Positions 1 to 64,000 of a stretch of DNA of 64,000 bases are shown here, one piece after another. The stretch is taken from NCBI RefSeq assembly GCF_003319115.1, contig NZ_QOHF01000001.1:372001-436000 (forward strand). Reading direction: 5' to 3'. Origin of the DNA: Geodermatophilus sp. TF02-6. Lineage in GTDB: Bacteria > Actinomycetota > Actinomycetes > Mycobacteriales > Geodermatophilaceae. Within the stretch, counting starts at the first letter, position 1, and each line of letters opens with the position of its first letter. A program made the translations under genes and the position numbers. The notes beneath the pieces are model-generated. The model did not search any database. It was not told the DNA's origin and saw nothing but the letters and a program-made list of their open reading frames with translations.

Positions 1-432
1 CGGTGAGCGGTGATCCCATCCGCTTGCTCCCCATGGCCTCGATGCCGTGGCCTGACGTCGCGTCAGGGGCGAGCTGTCGAGACCGGTCGGTGTCGGACTG
101 ACGAGTCCGGTTCCGACGTCCGCGGCGGAGTGGTGCGCCGCCGGCTCCGGGCGTTCCAAGGCTCGGTCGAGCGGAGCGTCGACGCGCGCACCCTCGCGCC
201 GACGTCGGCCACGACGGTCCTCCGGTCCCGCCACCGGAGTCCGAGGCCGCGTACCACCGGCAGAGCGACGTCTGCACCGACCGCTGACGGCAGAACTCGG
301 CCTCCACCGGGCTCGGGGGTGGTTCACGGCCCGGGTGAACCGGCGCTACCAATGGACCCGGCCGCCGGAGCCGCGCCGATCACCGTCCGCTGCTCCGACC
401 GCCACCCGCCCGTCGACGGAGGAACCGAGGCC
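1..432. other. No supported gene; leader region of the PPOX-like gene
   Basis: I see no convincing coding region in this stretch. Reading frames run through it, but their translations are arginine- and proline-rich and match no family I know, as expected for GC-rich non-coding DNA. The only structured element is the palindrome at 321-341. The last bases (about 419-422, GGAGG) form the ribosome binding site of the gene at 433. The very start of the window could be the 3' edge of another gene, but nothing shows this. Confidence 0.5.
321..341. promoter_or_regulatory. Perfect inverted repeat upstream of PPOX-like gene
   Basis: GGTTCAC and GTGAACC face each other perfectly across a 7-base spacer (GGCCCGG), about 90 bases before the start codon at 433. 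The size and symmetry suit an operator for a dimeric regulator. Which regulator binds is not visible from the sequence. Confidence 0.4.
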
Positions 433-867
433 ATGAGCGATCACAAGGCGTACATCGAGGTGCTGTCCCGCGACGAGTGCCTGCAGCTGCTGCCCACGGC
501 ACCCGTGGGCTGGATCGCTCACTGCTCGGCCGGCGACCCGCAGCTGGTCCCGGTCAACTACGTGGTCCACGAGGGCGAGGTGATCGTGCGGAGCGGCTAC
601 GGGAGCAAGCTGGCGGCCGCCGCCCACGGCCTGGCCATGGCCTTCGGGGTCGACGGGATCGACCCGTCCACCCGCACCGGTTGGTCGGTCACCGCCAGCG
701 GACCGGCTCGGGTGATCGGCGACGAGCTCGAGGTCGCCGTCCTGGGCGTTCCGCTGGTGGAGGTGTGGGCCCCTGGGGAGAAGGAGTCCTACATCGCCAT
801 CTCGCTGCGGGAGGTCTCGGGCCGGCGCATCGGCCGCCCCGTGGACCGCTGGCAGCCTGCTCGGTGA
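433..867 (+). CDS. Pyridoxamine 5'-phosphate oxidase-like (PPOX-fold) protein
   Basis: This 144-residue protein looks like the small split-barrel flavin-binding PPOX family. The N-terminal part (LSRDECLQLL, then the GWIAHC strand and VPVNYVV) is typical of actinobacterial members often annotated as flavin-nucleotide-binding or NimA-like proteins. Such proteins bind FMN or F420 and reduce small molecules, or are stress-induced proteins of unknown substrate. I chose the ATG at 433 because GGAGG precedes it at about ten bases and homology starts there, although the frame stays open far upstream. It stands alone: the next gene is a convergent TetR regulator. The exact substrate cannot be told. 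Confidence 0.75.
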   Translation: MSDHKAYIEVLSRDECLQLLPTAPVGWIAHCSAGDPQLVPVNYVVHEGEVIVRSGYGSKLAAAAHGLAMAFGVDGIDPSTRTGWSVTASGPARVIGDELEVAVLGVPLVEVWAPGEKESYIAISLREVSGRRIGRPVDRWQPAR

Positions 868-998
868 GTCCTCGGAGGTGAGCCCGCACTGGGCAGTACC
901 ACCTCGGGACGACGCAGGCACTCCCTAGGCCGCAGGCCGCACGCCGGTCACGAGGAGCGCAGCGGGCCCCGGGGCGGCCGCACTCCGAATCCCTGCCG

Positions 999-1691
999 CT
1001 AGCCCTCGGCGTCCCCTCCGAGGATGACCCGCGCCTCCTCCAGCGACGGCAGCGGGGGCAGCGGCCGCTGGGTGATCTCCGTGGCCTCCTCGGCCGGGAT
1101 GCCGACCATGCGCAGCAGGGACTCGGCGAAGACCCCGCTCGGGTCGGAGGCCTGGTCGCTGCCGAGGTGGGCGTGGATCGCCGACAGCAGCGCACCGAAG
1201 GTGATCGCGGTCGCGATGTCGACGTCGGGGACCTGGAAGCGGCCTGAGTCGACCCCGATCAGGAGATCCCGACGAGCACGTGGACCCAGCGTCGCGATGA
1301 GCTGGTCGTGGGCGATGCCGAGCCGGACCACCAGCCGCCCCCACAGCGGGTCGGTGACGGCGGTGCGCATGAGGTGGCGCAGGGAGGACGAGTAGATCTC
1401 CGCCGCGTCGGCCATGCCCTGGGTCAGCGCGTCGAGCCGTTGCCCCAGCGTCTCCACGGCGCCCGCGACGACGGCGTCGACGATCCCGTCCCGGGACTGG
1501 AAGTAGTTGTAGAACGTCCCGGCGCCGAGGTCGGCCCGCTCGGTGATCGCCGAGACCGTGACACCCTCGACGCCTGCCTCGGCCATGAGCTCCGCCGCGG
1601 CGCTGACCAGCCGTTCACGGTTGCGCGCACGCCGCCTGCCGACCCGCCCACGACCGCTGGACCCGACGAGCGGAGACCCTGCAGTTGTCAT
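999..1691 (-). CDS. TetR family transcriptional regulator of the hydroxyquinol operon
   Basis: A 230-residue TetR-type repressor. The N-terminal third carries the helix-turn-helix (VSAITERADLGAGTFYNYF, about residues 42-60), preceded by a basic stretch (GRRRARNRERL). The C-terminal part is a variable helical ligand domain. The gene is divergent from the FAD hydroxylase at 1923, with 231 bases between the starts and two inverted repeats in between. It therefore probably represses the hydroxyquinol operon and its own gene, with a phenolic substrate or intermediate as inducer (inference from position). The frame continues upstream far into the neighbouring gene on the other strand; ATG at 1691 is the sensible start because the TetR homology begins shortly after it. 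Confidence 0.85.
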   Translation of the reverse strand: MTTAGSPLVGSSGRGRVGRRRARNRERLVSAAAELMAEAGVEGVTVSAITERADLGAGTFYNYFQSRDGIVDAVVAGAVETLGQRLDALTQGMADAAEIYSSSLRHLMRTAVTDPLWGRLVVRLGIAHDQLIATLGPRARRDLLIGVDSGRFQVPDVDIATAITFGALLSAIHAHLGSDQASDPSGVFAESLLRMVGIPAEEATEITQRPLPPLPSLEEARVILGGDAEG

Positions 1692-1844
1692 CCGACGGCT
1701 CTCCCGCTGGCTCGTTCCCGTACCCGTGAGGTCGGACTGGTCGACGTCGGCGCGCGGCCTACAACGGCTGGACCGGACCGACCGAAGCGACGGGACGGCC
1801 CCTGACGGGACCGGAGCATACCAACCCCTCATCCCTGACCACAT

Positions 1845-1858
1845 CCTCAAAAATGAGG
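1845..1858. promoter_or_regulatory. Inverted repeat, candidate TetR operator 1
   Basis: CCTCA and TGAGG face each other across AAAA in the tetR/hydroxylase intergenic region, 65-78 bases before the hydroxylase start. A degenerate CCTCAT occurs again just upstream at about 1827. The A-rich centre stands out in this GC-rich DNA. It is a candidate operator or promoter element. Confidence 0.4.
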
Positions 1859-1866
1859 GTTGCTTC

Positions 1867-1886
1867 ATGCGTGAGACAACACTCAT
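1867..1886. promoter_or_regulatory. Inverted repeat, candidate TetR operator 2
   Basis: ATGCGTG and CACTCAT form a 20-base imperfect palindrome (one mismatch, spacer AGACAA) 37-56 bases before the hydroxylase start codon. With the element at 1845 it shares the core TGAG/CTCA, which would fit two sites for the same TetR protein overlapping the operon promoter. Confidence 0.4.
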
Positions 1887-1922
1887 ACTCGTGGTGCAGA
1901 CCACCCCGAAGGGAGCTTCACG

Positions 1923-3566
1923 ATGAGCCTCCAGGACACCCCGACCGCCACGGACTACGACGTCGCCGTCTCCGGGCTCGGCCCGGTCGGCCTGTTCTCC
2001 GCGATCCTGCTCGGCCGGAAGGGCTACCGCGTGATCGGCTTCGACCGCTGGCCGACGCCCTATCCCCTCCCGCGGGCGGTGACCTTCGACCACGAGATCG
2101 CCCGCATCCTCAACGTGATCGGCATCGACGCCGACGCGGACCCGGCGATCGCCCACTACGACTCCGTCTACCGCTGGCAGAACGCCGCCGGTGAGACCCT
2201 GATGGAGATCGACTGGAAGAACACGGCGCACGACGGGTGGCGCAATCGCTACTGGTTCAGCCAGCCGGCGCTCGAGGCGCGGCTGCGCGAGGTCGCGGCG
2301 TCGCTGCCCAACGTCACGCTGATGCCCGGCTTCGAGGTCCAGGACTTCGAGCAGAGCACCGACCTGGTCCGGGTCTCCTACCGCGAGACGGTCGTGCAGG
2401 GCATCCTGGCCGTGCCGAAGGAGGACGGGCAGGCGGGCTCGGTGACCGCGCGGTTCCTCATCGGCTCCGACGGCGCGAACAGCACGACCCGGCAGCGGCT
2501 GGGCCTGGAGCCGGCCGACCAGGAGTTCTACTACGACTGGCTGGTCGTCGACCTGCAGCCCGAGCTGCCGCTGGTCTACGACCCGCCGCACTACCAGGTC
2601 TGCGACCCCGCCCGTCCCACCACGGTCGTGCCCGGCGGGCCGGGCAGGAACCCCGGCGACCCCGATCGTCGGCGGTGGGAGTTCATGGCACTGCCAGGAG
2701 AGTCCCGCGAGGAGCTCGGCCGGCCCGAGAAGGTGTGGGAGCTGCTGCGGCCCTTCGACGTGACCCCCGACAACGCCGTCCTGGAGCGCGCGGTGGTGTG
2801 GCGCTTCCAGGCCAAGCACCTCGAGCAGTGGCGCGTCGGCCGGGTCGCGCTGGCCGGGGACGCCGCGCACCTCATGCCCCCCTTCGCGGGCGAGGGGATG
2901 TGCGCGGGGCTCCGGGATGCGAACAACCTGTGCTGGCGGCTGGATCTCGCCCTGCGGGGGCTGGCCGACCCGAGCGTCCTGGACGGCTACTGCAGCGAGC
3001 GCAAGCCGCACGTCAAGTGGTACATCGACTTCTCGGTCGGCATCGGCAAGGTCATCTGCGTCACCGACGAGGCGGAAGCCGCCGAGCGCGACCGGCGCCT
3101 GATCGCCGAGCACCAGGAGCACAAGGCCCGTGGCCCCATCTCGCCGCACGAGGCCGTCCTCGGCCCCGGCGCCTGGGTCGAGGGGGACGAGCACGCGGGC
3201 AAGCCGTCGGTCCAGAGCCGCGTGGCCCACCGCGGGGCCGCCGGCCGCTTCGACGAGGTCGTCGGGCGCGGCTGGACGCTGATCTCCGCCCCCGGGCACG
3301 AGCAGCCCCTGTCGGCCGAGCAGCAGGCGCTGTTCGCCGAGATCGACGGAACATCAGTCACCGTCGGCGCGGCCGGCAGCGGAGCCGACGTGATCGACGT
3401 CGAAGGGGTCTACACCGCCTGGATGCGCGCACACGACGTCACGCACCTGCTGGTGCGCCCGGACTTCTACGTCGCGGCGACGGCGGCCACCGGCGAGCAG
3501 ATGCGCCGGGCCTTCGACCGGATCGTGGAGTCCCTGTCGCTCAGGATGCCGACAGCGGCGGTGTGA
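1923..3566 (+). CDS. FAD-dependent aromatic hydroxylase (MhpA-like), probable resorcinol-type hydroxylase
   Basis: This 547-residue protein is a class A flavoprotein monooxygenase. It has the N-terminal FAD dinucleotide motif (GLGPVGLFSA, about residues 18-27) and the second FAD motif GDAAHLMPPFAGEGM near residue 312, followed by a C-terminal thioredoxin-like tail. Overall it most resembles 3-(3-hydroxyphenyl)propionate hydroxylases (MhpA). It is followed by maleylacetate reductase and hydroxyquinol 1,2-dioxygenase, so its likely job is to hydroxylate a dihydroxybenzene such as resorcinol to hydroxyquinol (inference from neighbours; the family itself covers several phenols). GAAGGGAG lies about five bases before the ATG. 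It is probably controlled by the divergent TetR. Confidence 0.85.
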   Translation: MSLQDTPTATDYDVAVSGLGPVGLFSAILLGRKGYRVIGFDRWPTPYPLPRAVTFDHEIARILNVIGIDADADPAIAHYDSVYRWQNAAGETLMEIDWKNTAHDGWRNRYWFSQPALEARLREVAASLPNVTLMPGFEVQDFEQSTDLVRVSYRETVVQGILAVPKEDGQAGSVTARFLIGSDGANSTTRQRLGLEPADQEFYYDWLVVDLQPELPLVYDPPHYQVCDPARPTTVVPGGPGRNPGDPDRRRWEFMALPGESREELGRPEKVWELLRPFDVTPDNAVLERAVVWRFQAKHLEQWRVGRVALAGDAAHLMPPFAGEGMCAGLRDANNLCWRLDLALRGLADPSVLDGYCSERKPHVKWYIDFSVGIGKVICVTDEAEAAERDRRLIAEHQEHKARGPISPHEAVLGPGAWVEGDEHAGKPSVQSRVAHRGAAGRFDEVVGRGWTLISAPGHEQPLSAEQQALFAEIDGTSVTVGAAGSGADVIDVEGVYTAWMRAHDVTHLLVRPDFYVAATAATGEQMRRAFDRIVESLSLRMPTAAV

Positions 3567-3627
3567 TGGCGCGGAACCGGACGACGCCGAACGGCGCTGC
3601 CGTCCCTCGACCGAAGGGAGCAAGCCC

Positions 3628-4728
3628 ATGACCATGACCTTCGAACACACGACGTCGAGCCAGCGGGTGCTGTTCGGGGCCGGCAAGGCCGCCGCGAACC
3701 TCGCCGCAGAAGTGCAGCGGCTGGAGGCCACGCGGGTGATGGCGATCGCCTCCGAGTCCGAGCGGCACCTGGCCGATCGGGTCTGCCGGGACACCGACAT
3801 CGCGGTGTGGTTCGACGACGTCGTCCAGCACGTGCCCGTGGAGACCGCCGAGGCCGCCCGAGCGGCCGCCGCCGCGCACGACGTCGACCTGCTGGTGTGC
3901 CTGGGCGGCGGATCGACCACCGGGCTGGCCAAGGCGGTCGCCCTCACCACCGGCATCCCGATCGTGGCGGTGCCGACCACCTACGCCGGCTCGGAGGCCA
4001 CCAACGTGTGGGGCCTGACCGAGGCCCGGACCAAGACCACCGGCGTCGACGACCGCGTGCTGCCGGCCACGGTCATCTACGACGCGACCCTGACCGTCTC
4101 CCTGCCGGTGGGCCTGTCGGTGGCGTCCGGGCTCAACGGCCTGGCCCACTGCGTGGACTCCCTGTGGGCCCCGAAGGCCGACCCGATCAACCAGGCCCTG
4201 GCCCTGGAGGGGGCCCGCGCCCTGGCGCTGGCCCTGCCGGTCGTCGCCGCCGATCCGACCGGTCTGGCCGGGCGGGAGCAGGCGCTGTACGGCTGCTACC
4301 TGGCCGCGGTGGCCTTCGCCTCCGCCGGCTCAGGGCTGCACCACAAGATCTGCCACGTCCTGGGCGGCACGTTCGACCTACCGCACGCGTCGACCCACGC
4401 CACCGTGCTGCCCCACGTGCTGGCACTGAACGCGCCCGCCGTCCCCGAGTTGGCCGGCCGGCTGGCTGCTGCCCTGGGCCGACCCGCCGCCGATGCGGAG
4501 GAGCCGGCCGCGGCGGCGGTGGCCGCGCTGGGCCGGCTGTACGAGACCCTGTCCGCCCCTTCCCGGCTGGCCGACCTCGGGTTCGCCGAGGCCGACATCC
4601 CCGAGGCGGCGGCGCGGGTGCTGAAGGCCGCCCCGGCCGCCAATCCCGTGCCGGTCACCGAGGCCGACGTCACCGCCCTGCTGACCGACGCCCTGACCGG
4701 CGCTCCGCCGGTCCCCGCTGCCCGCTGA
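3628..4728 (+). CDS. Maleylacetate reductase
   Basis: A 366-residue iron-containing alcohol dehydrogenase family member of the maleylacetate reductase branch. It reduces maleylacetate (and 2-chloromaleylacetate in relatives) to 3-oxoadipate with NAD(P)H. Visible signs are the nucleotide loop [11 protein letters not shown] (about residues 93-103), the conserved [11 protein letters not shown], and the metal-site region [17 protein letters not shown] near residues 233-249. Length matches the family (about 350-360). It lies 61 bases after the hydroxylase and 25 before the dioxygenase, on the same strand and with its own GAAGGGAG ribosome binding site, so the three form one operon. Maleylacetate is exactly the product of the downstream enzyme. 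Confidence 0.93.
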
Positions 4729-4753
4729 ACCCTGCTGCGAACAGGAGCCCCCC

Positions 4754-5665
4754 ATGACCGACACCGCCACCCCCACCACCACGAGCGCGGCCCTCGAGCA
4801 GGCCGCCCGGGAGCAGGACCTCGTCGACCGCGTCGTCGCCAGCTTCGCCGGCTGCCCGGACCCGAGGCTGCGGCAGGTGATGCAGTCGCTGACCCGGCAC
4901 CTGCACGCCTTCATCCGCGACGTGCGGCTGACCGAGGCCGAGTGGAACACCGCGATCGCCTTCCTCACCGACGCCGGTCACATCAGCGACGACGAGCGTC
5001 AGGAGTTCATCCTGTTCTCCGACGTCCTGGGTGCCTCGATGCAGACGATCGCGGTCAACAACGAGGCCTACGAGAACGCCACCGAGGCCACCGTCTTCGG
5101 GCCGTTCTTCATCGCGGACGCCCCCGAGATCCCCCGCGGCGGGGACATCGCCGGTGAGGCCCCCGGCACGCCCTGCTGGGTCGAGGGCACCGTCACCGAC
5201 ACCGACGGCAACCCGGTGTCCGGAGCCCGGATCGAGGTGTGGGAGGCCGACGAGGACGGCTTCTACGACGTCCAGTACGCCGACGGCCGCGTCGCCGGCC
5301 GCGCCCACCTCTACGCCGACGAGGACGGCGGCTACCGCTTCTGGGGCCTCACCCCCACGCCCTACCCCATCCCCTCCGACGGGCCGGTGGGCCGGATGCT
5401 CGCCGCCGTCGGCCGCTCCCCCGTGCGCGCCTCCCACCTGCACTTCATGGTCACCGCACCGGGCTACCGCACCCTGGTGACCCACATCTTCGTCGAGGGC
5501 GATCCCCAGCTGGAGATCGGCGACTCCGTCTTCGGGGTCAAGGACTCCCTCGTCGAGCGGTTCGAGGACCAGGCCCCCGACACCCCCACCCCCGACGGGC
5601 GCGACCTCGGCGGTCGGCCCTGGGCACGCACCCGCTTCGACATCGTCCTCGCTCCACGAGCCTGA
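4754..5665 (+). CDS. Hydroxyquinol 1,2-dioxygenase
   Basis: A 303-residue intradiol ring-cleavage dioxygenase that opens hydroxyquinol (1,2,4-trihydroxybenzene) to maleylacetate with non-haem Fe(III). The N-terminal helical intradiol domain covers about residues 20-110. The expected iron ligands are visible as Tyr171 (GFYDVQY), Tyr204 ([10 protein letters not shown]), His228 and His230 (SHLHFMV). The sequence fits the hydroxyquinol branch better than the catechol branch (compare catA at 43504), and maleylacetate reductase just upstream supports this. It starts at ATG 4754 after an AGGAG site. It is the last gene of the operon; a remnant of another gene follows on the opposite strand. Confidence 0.93.
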
Positions 5666-5689
5666 CCCCCCGGCCTGGAGGCTGGCGCG

Positions 5690-5819
5690 GCACGGTGGAC
5701 CCGGACAGGCAGGAGCTGCCGTTCGAGGTGTTCGTGGACGCCCGGTACGACTCTTCCCGCCACGGCCTGGAGTTCGCCGATCCAGCGAGGACCGATGAGA
5801 CGGCGGACTCGGAGGTCAT
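5690..5819 (-). pseudogene. Decayed 5' end of an M20 amidohydrolase gene
   Basis: Read on the minus strand from ATG 5819, this stretch starts MTSESAVSSVLAG and continues SRPWREESYR. That matches the first residues of the intact M20 hydrolase at 24188 (MTADSAVSAVLTG, SRPWQEDLYR). After about 28 codons the similarity continues in another frame (VHEHLERQ against VHQHPELS), so there is a frameshift, and the match ends near the end of the dioxygenase gene. No catalytic region is left. This is a gene relic and not expected to make a protein. Confidence 0.75.
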
Positions 5820-6309
5820 GGCCCACCCCGATCTGGCGACGACGGACAGTGCGGCGACTGCCGGCGCCAGAGTGCGCGCAGGTCGCCCGCCACGCAGGGG
5901 CGGACCAGCGGCACCGGGGTTCGGTGCGGGTCCTCGGCGCGGTCGGCTGCCTCGGGCAGCCTCGCTGGTCACCAGGCGCCGTCGCCCCATCGCTCGACGC
6001 GGCCGTCGTCGGGCTGGCCGGCGGGTCGGTCCGGACCGGTCGCCCCGGCGCCGGGCGCCGGGCCGTCCCCGTACGACGCCGGGCTGACCGCCGGTCAGCG
6101 CGAGCATGCCCCCGCAGCCGCAGGACCGGCAGGAGCGCCTCTCCGACCCACAGGACGGTCGAGCCGATCGGGAAGCAGCCCAGCGACTGACCGGCCGGAT
6201 GATCCCTCGGCTGGGACGGAGTCGGTCACACTGCCGTCAGGGAAGCATCGGTCACACTGCCGTCAGGGAGGCATCGGCGCGAGGCCGATGCGAGGGAGGC
6301 GAACGTCGA
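5820..6309. other. No supported gene; contains a 26-base tandem repeat
   Basis: Nearly 500 bases with no recognisable gene on either strand. Open frames are present but rich in Arg, Pro and Gly and match nothing I know. The notable element is the tandem repeat at 6225-6276, just ahead of the ribosome binding site of the next gene (GGAGG, about 6296-6300). Confidence 0.45.
6225..6276. repeat. 26-base direct tandem repeat, two units
   Basis: Two adjacent 26-base units (6225-6250 and 6251-6276) differ by one base (A against G). Each begins GTCACACTGCCGTCAGGGA. The pair ends 33 bases before the start codon at 6310, so it sits in the promoter or leader. It could be a doubled activator site or a simple duplication. 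Confidence 0.8.
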
Positions 6310-6726
6310 GTGGACGATCAACCGCTCCGGAACGAACCCGGGTTCTACCGCTACCCCGCGCAGCAGCTCGTGGCGGTCTTCGACGACCAGGCCGCGACGG
6401 ACGACGCGCTCGCCCGGCTACGCGGGATCGGCGTGGACCTCTCCGGCGTGCACGTCCTCAGCGGGGTGGAGGGAGCGGCTCTGCTCGACCGCCGCGGGAC
6501 CGGGCACGGGCTGCGCGGCCGGCTGCTGCGGGTGTTGCAGTGGACCTCCTCGGAGAACGACACGCTCGACCTGCACGACCAGGCGCTCCGGGGCGGCGGG
6601 CACGTCGTGTACGTCCCCGTGCGCGGAGAGGACCGTAAGGAGCGGGTGGCCGAGTCGCTGCGGGCGGCCGGCGGGCACAACCTCGTCTACTTCGGGCGCT
6701 TCACGACCGAGAAGCGCTGGATCTGA
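6310..6726 (+). CDS. Conserved protein with general-stress-protein-17M-like fold, function unknown
   Basis: This 138-residue protein has a pattern often seen in small actinobacterial stress-associated proteins: an N-terminal segment VAVFDDQAATDDALARLRGIGVDLSGVHVLSG, then a second alpha/beta stretch (GGHVVYVPVRGEDRKERVAESLRAAGGHNLVYFG). It probably has a ferredoxin-like two-repeat fold, as in the general stress protein 17M family; I am not certain of the family. No membrane segment or signal peptide is visible. GTG at 6310 is preferred because GGAGG lies nine bases upstream. It converges on a universal stress protein gene. Confidence 0.6.
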   Translation: MDDQPLRNEPGFYRYPAQQLVAVFDDQAATDDALARLRGIGVDLSGVHVLSGVEGAALLDRRGTGHGLRGRLLRVLQWTSSENDTLDLHDQALRGGGHVVYVPVRGEDRKERVAESLRAAGGHNLVYFGRFTTEKRWI

Positions 6727-6747
6727 CGACCCCTCGAGCCGCTCGCC

Positions 6748-7650
6748 TCAGCCCTCGCTGTGCGATGGCCGCAGCACCGCGACCGGGCACGGGGCGGCGG
6801 TGACGCAGTGCAGTCCGACCGAGCCCAGCAGCAGTCCCGCCCACCCGGACCGGCCGCGCGAACCCACGACGAGCAGGTCGGCTCCCTCGGCGACGTCGAG
6901 CAGGACGTCCCGGTCGACCCCCTCGATCGCCTCCGCCCGCACCCGGACGTCGCCTGGCCGGTCCAGTCCGGCCGCCTGCAGGCTCTGCTGCAGGGCCGCT
7001 TCGGCCTCCTCCCGCAGCGTGGCGTCCGGCACCTCCCACAGCGGCCCTCCGTAACCGGACACGGTGTCGATCCAGCCGTGGACGACGTGCAGCTCCGCGC
7101 CGCGCAGCCGTGCCTCGGCCGCGGCGAACCGCGCCGCGCTGACCGAGTCGTCCGAGCCGTCGACCCCCACCACGACCCGTCGGAGCGAGGCAGTCCTCTC
7201 CCCCACCCACTCGCCGCGCGCGACGACGACCGGACAGTCCGCGTACTGGGCGCACTGCTGGCTGACCGAGCCCATCAGCCGGCCGCGCAGGCCACCCATC
7301 CCGCGGGAGCCCACCACCAGCAGGCCGTCGGAGCCGGCCGCCTCGATCAAGGATCTCGCGGGGTGGCCGTACCGCACCTCGGGAACGACCGGGACCGCCG
7401 TGGTCCCCGTGACCTGGGCCGCCCCGACAGCGTCGGCGCGCATGCGGGCCGCGACGTCCTCTTCGAACTCCACAACGGTACGGCCGTCCCGGTCGCCCGG
7501 CGGCTGCCGTCCCTCCCACACGGTGAGCATCCGTACCGCCACCCCGCGCAGTCGGGCCTCACCCAGGGCCCACGCCAGCGCCCGGCGGGCCTCGTCGGAC
7601 CCGTCGACGCCGACCACGACCTCACCGATCCCGTGCCCCTGCTGCGTCAT
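6748..7650 (-). CDS. Universal stress protein, tandem two-domain UspA family
   Basis: A 300-residue cytoplasmic protein made of two UspA domains (about residues 8-148 and 157-296). Each begins with VVVGVDGSD and each ends with the ATP-binding signature G-2x-G-9x-G-S (GSRGMGGLRGRLMGS in the first, GSRGRSGWAGLLLGS in the second). Both halves are therefore expected to bind ATP. Tandem Usp proteins of this type are typical of actinobacteria and are induced by hypoxia, stationary phase or oxidative stress. No DosR-type box could be recognised upstream. ATG at 7650 gives the full first beta strand. Confidence 0.93.
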   Translation of the reverse strand: MTQQGHGIGEVVVGVDGSDEARRALAWALGEARLRGVAVRMLTVWEGRQPPGDRDGRTVVEFEEDVAARMRADAVGAAQVTGTTAVPVVPEVRYGHPARSLIEAAGSDGLLVVGSRGMGGLRGRLMGSVSQQCAQYADCPVVVARGEWVGERTASLRRVVVGVDGSDDSVSAARFAAAEARLRGAELHVVHGWIDTVSGYGGPLWEVPDATLREEAEAALQQSLQAAGLDRPGDVRVRAEAIEGVDRDVLLDVAEGADLLVVGSRGRSGWAGLLLGSVGLHCVTAAPCPVAVLRPSHSEG

Positions 7651-7800
7651 CGGCCTTCCCCTCTCGGGGCGGCGCCCCGGTGACCGGCCGGGATGTGGCC
7701 CTTGACCGTGAGCACGGGCCTACCCTCCCGATGCCCGTCTGCACCCGGATGCGCGATCGATCGGGTCGGGCGCCGCGAGCCGGCCGAGCCGGCCTGCCGG

Positions 7801-8340
7801 TCATCCCGGCTCGTTCACCTGCTCCCGCAGGAAGCGGCTGGGGGTCGGCCGCAGCGGCGCGTCCACCGGGGGCGTTCGCGGTGGGCGCGCCGGCCCGCTC
7901 GAGGGGAGAGAAGACCAGCAAGGAGTGCTGCTCCGACCGACCCCGTGCCATGGGCGACGGCTCAGGCGTCGGCGACCGGCCGGCCGACAAGCTGCGCGCC
8001 GCACGAACGGCGCGCACACCACCGCGACGACTCCGGCCGTCTCCCCCACCGCGTCGACCACGCGCCGCAGGTGGGGCAGGGCGACCTCCCGCAGCCGGGT
8101 CACCGGCGCCTGCGGGAACTCGCTCCGCAGCACCGGCCCTGCTGCGTACCTGCGGTCGGGCAACTGCTCGGCGAAGTCGCGGTAGACCAGCATCGCCAGC
8201 AGCCAGTGCGCCGTCGAGCGGGCCACCCCGAGACGGTCGGCTGCCTCGCTCACGCTGAGCGGACCCTCGACCTGGAGCGCCGCCGCCAGCCGCAGCGCGG
8301 AGTCGACACTCCTGATGGCGTACGGCGAAGCGTTCTTCAC
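7801..8340 (-). pseudogene. Broken IclR-type regulator fused to a lipoprotein gene remnant
   Basis: The first 110 or so codons from GTG 8340 encode an IclR winged helix (SVDSALRLAAALQ, LSVSEAADRLGVARSTAHWLL) and the start of the effector domain (LRREVALPHLRRVVD-like). The expected effector-domain continuation appears in another frame (HGTGSVGAALLAG, around 7952-7905), so the gene is frameshifted. The last 100 bases do not belong to IclR at all: 7801-7905 matches the 3' end of the lipoprotein gene at 53574 (tail PLRPTPSRFLREQ against PLRLTLDRWLREQ). The locus is a chimaeric relic. A short HTH-containing product could still be made. Confidence 0.7.
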
Positions 8341-8345
8341 AACAG

Positions 8346-8361
8346 AATGCCATCGAGCATT
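8346..8361. promoter_or_regulatory. Palindrome at the start of the IclR remnant
   Basis: AATGC and GCATT face each other across CATCGA, directly before the IclR start codon. Autoregulated IclR proteins often bind such short inverted repeats overlapping their own promoter. No ribosome binding site is visible between this element and the start, so a leaderless transcript is possible. Confidence 0.4.
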
Positions 8362-8598
8362 ATGCAGAACATGGGCATGCTGGGGACATGGCCTCCCCCC
8401 ACTCCTGGCTCGGCCGGACGCCAGGACACACCGGTGGATGGCGATACGGGACCGACCGGTTCGTCAACATTGACGATGACCTGCCCAGGATCCCGTCATC
8501 AGGCTGGCCTCGGGCGGCCCGCCGCTCCTCGCGGGTGCTGCCGTGGCAGGGAACCGACGTGCCCGTGGAGGAGCACGTCGCGATCGCGGAGGTACGTG

Positions 8599-9345
8599 GT
8601 GGATCCAACCACTCGACCGGTGCCGCACTGCTCGGGAGACGGCGCCGACTGCTCGGTCTGGTTGGCCGAGATGGCGTGCACCTGGCCCCTGCAGTCGGAT
8701 CCTGCAGCGACGGTAGCCGCCGTGGTCGACACCGTCGTCTCTGCTCTGCCCGAAGGCGCTTGGGCGTCGGTGAGCCTGGTGGGGCCCGGCCGGAGGCTGC
8801 GGCCAGGGGCGGCGAGTGACAGCCGAGCGGAGCGCCTCGATCTGCTGCAGTGCCGTATCCGCCAGGGGCCGGTGGTCGACGCCGCCGCGGGCGCGACCGT
8901 CGACAGCGCCGACCTCGCCGCTGACCCTCGCTGGCCTCGGGTCGCGTCGGCGGCACGGGAGGAGGGTGCCGGATCGGTCACGACCGTTGCTCTGCGCGGC
9001 GATGTCCGACCGCTCGGCGCCCTGACGGTCTACGGCCCGACGCACGTCCCGTGGAGGGCCCACTCCAGCGCACCCTTCGTGCGACTGGCCGCCGCCCATG
9101 CCGCCGTGGCGGTTCGTGCCTCCCGGCAGGTCAGGTGGTTGACGGCCGCGGTGGCCAGCCGCGACCTGATCGGGCAGGCCAAGGGAGTGCTGATGGAGCG
9201 CTTTCGGATCACCGAGGACGCCGCCTTCGGCATCCTCGTCAAGGCTTCGCAGGACACCCAACGCAAGCTGCGCGACGTCGCCGCAGTCGTCACCGAGACC
9301 GGGGAGACGCCGGGCCGGATCAATGGCGGGACGCTCCTGCCGTGA
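8599..9345 (+). CDS. GAF-ANTAR RNA-binding antiterminator-type regulator
   Basis: A 248-residue protein with an N-terminal GAF-like sensor (about residues 40-170: SVSLVGPGRRLRPGAASD, LDLLQCRIRQGPVVDAA, GSVTTVALRGDVRPLGALTVYG) and a C-terminal ANTAR domain (about 185-240: LIGQAKGVLMERFRITEDAAFGIL). ANTAR proteins bind paired hexaloop RNA hairpins and act by antitermination; the GAF part would sense a small molecule or redox signal. Start is uncertain: GTG 8599 lies seven bases after GGAGG, while ATG 8671 would still give an intact GAF domain. The upstream 250 bases hold only short inverted repeats (GTCAA/TTGAC at 8463-8474). Its RNA target cannot be seen here. Confidence 0.85.
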   Translation: MDPTTRPVPHCSGDGADCSVWLAEMACTWPLQSDPAATVAAVVDTVVSALPEGAWASVSLVGPGRRLRPGAASDSRAERLDLLQCRIRQGPVVDAAAGATVDSADLAADPRWPRVASAAREEGAGSVTTVALRGDVRPLGALTVYGPTHVPWRAHSSAPFVRLAAAHAAVAVRASRQVRWLTAAVASRDLIGQAKGVLMERFRITEDAAFGILVKASQDTQRKLRDVAAVVTETGETPGRINGGTLLP

Positions 9346-9387
9346 CCGCTCCGCTGCAGGTGCTGGCGCCCCTGGCGACACCGTCGG

Positions 9388-9501
9388 TCACGGTGACCGT
9401 CCACGCACACGATCGGGGTAGCCGGCTGCGGGTCCAGTCGTTGAGCCCGCCGGCCGGCCATCGGAGCTCAGGAAGCGGACGATCTGCTGCTCGGTGATCA
9501 T
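9388..9501 (-). CDS. Possible small protein of 37 residues
   Basis: An open frame starting MITEQQIVRFLSSDGRP has a good ribosome binding site (GGGAGGG about six bases before ATG 9501) and lies 130 bases downstream of the G6PDH gene on the same strand. The N-terminus is reminiscent of small DUF2795-like proteins, but the C-terminal half looks like random GC-rich translation. It may be a truncated gene. I list it only because of its start signals. Confidence 0.25.
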   Translation of the reverse strand: MITEQQIVRFLSSDGRPAGSTTGPAAGYPDRVRGRSP

Positions 9502-9631
9502 CGTGCGCCCTCCCGATCGGTGCGAGGTGGGTTCGGCCGGACCGGTGGAGCCCGGCAGTTGCCCGGGCACGGGCGTCTCCTCCCGTTCGAGGGAGCCCGG
9601 TCGACCACCTGGGAGGTCCACCAGCGATGGG

Positions 9632-11032
9632 TCAGCTCTCCAGCTGCCCAGGCAGCGGCCAGTCGGCAGGTCCGTGGCTGCCGGCCGGGTACTCCTGCAG
9701 CGGCGGCGTGCCCGCGCGCCAGGCGTCCAGGACCGGCTCGATGATGCGCCAGCACTCGACGGCGGTGTCGCCGCGGACCGACAGCGTGGGGTCGCCGTCG
9801 AGGATGCCTTCGAGCACCTGGCCGTACTCGGGCAGGTCGCCGGCGCCGAACCGGGCTTCCAGCGTGACGGGGTCGAGCACCTTCGGGTTCCCGGGGCCGT
9901 TGAGGGTGAGGTCCAGGTGCAGCCGGTCGGCGCCGAAGCCGATGCCGATGCGCAGCCGGTCCGGCCGGTCGTTGCCGGTGAGGCCGGCGGGAAGCCGCGG
10001 TGGTGGCTTGAAGGTAACGACGATCTCCTTGCGCGGCTCGCCCAGCGCCTTGCCCGACCGCAGCCGGAACGGCACGCCCGCCCACCGCCAGGTGTCGACG
10101 GCAAACCGCACCTCGGCCAGCGTCTCGGTGGTGCTGTCGGGCGGGATGCCCTCCTCGTCGAGGTAGGCGGGCACCTGTCGCCCGTCGATCCGGCCGGCGG
10201 TGTACCGAGCGCGGCGGCTGGAGGTGACCGGGTCGTCGTCCCAGACCCGCGTCGCGCGCAGGACCTGGGCCTTGGCGTCGCGGAAGTCCCTCGCGTCGAT
10301 GCTGCTGGGCGGCTCCATCGCCACCAGCGACAGGACCTGGAGCAGGTGGCTCTGGAACATGTCCGTGAGGGCGCCAGTGGCGTCGAAGTAGCCGGCCCGG
10401 CCCTCCAGGGCGAGGTCCTCGTCCCAGATGATGTCCACGCTCTCGACGTGTCCGGCGTTGAGCACCGGTTCGACCATGCGGTTGGCGAAGCGGAGGCCCA
10501 CGATGTTGAGCACCGTGGAGAGGCCGAGGAAGTGGTCGACCCGGTGCACCTGTTGCTCGGGTACCAAGCTCGCCAGCAGGCCGTTGAGCGCCTCGGCGCT
10601 GGCGGCATCGGTACCGAACGGCTTCTCCATGACCAGCCGGGTGCCTTCCGGCACCCCGCCGATCTCGGTCAGCGCTTCACAGGCCTGCACCGTGATCGCC
10701 GGCGGCAGTGCGAAGTACACCACCAGACCTCCCTTGCTGGCCTCCAGCAGCTCGCGGAGGTCGCTCGGGGAGGTCGCGTCGACCTGCCGGTAGCGCGCGT
10801 TCTGCGCCACCGCGTCGACCTCCTCGCCCGTGGCACCGGCCGATCGGAAGGACTCGGTGACCCGCTGGCGCCAGCGCTCGTCGTCCCACTCGGGGGCGGC
10901 CGCACCCAAGAGCGAGAGGCCGACGACGCGGCCGGTGGCCAGGAGAGCGCCCAGGCCCGGCAGCAGCAGCCGCTGGCTCAGGTCGCCGGTGGCGCCCAGG
11001 ATCAGCAGGGTCTGTTCGCGTGGTTCCGACAC
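9632..11032 (-). CDS. zwf: Glucose-6-phosphate dehydrogenase family protein, copy 1
   Basis: This 466-residue protein belongs to the G6PDH family, which oxidises glucose 6-phosphate to 6-phosphogluconolactone with NADP+. The nucleotide-binding GATGDL (residues 13-18), the EKPFG substrate loop (136-140) and a C-terminal domain with GKALGEPRKEI are present. The family motif DHYLGK reads DHFLGL (166-171), so the usual lysine is Leu, and the catalytic-His motif QNH reads QSH. It is therefore a divergent member and its substrate is open. It follows a sugar-porter gene by 91 bases on the same strand, so uptake and oxidation of a sugar may be co-expressed. Two paralogues lie at 22049 and 52202. Confidence 0.85.
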   Translation of the reverse strand: MSEPREQTLLILGATGDLSQRLLLPGLGALLATGRVVGLSLLGAAAPEWDDERWRQRVTESFRSAGATGEEVDAVAQNARYRQVDATSPSDLRELLEASKGGLVVYFALPPAITVQACEALTEIGGVPEGTRLVMEKPFGTDAASAEALNGLLASLVPEQQVHRVDHFLGLSTVLNIVGLRFANRMVEPVLNAGHVESVDIIWDEDLALEGRAGYFDATGALTDMFQSHLLQVLSLVAMEPPSSIDARDFRDAKAQVLRATRVWDDDPVTSSRRARYTAGRIDGRQVPAYLDEEGIPPDSTTETLAEVRFAVDTWRWAGVPFRLRSGKALGEPRKEIVVTFKPPPRLPAGLTGNDRPDRLRIGIGFGADRLHLDLTLNGPGNPKVLDPVTLEARFGAGDLPEYGQVLEGILDGDPTLSVRGDTAVECWRIIEPVLDAWRAGTPPLQEYPAGSHGPADWPLPGQLES

Positions 11033-11123
11033 CGTGGTGCCTCCCGTTGCGTTCTGTGGGTGGATTGCCCGCCGGAGCGGTGAGGCGTGTCCGACCCGAG
11101 GGGGGTCGCGGGCCGCCCCCCGC

Positions 11124-12515
11124 TCAGGCGGCCTGTACCTGCTGGCCCGACCAGCGCGACCGGAGATCCGCGTCGATCTGCGCGAAGTTCCGGTCCTTGG
11201 TCTCGGGGACGTACTTCCCCACGAACCCCAGGGCGAACAGGCACACGACTGCGAAGACCAGGAACACCGGCCCCGTCCCGATCGCCCCGGCCAGCGGCAG
11301 GAACGCCGTGGACACCGCGAAGTTCGACAGCCAGTTCGTCGCCGAACCCGCGCTCGTGCCCTGCGCGCGGTAGGCGGAGGGAAAGATCTCCGGGAGCAGT
11401 GCCCAGAACACCGGACCCATCCCGACCGCGAAGGACATCACGTACAGCACCATGCCGATGAGCTTCAGCAGCGGGCTGAGATCGGCGACGAAGGCCAGCC
11501 CCAGCAGGGCGACGGAGACGCCCATGCCGACCAGGGACGTGATCAGCAGCGGCCGGCGCCCGACGCGGTCGATCAACCGCAGGGACAGGAACGACATCAG
11601 CAGGTTGACGACGCCGATCACGACCGAGTAGAGGATCGAGTTCGACGCGGTCAAGCCGGTCTGCGCCATGATCGTCGGCGCGTAGTACAGGACGGTGTTG
11701 ATCCCGACCAACTGCTGCAGGGCCGCCAGGCCCAGACCGACGACGACCGCCGCGCGGACGCGAGGCGCCCGCAGAGCCTGCCAGCCCTGCTGTTCGGACT
11801 CCTCATCCTGCGTACTGCGGTCGGCGTCGTCGGCTGCCTCGCGCCGGTAGCGCTGGACCACGCGGTCGGCGCCCTCGGTCCCGGTGACCTCGCCGAGCGT
11901 CGACCGGGCGTCGTCGACCCGTCCCTGGGCGACCAGCCATGACGGCGACTCGGGCAGCTTCAGTGCGCCGAGCGCGAGCACGACCGCCGGGATCGCGCCC
12001 ACCCAGAACATCGCGCGCCAGTTCCCCGAACTCGAGAAGGTGAGGTTCACGAGGTAGGCGACGAGCATCCCGACGTTCTGCATGAGCTGGTTGAGCGCCA
12101 GCATCCGCCCGCGGATCTGCGTCGGCGAGAGCTCGGTGAGGTAGGTCGGCACCAGAGCTGACGCGGTGCCGACGCCGAGCCCCATCACCGCCCGTCCCAG
12201 CAGCAGCACCCAGAAGCCTGGCGCCACCGCCGCGAGCGCGAGGCCCACCGTGAACAGGATCGCGGCCAGGAGCAGGGTGGCCTTCCGTCCCCGGCGGTCG
12301 GCGACGCGTCCCGACCCCAGCGCCCCCACCATCGCCCCGAGCAGGAGGACGGTCGTCACCAGGCTCGACTGCAGCTCGTCGAGTCCGAAGTCGGGGCCGA
12401 TGTAGAGCAGGGCACCGGCGATGACCCCGGTCGTGTAACCGATCAGGAACGTGCCCAGGTTGACGAACAACCCGGCTCGGCGTGCCTTCTTCAGGCCCTC
12501 GGTGGAGACGTCCAT
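11124..12515 (-). CDS. Sugar porter family MFS transporter
   Basis: A 463-residue, 12-helix membrane protein of the major facilitator superfamily, sugar porter branch (proton-coupled or facilitated sugar uptake). Signatures are DRRGRK in loop 2-3, PESPSWLVAQGR after helix 6, DRVGRRPLL in loop 8-9 and PETKDRNFAQID after helix 12. ATG 12515 follows GGAGGA closely; the longer open frame upstream is not translated protein. It is transcribed toward the G6PDH gene and probably co-transcribed with it. The sugar cannot be predicted with confidence (xylose, arabinose, glucose or inositol type). Confidence 0.92.
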   Translation of the reverse strand: MDVSTEGLKKARRAGLFVNLGTFLIGYTTGVIAGALLYIGPDFGLDELQSSLVTTVLLLGAMVGALGSGRVADRRGRKATLLLAAILFTVGLALAAVAPGFWVLLLGRAVMGLGVGTASALVPTYLTELSPTQIRGRMLALNQLMQNVGMLVAYLVNLTFSSSGNWRAMFWVGAIPAVVLALGALKLPESPSWLVAQGRVDDARSTLGEVTGTEGADRVVQRYRREAADDADRSTQDEESEQQGWQALRAPRVRAAVVVGLGLAALQQLVGINTVLYYAPTIMAQTGLTASNSILYSVVIGVVNLLMSFLSLRLIDRVGRRPLLITSLVGMGVSVALLGLAFVADLSPLLKLIGMVLYVMSFAVGMGPVFWALLPEIFPSAYRAQGTSAGSATNWLSNFAVSTAFLPLAGAIGTGPVFLVFAVVCLFALGFVGKYVPETKDRNFAQIDADLRSRWSGQQVQAA

Positions 12516-12947
12516 CGGTCCTCCGTGGAGGTGGGAGCAGGACGTGGATCGCCGGACCGGACAGCGTCGCTCGGCGGGTGCGAGGGAGACTCGTCGTGGA
12601 TCGTGCGCGGGGTCACGGTGCCGTGTGTCGGGGTGCCGTGTGCAGGGCATCCCGCGCACCGAGATGACCGGCGGACAGTGCGACGACGTCAGTGCGGACC
12701 GCACGATTCCACTTCTCGAGGCTGGTGGCGACCCCGGGCGGTGTCATCGTCAGGATTGACGAGATCTTCGGATCCACCGGATCCACCGGCGGGGGGTCGG
12801 CAGCTCGACGTGCTCGGGAATCGTCCCCTGTGGCCGTGCCGGGTCGAGGACCACGGCCGCTGGACACCGGTGGCTGACGAGCGACGGTGGGCGCCGTAGC
12901 GTCAGCGGTTCGATCAGATGACGAGGCGGCCTCGGAAGAGGAACCCC
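12516..12947. other. Divergent promoter region without genes
   Basis: About 430 bases separate the divergent sugar porter and NADP-binding protein genes. No coding signal is convincing. A nine-base direct repeat (GGATCCACC twice, 12770-12787) lies near the middle and GGAAGAGG near the right end serves as ribosome binding site for the gene at 12948. Nothing else stands out. Confidence 0.5.
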
Positions 12948-13592
12948 ATGAGTGACATCACGATCGTCGGCACCGGCAACGTGGGTGCAGGGATCGCAGC
13001 GCGTGGCGTTGCTGCGGGGCACAGCCTCCCGCTCCTCGACCGAGACGTCGACACGGCGCGGCAGCTGGCCGGCACGCTCGACGTGGACGCCGATCCCGGC
13101 ACTGTCGGGGACGAACCTACGGGAGACATCGTCGTCCTCGCGGTTCCCTTCGAGGCGGCCGAGGAGATCGTGGCCGACTACGGCGCCGCGTTGTCCGGGA
13201 AGACGGTCGTCGACATCACCAACCCGGTCGACTTCGACACGTTCGACTCGTTGGTCGTCGCCCCCGGCACCTCTGCTGCCGAGACCATCGCCGGCCTCGC
13301 CGACGACGGCGTCCACGTCGTCAAGGCCTTCAACACGACGTTCGCGGCCCCCGTGCGGACCGGGGAGGTGGCCGGCCAGCCGTTGGACGTCTTCATCGCC
13401 GGAGAATCCGACCAGGCCAAGGAGAAGGTCTCCGGCTTCGCCTCCGCGGCGGGCCTGCGCCCCATCGACGTGGGTCCGCTGCGCCGGACACGCCACCTGG
13501 AGGGGTTCCAGTTCGTGGTGATGACCCTGCAGGCCGATCCGGCGTCCCCGGCGTTCAACTGGGACACGGCGCTGAAGATCCTGACACCGTGA
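12948..13592 (+). CDS. NADP-binding oxidoreductase of the F420-dependent NADP reductase (Fno-like) family
   Basis: A 214-residue protein with an N-terminal Rossmann motif (TIVGTGNVGAGIA, residues 4-16), a central segment VVDITNPVDF and KAFNTTFA, and a C-terminal helix ending LEGFQFVVMTLQ. This matches the NADPH-dependent F420 reductase or ProC-like NADP-binding group (KAFN being typical). Members reduce F420 with NADPH or act as ferric-type reductases; which applies cannot be told without cofactor residues. ATG 12948 follows GGAAGAGGA. The mscS gene begins 14 bases after it on the same strand, so the two may be co-transcribed. Confidence 0.8.
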   Translation: MSDITIVGTGNVGAGIAARGVAAGHSLPLLDRDVDTARQLAGTLDVDADPGTVGDEPTGDIVVLAVPFEAAEEIVADYGAALSGKTVVDITNPVDFDTFDSLVVAPGTSAAETIAGLADDGVHVVKAFNTTFAAPVRTGEVAGQPLDVFIAGESDQAKEKVSGFASAAGLRPIDVGPLRRTRHLEGFQFVVMTLQADPASPAFNWDTALKILTP

Positions 13593-13605
13593 CGAGGACC
13601 TCGTG

Positions 13606-14466
13606 ATGGCTCCTGCTCTGCTCCCCCAGTGGCTGTCCGCGGCGGAGATCCCGGAGATACCGACGCCCCAGCTGGACGGCACGGACCTGCTCATCGGGCT
13701 CGGGGTCGCCGTTGCGGCGTACCTGCTCGGCAGGCTGGTCGGCTACCTCTCGGAGAAGATCATGCGGGCGCGGGGCCGGGGCCGCAGCTTCGCCACGATC
13801 TTCTCGACGATCTTCCGATGGGCGGCCACGGCACTGGGGTGGTCGATCGCGCTCGTGGTCGCCTTTCCCAGCGTCAACTTCGCCGGCGTCCTCTCGGGGC
13901 TCGGCCTGACCTCGCTCATCATCGGCATCGCTGCCCAGAGCATCCTCGGCGACATCTTCAGCGGGATCATGATGGTCGTCCGCGAGCCCTTCCGTGAGGG
14001 CGACCAGGTCGAGGTCGGTGGCGTCAAGGGCACCATCCGGATCATCAACCTGCGCGAGACGGTCGTTCGCACCTTCACCGGCACCCAGGTCGTGATCCCG
14101 AACAGCAAGGTCCACGGGTCGGTGGTGCGCGTGCAGACCGGCTACGAGAAGCGCATGCTCCAGGTCGAGGTCGGGGTCGCCTACGAGACCGACTTCGACC
14201 TCGCCCGCCGGGTTCTCCTGGACGCGGTCCGGGAACTCCCCCAGGCGCTCGACGACCCGCCACCGTCGGTCCGCGTCAGCGCCATCAACCCCAACAGCAT
14301 CGGTCTCACCGTGAGCGTCTGGGTCGGCTCCACCGCCCTGGACGAGGTGGACGCCCTCGATGCGCTCATCCCGGCCGTCGTCGGCACGCTGCTGCGACAC
14401 GACATCGAGATGCCGACCGACTACGGGCCGATCACGTTGGTCGAGGCTGCTCAGACGGACGGCTGA
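13606..14466 (+). CDS. Small-conductance mechanosensitive channel, MscS family
   Basis: A 286-residue membrane protein with about three N-terminal helices (residues 25-50, 65-90 and the pore helix at 92-120 with LSGLGLTSLIIGIAAQSILG) and the soluble beta domain (FREGDQVEVGG, GTQVVIPNSKVHGS) followed by the C-terminal alpha/beta domain. MscS channels release solutes on hypo-osmotic shock. ATG 13606 is preferred over GTG 13603 because GAGGA then sits at usual spacing. The last 16 bases overlap the end of a convergent ANTAR gene. A 26-base stretch at its 3' end recurs at 63011-63036 in a relic. Confidence 0.92.
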   Translation: MAPALLPQWLSAAEIPEIPTPQLDGTDLLIGLGVAVAAYLLGRLVGYLSEKIMRARGRGRSFATIFSTIFRWAATALGWSIALVVAFPSVNFAGVLSGLGLTSLIIGIAAQSILGDIFSGIMMVVREPFREGDQVEVGGVKGTIRIINLRETVVRTFTGTQVVIPNSKVHGSVVRVQTGYEKRMLQVEVGVAYETDFDLARRVLLDAVRELPQALDDPPPSVRVSAINPNSIGLTVSVWVGSTALDEVDALDALIPAVVGTLLRHDIEMPTDYGPITLVEAAQTDG

Positions 14467-15284
14467 CCCGTCCGCCGTCCGGGGTCCACGTGCTGATGGG
14501 CCGGTGAGATCGTCGGCCGTCCGGCCCGTCGAGCCCGGGCGGCGCGTTCTGCCTCGTGCACCACCTGCGATGCGACGGCGCTCACCCTCCGGTGCGTCCG
14601 GTGGCTGACCAGGAGCAGCCGCTCGAAGGCCTCGACGGGGCTGTCGCCCGTGCGGCTGATGATGACGCCCAACGCCCGCTCGACGACGGGTCCGTCCGTC
14701 TCCGGCGTCCGCGGCGGCACCCCCAGGCGCTGCGCCGCAGCCAGCACCTGGGCGTTGTGCACCGTGACCGCGGCCGACGTCGTGAACAGCTCTCCCACGC
14801 GTGCGGCGTGCTCGTCGAAGGCATCTCGTCGGCCGGCGTACACGCCGATCGAGCCGAGGACCCGGTTCGAGAGCCGGAGCGGCAGCGACATCACGCTCTC
14901 GATGCCCAGGTGACGGACCCGCCGCCGGAACGGGAGCCAGCTGCGCTCCGAGCTCAGCGCGTTGCACCGGATCGTCCGTGCCTCGACGAGGGCGGTCGTG
15001 CACGGGCCCTCACCGAGCCGGCTCTCGATCGCATTGACCTTGCAGGCCACCGCGGTGGTCCCCACCACGCTCGAGGGCCGGCTGAGGTCGAGCAGGCGGA
15101 GACCGGCGCCGTCCGCACCGGGCACAGCCCGACCTGCCAGCTGCGCCAGGTGGAGCAGGACGTCCTCGAACTCCAGGCTGTCGATCTCCAACCGTGACAG
15201 CGCCAGCAGAGCTGCGCCCAGGGGATCCCCCTCTACGGCGATGTCCCAGGTCGCACCCGCTGGTGCAGGGCGGACGTCAGCCAT
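14451..15284 (-). CDS. GAF-ANTAR regulator translationally coupled to a protein kinase
   Basis: A 277-residue protein with a GAF domain (about residues 35-185; AGLRLLDLSRPSSVVGTT, LGIESVMSLPLRL, GSIGVYAGRRDAFDEH) and a C-terminal ANTAR domain (about 200-255; VVERALGVIISRTGDSPVEAFERLL), then a basic tail. The start codon overlaps the end of the kinase gene by eight bases, so it is made from the same message. The kinase could phosphorylate or be controlled with it (inference). ANTAR proteins act on nascent RNA; no target hairpins could be assigned. The end overlaps mscS convergently by 16 bases. Confidence 0.87.
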   Translation of the reverse strand: MADVRPAPAGATWDIAVEGDPLGAALLALSRLEIDSLEFEDVLLHLAQLAGRAVPGADGAGLRLLDLSRPSSVVGTTAVACKVNAIESRLGEGPCTTALVEARTIRCNALSSERSWLPFRRRVRHLGIESVMSLPLRLSNRVLGSIGVYAGRRDAFDEHAARVGELFTTSAAVTVHNAQVLAAAQRLGVPPRTPETDGPVVERALGVIISRTGDSPVEAFERLLLVSHRTHRRVSAVASQVVHEAERAARARRAGRPTISPAHQHVDPGRRTGQPSV

Positions 15285-16350
15285 CTCTCGGCTCGACCTT
15301 CCTGCGGTCGTGGCGTGGACCGACCGCCAGCAGGTCGTGCCGGAACTGCTCAGCGGTCTGATGACGCGCCTCCGGCTCCTTGGCCAGTGCACGGAGGACC
15401 AGGGCGTCCATCTCCCGTGCGACACCAGAGCAGAAGAGCGACGGCGGATGAGGCGTGGCGTGTACGTGCTGACGGGCCAGGGCCGCGGCAGACTCACCGC
15501 TGAAGGGGGGTGACCCGGTGAGCAGCTCGTAGAGCAGGCAGCCGGTGGAGTACACATCGGTGCGGGCGTCGACGGCCATCCCCTGGACCTGCTCGGGAGC
15601 CGAGTACGCGGGTGTGCCCCTGGTCGACAGCGTGTGGGTCACATCTGCGTCGGTGAGCACGTGACTGTTGTCGAAGTCCAGCACCTTGACCACGCCTCCG
15701 GCGCTCACCATGACATTGGCCGCGGTGACATCACCGTGGACGACGCCGCGTTCGTGGCTGTGCTGCAACGCGGCCAGCACCTCGGCGGTGGTGCGCATCG
15801 CCTCGTCCGGTCGCAGGACCTGCCGATCAGCGAGCACCTCCCGCAGCGTGGATCCGCTGACCCACTCCAGGACGATGTAGGGCCGGTGGACCACGTTCCC
15901 GCGGGAGTCGCTGACCTCGTCCTGCCCCGTGCCCAGCACGGGAACGATGTTGGGGTGGTCGAGCCGGGCGGCGGACTGCGCCTCCCGTCGACAGCGTCCG
16001 ACGAGGCCGGGGTTGCTGGTCCGGTCGGGACGCGGCAGTTTGACGGCAACCGTCCGCGCCGAGAGCGCGTCGCGGGCGAGGTAGACCTCGGCTGTCCCGC
16101 CGCGCCCTATCAGCTCGTCGAGCTGATAGCGGCCACCGACCAGTCGCGACCGGACGTCCCGGTCGGGAACAGCACGTGCCCCGCCCACCGCGCGCAGGCA
16201 CGTCCCGAGGTGGGTGTCCGTGCTCGGGTCGGGAACGTGCTGGCGCGGGGCTCCCGGAGGGCAGGGGACCGCCACTATGCCCACCCGGTGCTCGACGGCC
16301 GGGGCGACCGGCGTCGTCGCGGTGCTGGACCGGTCCCGCTCCTGCCACAC
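15277..16350 (-). CDS. Atypical cytoplasmic Ser/Thr protein kinase
   Basis: A 357-residue protein whose kinase domain spans about residues 72-345. The glycine loop (IGRGGTAEVY) and the ATP-binding lysine (VAVK, Lys104) are normal, as is the SAPEQ segment. The catalytic loop reads HGDVTAANV (His205-Gly206-Asp207) in place of HRDxKPxN, so both the Arg and the conserved Lys are changed, and the DFG motif reads DFD (225-227). The aspartates and Asn212 remain, so activity is possible but altered. No transmembrane helix or PASTA repeats follow. GTG 16350 is the longest start; a later one before VGGRYQL is possible. The GAF-ANTAR gene is coupled downstream. Confidence 0.8.
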   Translation of the reverse strand: MWQERDRSSTATTPVAPAVEHRVGIVAVPCPPGAPRQHVPDPSTDTHLGTCLRAVGGARAVPDRDVRSRLVGGRYQLDELIGRGGTAEVYLARDALSARTVAVKLPRPDRTSNPGLVGRCRREAQSAARLDHPNIVPVLGTGQDEVSDSRGNVVHRPYIVLEWVSGSTLREVLADRQVLRPDEAMRTTAEVLAALQHSHERGVVHGDVTAANVMVSAGGVVKVLDFDNSHVLTDADVTHTLSTRGTPAYSAPEQVQGMAVDARTDVYSTGCLLYELLTGSPPFSGESAAALARQHVHATPHPPSLFCSGVAREMDALVLRALAKEPEARHQTAEQFRHDLLAVGPRHDRRKVEPRDG

Positions 16351-16499
16351 GCAGGGGCAGGTGCGGATGGGCTCGTCCCGACCACCGTCGAGACACTGGC
16401 GGCATCATTCGGCCATCGGTCGTCCGACATGGGCGAAATTACCTTCCAGTCCCGCTCCGACAAGCCATGACCTGGACTCGTAATGAGCGGTTCCGTTAT

Positions 16500-17246
16500 T
16501 CAGCGTGACGATTCACTGACGGACTCGTCATCATCAAAGTTGATGATCCTGCGCATGCGGTCGACGACCACGGCCTCGCGGCAGGAGCGGTGAGCCATGG
16601 TGACGGCAGCCAGTTGTGAGGAAACCCCGAGCTTGGTGAGAATGGCGCGGATGTGGCTGCGGACGGTCGCCATCGTCACGTGCTCGGCGGTTGCGATCTG
16701 GGCGGCGCTGCGTCCTTCCACGAGCGCAGCGAGGACCTCGAGCTCGCGGGCGCTCAGCAAGCCGAAGCGGAGCGCCTCGGACTCACGCCGCCGCAGTCGC
16801 GCCACCGCAATCGCGGCCGGGTGATCCGCGGACGGGTGGGCGAGTTCCTGCGCCAACTTGCGGATCAGCGTCTCGAAGGGCTGGTCAGCGTCGAGCGCGG
16901 CATGAGCGCCGCGCTCCATCGCGGTCGCGAGCGCGCCAAAGGATCGGCGGCCGCCGAGGACCAGGACGTGGCGGCGGGCGGACCGGACGAAGTCTCGGGG
17001 GGGTTTGGGCAGCCTTCCGCTCTCGTCCGCCACGAGCACCAGCCACAGCAATCGACCCTGGCGGACCAACGTCTGTGCAGCGCCGCTCAGATCGGCGCTC
17101 GACGACTGCTGCTCGCGCAGCACCCGGACATCCTCCCACCCCAGAGCGCTCAACGCCCCGGCTACGGCGTGCGGGAGCAGGAAGTCGTCCGAGATCAGCC
17201 AGACGTGCGCAGGTGCTGTCCTATGCGTTTCCCCCAGTTGTGTCAT
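16500..17246 (-). CDS. LuxR-type response regulator with degenerate receiver domain
   Basis: A 248-residue protein. The N-terminal half (VWLISDDFLLPHAVAGALSALGW) has the layout of a receiver domain, but a clear phosphorylatable Asp with the usual neighbours is not evident, so it may be a pseudo-receiver. The C-terminal part is a LuxR helix-turn-helix (LLSARELEVLAALVEGRSAAQIA, TMATVRSHIRAILTKLGV). I prefer ATG 17246 because GCAGGG precedes it; ATG 17258 and a TTG further upstream lack such a site. It is divergent from the NDH-2 gene and could regulate it. No histidine kinase is adjacent. Confidence 0.8.
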   Translation of the reverse strand: MTQLGETHRTAPAHVWLISDDFLLPHAVAGALSALGWEDVRVLREQQSSSADLSGAAQTLVRQGRLLWLVLVADESGRLPKPPRDFVRSARRHVLVLGGRRSFGALATAMERGAHAALDADQPFETLIRKLAQELAHPSADHPAAIAVARLRRRESEALRFGLLSARELEVLAALVEGRSAAQIATAEHVTMATVRSHIRAILTKLGVSSQLAAVTMAHRSCREAVVVDRMRRIINFDDDESVSESSR

Positions 17247-17403
17247 GAAACCCTGCATCGCGGGTATCACACCGACACGCCAACTGATCTTGCAGGGTTG
17301 TTCACCCGTCCGACGCTTCCGCCTTCCCACCGAGTACAACGGCGTGACCAGCCATTTCCATCTCTCTCGGTGGGGATGACCTCAGTCACTGGAGATGACA
17401 GCG

Positions 17404-18807
17404 ATGACGCAGTCGCGCCCTAGAGTGCTGGTGATCGGGGCCGGGTTCGCCGGCTTCCACGCCCTACGCCGCCTGGAGCGGCGGCTGCCGGCCGAGGCGG
17501 CGGAGCTGGTTCTGGTCAACCCGACGGACTACCTGCTCTACACCCCGTTGGTCCCCGAGGTCGCCACCGGTGCGCTGCAGCCTCGCGACGCCGCCGTCCC
17601 GTTGCGTCAGGCCCTGCCGCGCACCCGGCGGGTGCTCGGCCAGGTGACCGCCGTGGACCTCTCCGAGCGGACGGTGACGGTGGAACTCCTCGATACCGGC
17701 GGGCAGGTGAGTGGTACCCGGACGGAGAGCTGGGACCGCCTCGTCCTGACCCCGGGCTCGGTCACCCGCCAGTTCGACATCCCGGGTCTCGCCGAGCACG
17801 CCCTCGGCGTGAAGACCCTGACCGAGGCGCTGTACCTGCGCGACCACCTCCTGACCCAGCTCGACCGTGCCGACACCACACCGGCCACCGAGGACGGCGA
17901 GCGGGAGCGGCGCGAGCGGCTGACCGTGGTGGCCGTCGGCGCCGGCTACACCGGGGTCGAGGTCGTCGCCCAACTGCGACGGTGGACCCACACGGTCGCG
18001 GACCGGTGGAGCCGGATCAAGCCGACCGACGTGCGCTGGCTGCTCATCGACATCGCGGACACCGTGCTCCCCGAGCTCGGCGCGGAACTCGGGGACGTGG
18101 CGAGGGACGTACTGCGGGACCGAGGGATCGAGATCCGGCTCGGTGTCAGCCTCGAGTCGGCCGGCGAGCGCTCCGTCACGCTGACCGACGGCACCGTCGT
18201 CCCCACCCGCACCGTCATCTGGGGCGCCGGAGTGTCGGCCAACCCCCTCGTGGCCGGCCTCGGCCGGCCCCTGGAGAAGGGACGACTGGTCGTCGACGCG
18301 CAGCTGCGCGTCCCGGGCGTCGAGCACGTGTGGGCGGCGGGGGACGCCGCCGCCGTTCCGGACCTGACGAAACAGCCGACCTCCACCGACACCGGCGGGG
18401 ATGACGGCGACGGTGGCGTCGCGTACAGGTGGCCACCGACTCCCACGACCGCGCAGCACGCCCAGCGACAGGGGGTGGCGCTGGCCCGTAACGTGGCCGC
18501 CAGCCTGGGTGTGGGCCGTGCTCGCCCGTATCGGCACCACAACCTCGGGCTGGTGGCCGATCTCGGAGGGTGGGACGCGGTGGCCCAGGTGCTGGGTGTC
18601 TCGCTGGCCGGGCCGGCGGCCAAGACCGTCACCCGCGCCTATCACCTCCTCGCACTGCCGATGACCCCCAACCGGGTCCGGGTGGCCGCCGACTGGCTCC
18701 TCGCGGCCGCGCTGCCGAGCCAGGTCGTCCAGCTCTCGGAGGTCCAGCCCGGCGAGGCGGTCATGGCGCGCGCCCAGCGCACCGACATCTATCCCCGCGA
18801 CCGGTGA
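17404..18807 (+). CDS. Type II NADH dehydrogenase-like flavoprotein
   Basis: A 467-residue FAD/NAD(P) disulfide-oxidoreductase-fold protein related to type II NADH:quinone oxidoreductases. It shows the N-terminal FAD motif (VLVIGAGFAGFHALRRL), the NAD motif (VVAVGAGYTGVEVVAQL, about residues 175-190) and the FAD-closing segment VEHVWAAGDAAAVPD. A C-terminal amphipathic helix would hold it to the membrane surface. It would pass electrons from NADH to quinone without pumping protons. GGAG lies nine bases before ATG 17404 but immediately before ATG 17395, so 17404 is the better start. It faces the LuxR gene divergently and converges with a YetF-like gene. Confidence 0.87.
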   Translation: MTQSRPRVLVIGAGFAGFHALRRLERRLPAEAAELVLVNPTDYLLYTPLVPEVATGALQPRDAAVPLRQALPRTRRVLGQVTAVDLSERTVTVELLDTGGQVSGTRTESWDRLVLTPGSVTRQFDIPGLAEHALGVKTLTEALYLRDHLLTQLDRADTTPATEDGERERRERLTVVAVGAGYTGVEVVAQLRRWTHTVADRWSRIKPTDVRWLLIDIADTVLPELGAELGDVARDVLRDRGIEIRLGVSLESAGERSVTLTDGTVVPTRTVIWGAGVSANPLVAGLGRPLEKGRLVVDAQLRVPGVEHVWAAGDAAAVPDLTKQPTSTDTGGDDGDGGVAYRWPPTPTTAQHAQRQGVALARNVAASLGVGRARPYRHHNLGLVADLGGWDAVAQVLGVSLAGPAAKTVTRAYHLLALPMTPNRVRVAADWLLAAALPSQVVQLSEVQPGEAVMARAQRTDIYPRDR

Positions 18808-18870
18808 ACAGCGCATCACCGGCCGCGGGTGCCGACACCAGGGCGCCGGGTTCGGGCCTGCCGGTGGACG

Positions 18871-19431
18871 TCAGCGCCGCGTGGCCAGGAGCGTCTCGAG
18901 GTGCCGGAGCTGCTCGGCCAGAGCGGCCACGTCGGCCTTCGTCGCCGACTGCTCGCTGTCCTTGAGGGTCAGGACGAACTGGCCGCTGGGGGTCAGCTCA
19001 CCGTGCCGGACCTCGCTGATGTCGTCACCGTTCTGGCTGCGGACCGCGTGCTCCAGCTCGCGGGACCGTATCCCGAGTCTCTTCAAGTTGTGCTCGTCGA
19101 GGCGACCGTCCTCGATCACGGTCGTCGGCCTGCCCTGGATGATCCGCGCGGCCGTCGGGCTGGTGTTCGACAGGTGCAGCAGCCCGGTGTTGAGGGCGAT
19201 GAGGGTGACCGCGCTGACCACGGCTCCGGTCACGCTGTCGTCGTCAGTTTGGATCGCGCTCTCCACGGCGCTCGCCAGCAGGAACGCCACGATGAGGTCC
19301 AGGGTGTTGGTCGAGGCCAGCCCTCGCTTGCCGGACACCCGCAGGAGCGCCCAGATCACCACGTAGACCAGTGCTGTTCTGAGCACCTTCTCCAGCAACG
19401 GGACCTGCGGGGCGAGCACGTCGTGCCACAT
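18871..19431 (-). CDS. DUF421/YetF-like membrane protein, block A copy
   Basis: A 186-residue protein with three N-terminal membrane helices (about residues 18-38, 44-62, 70-90) and a soluble YetF-type C-terminal domain (RIIQGRPTTVIEDGRLDEHNLKRLGI, then NGDDISEVRHGELTPSGQ). The tail has a short helical extension (SEQSATKADVAALAEQL). The family is widespread in stress-tolerant bacteria; its biochemical role is not settled. GGAGGA precedes ATG 19431. It is divergent from the PLD-like gene, exactly as in block B, where the copy at 59481 is about 84% identical by eye. Confidence 0.85.
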   Translation of the reverse strand: MWHDVLAPQVPLLEKVLRTALVYVVIWALLRVSGKRGLASTNTLDLIVAFLLASAVESAIQTDDDSVTGAVVSAVTLIALNTGLLHLSNTSPTAARIIQGRPTTVIEDGRLDEHNLKRLGIRSRELEHAVRSQNGDDISEVRHGELTPSGQFVLTLKDSEQSATKADVAALAEQLRHLETLLATRR

Positions 19432-19567
19432 GCCGATCTCCTCCCTCCAAGGGTCCACCGCATACACGTCCTCGAAGCGAACGTCGATCCCTCGGACAGC
19501 ACGTGGTGGTTAGCCGCCGGATGACCGGGGCGGCGGGTCCGGATGGCAGAAGAGGTGGACACGGGTC

Positions 19568-21193
19568 GTGCCCAGATCTCCAGTACACCGCCGGGAGCCA
19601 CGCTGGGCGCGGCAACTGCGCGGCGGACATCCGTGGCTGCTCTCCACCGCACAGCGGGGGAACGACAGTTCGGACTTGCCGGCGTGGAGCGAGGGCAACG
19701 GCGTGCAGGCGTTGATCGACGGGCGAAGCTACCTGGCCGAGCTGGGCAGGGTGCTGGAGAGCGCCGGAGCGGGGGACGTCGTCCTGTTCGCCTGTTGGCG
19801 GGCCGAGCCGGACGAGTTGCTCGACGACGACGGGCCGCCGGTGGCCGCCGCGCTGGTCGGCGCCGCGTGCCGCGGAGCGACGGTGCGCCTGCTGCTGTGG
19901 CGCTCGCACCCTGAGGTCCTCGGGCACAGCCTCGGCGCCCACCGCGACCTGGCCCGGGCGGTGAACGCCGCGGGCGGCCAGACGGTGCTGGACCAGCGGG
20001 TGCGGCCGCTGGGCTGCCACCACCAGAAGTTCACCGTGGTCGCCGGCGCAACCGGCCAGGTGGCGTTCGTCGGCGGCCTCGACACTGCCCGCACCCGGCG
20101 CGACGGCCCCGCGCACACCGGAGACCAGCAGGTCCAGCCGACGTTCAACGACGTGTACGGCCCGACGCCGGCCTGGCATGACGTCCAGCTGCGGCTGACC
20201 GGCCCGGCGGTGCACGACGTGGCGATGGTGTTTCGGCGGCGGTGGGCGGACCCCGCCGCGCCGACCCACTGGCCGTGGCAGACGATCCCGGATCGGCTGC
20301 GCGGGGCCGCGCGCGCAGTACAGCCACTCCCGCCGCCGGCGCCCCGGCCCGAGCCGGCGGGCAGCTGTGCGGTGCAGCTGCTGCAGACCTACCCCCGGCG
20401 GCGGCCCCGGTACCCGTTCGCGCCGGACGGCGAGCGCAGCGTGGCCCGGGGCTACGCCAAGGCGCTGGCCCGGGCCCGCCGGCTGGTCTACGTCGAGGAC
20501 CAGTACCTGTGGTCCTCGGACGTCGCCCGGATCTTCGCCGCCGCGCTGCGCCGCTCACCGGCGCTGCGGTTGATCGTCGTGGTCCCCCGGTACATCGACG
20601 GTGAAGGGCGCCTCGACCGCCCCGCGACGATGCTGGGGCAGAACACGGCCTGGCGGACGGTGCTGGCCGCCGGTGGGGAGCGCGTGCAGCTGTTCGACCT
20701 GGAGAACGAGGCCGGTCACCCGGTCTACGTGCATTCCAAGGTCTGCGTCGTCGACGACGTGTGGGCCGCGGTGGGCAGCGCCAACCTGTGCCGTCGGGCC
20801 TGGACGCACGACTCGGAGTTGACCGCCGCCGTCCTCGACGAGCAGCGCGACGGCCGCGATCCGCTCGACCCCGGCGGCCTTGGGGACGGCGCACGGGTCT
20901 TCGCCCGGGGGCTGCGGCTGGCCCTGATGCGCGAGCACCTGGGCCGGGCCGACGGCGACGACGCCGACCTGCTGTCCCCAGACTGCGCCGCCGAGGCGCT
21001 GTGCCGGGCCGCCGCGGAGCTGGACGCCTGGCACGCCAACGGCCGCGAGGGGCCGCGCCCGCCAGGTCGGCTGCGCCGCCATCCCCGGCGGCACGGCCCG
21101 AGGTGGGCGCGGCGGCTGATCACCCCGGTGTACGACCTGGCCTACGACCCCGACGGCCGCCCGTGGCCGATGCGGCTGAAGGGCGGGTTCTGA
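19568..21193 (+). CDS. Phospholipase D-like protein, block A copy
   Basis: This 541-residue protein has two PLD-type HKD regions. The first (HHQKFTVVAGATGQVAFVGG, about residue 155) has His and Lys but Ala where the motif normally has Asp. The second (HSKVCVVDDVWAAVGSAN, about residue 390) is complete. The superfamily includes phospholipases D, cardiolipin synthases and nucleases; a long linker rich in Pro and Arg follows the first half. No signal peptide or membrane helix is clear. The start is GTG 19568 after GAGGTGG. The block B paralogue (54869) shares the missing Asp, so this is a family trait. HdeD follows. Confidence 0.85.
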   Translation: MPRSPVHRREPRWARQLRGGHPWLLSTAQRGNDSSDLPAWSEGNGVQALIDGRSYLAELGRVLESAGAGDVVLFACWRAEPDELLDDDGPPVAAALVGAACRGATVRLLLWRSHPEVLGHSLGAHRDLARAVNAAGGQTVLDQRVRPLGCHHQKFTVVAGATGQVAFVGGLDTARTRRDGPAHTGDQQVQPTFNDVYGPTPAWHDVQLRLTGPAVHDVAMVFRRRWADPAAPTHWPWQTIPDRLRGAARAVQPLPPPAPRPEPAGSCAVQLLQTYPRRRPRYPFAPDGERSVARGYAKALARARRLVYVEDQYLWSSDVARIFAAALRRSPALRLIVVVPRYIDGEGRLDRPATMLGQNTAWRTVLAAGGERVQLFDLENEAGHPVYVHSKVCVVDDVWAAVGSANLCRRAWTHDSELTAAVLDEQRDGRDPLDPGGLGDGARVFARGLRLALMREHLGRADGDDADLLSPDCAAEALCRAAAELDAWHANGREGPRPPGRLRRHPRRHGPRWARRLITPVYDLAYDPDGRPWPMRLKGGF

Positions 21194-21277
21194 GTACCGG
21201 CGACGTGGCCGACTCCGCCTACCGGAGCCCGAATCGACGGCTTCGGACGGTGATGGCGGGGACCCTCGGGGTATCAG

Positions 21278-21329
21278 CCCTGGGGTCGGTGTCCCTGTAT
21301 CGACCCTGGGGTCGGTGTCCCTGTATCGA
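21278..21329. repeat. 26-base direct tandem repeat upstream of hdeD-like gene
   Basis: Two perfect adjacent 26-base units (21278-21303 and 21304-21329), each starting CCCTGGGGTCGGTGTCCCTG and ending TATCGA. They end 13 bases before the hdeD-like start codon and overlap its ribosome binding site region (GAGAGG). A GGGTAT that resembles a SigB-type -10 box lies just upstream (about 21269). The copy of this gene in block B has no such repeat. Confidence 0.85.
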
Positions 21330-21342
21330 GAGGTGAACGGAC

Positions 21343-21912
21343 ATGACCGGAGTCGTGGTGGAACGTCGGCGCAGCGGGTGGGATGTCGTGCTGGGCATCC
21401 TGCTGGTCATCGTCGGCGTGGTCATCCTGGCGCACGTCGTGCTGGCGACCGTCGTCTCGGTGCTCTTCCTGGGCTGGCTGGGGGTGGTCGGCGGGGTGAT
21501 CGCCCTCATCGCGGCGGTGTTCCAGATCGGCCGGGGTGGGTTCTGGGCCACCGCGCTCAGCGGCGGCGTGCTGCTGGTGCTGGGCCTGATGCTGCTCCGC
21601 TACCCCGGTACGGCCGCCCTGACGCTGACCCTGATCGCCGGGTCGCTGTTCCTGGTCGGCGGGATCGTCCGGCTGGTCATGGCCTTCGACCGGGGTGCGC
21701 CCCGGGCGGCGCTGATCCTCAGCGGCGTGGTGGGCATCGTGCTGGGCCTGATCGTGCTGTTCAACCTGTGGGCGGCCACGCTCACCCTGCTCGGGGTGCT
21801 GCTCGGCGTGCAGGCGCTGGCCGACGGGACCATGCTGCTGCTCTTCGGTCGGCTCCGGGTGCGCCGCGTGGATGGCCTGGACCGGGCCGGTTCCACCGCC
21901 AGGCTGCGGTGA
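21343..21912 (+). CDS. HdeD/DUF308 family membrane protein, block A copy
   Basis: A 189-residue integral membrane protein with about six hydrophobic helices in three hairpins, the DUF308 (HdeD-like) pattern. In enterobacteria HdeD is linked to acid resistance; in actinobacteria the role is unknown but probably envelope stress. The block B copy (54113) matches 174 of 189 residues by my count, with the differences mostly at the C-terminal tail. ATG 21343 follows GAGAGGTG. It is 149 bases after the PLD gene and probably in its operon; a strong hairpin follows. Confidence 0.87.
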   Translation: MTGVVVERRRSGWDVVLGILLVIVGVVILAHVVLATVVSVLFLGWLGVVGGVIALIAAVFQIGRGGFWATALSGGVLLVLGLMLLRYPGTAALTLTLIAGSLFLVGGIVRLVMAFDRGAPRAALILSGVVGIVLGLIVLFNLWAATLTLLGVLLGVQALADGTMLLLFGRLRVRRVDGLDRAGSTARLR

Positions 21913-21938
21913 CGCCGGAGGTGGCCTCACCTCCGGCG
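21913..21938. terminator. Hairpin after hdeD-like gene
   Basis: CGCCGGAGGT and ACCTCCGGCG form a perfect ten-base stem with a six-base loop, beginning right at the stop codon of the hdeD-like gene. There is no clear T-run, as is common for actinobacterial terminators. Confidence 0.65.
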
Positions 21939-21941
21939 GTT

Positions 21942-22022
21942 GATGTTCGCCGTGGCCGCCGTCCTGCCGTTCTTCCTCGTGGTGACGGTGCTACCCGAGA
22001 CCCGCGGTCCCACCTCGTCCTG
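21942..22022 (+). pseudogene. Remnant of the C-terminus of a sugar-porter transporter
   Basis: Translated from 21945, this short stretch reads MFAVAAVLPFFLVV then VLPETRG and stops. A hydrophobic helix followed by PETRG or PETK is the hallmark end of sugar-porter MFS proteins, and it resembles the end of the transporter at 11124 (VFAVVCLFALGF, VPETKDR). In copy 1 the transporter also precedes the G6PDH gene on the same strand, so this is probably what is left of the transporter that once preceded copy 2. Confidence 0.5.
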
Positions 22023-22048
22023 ACCTGCCCGATGCAGAGAGGTACCCG

Positions 22049-23515
22049 ATGATCGACAAGCTCGTGCTCTTCGGTGCCACCGGCGACCTGGCCGGCCGAT
22101 TGCTGCTGCCGGCCGTGGCCGCGCTGCACGCCGCCGACCGGCTGCCCGACGGCTTCTGCCTCGTCGGCACCGCCGTCGAGGACTGGGACGAGGACCGCTT
22201 CCGGCGCCACGTCGCGGAGCGCCTGGAGAAGCACGCCGCAGTCGTGCCGAGTGCCGCCCGCGAGGAGCTGGTCCGCGCTCTGCGGTACGAGCCGGTCGAC
22301 GTCACCGACCCGGACAGCGTCGCCCGGGTCCTGTCCGTCGGCGCCACCGGCTCGGGTTCGGACGACGACGGCACCGACGACCGCCCGCTGGTGGCCTACC
22401 TGGCGCTGCCCCCGACCCTCTTCCCCGCCACGGTCGAGACGCTGGGCAAGGTCGGGCTGCCCTCCGGTAGCCGAGTGGCCCTGGAGAAGCCCTTCGGCCA
22501 CGACGTCGAGAGTGCTCAGGCCCTCAACCGGCTGCTCGAGCAGGTGGCCGGCGACGCCGCCGAGCAGGCGGTGTTCCGGGTCGACCACACCCTCGGCATG
22601 CCCACGATGATGAACCTCATCGGGCTCCGGATGGCCAACCCGTTCCTGGAAGCGGTGTGGAACAGCACCTACGTCCAGGAGGTCGACGTCTTCTGGGAGG
22701 AGACCCTCGGGCTGGAGGGCCGGGCCGGCTACTACGACCAGAACGGTGCGCTGGAGGACGTGCTGCAGAACCACATGCTGCAGGTCCTGGCCCTGGTGGC
22801 GATGGAGCCCCCGCGCCGCCTGCGCGAGCACGAGCTGCGCGACGCGAAGGTCGCCGCCCTGCGCTCGGTACGCCAGCTGACCGAGGACGAGGTCGTCACG
22901 CGCACCCGGCGAGCCCGTTACACCGCCGGCCGCCTCGCCGATACCGGCGGCGCGGACGGGGAGGAGGTGCCCGACTACGTGCACGAGGACGGCGTGGACC
23001 CCAGCCGCGACACGGAGACCTGTGCCGAGGTGTTGCTGGAGCTGGACAGCCCACGGTGGTCGGGCACCCGTTTCCGGCTGCGCACCGGCAAGGCGTTGAG
23101 CGCCCGCCGCAAGGGAGTCCTGCTCACCTTCCGAGCGCCCGGGACATCCGACCACCCCCGTGCCGACGACGACGCCGAGCGCTCGGCCGGCTCCCTGTGG
23201 ATCGGCGTGGACGAACCCAACGACCTCACCCTGCACATGACCGGCTGTTGGATGGAGGGTTCCGGGTTGGGCCTGGTGTCGCTCGAGTTGAGCGGTCAAC
23301 CACCCGCTGCCGAGTTCCCGCCCTACGGTCACGTGCTCCTCAACGTCCTGAGCGGGGACAGCGCGCTGTCGGTCCGCGGGGACGAGGCGGTAGAGCAGTG
23401 GCGGGTGGTCACCCCCATCCCGGAGGTCTGGGCCTCCGGGCGCCCCCCGATGCTCGACTACCCGGCCGGCTCCTCCGGCCCCCCGTTGCTGGAGCGAGGT
23501 CGGGCGGCCGGTTGA
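22049..23515 (+). CDS. zwf: Glucose-6-phosphate dehydrogenase family protein, copy 2
   Basis: A 488-residue G6PDH family member. The NADP loop FGATGDLAGR is at residues 8-17, the EKPFG motif near 150 and the catalytic-His region GALEDVLQNHMLQ is intact. The DHYLGK motif reads DHTLGM, so the substrate-binding lysine is replaced by Met. Two acidic or polar insertions (around SGSDDDGTDD and DHPRADDDAER) make it longer than copies 1 and 3. GAGAGG precedes ATG 22049. It follows HdeD on the same strand after a hairpin and a transporter remnant. It would supply NADPH under stress if it still acts on glucose 6-phosphate. Confidence 0.85.
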   Translation: MIDKLVLFGATGDLAGRLLLPAVAALHAADRLPDGFCLVGTAVEDWDEDRFRRHVAERLEKHAAVVPSAAREELVRALRYEPVDVTDPDSVARVLSVGATGSGSDDDGTDDRPLVAYLALPPTLFPATVETLGKVGLPSGSRVALEKPFGHDVESAQALNRLLEQVAGDAAEQAVFRVDHTLGMPTMMNLIGLRMANPFLEAVWNSTYVQEVDVFWEETLGLEGRAGYYDQNGALEDVLQNHMLQVLALVAMEPPRRLREHELRDAKVAALRSVRQLTEDEVVTRTRRARYTAGRLADTGGADGEEVPDYVHEDGVDPSRDTETCAEVLLELDSPRWSGTRFRLRTGKALSARRKGVLLTFRAPGTSDHPRADDDAERSAGSLWIGVDEPNDLTLHMTGCWMEGSGLGLVSLELSGQPPAAEFPPYGHVLLNVLSGDSALSVRGDEAVEQWRVVTPIPEVWASGRPPMLDYPAGSSGPPLLERGRAAG

Positions 23516-23633
23516 ACGCGCTGGTCTGCCGCCCGCTGGGAGTCGAGCGCAGATGGTGCACTGCACAGCCACGCCCGCACCACCATGGGTCGGCCCGTCC
23601 GGACCGTGCTCGACGAGACGGGATCTCACCGCC

Positions 23634-23834
23634 GTGCCCGACATCCCCGAGCCCGCCGACCTGCACCCTGTGTGGGCGGACCACTTCAACGCCGCCGACG
23701 TCGACGGCATGCTCGCCCTGGCCGAGCCCGGCTCGGCCTCCGTCCCCCAGCCCGGCGTCGCGGTCACCGGCGAGGACTACCGCAGCGCGCTCGGACGGTT
23801 CGTCAGCCTGGGATCGCCCATCAGCCTCCCCCCG
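23634..23834 (+). pseudogene. Truncated SnoaL-like gene
   Basis: From GTG 23634 the frame encodes about 65 residues resembling the first half of a SnoaL/DUF4440-type NTF2-fold protein (LHPVWADHFNAADVDGMLALAEPGS, then GEDYRSALGRFVSLG). The second half is missing: similarity stops where the GH15 remnant on the opposite strand begins. The frame stays open beyond but the sequence is then antisense to that remnant. I read this as a gene cut by the insertion or deletion that made the junction. Confidence 0.55.
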
Positions 23835-23964
23835 CGACACCAGTGCAGCGCCACGATCAGCCGCTCTCCGACCCGCAGCGTCACCCGGCCGCCGATCGAT
23901 CCGTCGCGGGCCGGCGGCAGCCCGTGGGAGCACCACAGCAGCGGGTCAACGGGCGGGTGGACAC
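23835..23964 (-). pseudogene. Internally deleted remnant of a GH15 gene
   Basis: On the minus strand from GTG 23964 the first eight codons (VSTRPLTR) match the start of the GH15 gene at 50361 (MPTRPLTR). The sequence then jumps to LLWCSHGLPPARDGSIGG and VTLRVGERLIVALHW, which match residues of about 170-200 of that protein (LLWCSHELAPARDGSIGG, VTLRDGERLTVALHW). The join is out of frame. About 160 codons are missing inside and everything after about codon 205 is gone. Its former leader is also recognisable upstream at 24003-24110. No catalytic residue remains. Confidence 0.8.
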
Positions 23965-24002
23965 GGCGGCACGCTCCTGCGGTCATGGGACATCCGTCGC
24001 TG

Positions 24003-24110
24003 GCTGCCCGTCCCGGGCCGGTTCGAACCGGAGCTGCATGCACCCGACGTCGACGCGGCCGGCCGCGGTAGCCACGCTGCCCGGGGCCGGGGCAGCGCGC
24101 CCGAGCGACG
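24003..24110 (-). other. Decayed leader of the GH15 remnant
   Basis: Read on the minus strand, this shares two blocks with the leader of the intact GH15 gene (50253-50323): one of about 15 bases beginning GCGCGCTGCCCC and one of about 27 bases around GGTTCGAACC ending in ACGGGCAGC, with a few mismatches. The order and the distance to the start codon agree. The spacing between the blocks differs. Confidence 0.6.
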
Positions 24111-24187
24111 GTGCGCGGACCAGCGACCTGTGTGCACACTGACGTGGGGAGCCGCCCGACCGTTCGTCCTGGAGATTGGAGCGGGCC

Positions 24188-25450
24188 ATGACCGCTGACT
24201 CGGCTGTCTCAGCCGTCCTCACCGGCCTGGAGGACTCCAGGCCGTGGCAGGAAGACCTGTACCGGGACGTCCACCAGCACCCAGAGCTGTCGCACCAGGA
24301 GACGCGGACCGCGGGCCTGGCCGCCGACCGGCTCCGCAGCGCCGGGTTCGAGGTGCACGAGCGGGTCGGCGGCACCGGGGTGGTCGGCGTGCTGCGCAAC
24401 GGGGACGGCGCGACGGTGCTGCTGCGGGCGGACATGGATGCGCTGCCCGTGCGCGAGCAGACCGGGCTGCCCTACGCCAGCGAGGTCACCGCCACCGACG
24501 CCGACGGCAACGAGGTGCCGGTGATGCACGCCTGCGGCCACGACATGCACGTGGCCTGCCTGGCCGGGGCCGCACAGTTGCTCGCCGACGGCAAGGAGCA
24601 TTGGAAGGGAACCCTCATCGCGGTCTTCCAGCCGGCGGAGGAGACCGCCGACGGTGCGCGCGGGATGGTCGACGGCGGGCTCGGCGACCTCGTCCCGACA
24701 CCACAGGCGGCGCTGGGCCAGCACGTGATGCCACTGCCCGCGGGTCAGGTCTGCACCCGCTCCGGCCCGGCGCTCTCGGCGGCGGACAGCATGCGGATCA
24801 CCCTGCACGGACGCGGGGCGCACGGCTCGATGCCGCAGGCCGCCGTCGATCCGGTGGTCCTGGCCGCGATGATCGTGGTGCGGCTGCAGACCATCATCTC
24901 GCGAGAGGTCGTGCCCGGAGAGACTGCGGTGCTCACGGTGGGCAGCATCCAGGCCGGGACGAAGAGCAACGTGATCCCCGACCAGGCGGTGCTGCAGCTC
25001 AACGTCCGCACCTTCACCGACACGACCCGCAGCACGATCCTCGACGGCATCAAGCGGATCGTGCGGGCGGAGTGCCAGGCCTCTAGCTGCCCCAAGGAGC
25101 CGGAGTTCGAGCTGTTCGACCAGTTCCCGCTCACCGACAACGACGGCGCCACGACCGATCAGGCTGCCTCGGCGTTCACCGACTTCTTCGGGGACCGGGC
25201 CGGGCCGGTCGGGCAGCAGTCGGCCAGCGAGGACTTCAGCGACATCCCCGACGCGCTGCACGCGCCTTACAGCTTCTGGTTCATCGGCGGCATCGACAAG
25301 GACCAGTACGACGCGGCCGAGAAGGCCGGCCGGGTCGCCCAGGACATCCCGGTGAACCATTCCGCCACCTTCGCCCCGGTCATCCAGCCGACCCTGGACA
25401 CCGGCACCCAGGCGCTGGTCGTCGGCGCGCTGGCCTGGCTGGCCGCGTAG
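24188..25450 (+). CDS. M20 family metal-dependent amidohydrolase
   Basis: A 420-residue protein of the M20D amidohydrolase group (hippurate, N-acyl amino acid or IAA-conjugate hydrolases). Metal-site signatures are LLRADMDALPV, MHACGHDMH and FQPAEETADG; the dimerisation domain follows (GRGAHGSMPQAAVDP) and the last ligand region is near QSASEDFSDIP. Such enzymes split an acyl group from an amino acid. No signal peptide is visible, so it acts in the cytoplasm. ATG 24188 lies after GGAG; a TTG in frame upstream is less likely. A relic of a second copy is at 5690. Its neighbours give no substrate clue. Confidence 0.9.
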   Translation: MTADSAVSAVLTGLEDSRPWQEDLYRDVHQHPELSHQETRTAGLAADRLRSAGFEVHERVGGTGVVGVLRNGDGATVLLRADMDALPVREQTGLPYASEVTATDADGNEVPVMHACGHDMHVACLAGAAQLLADGKEHWKGTLIAVFQPAEETADGARGMVDGGLGDLVPTPQAALGQHVMPLPAGQVCTRSGPALSAADSMRITLHGRGAHGSMPQAAVDPVVLAAMIVVRLQTIISREVVPGETAVLTVGSIQAGTKSNVIPDQAVLQLNVRTFTDTTRSTILDGIKRIVRAECQASSCPKEPEFELFDQFPLTDNDGATTDQAASAFTDFFGDRAGPVGQQSASEDFSDIPDALHAPYSFWFIGGIDKDQYDAAEKAGRVAQDIPVNHSATFAPVIQPTLDTGTQALVVGALAWLAA

Positions 25451-25468
25451 CGACCTCCGCAGCAGCTG

Positions 25469-26113
25469 TCAGCCGTCGTCCGGTCCCATCTCCGGGGCTG
25501 CGGGGGACGTCGGCGCGTTGAGGCTGTAGCGAAGACCGATCATCCGGATGCCGAAGCACAGCGCGGCGGCGCCGACCGCTGCCACCGGAGTGTAGCCGGC
25601 CAGCAGGGTGGGCACGGCGACCGTGGTTGCGCCGATGAGGGCCGGGATGGCGTAGAGGCCGGTGCGCAGCACGGTGGGGATCTGCCCGACCAGGACGTCG
25701 CGCATGGTGCCGCCGCCCACGGCGGTGATCGTGCCGAGGATGACCGCCTGCGCCGGCCCCAGACCGAACCCGATCGCCTTGGTGGCCCCGGTGACGGCGA
25801 ACAGGCTCAGGCCCACGGCGTCCAGGACGTTGATGGGCGTGTTCAGCCGCGCGAGGTAGCGGCCGAAGATGAAGGCGATCAGGCCGCCGCTGGCCGCGAC
25901 GGTCAGGTAGCGCCAGTCGCTGAACGTGGCCGGCGGCAGGCTGTCGAGCATGATGTCGCGGATGATCCCGCCGCCGATCGCGGTGATCATGCCCAGGGTG
26001 ACCACGCCGACGATGTCCAGCCGGGCCACGCGCAACGCGGTCAGCGCCCCGTTGAGGGCGAAGGCGAACGTGCCCAGGAGGTCTAGGGCGAGCAGCACCG
26101 GCGCCTCAGTCAC
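25469..26113 (-). CDS. TRIC-type cation channel family protein
   Basis: A 214-residue membrane protein with about seven hydrophobic helices and the duplicated signature of the bacterial TRIC/UPF0126 family: AIGGGIIRDIM in the first half and AVGGGTMRDVL in the second. Relatives form trimeric monovalent-cation channels; bacterial roles are poorly known (older annotation: glycine transporter-like YicG). The start is GTG 26113. It converges with the M20 gene, 18 bases apart, with no obvious terminator between. Confidence 0.88.
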   Translation of the reverse strand: MTEAPVLLALDLLGTFAFALNGALTALRVARLDIVGVVTLGMITAIGGGIIRDIMLDSLPPATFSDWRYLTVAASGGLIAFIFGRYLARLNTPINVLDAVGLSLFAVTGATKAIGFGLGPAQAVILGTITAVGGGTMRDVLVGQIPTVLRTGLYAIPALIGATTVAVPTLLAGYTPVAAVGAAALCFGIRMIGLRYSLNAPTSPAAPEMGPDDG

Positions 26114-26579
26114 CCGTCGGTTCTACAGGGTCGGTGACAGGCAACCCTCGTCGGATCATGGGGCGCTCCGGCGTCGACATCGACGCAGCCCTTCGTCCGC
26201 TCGGTCAGGCGTGTCCTGGAAGGCGACAGCCTACAGCCGGCTGGAATCGTGCGGAGAAGATCGTCAGTCTGCCGACGGCAGGGGCTCACCACCGAGAAGC
26301 GGCCAGCGGACGGCGGTCCTCGGCCGGCGTGGTCAGCAGCGCCAGCCCGGCGTCGAAGCAGCGACACAGCACCAGCGTGTCGGGGGCGAGAGCCGACACC
26401 AGGGCGGCCGGTCCGGCCAGCGGTGGGTTCCGCTGCTCTCAGTCCCGCTTCCTCGGGCGTGTCGCTCGATCCTTTGTTAACGTCCTGACCGGTCAATGCA
26501 CTGGCCTTGAGGCACTTCATGGGGCTCTCAGCCGGACTCGGGTTCGCCCGCCAGCTCTGGCGCCCCGTAAGGGGAAGCC
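26114..26579. other. Long intergenic region, no supported gene
   Basis: About 465 bases between the divergent TRIC and STAS genes. One minus-strand frame (around 26440-26310) has a protein-like stretch (ALVSALAPDTLVLCRCFDAGLALL), but it has no start signals and I cannot place it in a family. A lower-GC patch with TTTGTTAACG near 26471 may belong to the STAS gene promoter. The last 20 bases hold AGGGGAAG, the STAS ribosome binding site. Confidence 0.45.
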
Positions 26580-27131
26580 GTGCATCCGTATCCCCTCTGG
26601 GCACCGTCGGCTGCAGAACCCGCGGGATCACTGCTGCTCTCGCCGGACCTGTCCGACGGTCGGATCACGATGGTCGGGGAGTTGGACCGGGCCCGTGCCC
26701 ACTTCCTGGACGACGCGGGGGTCGTACTGGCCGTCACCGACCGGCCGAACTGGACCATCGAGGCCGCGGGCACCCCCTCCTGCGACGCCGAAGGGCTGCG
26801 GGCCCTCGCCCTCGCCACCGGCTCGGGACGAACGCTGCACGTTGTGGGCGCCCCCTCGTGGCTCACCCGCCTGCTGCGCCTGGTCGGCATGCAGGCGCTG
26901 CTCGCTCCGTCACCCCAGGCCGTGGGCAGCGCGTCGATGCCCACAGCAGCAGGTGTGGATCCGTCGTCCGACCGGCTGGACGCCCTGAGGCGCGTACAGC
27001 GCCGTCCGCGGACCGCACCGTTCGTGACGTCGATGCCGGCCCTGGTATCGACCGAGCCCACGGATCAGGCAGGGTTCCTCATCCCCGACCCCGTTCCCTC
27101 GCTCACTGACGACCCCAGGAGGACACCGTGA
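26580..27131 (+). CDS. STAS-domain-like protein
   Basis: A 183-residue protein whose middle (about residues 20-115) has the layout of a STAS domain: MVGELDRARAHFL, VLAVTDRPNWTIEAAG, CDAEGLRALALATGSG, LHVVGAPSWLTRLLRLVGM. STAS proteins of actinobacteria act as anti-sigma factor antagonists or sensors, usually through a conserved Ser/Thr at the start of the recognition helix; here the position reads CDAEGL with Ser one residue before, so switching by phosphorylation is uncertain. The C-terminal 65 residues are disordered. GTG 26580 follows AGGGGAAG. The next gene starts 46 bases on. Confidence 0.65.
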   Translation: MHPYPLWAPSAAEPAGSLLLSPDLSDGRITMVGELDRARAHFLDDAGVVLAVTDRPNWTIEAAGTPSCDAEGLRALALATGSGRTLHVVGAPSWLTRLLRLVGMQALLAPSPQAVGSASMPTAAGVDPSSDRLDALRRVQRRPRTAPFVTSMPALVSTEPTDQAGFLIPDPVPSLTDDPRRTP

Positions 27132-27177
27132 TCGATGCCGGTGCTCGAGCGGTCGAGGCGATGGAGAGGTCGCCGCG

Positions 27178-28008
27178 ATGAGGGTCCCTCGGATCGCGTG
27201 GTTCGTCCTGGTGGGAGTGACGGCATGCCTGGGCGCCGCCGGTGCGTTGCTCGTTCGTCCTCTCGGCCTGCTCGTCGGGCTCTCCCTGGGAGCTTTCCTC
27301 GGGGGCTTGCTCCACCCACCGGGTGCGGAGGAGCGAAGGGTCCAGGCTGACACTCGGGAGCGTCGTCCGGGCCGGGCAGTGTGGCCGCCGGTGGCGAGCG
27401 TGTTCGTCGGGGCGGCCGGTGGACTCGTGCTGGTGGGCCTGTTCACCTTGCTGGGCCTGGCGGCTCTCGCCTTCCTGGCTGCTGTCGCCGCCGGGGGCCT
27501 CCTCCTCTCGGGCGACGCTCGCACCCGTCCGGTCCCGGATGCGCCGCCGGGGCTCGGTCCGGTGACCGTTGGCCGGAACGAACGCACCGGCGACGCTGCA
27601 CACGGTGAACCGAGACCGTCGGCTGTCTGGGTGCCCCCCGAGCAGATGCCGTCCCCGTCGGCGACCGCTGAGTGGTCCACCGAACGGGTCTGCCGAGCCT
27701 GGCGGGTCAGCTACCTGTGGCTCGAGCGGGCACGCGAGGCAAGGGAGGTAGCACTGGTGGCACGACTGGCGGGTGTGCGCCAGGCCTATCTCGACGAGCT
27801 CGAGCGCCGCGCGCCGTCAGGTTTCGCCGCCTGGCTCACCTGCGGCGCACGTGCCGCGAGCGATCCCGGCCGCTACATGCGGGACGCACGGTGCGAGTCA
27901 TGCGGGCCGAGCGGAAGCCACCTCCACCTCGACCGACCTGCCACCTCCGGTGCTGTTGGTCCAGTTGATCGCCGGCACAGCCCGCGGCCGGGCGAGGAGA
28001 ACTCGTGA
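27178..28008 (+). CDS. Two-part membrane protein of unknown function
   Basis: A 276-residue protein. Two hydrophobic blocks (about residues 6-44 and 68-108) suggest four membrane helices. After a disordered linker, residues of about 165-235 (VCRAWRVSYLWLERARE, RQAYLDELERRAPSGFAAWL) match a conserved C-terminal module that I recall from actinobacterial proteins of unknown function. The start ATG 27178 lies after GGAGAGG. It follows the STAS gene on the same strand and precedes beta-glucuronidase by 60 bases. I do not know its role. Confidence 0.6.
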   Translation: MRVPRIAWFVLVGVTACLGAAGALLVRPLGLLVGLSLGAFLGGLLHPPGAEERRVQADTRERRPGRAVWPPVASVFVGAAGGLVLVGLFTLLGLAALAFLAAVAAGGLLLSGDARTRPVPDAPPGLGPVTVGRNERTGDAAHGEPRPSAVWVPPEQMPSPSATAEWSTERVCRAWRVSYLWLERAREAREVALVARLAGVRQAYLDELERRAPSGFAAWLTCGARAASDPGRYMRDARCESCGPSGSHLHLDRPATSGAVGPVDRRHSPRPGEENS

Positions 28009-28068
28009 ACATCTCCGCACCATCCGGTCCTGCGTCCACTACGCCCGATGTCAAGCTGAGGAGACGGC

Positions 28069-29958
28069 ATGCTCAGTCCGCGTGAGTCCGCTACCAGGGA
28101 GCGCGTGTCGCTCGACGGGCTGTGGCGCTTCGCCCTGGACCCCGAGGGCCGGGGCCGCTCCGAGCGCTGGTGGACCGACGAGCTGCCCGGCGACGTCGAG
28201 GTGCCGGTGCCGGCCAGCTTCAACGCGGTGCTGCCCGGGCGCGAGTCGCACGACCACATCGGCGACGTGTGGTACCAGCGCGTGGTCCGGGTGCCCCGCG
28301 GGTGGGACGGCGAGCGGATCGTGCTGCGGCTGGACGCGGCCACCCACCGGGCCGTGGTCTGGGTCAGCGACACGCAGGTCGCCGAGCACGAGGGGGGCTA
28401 CACGCCGTTCGAGGCCGACATCAGCGAGCAGGTGCGCGCCGGTGAGCCGGTGCGGGTGACCGTCGTGGTCAACACCGAGCTGCACTGGGACTCCATCCCC
28501 CCCGGTTTCGTCCAGGAGCTCGAGGACGGCCGGCTGCTGCAGCAGTACTTCCAGGACTTCTTCAACTACGCCGGGCTGAACCGCTCGGTCTGGCTGTACG
28601 TCACCCCCCGCACGCACGTCGACGACGTCACGGTGGCGACGACCGGGATCGACGGCGACACCGGCACGATCGACTACCGCGTCGCCGTGGCCGGCGACGG
28701 CGGGCACCCGGTCCGCGTGGTGGTGCGCGACGCCGGCGGCGCCGAGGTGGCCCGCGCCGACGGCGCCGAGGGCACGGTGCGCATCGAGGGCGTGCAGCCG
28801 TGGCGCCCGGGGGCCGGCTACCTGTACACCCTCGAGGTCGCCGTGCTCGGCGCCGACGGTGAGGTCGTCGACGTCTACCCGCAGCCGTTCGGCGTGCGCA
28901 CGGTCGCCGTCGACGGCACCCGCTTCCTGATCAACGGCGAGCCGTTCTACTTCACCGGCTTCGGCAAGCACGAGGACTTCCCGGTGCACGGGCGTGGCTT
29001 CGACCCCGCGGCGATGGTCCACGACTTCCACCTGCTGCGGTGGATCGGCGCCAACTCCTTCCGCACCTCGCACTACCCCTACGACGAGGCGTTCCTCGAC
29101 TACGCCGACCGGCACGGTGTGGTGGTCATGGACGAGACCGCGGCGGTCGGTCTGAACCTGGACACCGGCGCCGGCGTGCTCAACCAGGCCGGGCCGATGG
29201 AGACCTACAGCGACAGCACGATCGACGCACGCACGCAGGAGACCCACCGCCAGGCCATCCGCGAGCTCATCGCCCGCGACAAGAACCACCCGTGCGTGGT
29301 GCTGTGGAGCATCGCCAACGAGCCCGACACCGTCTCCCCGGCCGCGCGGCCCTACTTCGAACCGCTGGTCGCCGAGACCAGGCGCCTGGACCCCACCCGG
29401 CCGGTCGCCTTCGCCAACTTCCTGAAGGCCACGCCCGACCTCGACGTCATCTCCGACCTGTTCGACGTGCTCCTGCTCAACCGCTACTACGGCTGGTACG
29501 TGCAGACCGGCGACCTGGTGGCCGCCGAGCGGCTGCTGGAGGGCGAGCTGCGCGAGTGGGCCGAGCGCGGCAAGCCGATCGTGATGACCGAGTACGGCGC
29601 CGACACCCAGCCCGGGCTGCACAGCATGCTCCGGGAGCCGTGGAGCGAGGAGTTCCAGATCGACCTGCTGGCGATGTACCACCGCGTCTTCGACCGGATC
29701 GACGCGGTCGTCGGCGAGCACATCTGGAACTTCGCCGACTTCGCCACCCGGGCGGGCATCTCCCGGGTCGACGGCAACAAGAAGGGCATCTTCACCCGGG
29801 ACCGGCGCCCCAAGTCCAGCGCGCAGGCCCTGCGCCAGCGCTGGCACGGTACGGAGGAGCCGCAGCCGGACACTACACGGAACGTCCAGCAAGACCCTCA
29901 GCAAGACCTCCAGGGCGACGTCCCGCAGGGCGTGCAGCAACCGGCTCGGCAGGCATGA
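28069..29958 (+). CDS. uidA: Beta-glucuronidase, glycoside hydrolase family 2
   Basis: A 629-residue GH2 enzyme that hydrolyses beta-D-glucuronides. The order is sugar-binding jelly roll (about 1-185), Ig-like domain (186-280) and TIM barrel (281-610). Landmarks are LHWDSIPPG, YFQDFFNYAGLNRSVWLY, FGKHEDFPVHGRGFD, the acid/base Glu418 in IANEPD and the nucleophile Glu508 in MTEYGAD. Spacing and numbering are close to the E. coli enzyme (413 and 504). No signal peptide is seen, so it works inside on imported glucuronides. GAGGAG precedes ATG 28069. The lactonase gene overlaps its stop codon, giving a small glucuronide-use operon. The tail is Gln-rich. Confidence 0.95.
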   Translation: MLSPRESATRERVSLDGLWRFALDPEGRGRSERWWTDELPGDVEVPVPASFNAVLPGRESHDHIGDVWYQRVVRVPRGWDGERIVLRLDAATHRAVVWVSDTQVAEHEGGYTPFEADISEQVRAGEPVRVTVVVNTELHWDSIPPGFVQELEDGRLLQQYFQDFFNYAGLNRSVWLYVTPRTHVDDVTVATTGIDGDTGTIDYRVAVAGDGGHPVRVVVRDAGGAEVARADGAEGTVRIEGVQPWRPGAGYLYTLEVAVLGADGEVVDVYPQPFGVRTVAVDGTRFLINGEPFYFTGFGKHEDFPVHGRGFDPAAMVHDFHLLRWIGANSFRTSHYPYDEAFLDYADRHGVVVMDETAAVGLNLDTGAGVLNQAGPMETYSDSTIDARTQETHRQAIRELIARDKNHPCVVLWSIANEPDTVSPAARPYFEPLVAETRRLDPTRPVAFANFLKATPDLDVISDLFDVLLLNRYYGWYVQTGDLVAAERLLEGELREWAERGKPIVMTEYGADTQPGLHSMLREPWSEEFQIDLLAMYHRVFDRIDAVVGEHIWNFADFATRAGISRVDGNKKGIFTRDRRPKSSAQALRQRWHGTEEPQPDTTRNVQQDPQQDLQGDVPQGVQQPARQA

Positions 29959-30800
29959 TGACCCGGGTCGAGCAGGTCACCGACGTGGTGGCCTACCACG
30001 GGGAGGGACCGGTCTGGTCGCCGCGCTGGGGCGGCCTGCGCTGGGTCGACATGCTCGCCGGCGACGTGCTGCACCTGCGCGCCGACGGCGCCGTCGAGCG
30101 CCGCTCCGTCGGCGAGATCGCCGCGGCGCTGCGGCCGCGCCGCGGGGGCGGTGCGGTGATCGGGATCGAGCGCGGCTTCGCCCTCGAGGAGCCCGACGGC
30201 ACCGTCCGAGCGCTCGACGAGGTGTGGAGCGACCCGTCCGTGCGGATGAACGAGGGCGGCTGCGATCCCGACGGGCGCTTCTACTGCGGGTCGATGGCCT
30301 ACGACCAGCGCCCGGGGGCCGCCGCGCTGTACCGCCTGGACCCGGACGGCAGCGTGCACGTCGTCCTCGAGGGGGTGACGGTCTCCAACGGACTGGAGTG
30401 GAGCCCGGACGGCGCGCTGGCCTACTACAACGACACGGCCACGCACTCGATCGCCGTCTTCGACTACGACCGCGACGCCGGGCTGATCGGCCGGCGGGTG
30501 TTCGCCGAGCTCGAGTACCGCCCCGACGGGCTGACGGTGGACGCCGAGGGGGGCGTCTGGACAGCGCTCGCCGACGGCGGTGCGGTGCGGCGCTACACAC
30601 CCGACGGGCAGCTGGATGCGGTCGTCGAGGTGCCCGCGCGCAAGGTCACCGCGTGCACGTTCGGCGGCACCGACCTCGACCAGCTGTTCATCACCACCTC
30701 GCGGGAGGGGCTCGAGCCCGGTGAGGACCCGCTGGCCGGTGCGTTGTTCCGCGCCGACGTCGGGGTCCGCGGAACCCCCGTCCGTGAGTTCGCCGGCTGA
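29955..30800 (+). CDS. SMP-30/gluconolactonase family sugar lactonase
   Basis: A 281-residue six-bladed propeller of the SMP-30/gluconolactonase/LRE family. The start (VAYHGEGPVWSPRWGGLRWVDM) supplies the metal-binding Glu, and further metal-site residues are expected in MNEGGCDPDGRFYCGSM, VSNGLEWSPDG and YRPDGLTVD. Such enzymes open sugar lactones with a divalent metal. Its ATG (29955) overlaps the TGA of beta-glucuronidase, so translation is coupled, which suggests it works on a lactone derived from glucuronate or another liberated sugar acid (inference). Confidence 0.9.
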   Translation: MMTRVEQVTDVVAYHGEGPVWSPRWGGLRWVDMLAGDVLHLRADGAVERRSVGEIAAALRPRRGGGAVIGIERGFALEEPDGTVRALDEVWSDPSVRMNEGGCDPDGRFYCGSMAYDQRPGAAALYRLDPDGSVHVVLEGVTVSNGLEWSPDGALAYYNDTATHSIAVFDYDRDAGLIGRRVFAELEYRPDGLTVDAEGGVWTALADGGAVRRYTPDGQLDAVVEVPARKVTACTFGGTDLDQLFITTSREGLEPGEDPLAGALFRADVGVRGTPVREFAG

Positions 30801-31977
30801 GGTGCCGGCGTCCGCGCCGGGGACCGACGCACCCGCCCCCTCTCCGCAGCGGGGCCCACGGCTGTGGGCTGCTCTCACGGTAGCGGGTCGGCGGTCGGTG
30901 CAACTGCTGGCCGTCATCGCTGTCGTGGTCGTCCTCGGCTACCTGCTGAACCGGCTGTGGCCGGTGCTGGTACCGGTGGTCCTGGCCCTGTTGCTGAGCA
31001 CCGTCCTGTGGCCGGTCACGGGTTTCCTGCGGCGGCACTCCTGGCCACCGGCACTGGCGGCACTGACCGTGGTGGTGCTCTTCCTCGCCGCCCTGGCCGG
31101 CGTCGCCCTGCTGGTCGTCCCCCCGCTGGTCCAGCAGTCCGGCGCCGTCGTCGACGGGGTCGTGGGCGGTCTGCAGCAGGTGCAGCAGTGGCTGACCGGC
31201 CCGCCGCTGGACCTCGAGGCAGACCAGGTCGGTCAGGCCGTCGACCGGGCGATCACCACCCTGCAGGACCACCTGCAGGACGTCGCCGGAGTCGTGCTCT
31301 CCGCACTCACCAGCGTCGGCTCCGGTGTGGTCAACGCCGTCGTCGCCCTGGTGATCACCTTCTTCTTCCTCAAGGACGGCCCGCGGTGGCTGCCCTGGCT
31401 CGGCGCCCAGACGACCTGGCGGGCGGCACCGCACGTCGCCGCGGTGTCGCGGAAGAGCTGGCGGACGCTGTCGGACTTCATCCGGTCCCAGGCCCTGATC
31501 GGTTTCGTCGACGCCTTCTTCATCGGCATCGGGCTGTTCTTCCTCGACGTGCCCCTCATCCTGCCGCTGACGGTGCTGATCTTCCTCGGCGCGTTCGTGC
31601 CCATCGTCGGCGCCTTCGTGGCCGGCGGGGTCGCGGTCCTGATCGCCCTGGTCAGCAACGGCTTCGGCACCGCCGTGGCGGTCCTCGGCGTCATCCTGGT
31701 GGTGCAGGCGATCGAGGGCAACGTGCTGCAGCCGTTCATCCAGGGACGCGGGCTGGGCGTGCACCCCGCGGTGATTATCCTCGTGGTGAGCGCCGGAGGG
31801 ACGTTCGGGGGGATCCTCGGCTCCTTCCTCGCCGTCCCGATCGCCGCCCTCGTCGCCGTCCTGTACCGCTACGCCCGCGACCTGCTCGACGGGCGAGACC
31901 CGACGACCGAGGAGGACTCCGACACAGCCGAGGACGGCGGAGCAGCCGGCGAGGGCGAGGACGCCGCGGCACGGTGA
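30784..31977 (+). CDS. AI-2E family transporter
   Basis: A 397-residue membrane protein of the AI-2 exporter-like (PF01594) family with about eight helices: a pair at residues 35-75, one near 90-112, a soluble coiled segment (115-175), and a C-terminal bundle (180-370) with LIFLGAFVPIVGAF and QGRGLGVHPAVIIL. Family members export signalling compounds or act as Na+/H+ antiporters. The start is uncertain; GTG 30784 overlaps the lactonase end by 17 bases, GTG 30802 is an alternative. The C-terminus is acidic and disordered. Whether it exports a product of the glucuronide operon is unknown. Confidence 0.85.
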   Translation: MSSPAEVPASAPGTDAPAPSPQRGPRLWAALTVAGRRSVQLLAVIAVVVVLGYLLNRLWPVLVPVVLALLLSTVLWPVTGFLRRHSWPPALAALTVVVLFLAALAGVALLVVPPLVQQSGAVVDGVVGGLQQVQQWLTGPPLDLEADQVGQAVDRAITTLQDHLQDVAGVVLSALTSVGSGVVNAVVALVITFFFLKDGPRWLPWLGAQTTWRAAPHVAAVSRKSWRTLSDFIRSQALIGFVDAFFIGIGLFFLDVPLILPLTVLIFLGAFVPIVGAFVAGGVAVLIALVSNGFGTAVAVLGVILVVQAIEGNVLQPFIQGRGLGVHPAVIILVVSAGGTFGGILGSFLAVPIAALVAVLYRYARDLLDGRDPTTEEDSDTAEDGGAAGEGEDAAAR

Positions 31978-32127
31978 TGCCTCCGCGCGCCCCCGGACCC
32001 GCCGGCGCCGGCCGACCCGATGACACCGGCACCGGCAGCACTTCGACCGTCCACCCGACCGGGACACCGGTTGCGACCGGACGCGCTCGGTCGTTCGAAC
32101 CGGGCGCCCCTCACCGAGGAGGACAAC

Positions 32128-33492
32128 ATGACGTCTGATCCGGGCAGGCACGACACGGCAGCAGACGGCACCGGAGTCGGCGCGACGGAGGCCGACGTGG
32201 ACCGGCCCTCGTGGTTCAAGCGCTTCGGCTCGGTCATGACGGAGGTCTTCACCCCCATCCTGCCGCCGCTGATCGGTGCCGGCCTCATCCAGGGACTGCT
32301 GTCGATCCTGACCGCCTTCTCGCTGATCGACCAGCAGAGCACCGAGTACTACGTGCTCAACACCATCGGCAGTGCGGTGTTCTTCTTCCTACCCTTCCTG
32401 CTGGCGGTGTCCTCGGCGCGCGCGTTCGGCACCTCGCCGTACCTGGCCATGGGCCTGGCCGCCCTGCTGCTGCACCCCGACACCACGGCGCTCATGCAGA
32501 CGCCGGAGCCGGCCGACGTCCTCGGCATCCCGATCTCGCAGACCCAGTACACCTCGAGCGTCCTGCCGATCATCCTCGTCGTCTGGGTGATGAGCTGGGT
32601 CGCGAGGCTCCTGCGACGCCTCCTGCCGCAGATGCTGCACACGATCCTCGTCCCGCCCCTGGTGATGCTGGTCGTCGGGCTGCTCAGCCTGTGGGCGCTC
32701 GGGCCGCTCGGCAACGTCGTCGCGACGGTGCTCCAATCGGTGGTCAGCTGGCTGTCCGGCATCGGACCCTGGCTGGTGCCCACCCTCATCGGAGCCACGG
32801 GGGCCCTGCTGATCTCGGTCGGCGCCTCGTTCACGCTGTTCCCGGTGGCGATCGCGCAGGTCGCCGCCCTGGGCTACAACACCGTCTACGGGCCCGGCAT
32901 GCTCGCGGTGAACCTCTCGCTGGCCGGCACGAGCCTGGCGGTGATGCAGAAGGCGCAGAACAGGGCCTACAAGTCCTACTCCGCCTCCGCCGCGCTGACC
33001 GCCGTGCTGGGCGTGGCCCAGCCGAGCCTCTACGGCGTGGCGATACCGCTGGGGCGCCCCCTGGCGGCCACGTGCCTCGGCGGTCTGGTCGGCGGGCTGA
33101 TCGCCGGGCTCAGCGGGTTCCGGGTCTACGGCTTCCTGCCCTCCGGGGTGACCGCCGTCCCCGCCTTCGTCGGCCCCGAGGGCATCGGCAACCTGCTGTG
33201 GGGGATCGCCGTCATGGCCGCCGCCCTGGTCACCAGCTTCGTCGCGACGAGGCTCCTGGGCTTCCAGGACCCGTCCCCCGAGACCATCGCCGGCATCGTC
33301 AACGAGGACGCCGACGAGGTCAGCAGCGGCGACGGCAGCGACGGGGCAGAACAGGCCGGCACCGGCGAGCAGGACGCGCGGACGTCGACGAACGCCACCA
33401 CGTCAGGTCCAGGAACGACGTCAGATCGAGGGACAGAGGCATCGGGAGGGGCATCGGATCGAGGGGCGCGACGGCCGGGAGCTGATCGGTGA
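32128..33492 (+). CDS. Stand-alone PTS enzyme IIC, glucose/beta-glucoside type
   Basis: A 454-residue protein with the EIIC membrane domain of the glucose/sucrose/beta-glucoside PTS group (about residues 30-400, ten or so helices). Typical pieces are FTPILPPLIGAGLIQGLL, NTIGSAVFFFLPFLLAVSSARAFG, MGLAALLLHPD and a late GVAQPSLYGVAIPL. The N- and C-termini are hydrophilic, and the last 60 residues are a low-complexity Gly/Ser/Thr/Asp tail where an EIIB or EIIA might have been expected. No EIIA, EIIB, HPr or EI gene lies in the window. It may import the glucuronide or glucoside used by its neighbours. GAGGAGG precedes ATG 32128. Confidence 0.85.
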   Translation: MTSDPGRHDTAADGTGVGATEADVDRPSWFKRFGSVMTEVFTPILPPLIGAGLIQGLLSILTAFSLIDQQSTEYYVLNTIGSAVFFFLPFLLAVSSARAFGTSPYLAMGLAALLLHPDTTALMQTPEPADVLGIPISQTQYTSSVLPIILVVWVMSWVARLLRRLLPQMLHTILVPPLVMLVVGLLSLWALGPLGNVVATVLQSVVSWLSGIGPWLVPTLIGATGALLISVGASFTLFPVAIAQVAALGYNTVYGPGMLAVNLSLAGTSLAVMQKAQNRAYKSYSASAALTAVLGVAQPSLYGVAIPLGRPLAATCLGGLVGGLIAGLSGFRVYGFLPSGVTAVPAFVGPEGIGNLLWGIAVMAAALVTSFVATRLLGFQDPSPETIAGIVNEDADEVSSGDGSDGAEQAGTGEQDARTSTNATTSGPGTTSDRGTEASGGASDRGARRPGADR

Positions 33493-33531
33493 GGCGCGAG
33501 CCGAGCGGGCGTCGGGTCGGGAGGTACGGGA

Positions 33532-36324
33532 TCACCGGGCAGGTGGTCGACGTGGTTCCGTGGTGAGCCCGTACCGCCGCGCCGGGGCGGGATCTGCCCG
33601 AGCGGGCTGACCAGCGAAGCGCGCCGCGAGCTCGGAGCGCGACCGGACGCCGAGCTTCGCGTAGACCCGGGTGAGGTGGAACTGCACGGTCTTGACCGAC
33701 AGCAGCATCGACGCAGCCACCTCCCTGTTGGTCAGGCCGGTCGCGACGAGGGTGGCGACGGTCCGCTCCTGCTCGGTGAGGTTCTCGGTGCCGGGCTCGG
33801 CTGCGCGGGGGGCGGGCCGGCCGGTCCTCAGCTCTCGGTCGCAGCGCTCCACGTAGACCCGGGCACCGAGCGCGGCGAAGGACTGGCGTGCCGTGGTGAA
33901 CAGCGCCGCGGCGTCCCGTCGGCGGCCGACGCGGCGCAGCGTGACGCCGTGGGCGAAGTCCACCCGGGCACGCTCGTACGGCAGCGGCAGCCCGGTCAGC
34001 CGGGCCCGCGCCTCCTCGAACGCCTGCTCCGCGCCCGGCAGATCGCCGCGGGCGGCCAGCAGCCGGCCGCGGACGTAGCCGAGCCGGGCGCCCGCGGAGC
34101 GGTGACCTCGCCGGTGCACCGTCGCCTCGAGCGGGGCGAGGAACTCCTCGGCCTCGGCGAGCCGGTCGGTCACGACCAGCGCGTTGGCGTAGACGTCGTG
34201 CCAGGGCCAGAAGCCCGGTTCGTCGAGACCGCCGCGCGGCGTCCGGACGGCGAGGGGAGCGAGGTGGCGGACGACCGCGGCGTAGTCCGACGCCGCCTCG
34301 GCCACGGACGCCCGGGCGAGCAGCGCGGGGACGGTCATGACGGTGTAGTCGTGCTCGGCGGCCGCGCCGAGGCGCAGGTGCCGCTCGGCGTCCTCGTGCT
34401 GGCCCCGGAGGGCGTGGACCTGGGCGCCGGTCCAGTGGACGAGGGGGCGCAGCAGGTCCAGCCCGGTGGCGGCGAGCAGGGCCTCGGCCTGACCGACGGC
34501 GTCCAGGGCCCCGGGCCAGTCACCCAGGGCGAAGCGGGTCCGGGCCAGCCACACCAGGGCCCACAGGGAGATGCGGTTCGAGCCGGTCTGCTGCACGGTC
34601 GGGACGGCGAACTCCAGCTCGCGCCGGGCTGCCTCGGGCCGGTCCTGCGCCAGGTACAGCCAGCCCAGCCCCATCCGGGCGCGCTGGTGCTGGGGTCCCG
34701 CGGGGCTCTCGGTGACCGCGTGCCGGTAGGCGGTGAACGCCTCGTCGACCGCGCCCCGGGCCGCGTGCCCCAGCCCGGCGATGGCGCGGGACTCGACCGC
34801 GGCCGGGGAGCCGGGCTCGGCGTGCTCGACCGCCCGGCCGGCCCACCGCACCAGCTCGTCGCCGTCCCAGTCGGCCAGGGCGTGCAGCACGTGGCGCTGG
34901 CAGACGACGGCGGCGGCACCGCGGTCGGTCCCCCGGAGGCGCCAGGCGGTGTCGAGGTGGGCGGCGGCCTCGGCCCGGCGGCCGCGCTGGACGGCGACGT
35001 AGGCGAGCACGGCGTCGCGGCGGGGGCCGGCGGGCAGCGCCTCCACCTCGGGGAGGGCGTCCACGGCCGGACCGAGCAGACCGGCTCCGGCCAGCGCGTC
35101 GACGGCCTGGACGAGGCGGGCCTCGCGGTCGGCGCGGGTGGGGCTGATCCGGCCGGCGTCGACGAGCGCGCCGGCGACGACGGCCCACGCCCCCTCGTCC
35201 GCCTTGCGCCGCGCCAGCTCCACCAGCTCGTCGGCGAGGCGGGCGTCCGGGAGCGGGGCCGCCTCGACCCGGTGGCGCAGCCGCTCGGTGTCGTCGGTGA
35301 CCACGGCGGCCGCGCGCAGGTGCAGCTCGTGCCGCGCCCGCGGCGAGAGGGTCGCGTACACGGCGCCGCGGACGAACCGCTCCGGGAAGATCAGCGCGTC
35401 CAGGCCGTGCCCGGCGGCGGTCGCCAGGAGGCCGGCGGCGCAGGCCTCGTCGAGAGCGGCGATCGGGTCGGCGAGCCCGGTCAGGGCCGCGGCGTCGGCG
35501 AGGACGGGATCGCGGCCGAGCACGGCCGCCGCCTCGACCAGCGCCCGGGTGGCAGGTGTGCAGCGGTCGAGCGCCTGCTGCACGCGGCGCTGGATGCTGG
35601 CCGGCGCGGGCAGCCGGGTCTGCCAGTCCGACCAGCGGACCGGTGGAGAGTCACCGAGCACCTCCAGGAGGTGGCCGGGGATGCCGGCGGTGTGCTCGCA
35701 GAGTCGCCGGGCGACCGGCATCGGCAGGTCGACCGCCGCCACCCGCGCGGCGAGCAGCTGGGTCTCGGGCGGTCCGAGCCGCAGCACGGGGACGGAGGTG
35801 GCCGCGAGCCGGTCGAGGACGGCGCCGGCCTCCGCGTCGCCGGTGTCCGGCTCCCCGGTGGCCCGGGCGAGCAGCAGCACGACCGGGGCGCGGCGGATGC
35901 GCGCGACCGCGGAGGCGATCGCCTGCAGCGAGACCGGGTCCGCGGAGTGTGCGTCGTCGACGACGACCAGCAGCGGCTGCTCCCCGGCCCGGGCCGCCCA
36001 GCGCCGGGCGAGCACCCCGCCGAGGTCGACCGGGTCGTCGCCGGCCGGTCCCGGCGGGGTGTCCCCGGGGTCGTCGGCGAGCAGCCGCCGGGCGAGCGCA
36101 CCCGCCCGGCGGCTCTCCCACGGCAGCCCGGGAGCCGCCGTCGTCGGCAGCTCCGGGTGCCGGCGGAGGAACCGGCGCAGCAGCGTGGTCTTGCCGATCC
36201 CGGCCGGGCCCTCGACGACGGCGGCCACCGGCCCGTCGGTGGCCGCCCGGTCGAGCAGCGCCTCGAGCTGCGCGGTCTCGGCGGCCAGCCCGACGACGTG
36301 GAGGTCCTCGTCGCCCGGGCTCAC
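33532..36324 (-). CDS. benR: LAL-type LuxR regulator downstream of the ben genes (BenR-like)
   Basis: A 930-residue STAND/LAL regulator. The N-terminal ATPase has Walker A GPAGIGKTT (about residues 42-50) and Walker B LLVVVDDAH (about 117-125), the middle is a long helical TPR-like region (430-830), and the C-terminus a LuxR helix-turn-helix (LTEQERTVATLVATGLTNREVA, VKTVQFHLTRVYAKLGV). It is the last gene after benA-benB-benC/D on the same strand, 60 bases from the fusion. In Corynebacterium glutamicum, as I recall, a LuxR-type BenR sits at the same place and activates the ben genes in response to benzoate. The symbol rests on that positional analogy. Confidence 0.8.
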   Translation of the reverse strand: MSPGDEDLHVVGLAAETAQLEALLDRAATDGPVAAVVEGPAGIGKTTLLRRFLRRHPELPTTAAPGLPWESRRAGALARRLLADDPGDTPPGPAGDDPVDLGGVLARRWAARAGEQPLLVVVDDAHSADPVSLQAIASAVARIRRAPVVLLLARATGEPDTGDAEAGAVLDRLAATSVPVLRLGPPETQLLAARVAAVDLPMPVARRLCEHTAGIPGHLLEVLGDSPPVRWSDWQTRLPAPASIQRRVQQALDRCTPATRALVEAAAVLGRDPVLADAAALTGLADPIAALDEACAAGLLATAAGHGLDALIFPERFVRGAVYATLSPRARHELHLRAAAVVTDDTERLRHRVEAAPLPDARLADELVELARRKADEGAWAVVAGALVDAGRISPTRADREARLVQAVDALAGAGLLGPAVDALPEVEALPAGPRRDAVLAYVAVQRGRRAEAAAHLDTAWRLRGTDRGAAAVVCQRHVLHALADWDGDELVRWAGRAVEHAEPGSPAAVESRAIAGLGHAARGAVDEAFTAYRHAVTESPAGPQHQRARMGLGWLYLAQDRPEAARRELEFAVPTVQQTGSNRISLWALVWLARTRFALGDWPGALDAVGQAEALLAATGLDLLRPLVHWTGAQVHALRGQHEDAERHLRLGAAAEHDYTVMTVPALLARASVAEAASDYAAVVRHLAPLAVRTPRGGLDEPGFWPWHDVYANALVVTDRLAEAEEFLAPLEATVHRRGHRSAGARLGYVRGRLLAARGDLPGAEQAFEEARARLTGLPLPYERARVDFAHGVTLRRVGRRRDAAALFTTARQSFAALGARVYVERCDRELRTGRPAPRAAEPGTENLTEQERTVATLVATGLTNREVAASMLLSVKTVQFHLTRVYAKLGVRSRSELAARFAGQPARADPAPARRYGLTTEPRRPPAR

Positions 36325-36384
36325 GTCGACACCGTAGGGCCGTCGGGAGGCGGCTCCCCCGTGGCGAGCCGCCCGCTCGGCGGC

Positions 36385-39159
36385 TCAGCCGAGGTCGCCA
36401 CCGGCCACGGGCAGGACGGTGCCGGTGACGTAGGAGGCCTCCTCCGAGGCCAGGAAGGTGATGGCCGCGGCTTGCTCGTCGAGGGTGCCGTAGCGCTTCA
36501 TCAGCGACGACTCCACCGTCTGGTCGACGATCGTCCGGTACCAGTCCTTCTCCTGCTCGGTCGCGGGTGCGGGGCCGCGCGGGGTGCGGCGCGGCGGGGC
36601 GTCGGTGCCGCCGGGCGCGGTGGCGACGACGCGCACGCCGTGCGGCGCCATCTCCAGCGCCAGCGCGGTGGTGATGGCGTTGACCCCGCCCTTGGCCGCG
36701 GCGTACGGGAGCCGGTTGAGCCCCCGGGTGGCCACTGAGGACACGTTGACGATCGTGCCGCGGCCCCGTTCCACCATGTGCGGCACGACCGCCCGGCAGC
36801 ACCACAGCGTCGGCCACAGCGACCGGTTGATCTCGGCCTGGATCTGCTCGGGCGGGTAGTGCTCGAACGGCTTGGCCCAGATCGTGCCGCCGACGGTGTG
36901 GACGGCGACGTCGATCCGGCCGAACCGCGCCAGCGCGGCGTCCACGACCGACTGCGCGCCCTCCCAGGTCTCCAGGTCGGCGACGACCGGGATCGCCTCC
37001 GCCCCGGGCTGACCCAGTTCCCCGGCCAGGTCGCGCACCAGCTCGGCCCGGTCGGCCAGCACCAGGGCTCCGCCCTCGGCGCTGATCCGCCGCGCCGTGC
37101 GCTCGCCGATCCCCTGTCCGGCGCCGGTGACCAGGACGACCTGGCCGGCGAACCGGCCCGGGGTGACGAACCGGGGGCGGCGACCTGCGGCGAGGTCGTG
37201 CATGGCCCGGCGGGTGGTCTCCTTGGACCGTTCCGCGTGCTCGGCGATCAGGATCCGGGCCCGCTCGCGGTCGCCGTCCCGGAACGCCTCGACGATGTCG
37301 AGGTGGTCCTGCGCGCACCGCGGGTGGACCCAGGTGGCCGAGCGCAGCGACTCCTCCATGTGCCCCTTGACGCCGAGCGCCTGGTAGGCGCGCAGCAGGT
37401 GCTCGTTGCCGGTGAGGGTGAACAGGTAGTCGTGGAACGCGGCGTTGGTCTCGGTGTAGGCCGCCGCGTCGACGAACCGGTCGCCCTCGACGTAGGGCAC
37501 GGTGGCCTCGGCCAGCACCCGGTAGCCGACGAGCTGCTGGTGCGCCAGGCGCCCGATGGTGAGCTCGAGCGCGCCCAGCTCCAGCGCCCGGCGGGCGTCG
37601 AAGAGGGCATCGGACTCGTGCACCGACGGGTGCTCCTCGCCGATCTGGTAGCCGTCGGCGGTGATCGAGTAGCCGTCCGCGGTCAACGCCGGCTCGATCC
37701 CCGCGTCCTCGATCCCGGCGTCCGGCCGGCCGGTCGGCGCCTCGGGCGCCGGCGGGGTGAGCTGCTCCAGCGCCACCTCCGGCAGCATCTCCTGGCCCGC
37801 GACGGCGCGGGCACCGACGGCGGGCACGAGGTCGTCGGCGTCGTCCACGGGCCGGATGTCGCCGGTGGCGACGGGCTCCCCCAGCCGCTGCCCCGCCAGG
37901 CGCCACAGGTCCGCCGGCGACTCGGTCCGCGGCCCGGCTCCGTCGGCGCCGAGTGGGGAGAGCTCGACCGGCGGGAACAGGGTCTGCCCGGCCGACGTCC
38001 GGCCCTCCCGGCCGTCCAGCTCCAGCAGCTCGGCCACGGTGTCCGGGACGACGACGGCCGGCACCGGCGGCGGCTCGACAGCGGCCTCCTCGGGCTCCGG
38101 CACGACCGCCCCGGGCTCCGGTTCGACGACCTCCTCGGGGGCTTGCGTCGGGACCGCGGCCAGCGCGAACTTCTCGTAGTAGAAGCCCGAGGGGGTCACC
38201 CCCAGCCCGGCGACGTGCGTGCGCACCGCCTCCACCATGGCCGGCGGGCCGCACAGGTACACCGCGGCGCCGCCGTCGTGCAGGTGCTCGGGCCCGTACA
38301 GGCCGGTGACGTAGCCCTGGTTGGGGGCCTTGGTCGCGGGGTCGGCGACGCAGTAGTCCCAGGTGAGCCCCTCGACGGCGCCCGCCAGGTGCGCGATGGT
38401 CTCCATCTCCACCAGGTCGTCGTCGGTCGTGACCCCGTAGACCAGGTGCATCCGGCGGTCACTGCGGTTCCCCTCGAGGGTCCGCAGGATCGACAGGATC
38501 GGCGCCAGCCCGGTCCCGCCGGCCAGCAGCAGCAGCGGGGCGTCGGACTCGCGCAGGAAGAAGCTGCCGTGCGGGCCGGTGAAGGTGATCTCGTCACCCA
38601 CCGCGGCCCGCTCCTCCAGCCAGGTCGACATGACCCCACCCGGCGTCAGCTTGACCAGGAAGGTCAGCTGCTCGTCCTGCGGAGCGCTGGAGAAGGAGTA
38701 CGACCGGGACTCCTCGGTGCCGGGGACGGCGATGTTGACGTACTGCCCCGGGAGGAACGCCAGGGCGTCCCGGTCGGCGATCTCGACGGCCAGCCGGACC
38801 GTCGTCGGGGAGAGCCGGTCCAGCGCGGTGATCCGACCGCGGTGGGTGGCGGCGCTGGTCTTGGCCACGGCCGACGTGGTCGCGATCTGCAGCACCAGGT
38901 CCGAGCGCGGCTTCATGCTGCAGGGCAGCACGTACCCGCTCTCGGCCTCGTCGTCGGACAGCGCGTCCTCGAGGTAGGTGCCCCCGTCGAACTCGCCCGA
39001 CTCGCAGAGGGCCTTGCACGTGCCGCACGCGCCGTCGCGGCAGTCCAGCGGGATGTTGATCCGTGCCCGGTAGGACGCGTCGGCGACGGTCTGGTCGTCC
39101 CGGCAGGTGATGAAGCGGGTGACCCCGTCCTCGAACGCGAGTGCCACGCGGTGGTCCAT
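36385..39159 (-). CDS. benC: Fusion: benzoate dioxygenase reductase, FCD sensor domain, benzoate-diol dehydrogenase
   Basis: One uninterrupted 924-residue frame. Residues 1-95 are a plant-type 2Fe-2S ferredoxin (Cys40, Cys45, Cys48, Cys80). Residues 100-340 are the FAD/NAD reductase (RSYSFSS 152-158, GGTGLAP 214-220), together BenC. Residues 340-510 are a Pro/Glu-rich linker. Residues 515-655 fit the FCD ligand domain of GntR regulators, with His576, His619 and His641 at the metal positions and Asn572 where Asp is usual; no helix-turn-helix is present. Residues 667-924 are an SDR (TGAGQGIG, Ser808, Tyr819, Lys823), i.e. BenD. BenC feeds electrons to BenAB and BenD oxidises the cis-diol to catechol. 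The BenD boundary lacks ATG or GTG (GTC at residue 665); Met653 is a possible restart. Confidence 0.9.
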   Translation of the reverse strand: MDHRVALAFEDGVTRFITCRDDQTVADASYRARINIPLDCRDGACGTCKALCESGEFDGGTYLEDALSDDEAESGYVLPCSMKPRSDLVLQIATTSAVAKTSAATHRGRITALDRLSPTTVRLAVEIADRDALAFLPGQYVNIAVPGTEESRSYSFSSAPQDEQLTFLVKLTPGGVMSTWLEERAAVGDEITFTGPHGSFFLRESDAPLLLLAGGTGLAPILSILRTLEGNRSDRRMHLVYGVTTDDDLVEMETIAHLAGAVEGLTWDYCVADPATKAPNQGYVTGLYGPEHLHDGGAAVYLCGPPAMVEAVRTHVAGLGVTPSGFYYEKFALAAVPTQAPEEVVEPEPGAVVPEPEEAAVEPPPVPAVVVPDTVAELLELDGREGRTSAGQTLFPPVELSPLGADGAGPRTESPADLWRLAGQRLGEPVATGDIRPVDDADDLVPAVGARAVAGQEMLPEVALEQLTPPAPEAPTGRPDAGIEDAGIEPALTADGYSITADGYQIGEEHPSVHESDALFDARRALELGALELTIGRLAHQQLVGYRVLAEATVPYVEGDRFVDAAAYTETNAAFHDYLFTLTGNEHLLRAYQALGVKGHMEESLRSATWVHPRCAQDHLDIVEAFRDGDRERARILIAEHAERSKETTRRAMHDLAAGRRPRFVTPGRFAGQVVLVTGAGQGIGERTARRISAEGGALVLADRAELVRDLAGELGQPGAEAIPVVADLETWEGAQSVVDAALARFGRIDVAVHTVGGTIWAKPFEHYPPEQIQAEINRSLWPTLWCCRAVVPHMVERGRGTIVNVSSVATRGLNRLPYAAAKGGVNAITTALALEMAPHGVRVVATAPGGTDAPPRRTPRGPAPATEQEKDWYRTIVDQTVESSLMKRYGTLDEQAAAITFLASEEASYVTGTVLPVAGGDLG

Positions 39160-39210
39160 GGGAGATCTCTTCCGCAGCTCGGTGGAGGAACAGCCCGGGC
39201 AGGCTGCTGC

Positions 39211-39756
39211 TCAGAGGTGGTAGACGTCGACGACGTGGTGGATGTAGTCGTTCTTGAGCACCACGGTCTTGCGCCGGATGAGCGGCGCGGGCCCGGAGAA
39301 GTCGATCGTGTAGAACGACGTCCCGTAGTACGGGTCGACGGTCTTGTACCGGAAGTACATGGTGTGCCAGTTGAACCGGACGTCGACCAGGTCGCCGCGG
39401 CGCTCGATGACCTCGACGTTGGTGATGTTGTGGCTCGTGCGCGGCTCCGGTAGCGACGTCGCGCTCGAGCGCTCGGTGCGGATCCGGAAGACGCGGTCCT
39501 CGAGCCCACCCTTGGTGGGGTAGTAGATGAGGGACATCTCCCGCTGCGGGTCCTCGGTGAGCCGGTCGTCGTCGGCCCACGACGGCATCCAGAAGACGAC
39601 GTCGTCGGCGTAGCACGAGAGCCACTTCTCGAACTCGCGGTCGTCGAGGTAGCGGGCCTCGCGGTAGAGGAACTGCTCGATGGCGTTCTGGGTGATCAGC
39701 TTGCCGCCCGCGGAGGCGGCCTGACCCGCCTCGACGGGGCTCTGCGTGGCGGTCAT
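39211..39756 (-). CDS. benB: Benzoate 1,2-dioxygenase, small (beta) subunit
   Basis: A 181-residue ring-hydroxylating dioxygenase beta subunit (NTF2-like cone fold, no cofactor) that supports the alpha3beta3 hexamer. Recognisable segments are IEQFLYREARYLDDREFEKWL, YADDVVFWMPSW, TSHNITNVEV and the C-terminal RRKTVVLKNDYIHHVVDVYHL-type ending. Length is normal for BenB or XylY (about 160-180). ATG 39756 lies five bases after the benA stop codon, and the benC/D fusion starts 51 bases further on, so the three are one operon. Confidence 0.95.
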   Translation of the reverse strand: MTATQSPVEAGQAASAGGKLITQNAIEQFLYREARYLDDREFEKWLSCYADDVVFWMPSWADDDRLTEDPQREMSLIYYPTKGGLEDRVFRIRTERSSATSLPEPRTSHNITNVEVIERRGDLVDVRFNWHTMYFRYKTVDPYYGTSFYTIDFSGPAPLIRRKTVVLKNDYIHHVVDVYHL

Positions 39757-39761
39757 GACGG

Positions 39762-41138
39762 TCAGCCCTCCGTGGTCGGGACGTCGATGCCGAAGTGCTT
39801 CTCCACGGCCGCCCGCATCGTCTGCAGCCAGTAGCCGTGCTGGACGGGGTAGAGCCCCTCGTCCTCGTTGCGCACACCGGCGGAGATGACGCCGTCCATG
39901 CCGAGGGACGTCGCGACCTCGTCGGGCCCGGGAAGCCAGTGCTCGGCACCGCGGCTCATGTCGTTCCACGGCGCGGCGGTGGCCTGGAAGGTGAGCTGGC
40001 AGGAGCGGAACTCCTCCAGGTCGTCCGGGGTGGCCATGCCCGAGGCGTTGAAGAAGTCCTCGTACTGGCGGATCCGGTGCGCACGGGCCTCGGCGCTCTC
40101 GCCCTTGGGCGCGATGCAGTAGATGGTGACCTCGGTCCGGTCCGGCGCGATCGGCCGGAAGTGCCGGATCTGGGTGCTGAACTGGTCCATCAGGTAGACG
40201 TTCGGGTAGAGGCACAGGTTGCGGGAGCCCTTGACCATGAACTCGCCCTTGGCGTCGCCGAACTGCTCCTTGAGCTCATCCAGGCGGTCCCACAGCGGGC
40301 GGTCCTGGGGGTTGGCCGCCCAGGTCCACAGGCACAGGTGCCCGTTGGGGTAGGACCAGTAGCCGCCGCCGGACTTGCCCCAGCCGCCGGCGTCCAGCGC
40401 CTTGGTGGTGTTCTTCGACTCGCCGGTGCTGCGCCGCGAGGTCGTGGCCGCGTAGTTCCAGTGGGTCGCGCTGACGTGGTAGCCGTCGGCGCCGTTCTCC
40501 GCCTGGACCTTCCAGTTGCCGTCGTAGGTGTAGGTCGAGGAGCCGCGCAGCACCTCCAGCCCCTCGGGCGACTGGTCGACGAGCATGTCGATGACCGTGG
40601 TGGTGTCACCGAGGTGCTCGGCGAGCGTGCTCACGTCGGGGTTGAGGCTGCCGAAGAGGAACCCGCGGTAGCTGTCGAACCGCGCGACCGTGACCAGGTC
40701 GTGGGAGCCGTCCGTGTCGAAGCTCGCCGGGTAGCCGGCGCCGTCCGGGTCCTTGACCTTGAGCAGCTTGCCGTCGTTGCGGAACGTCCAGCCGTGGAAC
40801 GGGCAGGTCAGCGTCATGCGGTTGTCGGTCTTGCGGCGGCAGAGCATCGCGCCGCGGTGCGCACAGGCGTTGATGAGGCAGTGCAGCTCGCCCTTCTTGT
40901 CGCGCGTGATGACGACGGGCTGGCGGCCGATGTAGGTGGTGAAGTAGTCGCCGGGGTCGGGGACCTGGCTCTCGTGCGCGAGGTAGACCCAGTTGCCCTC
41001 GAAGATGTGGGTCATCTCGAGCTCGAAGGTCTCCTCGTCGGTGAAGATCCGACGGTTGGCGCGGAAGATCCCGGCCTCGGGGTCGTCGACGACGGCGTCG
41101 GCGAGGACGTCGCGGACGTGCGTCACGTCGGCGGTCAT
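39762..41138 (-). CDS. benA: Benzoate 1,2-dioxygenase, large (alpha) subunit
   Basis: The 458-residue catalytic subunit that converts benzoate, O2 and NADH-derived electrons to 1,2-dihydroxycyclohexa-3,5-diene-1-carboxylate. The Rieske motif is complete (Cys92-x-His94 and Cys112-x2-His115 in CAHRG and CPFHG). The mononuclear iron site starts at His221 and His226 in DGYHVSATH; the third ligand, an Asp, should lie in the C-terminal third. It is first in the ben operon, divergent from catR, with palindromes in between. ATG 41138 follows GGAGG; the frame upstream of it is promoter DNA. Confidence 0.96.
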
Positions 41139-41226
41139 GGCAGCCTCCGGTCCAGTGGGCGGTGGGTCGAGTGCGCTCCACCCACTGTCGGTGGCGCCGG
41201 TCACGTCCGCGTCGGCAATCTGCCTA

Positions 41227-41240
41227 GTCCTGACCAGGAC
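41227..41240. promoter_or_regulatory. Inverted repeat in the benA/catR promoter region
   Basis: GTCCT and AGGAC face each other across GACC, about 90 bases upstream of the benA start. It is one of two palindromes between the divergent ben and cat operons and a candidate site for the LAL or LysR regulator. Confidence 0.4.
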
Positions 41241-41262
41241 CCTGTCGAGACGAGCAGCGTCT

Positions 41263-41278
41263 GAGTTCAGCCGAACTC
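41263..41278. promoter_or_regulatory. Perfect palindrome in the benA/catR promoter region
   Basis: GAGTTC and GAACTC face each other across AGCC. Lying about 105 bases upstream of catR and flanked by further dyad bases (CTGAGTTC, GAACTCGG), it has the size of a LysR-type recognition site. CatR/BenM proteins commonly bind between divergent cat and ben promoters (family knowledge). Confidence 0.45.
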
Positions 41279-41382
41279 GGTCTTTGTGGATGCACGACGG
41301 CGGTCCTAACGTTGGGTCCGTCACAGCAGGCGGGGCGGGGGGCCCACCCTGGAGCCGGGATCGAGCGACGACGGGAGGGCAC

Positions 41383-42344
41383 GTGGAGATCCGCCAGCTG
41401 CACTACTTCCTCACCGTGGCCCGGACCCGTCACTTCGGGCGGGCGGCCGACCGTCTGCACATGGCCCAGTCCCCGCTGTCCCAGGCCATCCGCCAGTTGG
41501 AGGCCCAGCTCGGGGTTGCGCTGTTCACCCGGACGACGCGACGGGTCGAGCTCACACCCGCCGGTGAGGCCCTCCTGCAGGACGCCGAACGCATCCTCGA
41601 CTCGATCGAAGCGGCGCGGACGCGGGTCCAGCTCGTCGGCGCCGGCAACACCGGCCTGCTCCGCGTCGGGTCGACCGGGCTGGCGGCGCTCCGTCAGCTG
41701 CCCCAGCTGGCCCGGATCGCCACCCGGGAGGTACCCGGCCTGGTGCTGCGGTTCCAACCCGACCTGCTCACCCCGGCGCAGGAGGCCGCCCTCGAGGAGG
41801 ACCGGATCGACCTCGCCGTGCTCCGGCCACCGCTGCGCCGCACGGGGCTGTCGTCCCGGCTGATCACCCGGGAGCGCGTCGTCCTCGTCGCGCCCCGCAG
41901 CCACCGTCTGGCCGGTGAGGAGCCGGTCGGGCTGGCCGAGCTGCGGGACGAGGACTTCGTCGTCTACGGCGTCCCCCACTCGGTCGTCGACACCGTCGTG
42001 ACCCAGGCCTGTCTCGCCGCCGGCTTCCTGCCGCGGCGCACCCACCAGGCCGCCGAGACCTCGATCGTGCTCACGCTCGTCGCCGCCGGCCTGGGGGTGG
42101 CGCTGCTGCCCGAGTCGGTCCTGGCCCTGCACGTCGAGGGGGTCCGCTTCGTGCCCGTCGCCGACGACGTGCACATCGACCTGGCCCTCGCCTGGCGCAG
42201 CGACGACCCCTCCCCTGCCCTCGCCCGGTTGCTGGAGGCGCTGGAGGCCAACGGGTTCATCGCACCCGACCTCGCACCCGACCTCGCACCCGACATGGCT
42301 CTCGACGCGCCGGCACCAGACGCCGTACCTCTCGGAGGAGCCCG

Positions 42345-42348
<4 letters not shown>
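41383..42348 (+). CDS. catR: LysR-type regulator of catechol genes
   Basis: A 321-residue LysR-type regulator. The N-terminal winged helix ([30 protein letters not shown] in pieces, residues 2-31) and the LysR substrate-binding domain (about 90-295) are complete. Position as first gene of catR-catB-catA-catC and divergent from benA suggests it activates with cis,cis-muconate, possibly benzoate, as inducer. GTG 41383 follows GGGAGGG. The last 25 residues are an unusual Ala-Pro-Asp-Leu repeat tail. Its stop codon overlaps the catB start. Confidence 0.87.
42262..42294 (+). repeat. 12-base in-frame microrepeat in the catR tail
   Basis: The unit GCACCCGACCTC occurs twice perfectly and a third time nearly (42262-42273, 42274-42285, 42286-42294), encoding repeated APDL. 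It lies beyond the folded LysR domain. Confidence 0.8.
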
Positions 42349-44741
<2,393 letters not shown>

Positions 44742-44929
44742 ACCCCGCCCCACCGCACGGCCCGCACCAGACCCGCACCACGGCACGACCAGGCCGCCCG
44801 GCGTCCGACACCTCCGCCCGGCACGCCTCCCCTTCCCATCCCCTGGCGACGTCGCTCGCCGGGTGCCCCCTGCCCTGCTCCGGCTGCCATGCCGTCTGCG
44901 AGCCAGGGCCCGTCTCGAGGAGGACAGCA

Positions 44930-46330
44930 GTGGCATCACTCCGGCAGGACGAAGCCGTCCGGCAGGACGCGCTCCGCCGCAGGTCGGTCACGTGGATCGT
45001 CTCGCTGGCCACGGTCGGCCTGGTCTTCGACGGCTACGACCTGGTCGTCTACGGGACCGTCGTCCCACGCTTCCTGCGCGACCCCGGCCAGATCGGGGAG
45101 GTGACGCCGGCCGTGGCCGGGGCCCTCGGCAGCTACGCCCTCATCGGCGTGCTCGTCGGGGCGCTGCTGGCCGGCAGCGTCGCCGACGTCATCGGCCGGC
45201 GGAAGGTCGTGCTCACCGCCTACGCGTGGTTCTCCGTCGGCATGGCGCTGACCGCGCTGGCGACGACCACGACGGCCTTCGGCCTGCTCCGCTTCGTCAC
45301 CGGCATCGGGGTCGGCGCGCTGGTCGCCACCACCGGTGCCCTGGTGGCCGAGTTCGCGCCCGCGGGCCGGAAGAACGTGGCCAACGCCATCACCTACTCC
45401 GGGGTGCCGCTGGGCAGCCTGCTCGCCGCGCTGCTGGCCATCCTGCTGCTGGACACCATCGGCTGGCGGGGCATGTTCTGGATCGGCGCGCTGCCGCTGG
45501 TGACGCTGCTGCCGCTGGCCCTCCTCAAGATGCCCGAGTCGCCGACCTGGCTGGCCTCCCGCGGCCGGATCGAGGAGGCGCGGGCGGTCGCGGCGCGCAC
45601 CGGCGTCCCGCTCGCCGAGCCGGGCGCCGAGGGGCCGCAAGCCGCCACCCCGGCCTCCGAGGGCCGGGCGGGCTTCGCCGGGCTGGCCAGCCGGATCTAC
45701 CTGCTGCCCACCATCCTGCTCGGCCTGCTCAGCGCGACCGGCCTGCTCCTGGTCTACGCGCTCAACACCTGGCTGCCCGAGCTCATGGGCCGCGCCGGCT
45801 TCTCCACCAACGGATCGCTGGCCTTCCTGCTGGTCCTCAACGGCGGCGCGGTCCTGGGCGCACTGGCCGCCTCCCGCTTCGCCGACCGATTCGGCCCCAA
45901 GCCGGTGGTGGCCGCGTCCTTCCTGCTCGGCGCGGCGGCCATCGCGCTGCTGACCGTGAGCCTCCCGCTCGGCGTGCTGCTGGCGTTCGTCGCGGTCGTC
46001 GGGCTGGGCACGAGCGGGACGCAGATCCTCATCTACGGCTTCGTCGCGACCTACTACCGCACGAACGTGCGCAGCGCCGGTGTGGCCTGGTGCGCCGGCT
46101 TCGGTCGACTCGGCGGCATCGGTGGTCCCCTGATCGGCGGTGTGCTCGTCGCCTCCGGCATCGCGCTCAACTCGATCTTCTACGCGTTGACCGCCCTGGC
46201 CGTGTGCGGCGCGCTGCTGGCCCTGCTCGTGCCGACGTCGGGCTCCCGGCACGCGCAGGCCGCCCGGCGGGCAGCACCGGCCAGGCTCGCGGTGGAGCCG
46301 GGCAACCTGCTCGCCCGCACGGCCGAGTAG
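44930..46330 (+). CDS. benK: Aromatic acid:H+ symporter, probable benzoate transporter
   Basis: A 466-residue, 12-helix MFS protein of the AAHS family (relatives BenK, PcaK). The diagnostic DGYDLVVYG motif lies in helix 1 (about residues 35-43), and GRRKVVL in loop 2-3 and FADRFGPKPVV in loop 8-9 follow the family pattern. It should import benzoate with protons. GTG 44930 follows GAGGAGGA. It lies 188 bases after catC on the same strand and ends before a strong hairpin, closing the cluster. Confidence 0.9.
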   Translation: MASLRQDEAVRQDALRRRSVTWIVSLATVGLVFDGYDLVVYGTVVPRFLRDPGQIGEVTPAVAGALGSYALIGVLVGALLAGSVADVIGRRKVVLTAYAWFSVGMALTALATTTTAFGLLRFVTGIGVGALVATTGALVAEFAPAGRKNVANAITYSGVPLGSLLAALLAILLLDTIGWRGMFWIGALPLVTLLPLALLKMPESPTWLASRGRIEEARAVAARTGVPLAEPGAEGPQAATPASEGRAGFAGLASRIYLLPTILLGLLSATGLLLVYALNTWLPELMGRAGFSTNGSLAFLLVLNGGAVLGALAASRFADRFGPKPVVAASFLLGAAAIALLTVSLPLGVLLAFVAVVGLGTSGTQILIYGFVATYYRTNVRSAGVAWCAGFGRLGGIGGPLIGGVLVASGIALNSIFYALTALAVCGALLALLVPTSGSRHAQAARRAAPARLAVEPGNLLARTAE

Positions 46331-46354
46331 CGGCTTCGCGCCCACGAACGCACG

Positions 46355-46401
46355 ACGGACCAACCTCGGACGCCGAACTGCGGCGTCCGAGGCTGGTCCG
46401 T
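46355..46401. terminator. Strong hairpin terminator after benK
   Basis: Two 21-base arms (46355-46375 and 46381-46401) pair with a single mismatch around a five-base loop (AACTG). It begins 25 bases after the benK stop. It is by far the strongest hairpin I found and should end the cat-benK transcript. Confidence 0.85.
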
Positions 46402-46471
46402 CGACGGGCCCGTCGTCGGTGCCGCAGCGGCGTCATCAACGCGCGCACGCGGGCCGGCATGCGATGCGGGA

Positions 46472-46612
46472 TCCACCAAGCTCAAGGACTTCCGGGCGGT
46501 CGCGGTGCGCACCGACAAGCGCGAGTTCGTCTTCCGCGGCACGATCGACGTCGCCTCGGTCAAGGTCTGGCTCCGCCACCCCGCGAAGCAAGATCCAGGA
46601 GATCCGCCCTAG
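46472..46612 (+). mobile_element. Remnant of an IS5-type transposase C-terminus
   Basis: The frame reads STKLKDFRAVAVRTDKREFVFRG in pieces, then DVASVKVWLRH and a stop at 46610-46612. The pattern KLKDFR-x-(I/V)A-x-R-x-DK, followed by a short helix ending in WLR, is the usual end of IS5-family DDE transposases. Only about 46 codons remain; no terminal repeats or target duplications were found. It sits just after the ben-cat cluster. Confidence 0.6.
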
Positions 46613-47038
46613 CTCCGACCGCGACCGAGTCCGATCCCATGGCCTGCTCCGTTCGGGCGACGGTGACGGCGACAGCCATCGGCGAGAGTACGTCGCGGCG
46701 CGGAACCGGCGCTCATCCGACCGGCGGGTCGCTGCGCGTGGTGTCCTGCTGGCGGCGGCTGTGCGCCGTCCGGGCGATGGCGTTGCTGGCCGTCGGGCTG
46801 GTGATCGCGGTGGAGGTGAACAGGACCAGGCCGGTGAGGTGCCTCGCCCAGGGGAGACGAGACCCACCGTGGATCCGCGGGGGCGCACGGCGCCGAGCAC
46901 GTCCGATCGGACGGGCACGCAGCGGGCGTGTCCCGCAACTCGATGTGTCGAGACGAGCGAGCACTGGGCATGGAACACGTGTCCGAGTCGTCCTGAGCAG
47001 AAGGGGCGCAATCAGGAGGAACACTGAGAGGTGGACAG

Positions 47039-47707
47039 ATGACGAGCAGTGGATCCCGCCCGGTGCGCGGCGAGGGGATGACATCCGGGACGACGGCGCC
47101 CGATGTGGTGATGCGGGACAACGTGGCCGCCCAGGGCGCCCACGAGGCGAGCTACGGCAACATGATCGCGATCCCGCCGCGGAGGGACCGCGTCCGGTGG
47201 GGGCCGGTGTGGGCGGGCCTGGTGGTGGCGCTGCCCACCTTCCTGCTCCTGGAGGTGATCACCCTGGCCCTCGGCTGGTGGGACATCGCCGAGCCGGGCG
47301 GCACGAACGCCGGGTGGATCAGCGGGCTCATGGGGCTGCTGGCCTTCTTCCTCGGCGGGCTGACCGCCGGCGCCAGCTCCATGTGGCGGGGCAGCAACGA
47401 CGGGCTGCTGCACGGCATCCTCGTCTGGGCCCTGGGCATCGTCTCGATCCTCGGCCTGGCCCTGTTGGGCGGCGGCGCCCTGCTCGGCCCGGTCGCCCAG
47501 GTCGTCACCGACGTGGCCAACGTCGGGGCGGTCAACGCGCCCAACATCGACCCCGCACAGGCGGCCGAGACCGCCCGGGCCAGCGCCAGCTGGGCCTCGC
47601 TGGGTCTGGGCCTGACCATCATCGCCGCCGCCCTCGGCGGCGTCCTCGGCGCCAAGATGTGGCCCTCGCAGAAGGACATCGACCGCGAGCAGGCCGCGCT
47701 CCGCTGA
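47039..47707 (+). CDS. Small integral membrane protein, function unknown
   Basis: A 222-residue protein. After a hydrophilic N-terminus of about 50 residues, there are four probable membrane helices (around residues 60-80, 92-115, 122-150 and 185-207), with glycine-rich turns (GGWWDIAEPGG-like, GLLAFFLGGLTAGASS). A loop between helices 3 and 4 (VVTDVANVGAVNAPNIDPAQAAETAR) is hydrophilic. It resembles unnamed membrane proteins near stress genes in actinobacteria; I do not recognise a named family. The start ATG 47039 follows AGAGGTGG. It converges with the MMPL gene. Confidence 0.65.
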   Translation: MTSSGSRPVRGEGMTSGTTAPDVVMRDNVAAQGAHEASYGNMIAIPPRRDRVRWGPVWAGLVVALPTFLLLEVITLALGWWDIAEPGGTNAGWISGLMGLLAFFLGGLTAGASSMWRGSNDGLLHGILVWALGIVSILGLALLGGGALLGPVAQVVTDVANVGAVNAPNIDPAQAAETARASASWASLGLGLTIIAAALGGVLGAKMWPSQKDIDREQAALR

Positions 47708-47713
47708 CCGGCT

Positions 47714-47747
47714 GCCGGGCACCCCGTTGGATCTCGGGGTGCCCGGC
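47714..47747. terminator. Hairpin terminator after the 47039 gene
   Basis: GCCGGGCACCCC and GGGGTGCCCGGC form a perfect 12-base stem around a ten-base loop, seven bases after the stop codon. Confidence 0.8.
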
Positions 47748-47764
47748 GGCTCCACATCGGCTTG

Positions 47765-47880
47765 CCGTCGCTGGCTGCGCCTGCGCAGCGGCAGCCCACT
47801 CGCCTCCGTCGGTGCGCACGGGGGCAGCGCCACCCTGGCCCCGCTCGCCGCCCGGGTCGCCACCGGGCAGGGACGACCCG
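47765..47880 (+). pseudogene. Remnant of the C-terminus of a CPBP protease gene
   Basis: The plus-strand translation RWLRLRSGSPLASVGAHGG, then LAPLAARVATG, matches the last 35 residues of the intact CPBP protein at 62134 (GWLRQRSGSLLAPIGAHLG, LGLLAAWVATG). The DNA is also clearly similar along its length. The rest of the gene is missing. It lies between the terminator at 47714 and the end of the MMPL gene. Confidence 0.75.
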
Positions 47881-47881
47881 G

Positions 47882-50149
47882 TCAGGCGGACTGTTCCCCG
47901 GCGCCCACACGATCGGCCTGCGGCAGGTCCTCGCGCGGGGCCGAGGTGCGGATGCGCCGGCTGGGCCAGCTCGCGGCCGACCCGAGGAGGGTGAGCAGGG
48001 CCGGGGTGATGACCGGACGGACGAGGAAGGTGTCGAGGAGCACGCCGGCGGCCATGGTGAACGCCAGCTGCCGGAACGCTCCCAGCGGGATGATGGCCAC
48101 CATCGCGAAGGTGGCGGCGAGGATGATCCCGGCAGCGCTGATGGCCCGGCCGGTGGCCGGCAGGGCGATGGCGATGGCCCTGCTCAGCGGGTGGCGGACG
48201 GCCGCCGTCCAGATCGACCCGACGGCGAAGACGTTGTAGTCCGAACCGAGCGCCAGCAGCAGCACCGCGGCGACGAACGGGACGTAGAAGGTCAGTCCGG
48301 GGTCGTCGCCCAGGACCTGGAAGACGACGACCGCCAGGCCGAGTGCGGAGGCCACGCTGAGTGCGTTGCAGGCCAGCAGCAGCACGGGCGCCACCAGGGC
48401 CCGCAGGTACACCACCAGGATCGCCAGGGTCACCACGAGTGCGACCGGGATGGTGCTCCACAGGTCTGAGCGGGTCAGCTCCACCAGTTCGGATGCGACC
48501 GCGGTCTGCCCGGTCACCGCCGCCTCGGCGTCCTCGACCCCCGCCTCGGCCACCAGGGTCGGCAGCCGCTGCTGCAGGACCCGCAGGTCGTCGATCGCGG
48601 ACGCGGCCAGCGGGTCGCTGTCGAACACCACGACGTAGCGGGCGGCGTCCCCGTCCCGGGAGAAGACGATCCCGAACCTCTGGGGCAGCGGGTTCTGCGC
48701 CGGGCCCAGTACCCAGGCGACCCCCGGCTGGGCGGCGATGGCCTGCTGCAGCCGGTCCAGGGCCGCCCGCTGGCCGGCGACGTCGGGCCCCTCGATGAGG
48801 ACCTCGGTCGGCCCGACGACGCCTCCGATGCCCGCCTCGTCCAGCACCTGCGCGCCCTGCTGCACCCGGTCGTCCGAAGGCAGGCCGGAGGTGAAGGACA
48901 CGTCCAACCGCATGGCCGCCATGGGTGCGGCGAGGACGGCGAGCAGGGCCACGCCCAGGCCGACCGCGACGGCCGCGCTCCGCCGGCCGGTGACCACACG
49001 GACCAGCCGCCCCGGCTCCCGTGGAGCCACACCGGCCGGGACCTGACCGGCCCGCGGCCGGAGCGGCCAGAACAACCCGCTTCCCAGGATGGCCAGCAGG
49101 GCGGGCACGAGGGTCAGCGAGACGAAGACGCCGAGCAGGACGGTCAGCGCCAGCGCCGGCCCGAACGCCCGGAACAGCGTGAAGTCGGCCACCAGGAGCG
49201 CCGCGGTCCCGGCGGCGACGGTGAGGCCGGCCACCGCGACGATGGGCCCCTCGAGGGCGTAGGCGTGCCGCGCCGCCTCGTGCCGGGGCAGACCCCGCTC
49301 CAGCTGCAAGCGGAAGTTGTTGAACAGCAGCACGCAGTAGTCCGTGACCACGCCGATGAACAACGCCGCCGTCAGCGGCCGCAGCTCGTCGGGCAGCGCG
49401 AAGCCCAGGGCCCCGGCCGCGACGTCGAGCGTCTGGTACGCCACCAGGTAGCCCAGGCCGGCCACCAGCAGCACCACCAGCGGGGCGACCAGCGAGCGGA
49501 ACACCAGCGCGACCATCAGGGCGATGAGCGCCAGGGTGCCGAGCTCGAACACCGGCAGCCGCGAGATCAGGTGATCACCCTGCCGCAGCTGCGCGGGCAG
49601 CAGCCCGGTGACGTAGGTCTGCACGCCGGGCTGGTCGAAGTGGGCGGCGTACTCCCGGGCCAGGGCCGCGGTCTGGGTCGACGAGGTGCCCTGTGTCACG
49701 TACAGGTAGGTGACCGCGACCTCCGGCGCGGCGGTCGGGATGGGCACCGCCGCGAGGATCTGCCCCCTTCCGGAGGGGACCTCCCCCTGCAAGGTCGCCC
49801 GGGTGTGCTCCAGCGCCCACAGGGCGACGTCGGCGCGGGTGGCCAGGTCCAGCCCCTCCGGGTCGTGCACCACGACCGACGTCTGGGACAGCACCGGCAC
49901 GGTGAACTGGGCCAGCGACCGCTGCTGCACGGCCACGGCCTCGCTGTCCGAGGGCAGCAGGCCGCCGAGGGCGCCGCCGCCCCCCGAGCCCCCGGACGGC
50001 AGGGAGACGGCCAGCGCGGCGGCCGCGACCCAGGCGAGGACGACGACCCAGCGTCCGGAGATCACGGCGCTCCGGACCAGCCGGCCGAGGGATCCGGTCC
50101 TCCGCCGCGGCCGCCCACCGGACGACGCCGGACCGCCCAGTGACGTCAC
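47882..50149 (-). CDS. MMPL/RND-family membrane transporter
   Basis: A 755-residue protein of the MMPL branch of the RND superfamily. It has the two-fold layout: helix 1 (residues 28-48), an external domain (50-200), a helix bundle (205-370), then helix 7 (about 405-425), a second external domain (430-590) and a final bundle (595-725). Segments such as GVVTDYCVLLFNNFRLQLERG and ALGSDYNVFAVGSIW carry the family's TDY/SDYN motifs of the proton path. Relatives export lipids or small hydrophobic compounds. GTG 50149 follows GGGGGAC. It is divergent from GH15. Confidence 0.88.
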   Translation of the reverse strand: MTSLGGPASSGGRPRRRTGSLGRLVRSAVISGRWVVVLAWVAAAALAVSLPSGGSGGGGALGGLLPSDSEAVAVQQRSLAQFTVPVLSQTSVVVHDPEGLDLATRADVALWALEHTRATLQGEVPSGRGQILAAVPIPTAAPEVAVTYLYVTQGTSSTQTAALAREYAAHFDQPGVQTYVTGLLPAQLRQGDHLISRLPVFELGTLALIALMVALVFRSLVAPLVVLLVAGLGYLVAYQTLDVAAGALGFALPDELRPLTAALFIGVVTDYCVLLFNNFRLQLERGLPRHEAARHAYALEGPIVAVAGLTVAAGTAALLVADFTLFRAFGPALALTVLLGVFVSLTLVPALLAILGSGLFWPLRPRAGQVPAGVAPREPGRLVRVVTGRRSAAVAVGLGVALLAVLAAPMAAMRLDVSFTSGLPSDDRVQQGAQVLDEAGIGGVVGPTEVLIEGPDVAGQRAALDRLQQAIAAQPGVAWVLGPAQNPLPQRFGIVFSRDGDAARYVVVFDSDPLAASAIDDLRVLQQRLPTLVAEAGVEDAEAAVTGQTAVASELVELTRSDLWSTIPVALVVTLAILVVYLRALVAPVLLLACNALSVASALGLAVVVFQVLGDDPGLTFYVPFVAAVLLLALGSDYNVFAVGSIWTAAVRHPLSRAIAIALPATGRAISAAGIILAATFAMVAIIPLGAFRQLAFTMAAGVLLDTFLVRPVITPALLTLLGSAASWPSRRIRTSAPREDLPQADRVGAGEQSA

Positions 50150-50258
50150 GTGTCCCCCAGCGTGGTCGTCGGACGGGAGGTGCTCTCCGCACTCGGAGGG
50201 TAGGTCCGCTCGGCGGCGGCCCGCAGCGCGAGAGGCCGTCCGCGCGCTGCGCCGGCGC

Positions 50259-50323
50259 GCTGCCCCGGCACGGCACGGCGGTCCCGCAGGTCCTGGGTTC
50301 GAACCAGCCGCGGAACGGGCAGC
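50259..50323 (+). other. Structured leader of the GH15 gene
   Basis: The segment begins GCTGCCC and ends GGGCAGC, which are fully complementary, and contains a smaller hairpin CTGG-GTTCGAA-CCAG. It looks like a degenerate tRNA T-arm plus outer stem but is not a tRNA. Both halves recur in the decayed GH15 copy at 24003-24110. It lies 38 bases before the GH15 start. Confidence 0.5.
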
Positions 50324-50360
50324 AGTGCAGGACGCCCACGCCACCGGAGGACCGTGCGCC

Positions 50361-52205
50361 ATGCCGACCCGCCCGCTGACCCGCATCGACGGCTTCCTGC
50401 CCATCGAGGACCACGGGCTGATCGGGGACGGCGCCACCTGCGCGCTGGTCGCCCGCGACGGGTCGATCCCGTGGCTGTGCCTGCCGGACTTCGACAGCCG
50501 GCCGTTCCTGGCCGGGCTGCTCGACCCCGAGCGCGGCGGGCACCTCACCGTCACCCCGGTCGGCCTGCGGGAGTCCGGACAGCGCTACCTCGAGGACACC
50601 GGCGTCCTGGTCACCGAGCTGCGCGGCCCGGAGGGCGTCCTGGAGGTCACCGACTGCATGACGCTGCGCACCGGCGCCGACCTGGACGAGCAGGTGCCCC
50701 CGGGGCGCGGGGAGCTGCTGCGGCTGGCGCGGGTGGCCAGCGGCACGGTGGAGGTCGACGTCCGGCTCGCACCGCTGGACCCGGTGCAGGTCACCCACGA
50801 GGGCGGAGCCTGGCGGATCCGGTGGGGCGCCCGGCCGGACCTGCACGTGCTGCTGTGGTGCTCGCACGAGCTGGCGCCGGCCCGGGACGGCTCGATCGGC
50901 GGCCGGGTGACCCTGCGGGACGGGGAGCGGCTGACCGTCGCCCTGCACTGGTCGGGGCACACCCGCGTCCTGTACCGCACCGACCCCGACCAACTGGTGG
51001 AGCGCACCGTGGCCGCCTGGCGCCGCTGGGCCGGCTGCCTGCAGTACGAGGGACCGCAGCAGGCGCTGGTCCGGCGCTCGGCGTTGACGCTGAAGCTGCT
51101 CGACCACACGCCCACCGGCGCGCTCACGGCCGCGGCCACCTCCTCGCTGCCCGAGGTGATTGGCGGCGTGCGCAACTGGGACTACCGCTACACCTGGGTG
51201 CGCGACGCGGCGTTCTCCACCTACGCGCTGCGCCGCATCGGCATGCACGCCGAGTCGGCGTCGTTCCTGGCCTGGACGCTGACCAACGCCGAGCGCGACG
51301 ATCGGGTCAGCATCATGTACACCCTCGCCGGCGGGCAGCCCTCCACCGAGTGGGAGGACGTCGCCCTGGCCGGCTACCGCGGCTCGGCGCCGGTGCGCTG
51401 GGGCAACGGCGCGGCCGGGCAGCGGCAGCACGACGTCTACGGCGAGCTGCTCGACGTGGCCTACCAGTGGGTGCGCTCCGGTGGCGCGGTCGACGCCCAC
51501 CTGTGGCGGGTGCTGTGCCGGCTCACCGACCAGGCCACCGAGCGCTGGGACACCCCGGACGCCGGCCCCTGGGAGATCCGCGACACCGGCCGCCCGTTCA
51601 CCTACTCGGTGGCCCTGTGCTCGGTGGCCGTCGACCGGGCGCTGCGCATCGCCGACCAGTGCGACCTGCCGCACCCGCGCGAGCGGTGGCGGAGCGTGCT
51701 GGAGGAGATCCGGTCCACCCTGTTCGACCGGGCGTGGGATCCCGACCGCAACACCTTCACCGAGCACCTGGCCGACGCCGAGGGTCGCGGGCGGGGCGGG
51801 TTGGACGGCTCGCTGCTGGCGCTGCCCCTGCGCCGGGTGGTCGCCGCCGACGACCCTCGCATGGTGGCCACCGTCGAGGCCGCCCGCCGGGAACTGGGGG
51901 CCGGTGACGGGCTGCTCTACCGCTACCTGCACACCGAGTCGCCCGACGGGCTGCCCGGCCAGGAGGGCGCCTTCCTGCTGTGCAGCTTCTGGCTGGTGGA
52001 CAACCTCACCGGCCAGGGCCGCCTCGACGAGGCGCACGAGCTGTACGACTCGCTGTGCGGCCGGGCCACCGAGCTCGGCCTGCTCGCCGAGGAGGTCGAC
52101 CCGGGCACCGGCGCGTTCCTCGGCAACTTCCCGCAGGCGTTCAGCCACGTCGGGGTCATCTCCAGCGGCTCGACGCTGGCACGTGCAGAGGAGGAACGGC
52201 GATGA
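50361..52205 (+). CDS. Glycoside hydrolase family 15 protein (glucoamylase/trehalase type)
   Basis: A 614-residue GH15 protein. The N-terminal beta-sandwich (about residues 5-220) starts DGFLPIEDHGLIGDGATCALVARDGSIPWLC, and the (alpha/alpha)6 barrel (about 250-600) shows GGVRNWDYRYTWVRDA. Probable catalytic acids are Glu405 (GPWEIRDTGRPFT) and Glu577 or Glu578 (LLAEEVDPGTG). Cytoplasmic actinobacterial members include trehalases and glucoamylases; which one cannot be decided. The stop overlaps the G6PDH copy 3 start (ATGA), so liberated glucose, once phosphorylated, could feed that enzyme. GGAGG precedes ATG 50361. Confidence 0.9.
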   Translation: MPTRPLTRIDGFLPIEDHGLIGDGATCALVARDGSIPWLCLPDFDSRPFLAGLLDPERGGHLTVTPVGLRESGQRYLEDTGVLVTELRGPEGVLEVTDCMTLRTGADLDEQVPPGRGELLRLARVASGTVEVDVRLAPLDPVQVTHEGGAWRIRWGARPDLHVLLWCSHELAPARDGSIGGRVTLRDGERLTVALHWSGHTRVLYRTDPDQLVERTVAAWRRWAGCLQYEGPQQALVRRSALTLKLLDHTPTGALTAAATSSLPEVIGGVRNWDYRYTWVRDAAFSTYALRRIGMHAESASFLAWTLTNAERDDRVSIMYTLAGGQPSTEWEDVALAGYRGSAPVRWGNGAAGQRQHDVYGELLDVAYQWVRSGGAVDAHLWRVLCRLTDQATERWDTPDAGPWEIRDTGRPFTYSVALCSVAVDRALRIADQCDLPHPRERWRSVLEEIRSTLFDRAWDPDRNTFTEHLADAEGRGRGGLDGSLLALPLRRVVAADDPRMVATVEAARRELGAGDGLLYRYLHTESPDGLPGQEGAFLLCSFWLVDNLTGQGRLDEAHELYDSLCGRATELGLLAEEVDPGTGAFLGNFPQAFSHVGVISSGSTLARAEEERR

Positions 52206-53560
52206 ACCGCTCACTGGTGGTCCTCGGCGGCACCGGCGACCTGACCGGCCGGCTGCTGCTGCCCTCCCTGGCCGCCCTCGCGGCCGCCGACGATCTCCCG
52301 CCGGACTTCGAGGTCCGCGCGGTCGACCGCAAGGACTGGGACGACGAGACGTACCGGCAGTGGGCGCGCGAGCGGCTGGCCGCGCACGCCCCCGAGGTCG
52401 CCGAGGCCGCCCGCGAGCGGCTGGTCGACCACCTGCGCTACAGCCGGGGGGACGTCACCGATGCGGATCAACTGCGGAAGGCGCTCGAACAGGCGCCCGG
52501 GGTGCCGATCGTGTACCTGGCGCTGCCCAACACCATCTTCCGGCCCACGCTGGAGGCGCTGATCGAGATCGGGCTGCCCGAGGGTGCGCAGATCGTCGTG
52601 GAGAAGCCCTTCGGTCGCGACCAGGCCGACGCGCGGGTGCTCAACGAGCTGCTGCACCGGCTGGTGCCGGAGAACGCCGTGTTCCGCATCGACCACTTCC
52701 TGGCGCGGCAGACGGCGCTCAACATCCTCGGGCTGCGCTTCGCCAATCGGGTGTTCGAGCCGATCTGGAACGGCGGCCACGTCGAGCGGGTCGAGCTCGT
52801 CTACGACGAGGTCCTGGGCCTGGAGGGGCGGGCCGGCTACTACGACACCGCCGGCGCGCTGCGCGACGTGCTGCAGAACCACCTGCTGCAACTGCTCGCC
52901 CTGGTGGCCATGGAGCCGCCGTTCGCCTTCGACGACGTCACGCTGCCCGCGCACAAGGCCGACGTGCTGCGCGCGGTCCGCCCGCCGGCGGACATGGTCC
53001 GGGACACGGTGCGCGGCCGCTACACCGCCGGCACGATCGGGGACCGCCGGCTGCCCGACTACGTGGCCGAGGAGGGCGTCGACCCCTCCCGCGACACCGA
53101 GACCTACGCGGAGTTCACCGTCACCGTGGACAACTGGCGGTGGGCCGGCGTGCCGTTCCGGCTGCGCACCGGCAAGGCCCTGGGCACCCGACGCCGGGAG
53201 GTCGCCGTCCACTTCCGGCCGGTCCCCCAACTCCCCTTCGGGGACGAGGACCCTCCACCCGACGTGCTGCGGCTGCGCCTGGACCCCCACGACGGGATCA
53301 CCCTGGAGCTCAACCTCAACGGCGCCGGCGACCCCTTCGACCTGGAACGCCAGGCGCTCGAGGTCGACCTGCCCCGCCAGGAGCTGCCCGCCCACGCGAT
53401 CCTGATCCGCGAGCTGTTGGCCGGGGACACCACCCTGTCGATCAGCGACGTCGAGGCCGAACAGAGCTGGCGCATCGTCGAACCCATCCTGGCCGCCTGG
53501 GCCGCCGGCGAGGTGCCGCTGCGGGAGTACCCGGCCGGATCGGCGGGGCCGGTCGGCTGA
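52202..53560 (+). CDS. zwf: Glucose-6-phosphate dehydrogenase family protein, copy 3
   Basis: A 452-residue G6PDH family protein. The NADP loop GGTGDLTGR (residues 8-16), EKPFG (about 133-137) and the catalytic-His region GALRDVLQNHLLQ are present. The DHYLGK motif reads DHFLAR, so both Gly and Lys differ (Ala and Arg); Arg keeps a positive charge. Its ATG overlaps the GH15 stop, so the pair is translated together. It converges with the lipoprotein gene 13 bases away. Of the three copies this is closest to classical length for short actinobacterial forms. Confidence 0.86.
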   Translation: MNRSLVVLGGTGDLTGRLLLPSLAALAAADDLPPDFEVRAVDRKDWDDETYRQWARERLAAHAPEVAEAARERLVDHLRYSRGDVTDADQLRKALEQAPGVPIVYLALPNTIFRPTLEALIEIGLPEGAQIVVEKPFGRDQADARVLNELLHRLVPENAVFRIDHFLARQTALNILGLRFANRVFEPIWNGGHVERVELVYDEVLGLEGRAGYYDTAGALRDVLQNHLLQLLALVAMEPPFAFDDVTLPAHKADVLRAVRPPADMVRDTVRGRYTAGTIGDRRLPDYVAEEGVDPSRDTETYAEFTVTVDNWRWAGVPFRLRTGKALGTRRREVAVHFRPVPQLPFGDEDPPPDVLRLRLDPHDGITLELNLNGAGDPFDLERQALEVDLPRQELPAHAILIRELLAGDTTLSISDVEAEQSWRIVEPILAAWAAGEVPLREYPAGSAGPVG

Positions 53561-53573
53561 GCGGACCGGCGGG

Positions 53574-54116
53574 TCAGCCCGGTTGGCTCGCCTGCTCGCG
53601 CAGCCAGCGGTCGAGGGTCAGCCGCAGCGGCGCGCTGACCGGGGCGTCCACCGTGACCTCCCCGGCCCGCTCGAAGGTGAAGGTGACCGGCAGGGACTGC
53701 GAGCTGCGCAGGGTCTCGTCGATGTGCACCAGGACCAGCACCGGCCCGTCAGGGCCGTCGGTGAACACCGTCTGCCCGGCGGGGATGGTGATCCCCGGGT
53801 CGCTCGACTCCGGGTTCTCGTCCACCACCGCCCCGGAGAAGTCCGGACCGGATACGCCGACGAGCTGGTCGTCCTCACCCCCGGTGTTGACCATCGCGAC
53901 CCCCAGGAGGGCGGCCGAGCCGATCTCGTAGATGCCCCCGGGCGGGTTGTCCAGCCGGATGTTGCGCAGCTCCATGTCCCCGACCGAGGCCTCGACGCCG
54001 GGACCGCTCGTCTGCCCCTGGTCGGCCCCACCACAGCCGGCCAGGACGGCGGGCGCGACCAGCAGCCCACCCAGCAGCGCACCGGTCCGGCGCCGGCCTG
54101 CGGTGGCGGCGTTCAC
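53574..54116 (-). CDS. Lipoprotein, LpqE/PCuAC-like, coupled to HdeD
   Basis: A 180-residue protein with a signal sequence (residues 1-27: arginine-rich start, hydrophobic LLGGLLVAPAV) ending in a lipobox LAGC, so it should be lipid-anchored outside the membrane. The mature part (LRNIRLDNPPGG, ALLGVAMVNTGG, ITIPAGQTV, VLVLVHIDETL) has the beta-sandwich pattern of LpqE/PCu(A)C-type proteins, but the Met-rich copper ligands of true copper chaperones are mostly missing. GTG 54116 overlaps the HdeD stop (GTGA), showing translational coupling. Decayed pieces of this gene lie at 7801 and 62882. Confidence 0.78.
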   Translation of the reverse strand: MNAATAGRRRTGALLGGLLVAPAVLAGCGGADQGQTSGPGVEASVGDMELRNIRLDNPPGGIYEIGSAALLGVAMVNTGGEDDQLVGVSGPDFSGAVVDENPESSDPGITIPAGQTVFTDGPDGPVLVLVHIDETLRSSQSLPVTFTFERAGEVTVDAPVSAPLRLTLDRWLREQASQPG

Positions 54117-54682
54117 CGCAGCTCCGCAGAGCCGGGAACCCGGTCCAGGGCGTCGGTGCGCCGCACCCGGAGCCGACCGAAGAGCAGCAGCATGATCCCG
54201 TCGGCCAGCGCCTGCACGCCGAGCAGCACCCCGAGCAGGGTGAACGTCGCCGCCCACAGGTTGAACAGCACGATCAGGCCCAGCACGATGCCCACCACGC
54301 CGCTGAGGACCAGCGCCGCCCGGGGCGCGCCCCGGTCGAAGGCCATGACCAGCCGGACGATCCCGCCGACCAGGAACAGCGACCCGGCGATCAGGGTCAG
54401 CGTCAGGGCGGCCGTACCGGGGTAGCGGAGCAACATCAGGCCCAGCACCAGCAGCACGCCGCCGCTGAGTGCGGTGGCCCAGAACCCGCCCCGGCCGATC
54501 TGGAACACCGCCGCGATGAGGGCGACCACGCCGCCGACCAGCCCCAGCCAGCCGAGGAAGAGCACCGAGACGACGGTCGCCAGCACGACGTGCGCCAGGA
54601 TGACCACGCCCGCGATCACCAGCAGGATGCCCAGGACGACGTCCCACCCGCTGCGCCGGCGTTCCAGCACCGCTCCGGTCAT
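54113..54682 (-). CDS. HdeD/DUF308 family membrane protein, block B copy
   Basis: A 189-residue membrane protein with about six helices, nearly identical to the block A copy at 21343 (15 differences by my count, seven of them in the last 16 residues). It follows the PLD-like gene on the same strand, as in block A, and its stop overlaps the start of the lipoprotein gene. The two proteins may therefore work together at the membrane surface (inference). ATG 54682 follows GGGGAG. The block A copy has a tandem repeat in its leader, this one does not. Confidence 0.88.
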   Translation of the reverse strand: MTGAVLERRRSGWDVVLGILLVIAGVVILAHVVLATVVSVLFLGWLGLVGGVVALIAAVFQIGRGGFWATALSGGVLLVLGLMLLRYPGTAALTLTLIAGSLFLVGGIVRLVMAFDRGAPRAALVLSGVVGIVLGLIVLFNLWAATFTLLGVLLGVQALADGIMLLLFGRLRVRRTDALDRVPGSAELR

Positions 54683-54812
54683 GTCCGCTCCCCTCAGCAG
54701 TGACACCACCGCCGAGGGTCCCGTACCCCCGGGAGGCGCGGCAAGACCGTGCGGAGCCGGTGATCGTTGATCCCGCCGGCGCCCTCTTCCGAGGGGTGGG
54801 GAGGAGGAGCGG

Positions 54813-54863
54813 CCCTCCTGCAGGGTCCCGCCGTGAGCTTGCGAGCGGTGGGGGGCAGGAGGG
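54813..54863 (-). terminator. Possible hairpin after the block B PLD gene
   Basis: CCCTCCTGC and GCAGGAGGG pair as a nine-base stem, but the loop is 33 bases long. It lies just downstream of the PLD-like stop (minus strand) and upstream of HdeD. It could be a weak terminator, attenuator, or chance in GC-rich DNA. Confidence 0.35.
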
Positions 54864-54868
54864 TCCTT

Positions 54869-56491
54869 TCAGAAGGCCCGCCGCAGGCGCATCCGCCAGG
54901 GGCGGCCGTCGGGGTCGTAGGCCAGGTCGTACACCGGGGTGATCAGCCACCGTGCCCAGTCGGGACCCTGCCGCGGAGGATGGGCGCGCAACCGTCCGGC
55001 CGGTCGCGGCCCGCGGCGCCCGCCGGCGTGCCAGGCGTCCAGCTCCGCGGCGGCCCGGGACAGCGCACCGGCGGCCTCGTCCGGGTCCAGCAGGTCGGCG
55101 TCGTCGCCGTCGACCCGGCCCAGGTGCTCGCGCATCAGGGCCAGCCGCAGCCCCCGCGCGAAGGTCCGCGCACCGTCGCCCAGCCCGCCGGGATCGACCG
55201 GCGCGCGGCCGTCGCGTTCCTCGTCCAGGACGGCGGCGGTCAGCTCCGAGTCGTGCGTCCAGGACCGCCGGTTGAGGTTGGCGCTGCCCACCGCGGCCCA
55301 GACGTCGTCGACGACGCAGAGCTTGGCGTGCACGTACACCGGGCGGCCGGCCTCGTTCTCCAGGTCGAACAGCTGCACCCGGTCCCCGCCGGCCGCCAGC
55401 ACCGTCGTCCAGGCCGAGTTCTGCCCGTGCAGGGAGGCCGGGGCGTCTAAGTGCCCCTCACCGTCGATGTACCGGGGGACGACGGCGATCAGCCGCAGCT
55501 CAGGAGACCGGCGCAGGGCGGCGGCGAAGATCCGGGCGACATCGTGCGACCACAGGTACTGGTCCTCGACGTAGACCAGCCGGCGGGCACGGGACAGGGC
55601 CTTGGCGTAGCCCCGGGCCACGCTGCGCTCGCCGTCCGGCGCGAACGGGTGGGCCGGGCGCCGCCGGGGATACGTGCGCAGCAGCTGCACGGTGCAGCGG
55701 CCCGCCGAAGCGGACGGGGGCGCTGCTGGAGGAAGCGGATCCGGCGTCCGGCCGATCCCGTGCAGCCGGTCCGGGATCGTGTGCCAGGGCCACCGGGTCG
55801 GCGGAGCCGGATCGGCCCACCGCTGCCGGAACACCGTCTCCACGTCGCGCACCGCCGGGCCGCGCAGCTCCAGGTGGACGTCGTGCCAGGCCGGGGTCGG
55901 GCCGTACACCTCGCGGAAGTCCCGGGCCTGCCGGTCCCCGGGGTGCGGGCTGCCATCGCGACGGGAGTGCGCCGTGTCGATTCCCCCGAGGAAGGCCACC
56001 TGACCCGTCCCGCCGTTGCTCACGACGAACTTCTGGTGGTGGCAGCCCATCGGGCGCACCCGCTGGTCGAGCAGCATGCGACCACCCGCGGCGGTCACCG
56101 CCCGCGCCAGAGAGCGGTTGGCCTCCAGGGTGTAGCCGATCACCTCGGGGTGGGAGCGCCACAGCAGCCCGCGGACCAGCGCTCCGCGGCAGGCGGCCCC
56201 GACCAGCGCGGCGGCCACCGGCGGTCCGCCGTCGTCGAGCAGCTCGTCGGGCTCGGCCCGCCAGCCGGCGAACAGGACGACGTCCCCCTCCCCTGCCCGG
56301 GCCAGGGTCGCGGCCAGCACCGGGAGGTAGCTGCGGCCGTCCACCAGGGCCCGCACCGCGTTGCCCTCCCGCCAGGCGGGCAGGCCGGCGTGCTCGTTGC
56401 CGCGCTGGTCGGCGGAGAGCAGCCACGGGTGGCCGCCGCTCAGTTCCCGCGCCCACCGCGGTTCGCGACGGCGTTTCCCGGATCTGACCAC
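54869..56491 (-). CDS. Phospholipase D-like protein, block B copy
   Basis: A 540-residue paralogue of the protein at 19568, roughly 80% identical by eye. The first HKD region (HHQKFVVSNGGTGQVAFLGG) has Asn in place of Asp; the second (HAKLCVVDDVWAAVGSAN) is intact. Both copies share the C-terminal Pro/Arg-rich region followed by ITPVYDLAYDPDGRPW. The start is GTG 56491. It is divergent from a FUSC gene and followed by HdeD and the lipoprotein. A role in phospholipid or nucleic-acid turnover under stress is possible; no substrate can be assigned. Confidence 0.85.
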   Translation of the reverse strand: MVRSGKRRREPRWARELSGGHPWLLSADQRGNEHAGLPAWREGNAVRALVDGRSYLPVLAATLARAGEGDVVLFAGWRAEPDELLDDGGPPVAAALVGAACRGALVRGLLWRSHPEVIGYTLEANRSLARAVTAAGGRMLLDQRVRPMGCHHQKFVVSNGGTGQVAFLGGIDTAHSRRDGSPHPGDRQARDFREVYGPTPAWHDVHLELRGPAVRDVETVFRQRWADPAPPTRWPWHTIPDRLHGIGRTPDPLPPAAPPSASAGRCTVQLLRTYPRRRPAHPFAPDGERSVARGYAKALSRARRLVYVEDQYLWSHDVARIFAAALRRSPELRLIAVVPRYIDGEGHLDAPASLHGQNSAWTTVLAAGGDRVQLFDLENEAGRPVYVHAKLCVVDDVWAAVGSANLNRRSWTHDSELTAAVLDEERDGRAPVDPGGLGDGARTFARGLRLALMREHLGRVDGDDADLLDPDEAAGALSRAAAELDAWHAGGRRGPRPAGRLRAHPPRQGPDWARWLITPVYDLAYDPDGRPWRMRLRRAF

Positions 56492-56567
56492 GACTCGCGA
56501 GCCACCTCTCCCTCCGCCCGGGCTCGCCGCCCGGCCCTCCCGCGGCTACCCCTGCCGACAGCGGGGT

Positions 56568-57827
56568 ATGCCGACGGCGACCGACAGGGGGTGGACCGGT
56601 CGGATGCAGAGCAGCGGAGCGGGGCGGTGGCCGGTGCTCGACCGCGGGTCGGCGCTGGCGAGGACGGCCGAGGCCGGGTGGCCGATCGTGCAGCAGACGG
56701 CGGCGGCGGCGGTGGCGTGGGTGATCGCGGTGGCCGTCGTCGACCAGGACACCCCCTTCTTCGCCCCCATCGCCGCGGTCGTCGGGCTCAACGCGACCCT
56801 GGGGCGGCGCGGCTCCAACGCGGTGCGGCTGCTGGTCGGCGTGGTCGTGGGCATCGTCGTCGGCGAGCTGGCCGTCGCGGTGGCCGGCGGCGGGCTGTGG
56901 ACGCTGACCGCGGCCACGCTCGTCGCCATGGTCGTGGCTCAGCTGGTCGACGGCGCCCGGATCGTGATGGCGCAGGCCGCGGTCGCCGCCATCCTGATCA
57001 CCGCCTTCGGGAACCCGGCCGAGGGGGTGTACCGGCTGCTCGAAGCCCTCATCGGCGGCGGCGTGGCGCTGGTGTTCAGCCAGCTGGTGTTCGCCCCGGA
57101 ACCGCTGCGGCTGCTGCGCCGCGCGGAGACGGCGGTGCTGACCGTCCTGGCCGACGGCCTCCGGCTGACCGCGGACGCGCTCGAGCACGACGACCCGGCG
57201 CCGGCCGACCAGGCCCTGACCGAGCTGCGCGGGCTGCGCGACCGGCTGGCCGACCTGAGCACGATGCGCAAGGCCAGCGACCGCATCGTGCGTCACTCGG
57301 CGACCTGGCGGTCGAGGAGGGCTCCGGTGGTCCGCGAGCGGGAGAGCGCCGACCAGCTGGACCTGCTCGCCGGCAGCTGTCTCATGCTCACCCGGACGGC
57401 GATGGCGACCAGGCCCGAGCAGCGGACCAGCCTGGGGCCCGTCGTGCGGCAGCTCTCAGAGGCGGTCGCCGCCTTGGCCGAGCAGCCCGGCGACCGCCCG
57501 GCCCGTCAGCGGGCGGCCGAACACGCGCTCGAGCTGGCCCGCTGGGTGATCCAGCACGGCGCGGCGGTCGAGGTCCAGTCACCCATGGCCGCCGCCTGTG
57601 CCGCGGTGCGGAGGGTGGCGATCGACGTGATGGTCTTCGCGGGGGTCGAACCGGCCCAGGCGCTGGGTGCGGTGGACGCCGCCGTCCGAGTCCAGGTCGC
57701 CGACCCACCGCAGGCACCCCGGATGCGCTGGCCGTGGCACCGTAGCCGTGCGGGTCGGGCCGGTTCGCAGCGCGCGGTGCCCGGCAGCTCCTCCGGCGGC
57801 AGCAGACCGGTCGAGCCGGCCGGGTAG
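56568..57827 (+). CDS. FUSC family membrane protein
   Basis: A 419-residue protein. The N-terminal half has about six hydrophobic helices (residues 40-185), with FFAPIAAVVGLNATLGRRGSNAVRLLVGVVVG typical of the fusaric-acid-resistance/YccS-like FUSC membrane domain. The C-terminal half is soluble and helical (190-370). Relatives export aromatic acids or are linked to envelope stress. The protein has one FUSC unit where many have two. ATG 56568 has only a weak ribosome binding site; ATG 56604 is an alternative. The PAP2-DAGK gene follows after 33 bases, so they likely share an operon. Confidence 0.8.
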   Translation: MPTATDRGWTGRMQSSGAGRWPVLDRGSALARTAEAGWPIVQQTAAAAVAWVIAVAVVDQDTPFFAPIAAVVGLNATLGRRGSNAVRLLVGVVVGIVVGELAVAVAGGGLWTLTAATLVAMVVAQLVDGARIVMAQAAVAAILITAFGNPAEGVYRLLEALIGGGVALVFSQLVFAPEPLRLLRRAETAVLTVLADGLRLTADALEHDDPAPADQALTELRGLRDRLADLSTMRKASDRIVRHSATWRSRRAPVVRERESADQLDLLAGSCLMLTRTAMATRPEQRTSLGPVVRQLSEAVAALAEQPGDRPARQRAAEHALELARWVIQHGAAVEVQSPMAAACAAVRRVAIDVMVFAGVEPAQALGAVDAAVRVQVADPPQAPRMRWPWHRSRAGRAGSQRAVPGSSSGGSRPVEPAG

Positions 57828-57860
57828 TCCACGGAGATCGGCGAGTCTGGAGGAGTCCGA

Positions 57861-59393
57861 ATGACGCGGTCGTACCGGCGATGGGCGCAGCTGCTCACCC
57901 CGTCTCCGGAGCGCCAGCTGCTCCGGGCACTGCGGCGGTGGGACAGGGCGGTGTACCGGCGCACCGCCGCGGTCGGGACGCCCGCCTTCGACGTCGTCCT
58001 GCCCGCGGTCTCGCGGGCGGCGGACCGGTCCCTGCTGTGGCTGGGGATCAGCGGGGCGCTGGTCGCCTCGCGGCGGAGGAGCGCACACCGGGCCGCGCGA
58101 CGGGGCCTGGCCGCCCTCGCCGTCACGAGTGCGCTCGCCAACTCGTGGGCCAAACAGGCCCTCCCACGCCGCAGGCCGCCCCGGATCGGAATCCCGGTCG
58201 GACGCCGCACCGGGCGCCGACCGTCCTCAGGGAGCTTCCCGTCGGGACATGCGGCGTCCGCTGCCGCGTTCGCCGGAGCCGTCGGCCTGGCCAAGCCGGC
58301 GCTCGCCGCACCGCTGGTCGGGCTGGCCGGAGCCGTCGCCTACTCGCGCGTCTACACCGGGGCCAACCACCCCAGCGACGTCCTGGCCGGAACCGCACTC
58401 GGCGTCACGGTCGCCGCGGCCACGCTCCGGCTGGCCCCGATGCGCACGCCCAGCCCCGTGCGAGCCGTCGAGCCCAGGTCCGATCCCCAGCCACCGCGAC
58501 CGCACGGGGAGGGGGTGGTCGCCGTCGTCAACCCCGCGTCCGGCGGCGGGCGAGGTGCGCAGCTGGCGGAGGACGTACGGCGGCTCCTGCCCCGAGCGGA
58601 GGTGGTGACGCTCCAGCCCGGCGACGACCTGGTGCAGGTGCTGCGGCGAGCTGCCGACCGGGCGGAGGTGCTCGCCGTCGGGGGCGGGGACGGATCGGTC
58701 AACGCGGCTGCCGGGGTGGCGATCGAGGCCGGCCTGCCGCTGCTGGTGCTCCCCGGCGGCACCTTCAACCACTTCGCCGCGGACCTGGGTGTGGCCGGTG
58801 CGGCAGACGCCGCCGAGGCGGTGACCTCGGGCAGCGCGATCCGTGCCGACGTCGGGACCATCACCGATGCCGACACCGGAGCGGAGCGGTTGTTCCTCAA
58901 CACCGCCAGCCTCGGAGCCTATCCGCACTTCGTCGCCGCCCGGGAACGGTGGGAGTCGCGGCTGGGCAAGCGCCTGGCGGCGGCGCTGGCCATCGTCACA
59001 GTGCTGCGGTCGGAGCGGCCCCTGCCCGCGGTCGTCAACGGCCGCGAACACCTGATGGCGATGCTGTTCATCGGCAACGGGCGCTACCAGCCCCACGGGT
59101 TCGCCCCCGGCTGGCGACCCCGCCTCGACGACGGACTCCTCGACGTCCGGCTCGTGGACACCGGCCGCCGCTTCGCGGCGGTGCGACTGCTGCTGTCGTT
59201 GGCTGCCGGACGGCTCGGCCGCAGCCATCTCTACGCCGAGGCCGGATCAGCCGGCCTGGCCATCTCCCTTCCGGACGGCCCCACCACGCTGGCCTGGGAC
59301 GGCGAGATCGGCCCCGGCTCCGCCGACCTGCGCTTCGGGATCACCCGCTGGGCGTTGACCGTCTACCGCCCCGGCGTCCGCACCTTCCCCTGA
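57861..59393 (+). CDS. Fused PAP2 phosphatase and diacylglycerol kinase-like protein
   Basis: A 510-residue two-domain protein. Residues of about 20-195 are a PAP2 lipid phosphatase: KQALPRRRPP (98 on), PSGH (127-130) and SRVYTGANHPSD (162-173), among four or five helices. Residues of about 215-505 are a diacylglycerol/sphingosine kinase-type domain (VVNPASGGGRG, GGGDGSVNAA 274 on, LPGGTFNHFA). The pair could interconvert phosphatidate-type lipids and their dephosphorylated forms. The arrangement is known in actinobacteria. GGAGGAG precedes ATG 57861. It follows FUSC and precedes the YetF-like gene by 87 bases. Confidence 0.9.
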   Translation: MTRSYRRWAQLLTPSPERQLLRALRRWDRAVYRRTAAVGTPAFDVVLPAVSRAADRSLLWLGISGALVASRRRSAHRAARRGLAALAVTSALANSWAKQALPRRRPPRIGIPVGRRTGRRPSSGSFPSGHAASAAAFAGAVGLAKPALAAPLVGLAGAVAYSRVYTGANHPSDVLAGTALGVTVAAATLRLAPMRTPSPVRAVEPRSDPQPPRPHGEGVVAVVNPASGGGRGAQLAEDVRRLLPRAEVVTLQPGDDLVQVLRRAADRAEVLAVGGGDGSVNAAAGVAIEAGLPLLVLPGGTFNHFAADLGVAGAADAAEAVTSGSAIRADVGTITDADTGAERLFLNTASLGAYPHFVAARERWESRLGKRLAAALAIVTVLRSERPLPAVVNGREHLMAMLFIGNGRYQPHGFAPGWRPRLDDGLLDVRLVDTGRRFAAVRLLLSLAAGRLGRSHLYAEAGSAGLAISLPDGPTTLAWDGEIGPGSADLRFGITRWALTVYRPGVRTFP

Positions 59394-59480
59394 CCTCCGG
59401 CCGATCGGTGGCGAGCAAGCCGGCCCTCACCGTTGCCGGAGGATGCGGTGCGGTGGTCCCCGCGGGTAGAGGAGTTCGGC

Positions 59481-60044
59481 ATGTGGCACGACGTGTTCGC
59501 CCAGCAGGTCCCGCTGCTGGAGAAGGCCCTGAGAACCGCGCTCGTCTACGTGGTGATCTGGGCGCTCCTGCGGGTGTCCGGCAAGCGGGGGCTGGCCTCG
59601 ACGAACACCCTGGACCTCATCGTGGCGTTCCTGCTGGCCAGCGCCGTGGAGAACGCGATGCAGACCAACGACGACGACAGCGTGACCGGTGCCGTGGTCA
59701 GCGCGGTCACCCTCATCGCCCTCAACAACGGGCTGCTGCGCCTGACGAACGCCAGCCCGAGGGCAGCGCGGATCCTCCAGGGCAGACCGACGACGGTGGT
59801 CGAGGACGGTCACGTCGACGAGCGCGGCCTGAAGAGACTCGGGATGCGGCCCAACGAGCTGGACCACGTCGTCCGCAGCCAGAACGGTGACGACATCAGC
59901 GAGATCGCCCACGGCGAGCTGACCCCGAGCGGCCAGTTCGTCCTGACCCTCAAGGACAGCGAGCAGTCGGCGACGAAGGCCGACGTGGCCGCCCTGGCCG
60001 GGCAGCTCCGGCACATCGAGCAGCTCGTGGCCGCGCGACGCTGA
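59481..60044 (+). CDS. DUF421/YetF-like membrane protein, block B copy
   Basis: A 187-residue paralogue of the protein at 18871 with the same three N-terminal helices and soluble YetF domain. It differs by a one-residue insertion in the acidic loop (NDDDS against DDDS) and scattered changes. GAGGAG precedes ATG 59481, the same relative position as in block A, and the upstream 40 bases are also similar. It is transcribed away from the PLD gene, as in block A, with FUSC and PAP2-DAGK between. Its molecular role is not established. Confidence 0.85.
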   Translation: MWHDVFAQQVPLLEKALRTALVYVVIWALLRVSGKRGLASTNTLDLIVAFLLASAVENAMQTNDDDSVTGAVVSAVTLIALNNGLLRLTNASPRAARILQGRPTTVVEDGHVDERGLKRLGMRPNELDHVVRSQNGDDISEIAHGELTPSGQFVLTLKDSEQSATKADVAALAGQLRHIEQLVAARR

Positions 60045-60287
60045 CGTCGACCAGGAGTGGCTGCCGCCGTGCACGTCGCACTCCCCGGGGACCGCTCAGC
60101 TGCCGCCCACGGGCGGCCGGGGGGTCGGGCCAGCCGAGGCAGCGCTGGGCGCGAGAGGCGATGATGCCGAGGTGTTCTCCCGCATCCGCCGGCCGTGGCC
60201 GGCCGTGGCCGGGTCGGCGCTGCCGACCGCCGCCGCGGTGGACCCGACTCGGCGCACGTGGCGGCTGGACCGCGGCGCCGAGGCCCG

Positions 60288-62060
60288 ATGAGCACCGAGG
60301 CAGGCACCGGCATCCCGACTCGCCGCGGTGCGACAGCCGCGCGGGCCGGGAGCACCGCCGGTGCACCACCGGAGGACCGGGGTGGCGGCCTGCTCGACCG
60401 GCCGGGCCGTCGCTGGCTGCGGCTGGACCCCGGCGGACTGCTGCTGGGCACGCTGTTCGCCGTCATGGCCATGACGCCGTCGCTGCTGCCCCGCAACTGG
60501 CTGTTCCAGGGCGTGGTCTCGGGCATCTCCGCGGCCGCGGGCTACGGCGTCGGGGTGCTGCTCGCCTGGCTGCTGCGGCGCTCGGCCCGGGTGCGGCGCC
60601 TGGCGAGCTGGATCCGGGATCGCCTTCCCCGGCAGGCGGCCGGCTGGGCCTGGGCGGTGCTGCTGGTGGCGGTCCCGGTGGCCCTGGTGGCCATGCTGCT
60701 GGTGTCGGCGGAGTGGCAGCGCGAGATCGCCACCCTGGTGGGGATGTCCCGCACCACCACGACGGGGTGGCTGCGCGCCGGCCCGACGCTGGTCGTCGTC
60801 GCCGCCCTGCTCCTCGCGCTGACCCGCGGCGTGCGCAACCTGTACCGGCTCGTGGTGCGGCTCCTGGGTCGCTGGCGGCGGTTGCCGCGGCGGCTGGCGA
60901 AGGTCGTGGGTGCGGTCGCGGTCGCGGTCCTGCTCGTCACGGTCGTGAACGACGTGCTGCTGCGGCAGGCGTTGTCCGCGGTCGATTCCGCGTTCCGCGC
61001 CAGCAACCACACGACCTTCTCCGGCGACGAGCAGCCGCAGAGCGCGGCCCGCTCCGGCTCGCCCGCCTCGCTCGTCCCCTGGACCACCCTGGGCCGGGAG
61101 GGACGCCGGTTCGTCGCCGGCGGGCCGTCGCCGGAGCAGCTGACCGCGGCCACCGGGGCAGCCGCGCCGGACCCCATCCGGGCATACGTCGGCCTGAACA
61201 GCGCACCGACGCCGCAGGAGCGGGTCGACCTGGCCGTGGCCGAGCTGGAGCGCACCGGGGCCTTCGACCGGTCGGTGGTCCTGGTGGTGACCTCCACGGG
61301 CAGCGGCTGGGTCAACGACACGGCGCCGAGCACGCTGGAGCTGATGTACGGCGGCGACACCGCCGTGGTCTCCACCCAGTACTCCTACCTGCCCAGCTGG
61401 CTGTCCTTCCTCGTCGACCGGAGCCGCGCCGAGCAGGCCGGCCGGCTGCTCTTCGACGCCGTGCACGCCCGGGTCGAGCAGCTCCCCGAAGCCGACCGCC
61501 CCCGGCTGCTCGTGTACGGCGAGAGCCTCGGCTCGCAGGGCTCGGAGGCGGCCTTCACCTCGCTGGTCGACATCCGGGCCCAGGCAGACGGCGTCCTGTG
61601 GGTGGGGCCACCGAACTCGAACGAGGTGTGGAGCTCGCTGGTGGAGCGGCGCGATCCGGGGACCCGGGAGGTCGAACCGGTCTACGCCGACGGCCTCGTC
61701 GTCCGCTTCGCCGGCGACGAACCCGACCTGGCCCGGCCACCCACCGAGTGGCTCCGGCCGCGCGCCCTCTACCTGCAGCACCCGTCGGACCCCGTCGTGT
61801 GGTGGTCACCGAGCCTGCTGGCCCGCCGTCCGGACTGGCTGGTCGAACCCCGTGGCGAGGACGTCTCCCCCGCCATGAGCTGGTACCCGATCGTCACCTT
61901 CTGGCAGGTCACCGCCGACCTGACCCACGCCCAGTCGGTGCCCGACGGCCACGGGCACAACTACGACGACCTCATCCCCGACGCGTGGGCCGCCGTCGCC
62001 GCCCCGGACGGCTGGACCGACGCCGACACCGTCCGCATCTCCTCCATCCTCGACCCGTGA
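60288..62060 (+). CDS. Large membrane-anchored alpha/beta hydrolase
   Basis: A 590-residue protein of the two-part PF15420/PF10081 type. The N-terminal half has about five hydrophobic helices (residues 45-215; GGLLLGTLFAVMAMTPSLLPRNW is characteristic, here split for length: MAMTPSLLPRNW). The C-terminal half is an alpha/beta hydrolase with nucleophile Ser413 in GESLGS and a late GHNYDD carrying a probable catalytic His. Substrates of this family are unknown; esters or envelope lipids are plausible. ATG 60288 has no strong ribosome binding site. The 240 bases upstream hold no gene. Confidence 0.82.
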   Translation: MSTEAGTGIPTRRGATAARAGSTAGAPPEDRGGGLLDRPGRRWLRLDPGGLLLGTLFAVMAMTPSLLPRNWLFQGVVSGISAAAGYGVGVLLAWLLRRSARVRRLASWIRDRLPRQAAGWAWAVLLVAVPVALVAMLLVSAEWQREIATLVGMSRTTTTGWLRAGPTLVVVAALLLALTRGVRNLYRLVVRLLGRWRRLPRRLAKVVGAVAVAVLLVTVVNDVLLRQALSAVDSAFRASNHTTFSGDEQPQSAARSGSPASLVPWTTLGREGRRFVAGGPSPEQLTAATGAAAPDPIRAYVGLNSAPTPQERVDLAVAELERTGAFDRSVVLVVTSTGSGWVNDTAPSTLELMYGGDTAVVSTQYSYLPSWLSFLVDRSRAEQAGRLLFDAVHARVEQLPEADRPRLLVYGESLGSQGSEAAFTSLVDIRAQADGVLWVGPPNSNEVWSSLVERRDPGTREVEPVYADGLVVRFAGDEPDLARPPTEWLRPRALYLQHPSDPVVWWSPSLLARRPDWLVEPRGEDVSPAMSWYPIVTFWQVTADLTHAQSVPDGHGHNYDDLIPDAWAAVAAPDGWTDADTVRISSILDP

Positions 62061-62133
62061 CCGAGCTCGCGAGGTCACGCAGAGGCACAGCACCGCCGGG
62101 CACGGAGCCGACGAGCGCCGGCGAGGAGGCGAC

Positions 62134-62835
62134 GTGACCCGGCAGATCCGTCTTCGCCGATGGCTGCCGGTGGTCGGGACGTCGGCCGGGCTGCTGGCGT
62201 GGAGCAACCTCGTCGTCCCCGCCCTGTCCCTGACTCCCGGCGTGCGCACCGGGGCCAACCTGGCCGCCGCCGTCGCTCTGGTGGCCGCCGCGCGCGCCGG
62301 CGGGCTGTCCTGGACCGAGCTGGGCCTCGGCCGGCGCACGTGGCGCGCGGGGATCCGGTGGGGCGGCGCGGCCCTGGCGGCGATCACCGCCGGCTACGGC
62401 GTGCTGCTGGCCGTCCCTGCCCTGCGGCCCCTGCTGGTCGACCCCCGGGTCGAGGGGACGGCGGCCGGGCAGCTGGCGGTGCGCGCCCTCCTCCTGATCC
62501 CGCTGGGCACCGTGGTTCCCGAGGAGGTCGCCTTCCGCGGCGTCCTCCTCGCCCTGACGTCGCGGCTGCTCGCACCCGGGCGTGCGTTGGCCCTCACCTC
62601 CGCGGTCTTCGGCCTGTGGCATCTCGCGTCGGCGCGGCTGCCTCCCGTGGCCGAGGGCTTTCCCCTGCTCGGCATCGCGTCGGTGGCCGCGGTCGTCGCC
62701 GTGACCGCGGCCGGCGGGTGGGTGTTCGGCTGGCTGCGGCAGCGCAGCGGCAGCCTGCTCGCGCCCATCGGAGCGCACCTGGGCAGCAACGGCCTGGGCC
62801 TGCTCGCCGCCTGGGTCGCGACCGGCCGCGCCTGA
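62134..62835 (+). CDS. CPBP family intramembrane metalloprotease
   Basis: A 233-residue membrane protein with about seven helices and the CPBP/Abi motifs: Glu130-Glu131 and Arg135 in EEVAFRG, His163 in FGLWHL, and a last motif GAHLGSN. Members cleave prenylated or membrane proteins, or act as scaffold-like immunity proteins. GTG 62134 follows GGAGG. It is 73 bases after the alpha/beta hydrolase on the same strand. A decayed copy of its 3' end lies at 47765. Confidence 0.88.
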   Translation: MTRQIRLRRWLPVVGTSAGLLAWSNLVVPALSLTPGVRTGANLAAAVALVAAARAGGLSWTELGLGRRTWRAGIRWGGAALAAITAGYGVLLAVPALRPLLVDPRVEGTAAGQLAVRALLLIPLGTVVPEEVAFRGVLLALTSRLLAPGRALALTSAVFGLWHLASARLPPVAEGFPLLGIASVAAVVAVTAAGGWVFGWLRQRSGSLLAPIGAHLGSNGLGLLAAWVATGRA

Positions 62836-62881
62836 CCCGGGTCGTCCACGCGTCGCCGGGTGGTGCACGGCAGGCGGTGCC

Positions 62882-62955
62882 ACAGCACACCGGCCCGTCC
62901 GGCCTGTCGCTGAACACCGTCTCGCCCGCCGGGACGGTGATCGCCGGGCCACGCC
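62882..62955 (-). pseudogene. Second remnant of the lipoprotein gene
   Basis: About 70 bases match the middle of the lipoprotein gene (53736-53800), with the same strand relation. Shared pieces include CACCGGCCCGTC and TGAACACCGTCT, with small insertions that break the frame. In the intact gene this part encodes ITIPAGQTVFTDGPDGPVL. Confidence 0.65.
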
Positions 62956-63002
62956 CGCCCGGCTTCGTCGGCGCGGGTAGACAGAGCGGACCGGCGGACA
63001 GG

Positions 63003-63050
63003 TCAGGTGCCCGTCTGAGCAGCCTCGACCAACGTGCGCCTGGGGTTGGG
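63003..63050 (-). pseudogene. Remnant of the 3' end of an mscS gene
   Basis: The minus strand ends TLVEAAQTGT and a stop, against TLVEAAQTDG and a stop in mscS at 13606. A run of 26 bases (63011-63036) is identical to 14433-14458. Upstream of this the similarity fades. It is a tiny piece, but the exact identity, frame and stop position speak against chance. Confidence 0.65.
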
Positions 63051-63128
63051 TAGGGGGCCTCCGCCCGACGGCATCATCCGCCCCCGTCTCTCCGGACTGC
63101 CCACCACGACGCCGCGGCACCATCGGGT

Positions 63129-63154
63129 GTAGCACGAGAGCTGAATCGTGCTAC
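63129..63154. promoter_or_regulatory. Operator palindrome of the toxin-antitoxin pair
   Basis: GTAGCACGA and TCGTGCTAC form a perfect nine-base inverted repeat across eight bases, 27 bases before the antitoxin start. This is the position where Phd/YefM-type antitoxins bind to repress their own operon. Confidence 0.75.
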
Positions 63155-63180
63155 GGTGGCGGCGGCGAAGGGGGCCGGTA

Positions 63181-63456
63181 GTGGAGACGATCAGCCATCG
63201 CGAGATGCGGAACAACTCCGCAGAGGTGCTCCGACGGGTGGAGGCCGGGGAGACGCTCCTCGTCACCAACCACGGCCGGCCGGTGGCGCTGCTGTCCCCC
63301 GCCCCGGCGTCGCGGCAGGACAGGTACGAGGAGCTGGTGGCGGTCGGGGAGATCATCCCGGCGCGTCGGCGCGGCTGGGCACAGCTGCCCCCGCCGCGGG
63401 ATCTCCCCGGGCCGTCGGTGGATGAGCTGCTGGCCGAGCTGCGCGGGGACCGATGA
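63181..63456 (+). CDS. Phd/YefM-type antitoxin
   Basis: A 91-residue protein starting ETISHREMRNNSAEVLRRVEAGE and TLLVTNHGRPVALLSP, the standard Phd/YefM fold that binds DNA through its N-terminus. The C-terminal half (about residues 55-91) is extended and would wrap the toxin. GTG 63181 follows AAGGGGG. The stop overlaps the toxin start (ATGA), so the two are made together and the protein likely represses the operon at 63129-63154. Confidence 0.9.
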   Translation: METISHREMRNNSAEVLRRVEAGETLLVTNHGRPVALLSPAPASRQDRYEELVAVGEIIPARRRGWAQLPPPRDLPGPSVDELLAELRGDR

Positions 63457-63845
63457 GGGCGTACGTGGACACCTCCGCGCTGGCCAAGTTGCTCAAGCGG
63501 GAGCCGGCCAGCGCGGCACTGCGGGCGTGGCTGGCCACCCATGAGCCGGAGCTGCTGTCATCGGCACTGCTCGCCACCGAGCTGCACCGCGTGGGACTGG
63601 CATACGGCCTGCCCCGGGCGGAGGTGGGGATCGTGCTGGCGGAGGTGGACCTGGTCCGGCTCACCGAGGCGGTGCTGAGCCAGGCCGAGCGGGTGCCCGC
63701 CGCCCCGGGCCGCACGCTGGGAGCGCTGGACGCCATCCACCTGGTCTCGGCGCAGCGGGTCGACCTCACCACGATGCTCACCTACGACGACCAGCTCGCG
63801 GCGGCGGCCGAGCACCACGGCTTCACCGTGGTCTCCCCGGGGTGA
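63453..63845 (+). CDS. PIN-domain toxin, VapC family
   Basis: A 130-residue PIN-domain ribonuclease. The acidic residues expected for the metal site are visible in YVDTSALAKLL (Asp), LLATELHRVGL (Glu) and LGALDAIHLVSA (Asp), with a last YDDQLAAAAE. VapC toxins cut specific tRNAs or rRNA and stop growth when not bound by antitoxin. Its ATG overlaps the antitoxin stop. A short hairpin follows. Pairing of a Phd-type antitoxin with a VapC toxin is common in actinobacteria. Confidence 0.92.
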   Translation: MRAYVDTSALAKLLKREPASAALRAWLATHEPELLSSALLATELHRVGLAYGLPRAEVGIVLAEVDLVRLTEAVLSQAERVPAAPGRTLGALDAIHLVSAQRVDLTTMLTYDDQLAAAAEHHGFTVVSPG

Positions 63846-63864
63846 CCGCAGCAGCGCCGCCGCA

Positions 63865-63884
63865 GGCTGCCGCACCAGGCAGCC
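63865..63884. terminator. Hairpin after the toxin gene
   Basis: GGCTGCC and GGCAGCC pair across GCACCA, 20 bases after the toxin stop. The stem is short but perfect. The remaining bases to the window end show no supported gene. Confidence 0.5.
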
Positions 63885-64000
63885 ACGCTGGTCGACCGAC
63901 GAACCAACGGACAGAACCACTTCCACCAGCCGCACGGAGGCACGGGCACGCGGGACCTGCTGCCGTTGGTGCATCCGCAGGAGGGCGTCCACGTCTCGCG

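Follow-up and report, generated by a model that had tools for sequence, protein, structure and literature searches.

Introduction

Why should the reductase of benzoate dioxygenase (BenC) and the cis-diol dehydrogenase of the same pathway (BenD) share a single polypeptide, and why should a ligand-binding domain of the kind found in GntR-type regulators sit between them? The question is raised by a gene of Geodermatophilus sp. TF02-6, located in a stretch of 64,000 nucleotides (positions 372,001 to 436,000 of contig NZ_QOHF01000001.1) that we call the window and in whose coordinates all features are given. An earlier note, made from the sequence alone, had described the gene as a three-part fusion of BenC, an FCD sensor domain, and BenD, and had taken the link to BenD to be the new step.

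The fusion itself is known. The excerpted text of a 2019 report on Gordonia alkanivorans YC-RL2 (PMC6362181) describes a benABCD operon in which an FCD ligand-binding domain is part of a benC-benD fusion, the same named parts as in the protein studied here. Compared with the present work, the excerpt offers a single in-silico annotation sentence for one strain, without distribution, origin, metal site, or mechanism. In Rhodococcus TG-1, as excerpted, benC is called an FCD domain-containing protein and benD is separate (PMC11858498). A search of the open-licence literature by titles and the starts of abstracts, whose outcome depends on wording, found no paper that tests the FCD of BenC, ties FCD domains to flavin reductases, or reports a P450 fusion. 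New here are the conservation of the FCD and its effector site, its kinship to flavin-reductase FCDs, the P450 fusion, and the linker motif.

Organization of the BenC-FCD-BenD Protein

The fused benC-FCD-benD gene (36385..39159, minus strand, stop codon included) encodes 924 amino acids in a single ATG-to-stop frame with no internal stops, for a computed mass of 98.4 kDa. Third-position G+C is 0.93-1.00 in all 16 blocks of 60 codons, including those of the linker and the junction. The order first read, with BenC, a linker, an FCD domain, and BenD in one unbroken frame, is borne out by three domain parts that score above curated cut-offs, and the earlier observation is confirmed as real: BenC and BenD do share one chain with a true FCD and a disordered linker.

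The BenC part (residues 1-335; 38155..39159, minus strand) comprises 2Fe-2S ferredoxin, FAD, and NAD domains. It matches the NCBIfam equivalog BenC (NF040810) over residues 3-332 with 468.1 bits (cut-off 430), the full length of the reductase, and the Pfam families Fer2 (10-84), FAD_binding_6 (110-200), and NAD_binding_1 (211-313). Invariant in 40 rows are Cys40, Cys45, Cys48, and Cys80, which we take to be the 2Fe-2S cysteines; Arg152-Ser153-Tyr154-Ser155, presumably the RxYS motif of the flavin site; and residues 214-220, presumably the GGTGLAP of the NAD site. The BenD part (residues 669-924; 36388..37155, minus strand) is a short-chain dehydrogenase that matches the equivalog BenD (NF040811) over its whole length with 421 bits (cut-off 380) and Pfam adh_short over residues 673-855. 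Its Ser807/808, Tyr819, and Lys823, which we assume to be the catalytic Ser, Tyr, and Lys of the family, are likewise invariant in 40 rows. As judged from sequence, both parts are members of catalytic families with invariant active-site motifs. Acinetobacter BenC (PDB 1krh) and the BenC and BenD of proteobacterial plasmids belong to the same reductase and dehydrogenase families but have no FCD and are unfused, encoded by separate genes. The FCD is joined to BenD by a short junction (residues 657-672; 37144..37191, minus strand), in which codon 665 reads GTC, so that the start codon expected for BenD is indeed missing.

The fused gene lies in a cluster with genes of the same pathway. Upstream, across a gap of 51 bases, lies benB, the small subunit of benzoate 1,2-dioxygenase (39211..39756, minus strand; TIGR03232, 269.2 bits, cut-off 225.55), followed by a frame containing benA, the large subunit (39762..41324, minus strand; TIGR03229, 804.3 bits, cut-off 780.95, matching frame residues 76-506). 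Directly downstream is a large LuxR-type regulator (33532..36324, minus strand), whose C-terminal LuxR-type matches are all under their cut-offs. The next pathway step is represented by catA, catechol 1,2-dioxygenase (43504..44358, plus strand; TIGR02438, 463 bits, cut-off 404.4), and the same cluster holds a LysR-type regulator, a muconolactone isomerase, a muconate cycloisomerase-like gene (209.8 bits, under the cut-off of 334.95), and an aromatic-acid-type transporter (260.8 bits, under the cut-off of 418.55).

An FCD Domain with a Conserved Putative Effector Site

The FCD domain and its conserved lead-in occupy residues 504-656 (37192..37650, minus strand). The segment 515-655, first assigned to this family from the sequence alone, contains a Pfam FCD match (PF07729) at residues 519-643 with 52.4 bits, above the gathering cut-off of 24.3, and a fold search identifies the segment as the all-helical FCD fold, as first read. 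GntR transcription regulators carry a winged helix-turn-helix before the FCD; among the eight Pfam families that match the fusion protein at E-values up to 1, there is no GntR helix-turn-helix, and the disordered linker occupies its place, in line with the earlier reading.

The three histidines previously noted are present as His576 (37432..37434), His619 (37303..37305), and His641 (37237..37239), and a fourth position can be added to the proposed metal site, Asn572 (37444..37446; all on the minus strand). Each of the four proposed ligands is kept in 93/93 fused rows, in an N/D-x3-H, H, H pattern with fitting spacing; some species occur twice in this set. The corresponding Asn in published regulators is Asn137 in Atu1419 and Asn144 in PS5454. 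Arg523 (37591..37593, minus strand), which aligns with Arg81 of PmiR and is also kept in 93/93 rows, would be the counterpart of the Arg that binds the effector in DgoR, CitO, and Atu1419. By these residues the domain can be assigned to the metal-binding FCD subgroup characterized by Asn/Asp and three His. It shares its fold and the Asn/Asp-His-His-His site with Atu1419 (VanR), PS5454, NanR, DgoR, and DhdR, which are DNA-binding proteins with a helix-turn-helix, whereas BenC-FCD lacks one. An Asn in place of Asp was considered as a hallmark of enzyme-borne FCDs only and was rejected, as the regulators Atu1419 and PS5454 and the regulator L158 of the same genome also carry Asn.

Among fused rows, the FCD is as conserved as both enzyme parts, and it evidently keeps the metal-and-carboxylate site of ligand-binding GntR regulators. 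Because the effector site is conserved, a sensing role for the FCD becomes more likely. Direct comparison with the PDB gave no phmmer match for the FCD at E-values up to 0.01 and nothing significant for an FCD profile, whose best hits were PmiR (E 0.064) and NanR (E 0.84).

A Disordered Linker with a Repeated Motif

The linker between BenC and the FCD (residues 336-503; 37651..38154, minus strand) is predicted to be disordered: AlphaFold2 assigns a pLDDT below 50 to residues 330-414, 419-425, and 428-511. It is Pro/Glu-rich, as the earlier note had it, with 27% Pro+Glu over residues 336-505 vs. 15% in the entire protein. The full-length AlphaFold2 model (pTM 0.45) shows no trusted contacts between FCD and BenC or between other domains.

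Within the linker, a motif occurs three times on the minus strand: at residues 386-397 (37969..38004; GRTSAGQTLFPP), 418-429 (37873..37908; LWRLAGQRLGEP), and 450-461 (37777..37812; ARAVAGQEMLPE). Across 122 fused linkers, which measure 77-203 residues with a median of 152.5, the consensus is A-R-x-[IVL]-A-G-Q-x-[VLMI]-[FLW]-P; some species occur twice among these 122 rows, which hold 98 distinct BenC sequences. The AGQ core is found 279 times in these linkers vs. a mean of 10.5 and a maximum of 19 across 200 shuffles, a statistic in which related rows are not independent, while repetition within a protein is. At least two copies are present in 91/122 linkers, and 123 of the 164 spacings are 30-32 residues long.

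Unfused BenC-FCD proteins have mostly short linkers (17-56 residues in 28/36), and AGQ is absent from all 28 of these. In the six genomes with long-linker unfused proteins (eight loci, two of them duplicates), there is instead a repeated I-A-A-R-P-V-G-Y-like motif, with a single AGQ in one genome. We also considered AGQ as a general tag and rejected it: no other frame of the examined loci (0/17016) has two copies, and lone copies are scattered among the neighbours (BenA 15/80, LuxR 7/73, CatA 5/68, BenB 1/80). The motif might dock on the oxygenase, although this is a guess.

Distribution and Origin of the Fusion

The fusion is found in 10 of the 26 genomes of the window's genus, its own counted, with matches that span residues 1-924 in one open frame. 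Mapping it in the window's family, as the earlier note had proposed, gave 13 matching genomes out of 112, all 13 with the single-frame fusion. In a second family (f2), which takes in Williamsia limnetica and Rhodococcoides corynebacterioides, 52/181 genomes match: 28 carry the fusion, 21 encode BenC-FCD apart from BenD, and in 3 BenC has no FCD. A third family (f5) has matches in 17/100 genomes and no fusion (10 BenC-FCD, 6 BenC without FCD, and 1 BenD only), and a further family (f3) has none in 150 genomes, a zero that says nothing by itself. A class-wide sample of 98 genomes yielded five matches at 1e-50, namely, the genome itself, one in which benC and benD are separate genes, and three with a weaker, BenC-like match (33-37% identity).

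In the named genome collection, at least 583 of 597 stretches were confirmed and the best 80 retained. Every one of these best 80 of at least 583 loci is a single frame without a stop, although 80/80 is no rate because the set was selected for its resemblance to the complete fusion. Their hosts include Geodermatophilus, Blastococcus, Pseudonocardia, Kribbella, Rhodococcus, Saccharopolyspora, Amycolatopsis, Gordonia, Williamsia, Nocardioides, Mycolicibacterium, Kitasatospora, and Knoellia, among others. A new, strain-specific fusion is thus ruled out by its occurrence across the genus, a second family, and the best database loci, and the BenD link, earlier taken for the new step, is not one that this organism made for itself: it is common to many actinobacterial families and has been in print since 2019. 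The fusion is an old one, already known and present in many species, and its architecture is evidently kept over deep divergence, beside benA and benB.

The same recurrence answers the doubt that resequencing might reveal a frameshift or stop between BenC and BenD. Because the identical single frame is read in 13/13 matching family genomes and in the best 80 of at least 583 loci, with third-position G+C steady throughout, the idea that a sequencing or assembly slip joined two genes can be dismissed as next to impossible. A BenC-BenD fusion without an FCD was also sought and rejected as a candidate, with none among the frames classified for the f2 and f5 loci and the BenC tree.

The closest architecture is the unfused actinobacterial BenC-FCD (L101, L169, and, as excerpted, TG-1), which carries the same Asn-type FCD after BenC, but whose linker is mostly short and whose benD is the next, overlapping gene. 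A candidate benD start precedes the end of benC in 42/44 unfused rows, by 4 bases in 37 rows and by 1 base in 5; because the ends overlap in this way, fusion would be a natural step. A quick tree computed from 83 BenC parts unites all 39 fused rows in one clade (support 99, a single change), sets the three P450-fused rows apart in another, and requires six changes of FCD presence or absence. This tree was thinned from 170 to 146 rows by removing identical BenC rows and from 146 to 83 by removing near-copies, and it omits the weak BenC-like L102-L104 and the repeat copies L105, L123, L124, L162, L191, and L192. On the BenC tree, then, the fusion appears to have arisen once, from benC-FCD and benD genes with overlapping ends. 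The suggestion that the FCD is an older extension of BenC, to which BenD was joined later, fits both this single clade and the common occurrence of unfused benC-FCD followed by benD.

BenD has a different history. On a tree of the 62 BenD parts left after thinning of the same type, the 20 fused rows require two changes, with the unfused f5 loci L108 and L118 falling among them, and a tree constrained to keep the fused BenDs in one group is rejected by a narrow margin (p-AU 0.045). The protein at L026 is a mosaic: its likeness to that of the window is 84% in BenC, 91% in FCD, and only 62% in BenD, and its BenD groups with those of Pseudonocardia L046 and L081. From the mosaic and the tree together, we therefore infer that BenD parts have moved between genes.

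FCD Domains on Other Reductases

The nearest FCD in the window's own genome belongs to P0002, in which a flavin reductase is combined with a GntR helix-turn-helix (38.3 bits) and an FCD. The two domains are mutual best matches, at 91.6 and 86.1 bits, with runners-up at 20.8 and 36.6. In the searches run, P0002 carries the closest FCD outside BenC proteins, also on a reductase and also Asn-type, but its reductase fold is a different one and its helix-turn-helix is kept. P0002-like proteins with near full-length matches occur in 7/108 genomes of the family. A profile built from eight BenC FCDs had 14 matches at 1e-9 among the 98 class genomes: two BenC proteins at 243.9 and 227.6 bits (both part of the profile), the flavin reductase at 118.3, and the others at 51.7 or less.

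When 46 FCDs are placed on a tree, a branch with support 98/99 separates the domains of BenC (24) and flavin reductases (7) from 15 regulator rows, and the BenC FCDs alone have support 89/81. The 15 regulator rows represent 14 genes (L158 and L207 are two entries for the same gene), the extraction profile included P0002, and the repeat copies L160, L162, and L204 and rows under 15 bits were left out. Given the small sample and the length of many regulator rows, a single origin of the reductase-borne FCDs is likely rather than proved.

An FCD search of plasmids returned six records, one from Tsukamurella and five from Paraburkholderia. Among them, the 929-residue protein P0004 on a plasmid of Paraburkholderia sp. 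FT54 joins BenC and FCD to a cytochrome P450 (74.4 bits), and the C-terminus of L168 resembles that of P0004. In both annotated plasmid records examined, one Tsukamurella and one Paraburkholderia, the fused protein is labelled BenC alone; database annotation can hide such fusions.

What the FCD May Do

The reading we put forward, to which we give about an even chance, is that the FCD acts as a metal-dependent carboxylate sensor that gates BenC, with the attached BenD returning NADH on the spot. The domain would be the effector half of a GntR-family regulator minus the DNA-binding half. Its ligand may be a small aromatic carboxylate (either benzoate or the cis-diol carboxylate) that sits on a metal ion buried in the domain, and the change of shape upon binding would let BenC pass electrons to BenAB only when the substrate is present, which would limit wasted NADH and peroxide. 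BenD, about a dozen residues from the last FCD helix, would make NADH near the BenC arm, which would consume it on a flexible tether of ~150 residues, and BenC and BenD would be produced in equal number. The earlier note had argued that the fusion couples the two redox steps one to one; the NADH made by BenD and used by BenC does balance in the pathway, but this is true whether the enzymes are fused or not. The benefit of local NADH return would instead lie in what fusion itself may add, namely, equal dose and short distance.

A model for such gating is AbHpaC, the reductase of p-hydroxyphenylacetate hydroxylase, in which, according to excerpts of a review, 4-HPA bound to a C-terminal MarR domain lifts self-inhibition and raises flavin reduction at least 30-fold (PMC10816480). 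Like AbHpaC, the fusion is an oxygenase reductase with a transcription-factor ligand domain in the same chain. Unlike the fusion, AbHpaC pairs a flavin reductase with MarR, not BenC with FCD, and it is in AbHpaC that substrate stimulation has been measured; that its reductase and its regulator domain both belong to other families counts against gating. So does the dispensability of the FCD in relatives, where it is missing from 3/24 unfused f2 loci and 6/16 benC-bearing f5 genomes and comes or goes six times on the BenC tree. Further points against gating are the full-length model, with no trusted FCD-BenC contact, the PDB searches by sequence, with no significant relative of the FCD, and the FCD of P0002, which may still serve DNA binding, since the helix-turn-helix is kept.

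It is possible, though we consider it unlikely, that the FCD serves assembly only, as a folded hub whose dimer or tetramer contacts, with the linker, hold BenC arms around a BenD core, the ligand being irrelevant and the gain being equal dose and short distance. Regulator FCDs form dimers and tetramers, the excerpted report on Atu1419 describing a tetramer (PMC7797058), and the long disordered linker with its repeated motifs would suit such a hub, as would the overlap of most unfused benC and benD genes, from which it follows that close co-production predates fusion. A pure scaffold, however, need not keep four metal-site residues and an Arg in every one of the 93 rows, and the FCD is also found on BenC without BenD.

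It seems improbable that the fusion does not persist as such and that the cell contains mostly separate enzymes, whether through a second BenD product initiated inside the frame, near residue 653 or 649, or through cleavage of the chain. An ATG does lie 14 codons ahead of the BenD model start in 84/98 fused genes and 18 codons ahead in 55/98, but a ribosome-site-like core is near such a start in only 15/98, the ATG falls within the coding sequence of the last FCD helix, and no stop has been regained in any fused frame read. Still harder to credit is an FCD that is a roleless leftover of a regulator carried along by fusion: its loss or absence in several unfused lineages would fit, but it is conserved as well as both enzymes, its effector site is invariant, and classified frames hold no fusion that does without it.

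Returning to the FCD as a sensor that gates BenC, a broader view may be offered tentatively, as a speculation that we would not yet back: one branch of the FCD family may have left gene regulation to become a switch in oxygenase reductases (BenC, flavin reductases, and BenC-P450), with an Asn-form metal-carboxylate pocket that would let reducing power flow only while it is occupied by an aromatic acid. The switch, the reductase, and the NADH-returning dehydrogenase would have merged into one chain in a single actinobacterial clade, with a 150-residue arm whose two to four docking-motif copies might hold a partner, perhaps the three-fold oxygenase.

The interest of the protein lies in an enzyme-borne FCD that appears to keep its effector site and in its kinship to other reductase-borne FCDs. 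Should the FCD indeed gate BenC, the sensor domains of these regulators, a well-studied family, would be acting directly on enzymes, and the roles of ligand and metal would be open to simple rate assays in place of DNA binding. It would also provide a natural module of reductase and sensor switch, already joined by evolution to a dehydrogenase in one case and a P450 in another, and would explain how actinobacteria avoid the waste of NADH in a Rieske dioxygenase.

The fused gene and its neighbourhood

A mosaic structure was seen in one fused relative (L026:8001-10748), in which the BenC and FCD parts are 84% and 91% like those of the Geodermatophilus window protein, respectively, and the BenD part resembles that of Pseudonocardia with a tree support of 100. 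In the window, the muconate cycloisomerase-like gene at 42345-43448 scored 209.8 bits, far under the family cut-off of 334.95.

Other partners of the FCD domain

Within the TF02-6 genome, the FCD domain nearest to that of BenC belongs to a flavin reductase, which carries it with a GntR helix-turn-helix in a single 382-residue protein (contig C2, L005:784-1932); a ribB/ribA-like frame, recognized by eye, lies closely 3' of this gene. A Paraburkholderia sp. FT54 plasmid encodes a 929-residue protein (L165:3984-6773), annotated in its record as BenC alone, that runs from the reductase at its start through FCD to a cytochrome P450 at its end. Pfam confirmation of the P450 fusion is limited to FT54; BenC-FCD is probably also joined to cytochrome P450 at loci L167 and L168, the latter similar by reading.

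Linker motifs

The linker of the fused gene holds three copies of an AGQ motif (consensus over the fused linkers A-R-x-[IVL]-A-G-Q-x-[VLMI]-[FLW]-P) spaced 32 residues apart (37777-38004), and linkers with two to four copies occur in 91 of the 122 fused relatives. A different repeated motif, I-A-A-R-P-V-G-Y-like, occupies a similar chain position in the long linkers of unfused BenC-FCD proteins (L153, L154, L170, L178, L188, and L189) and is a second motif solution for the same linker.
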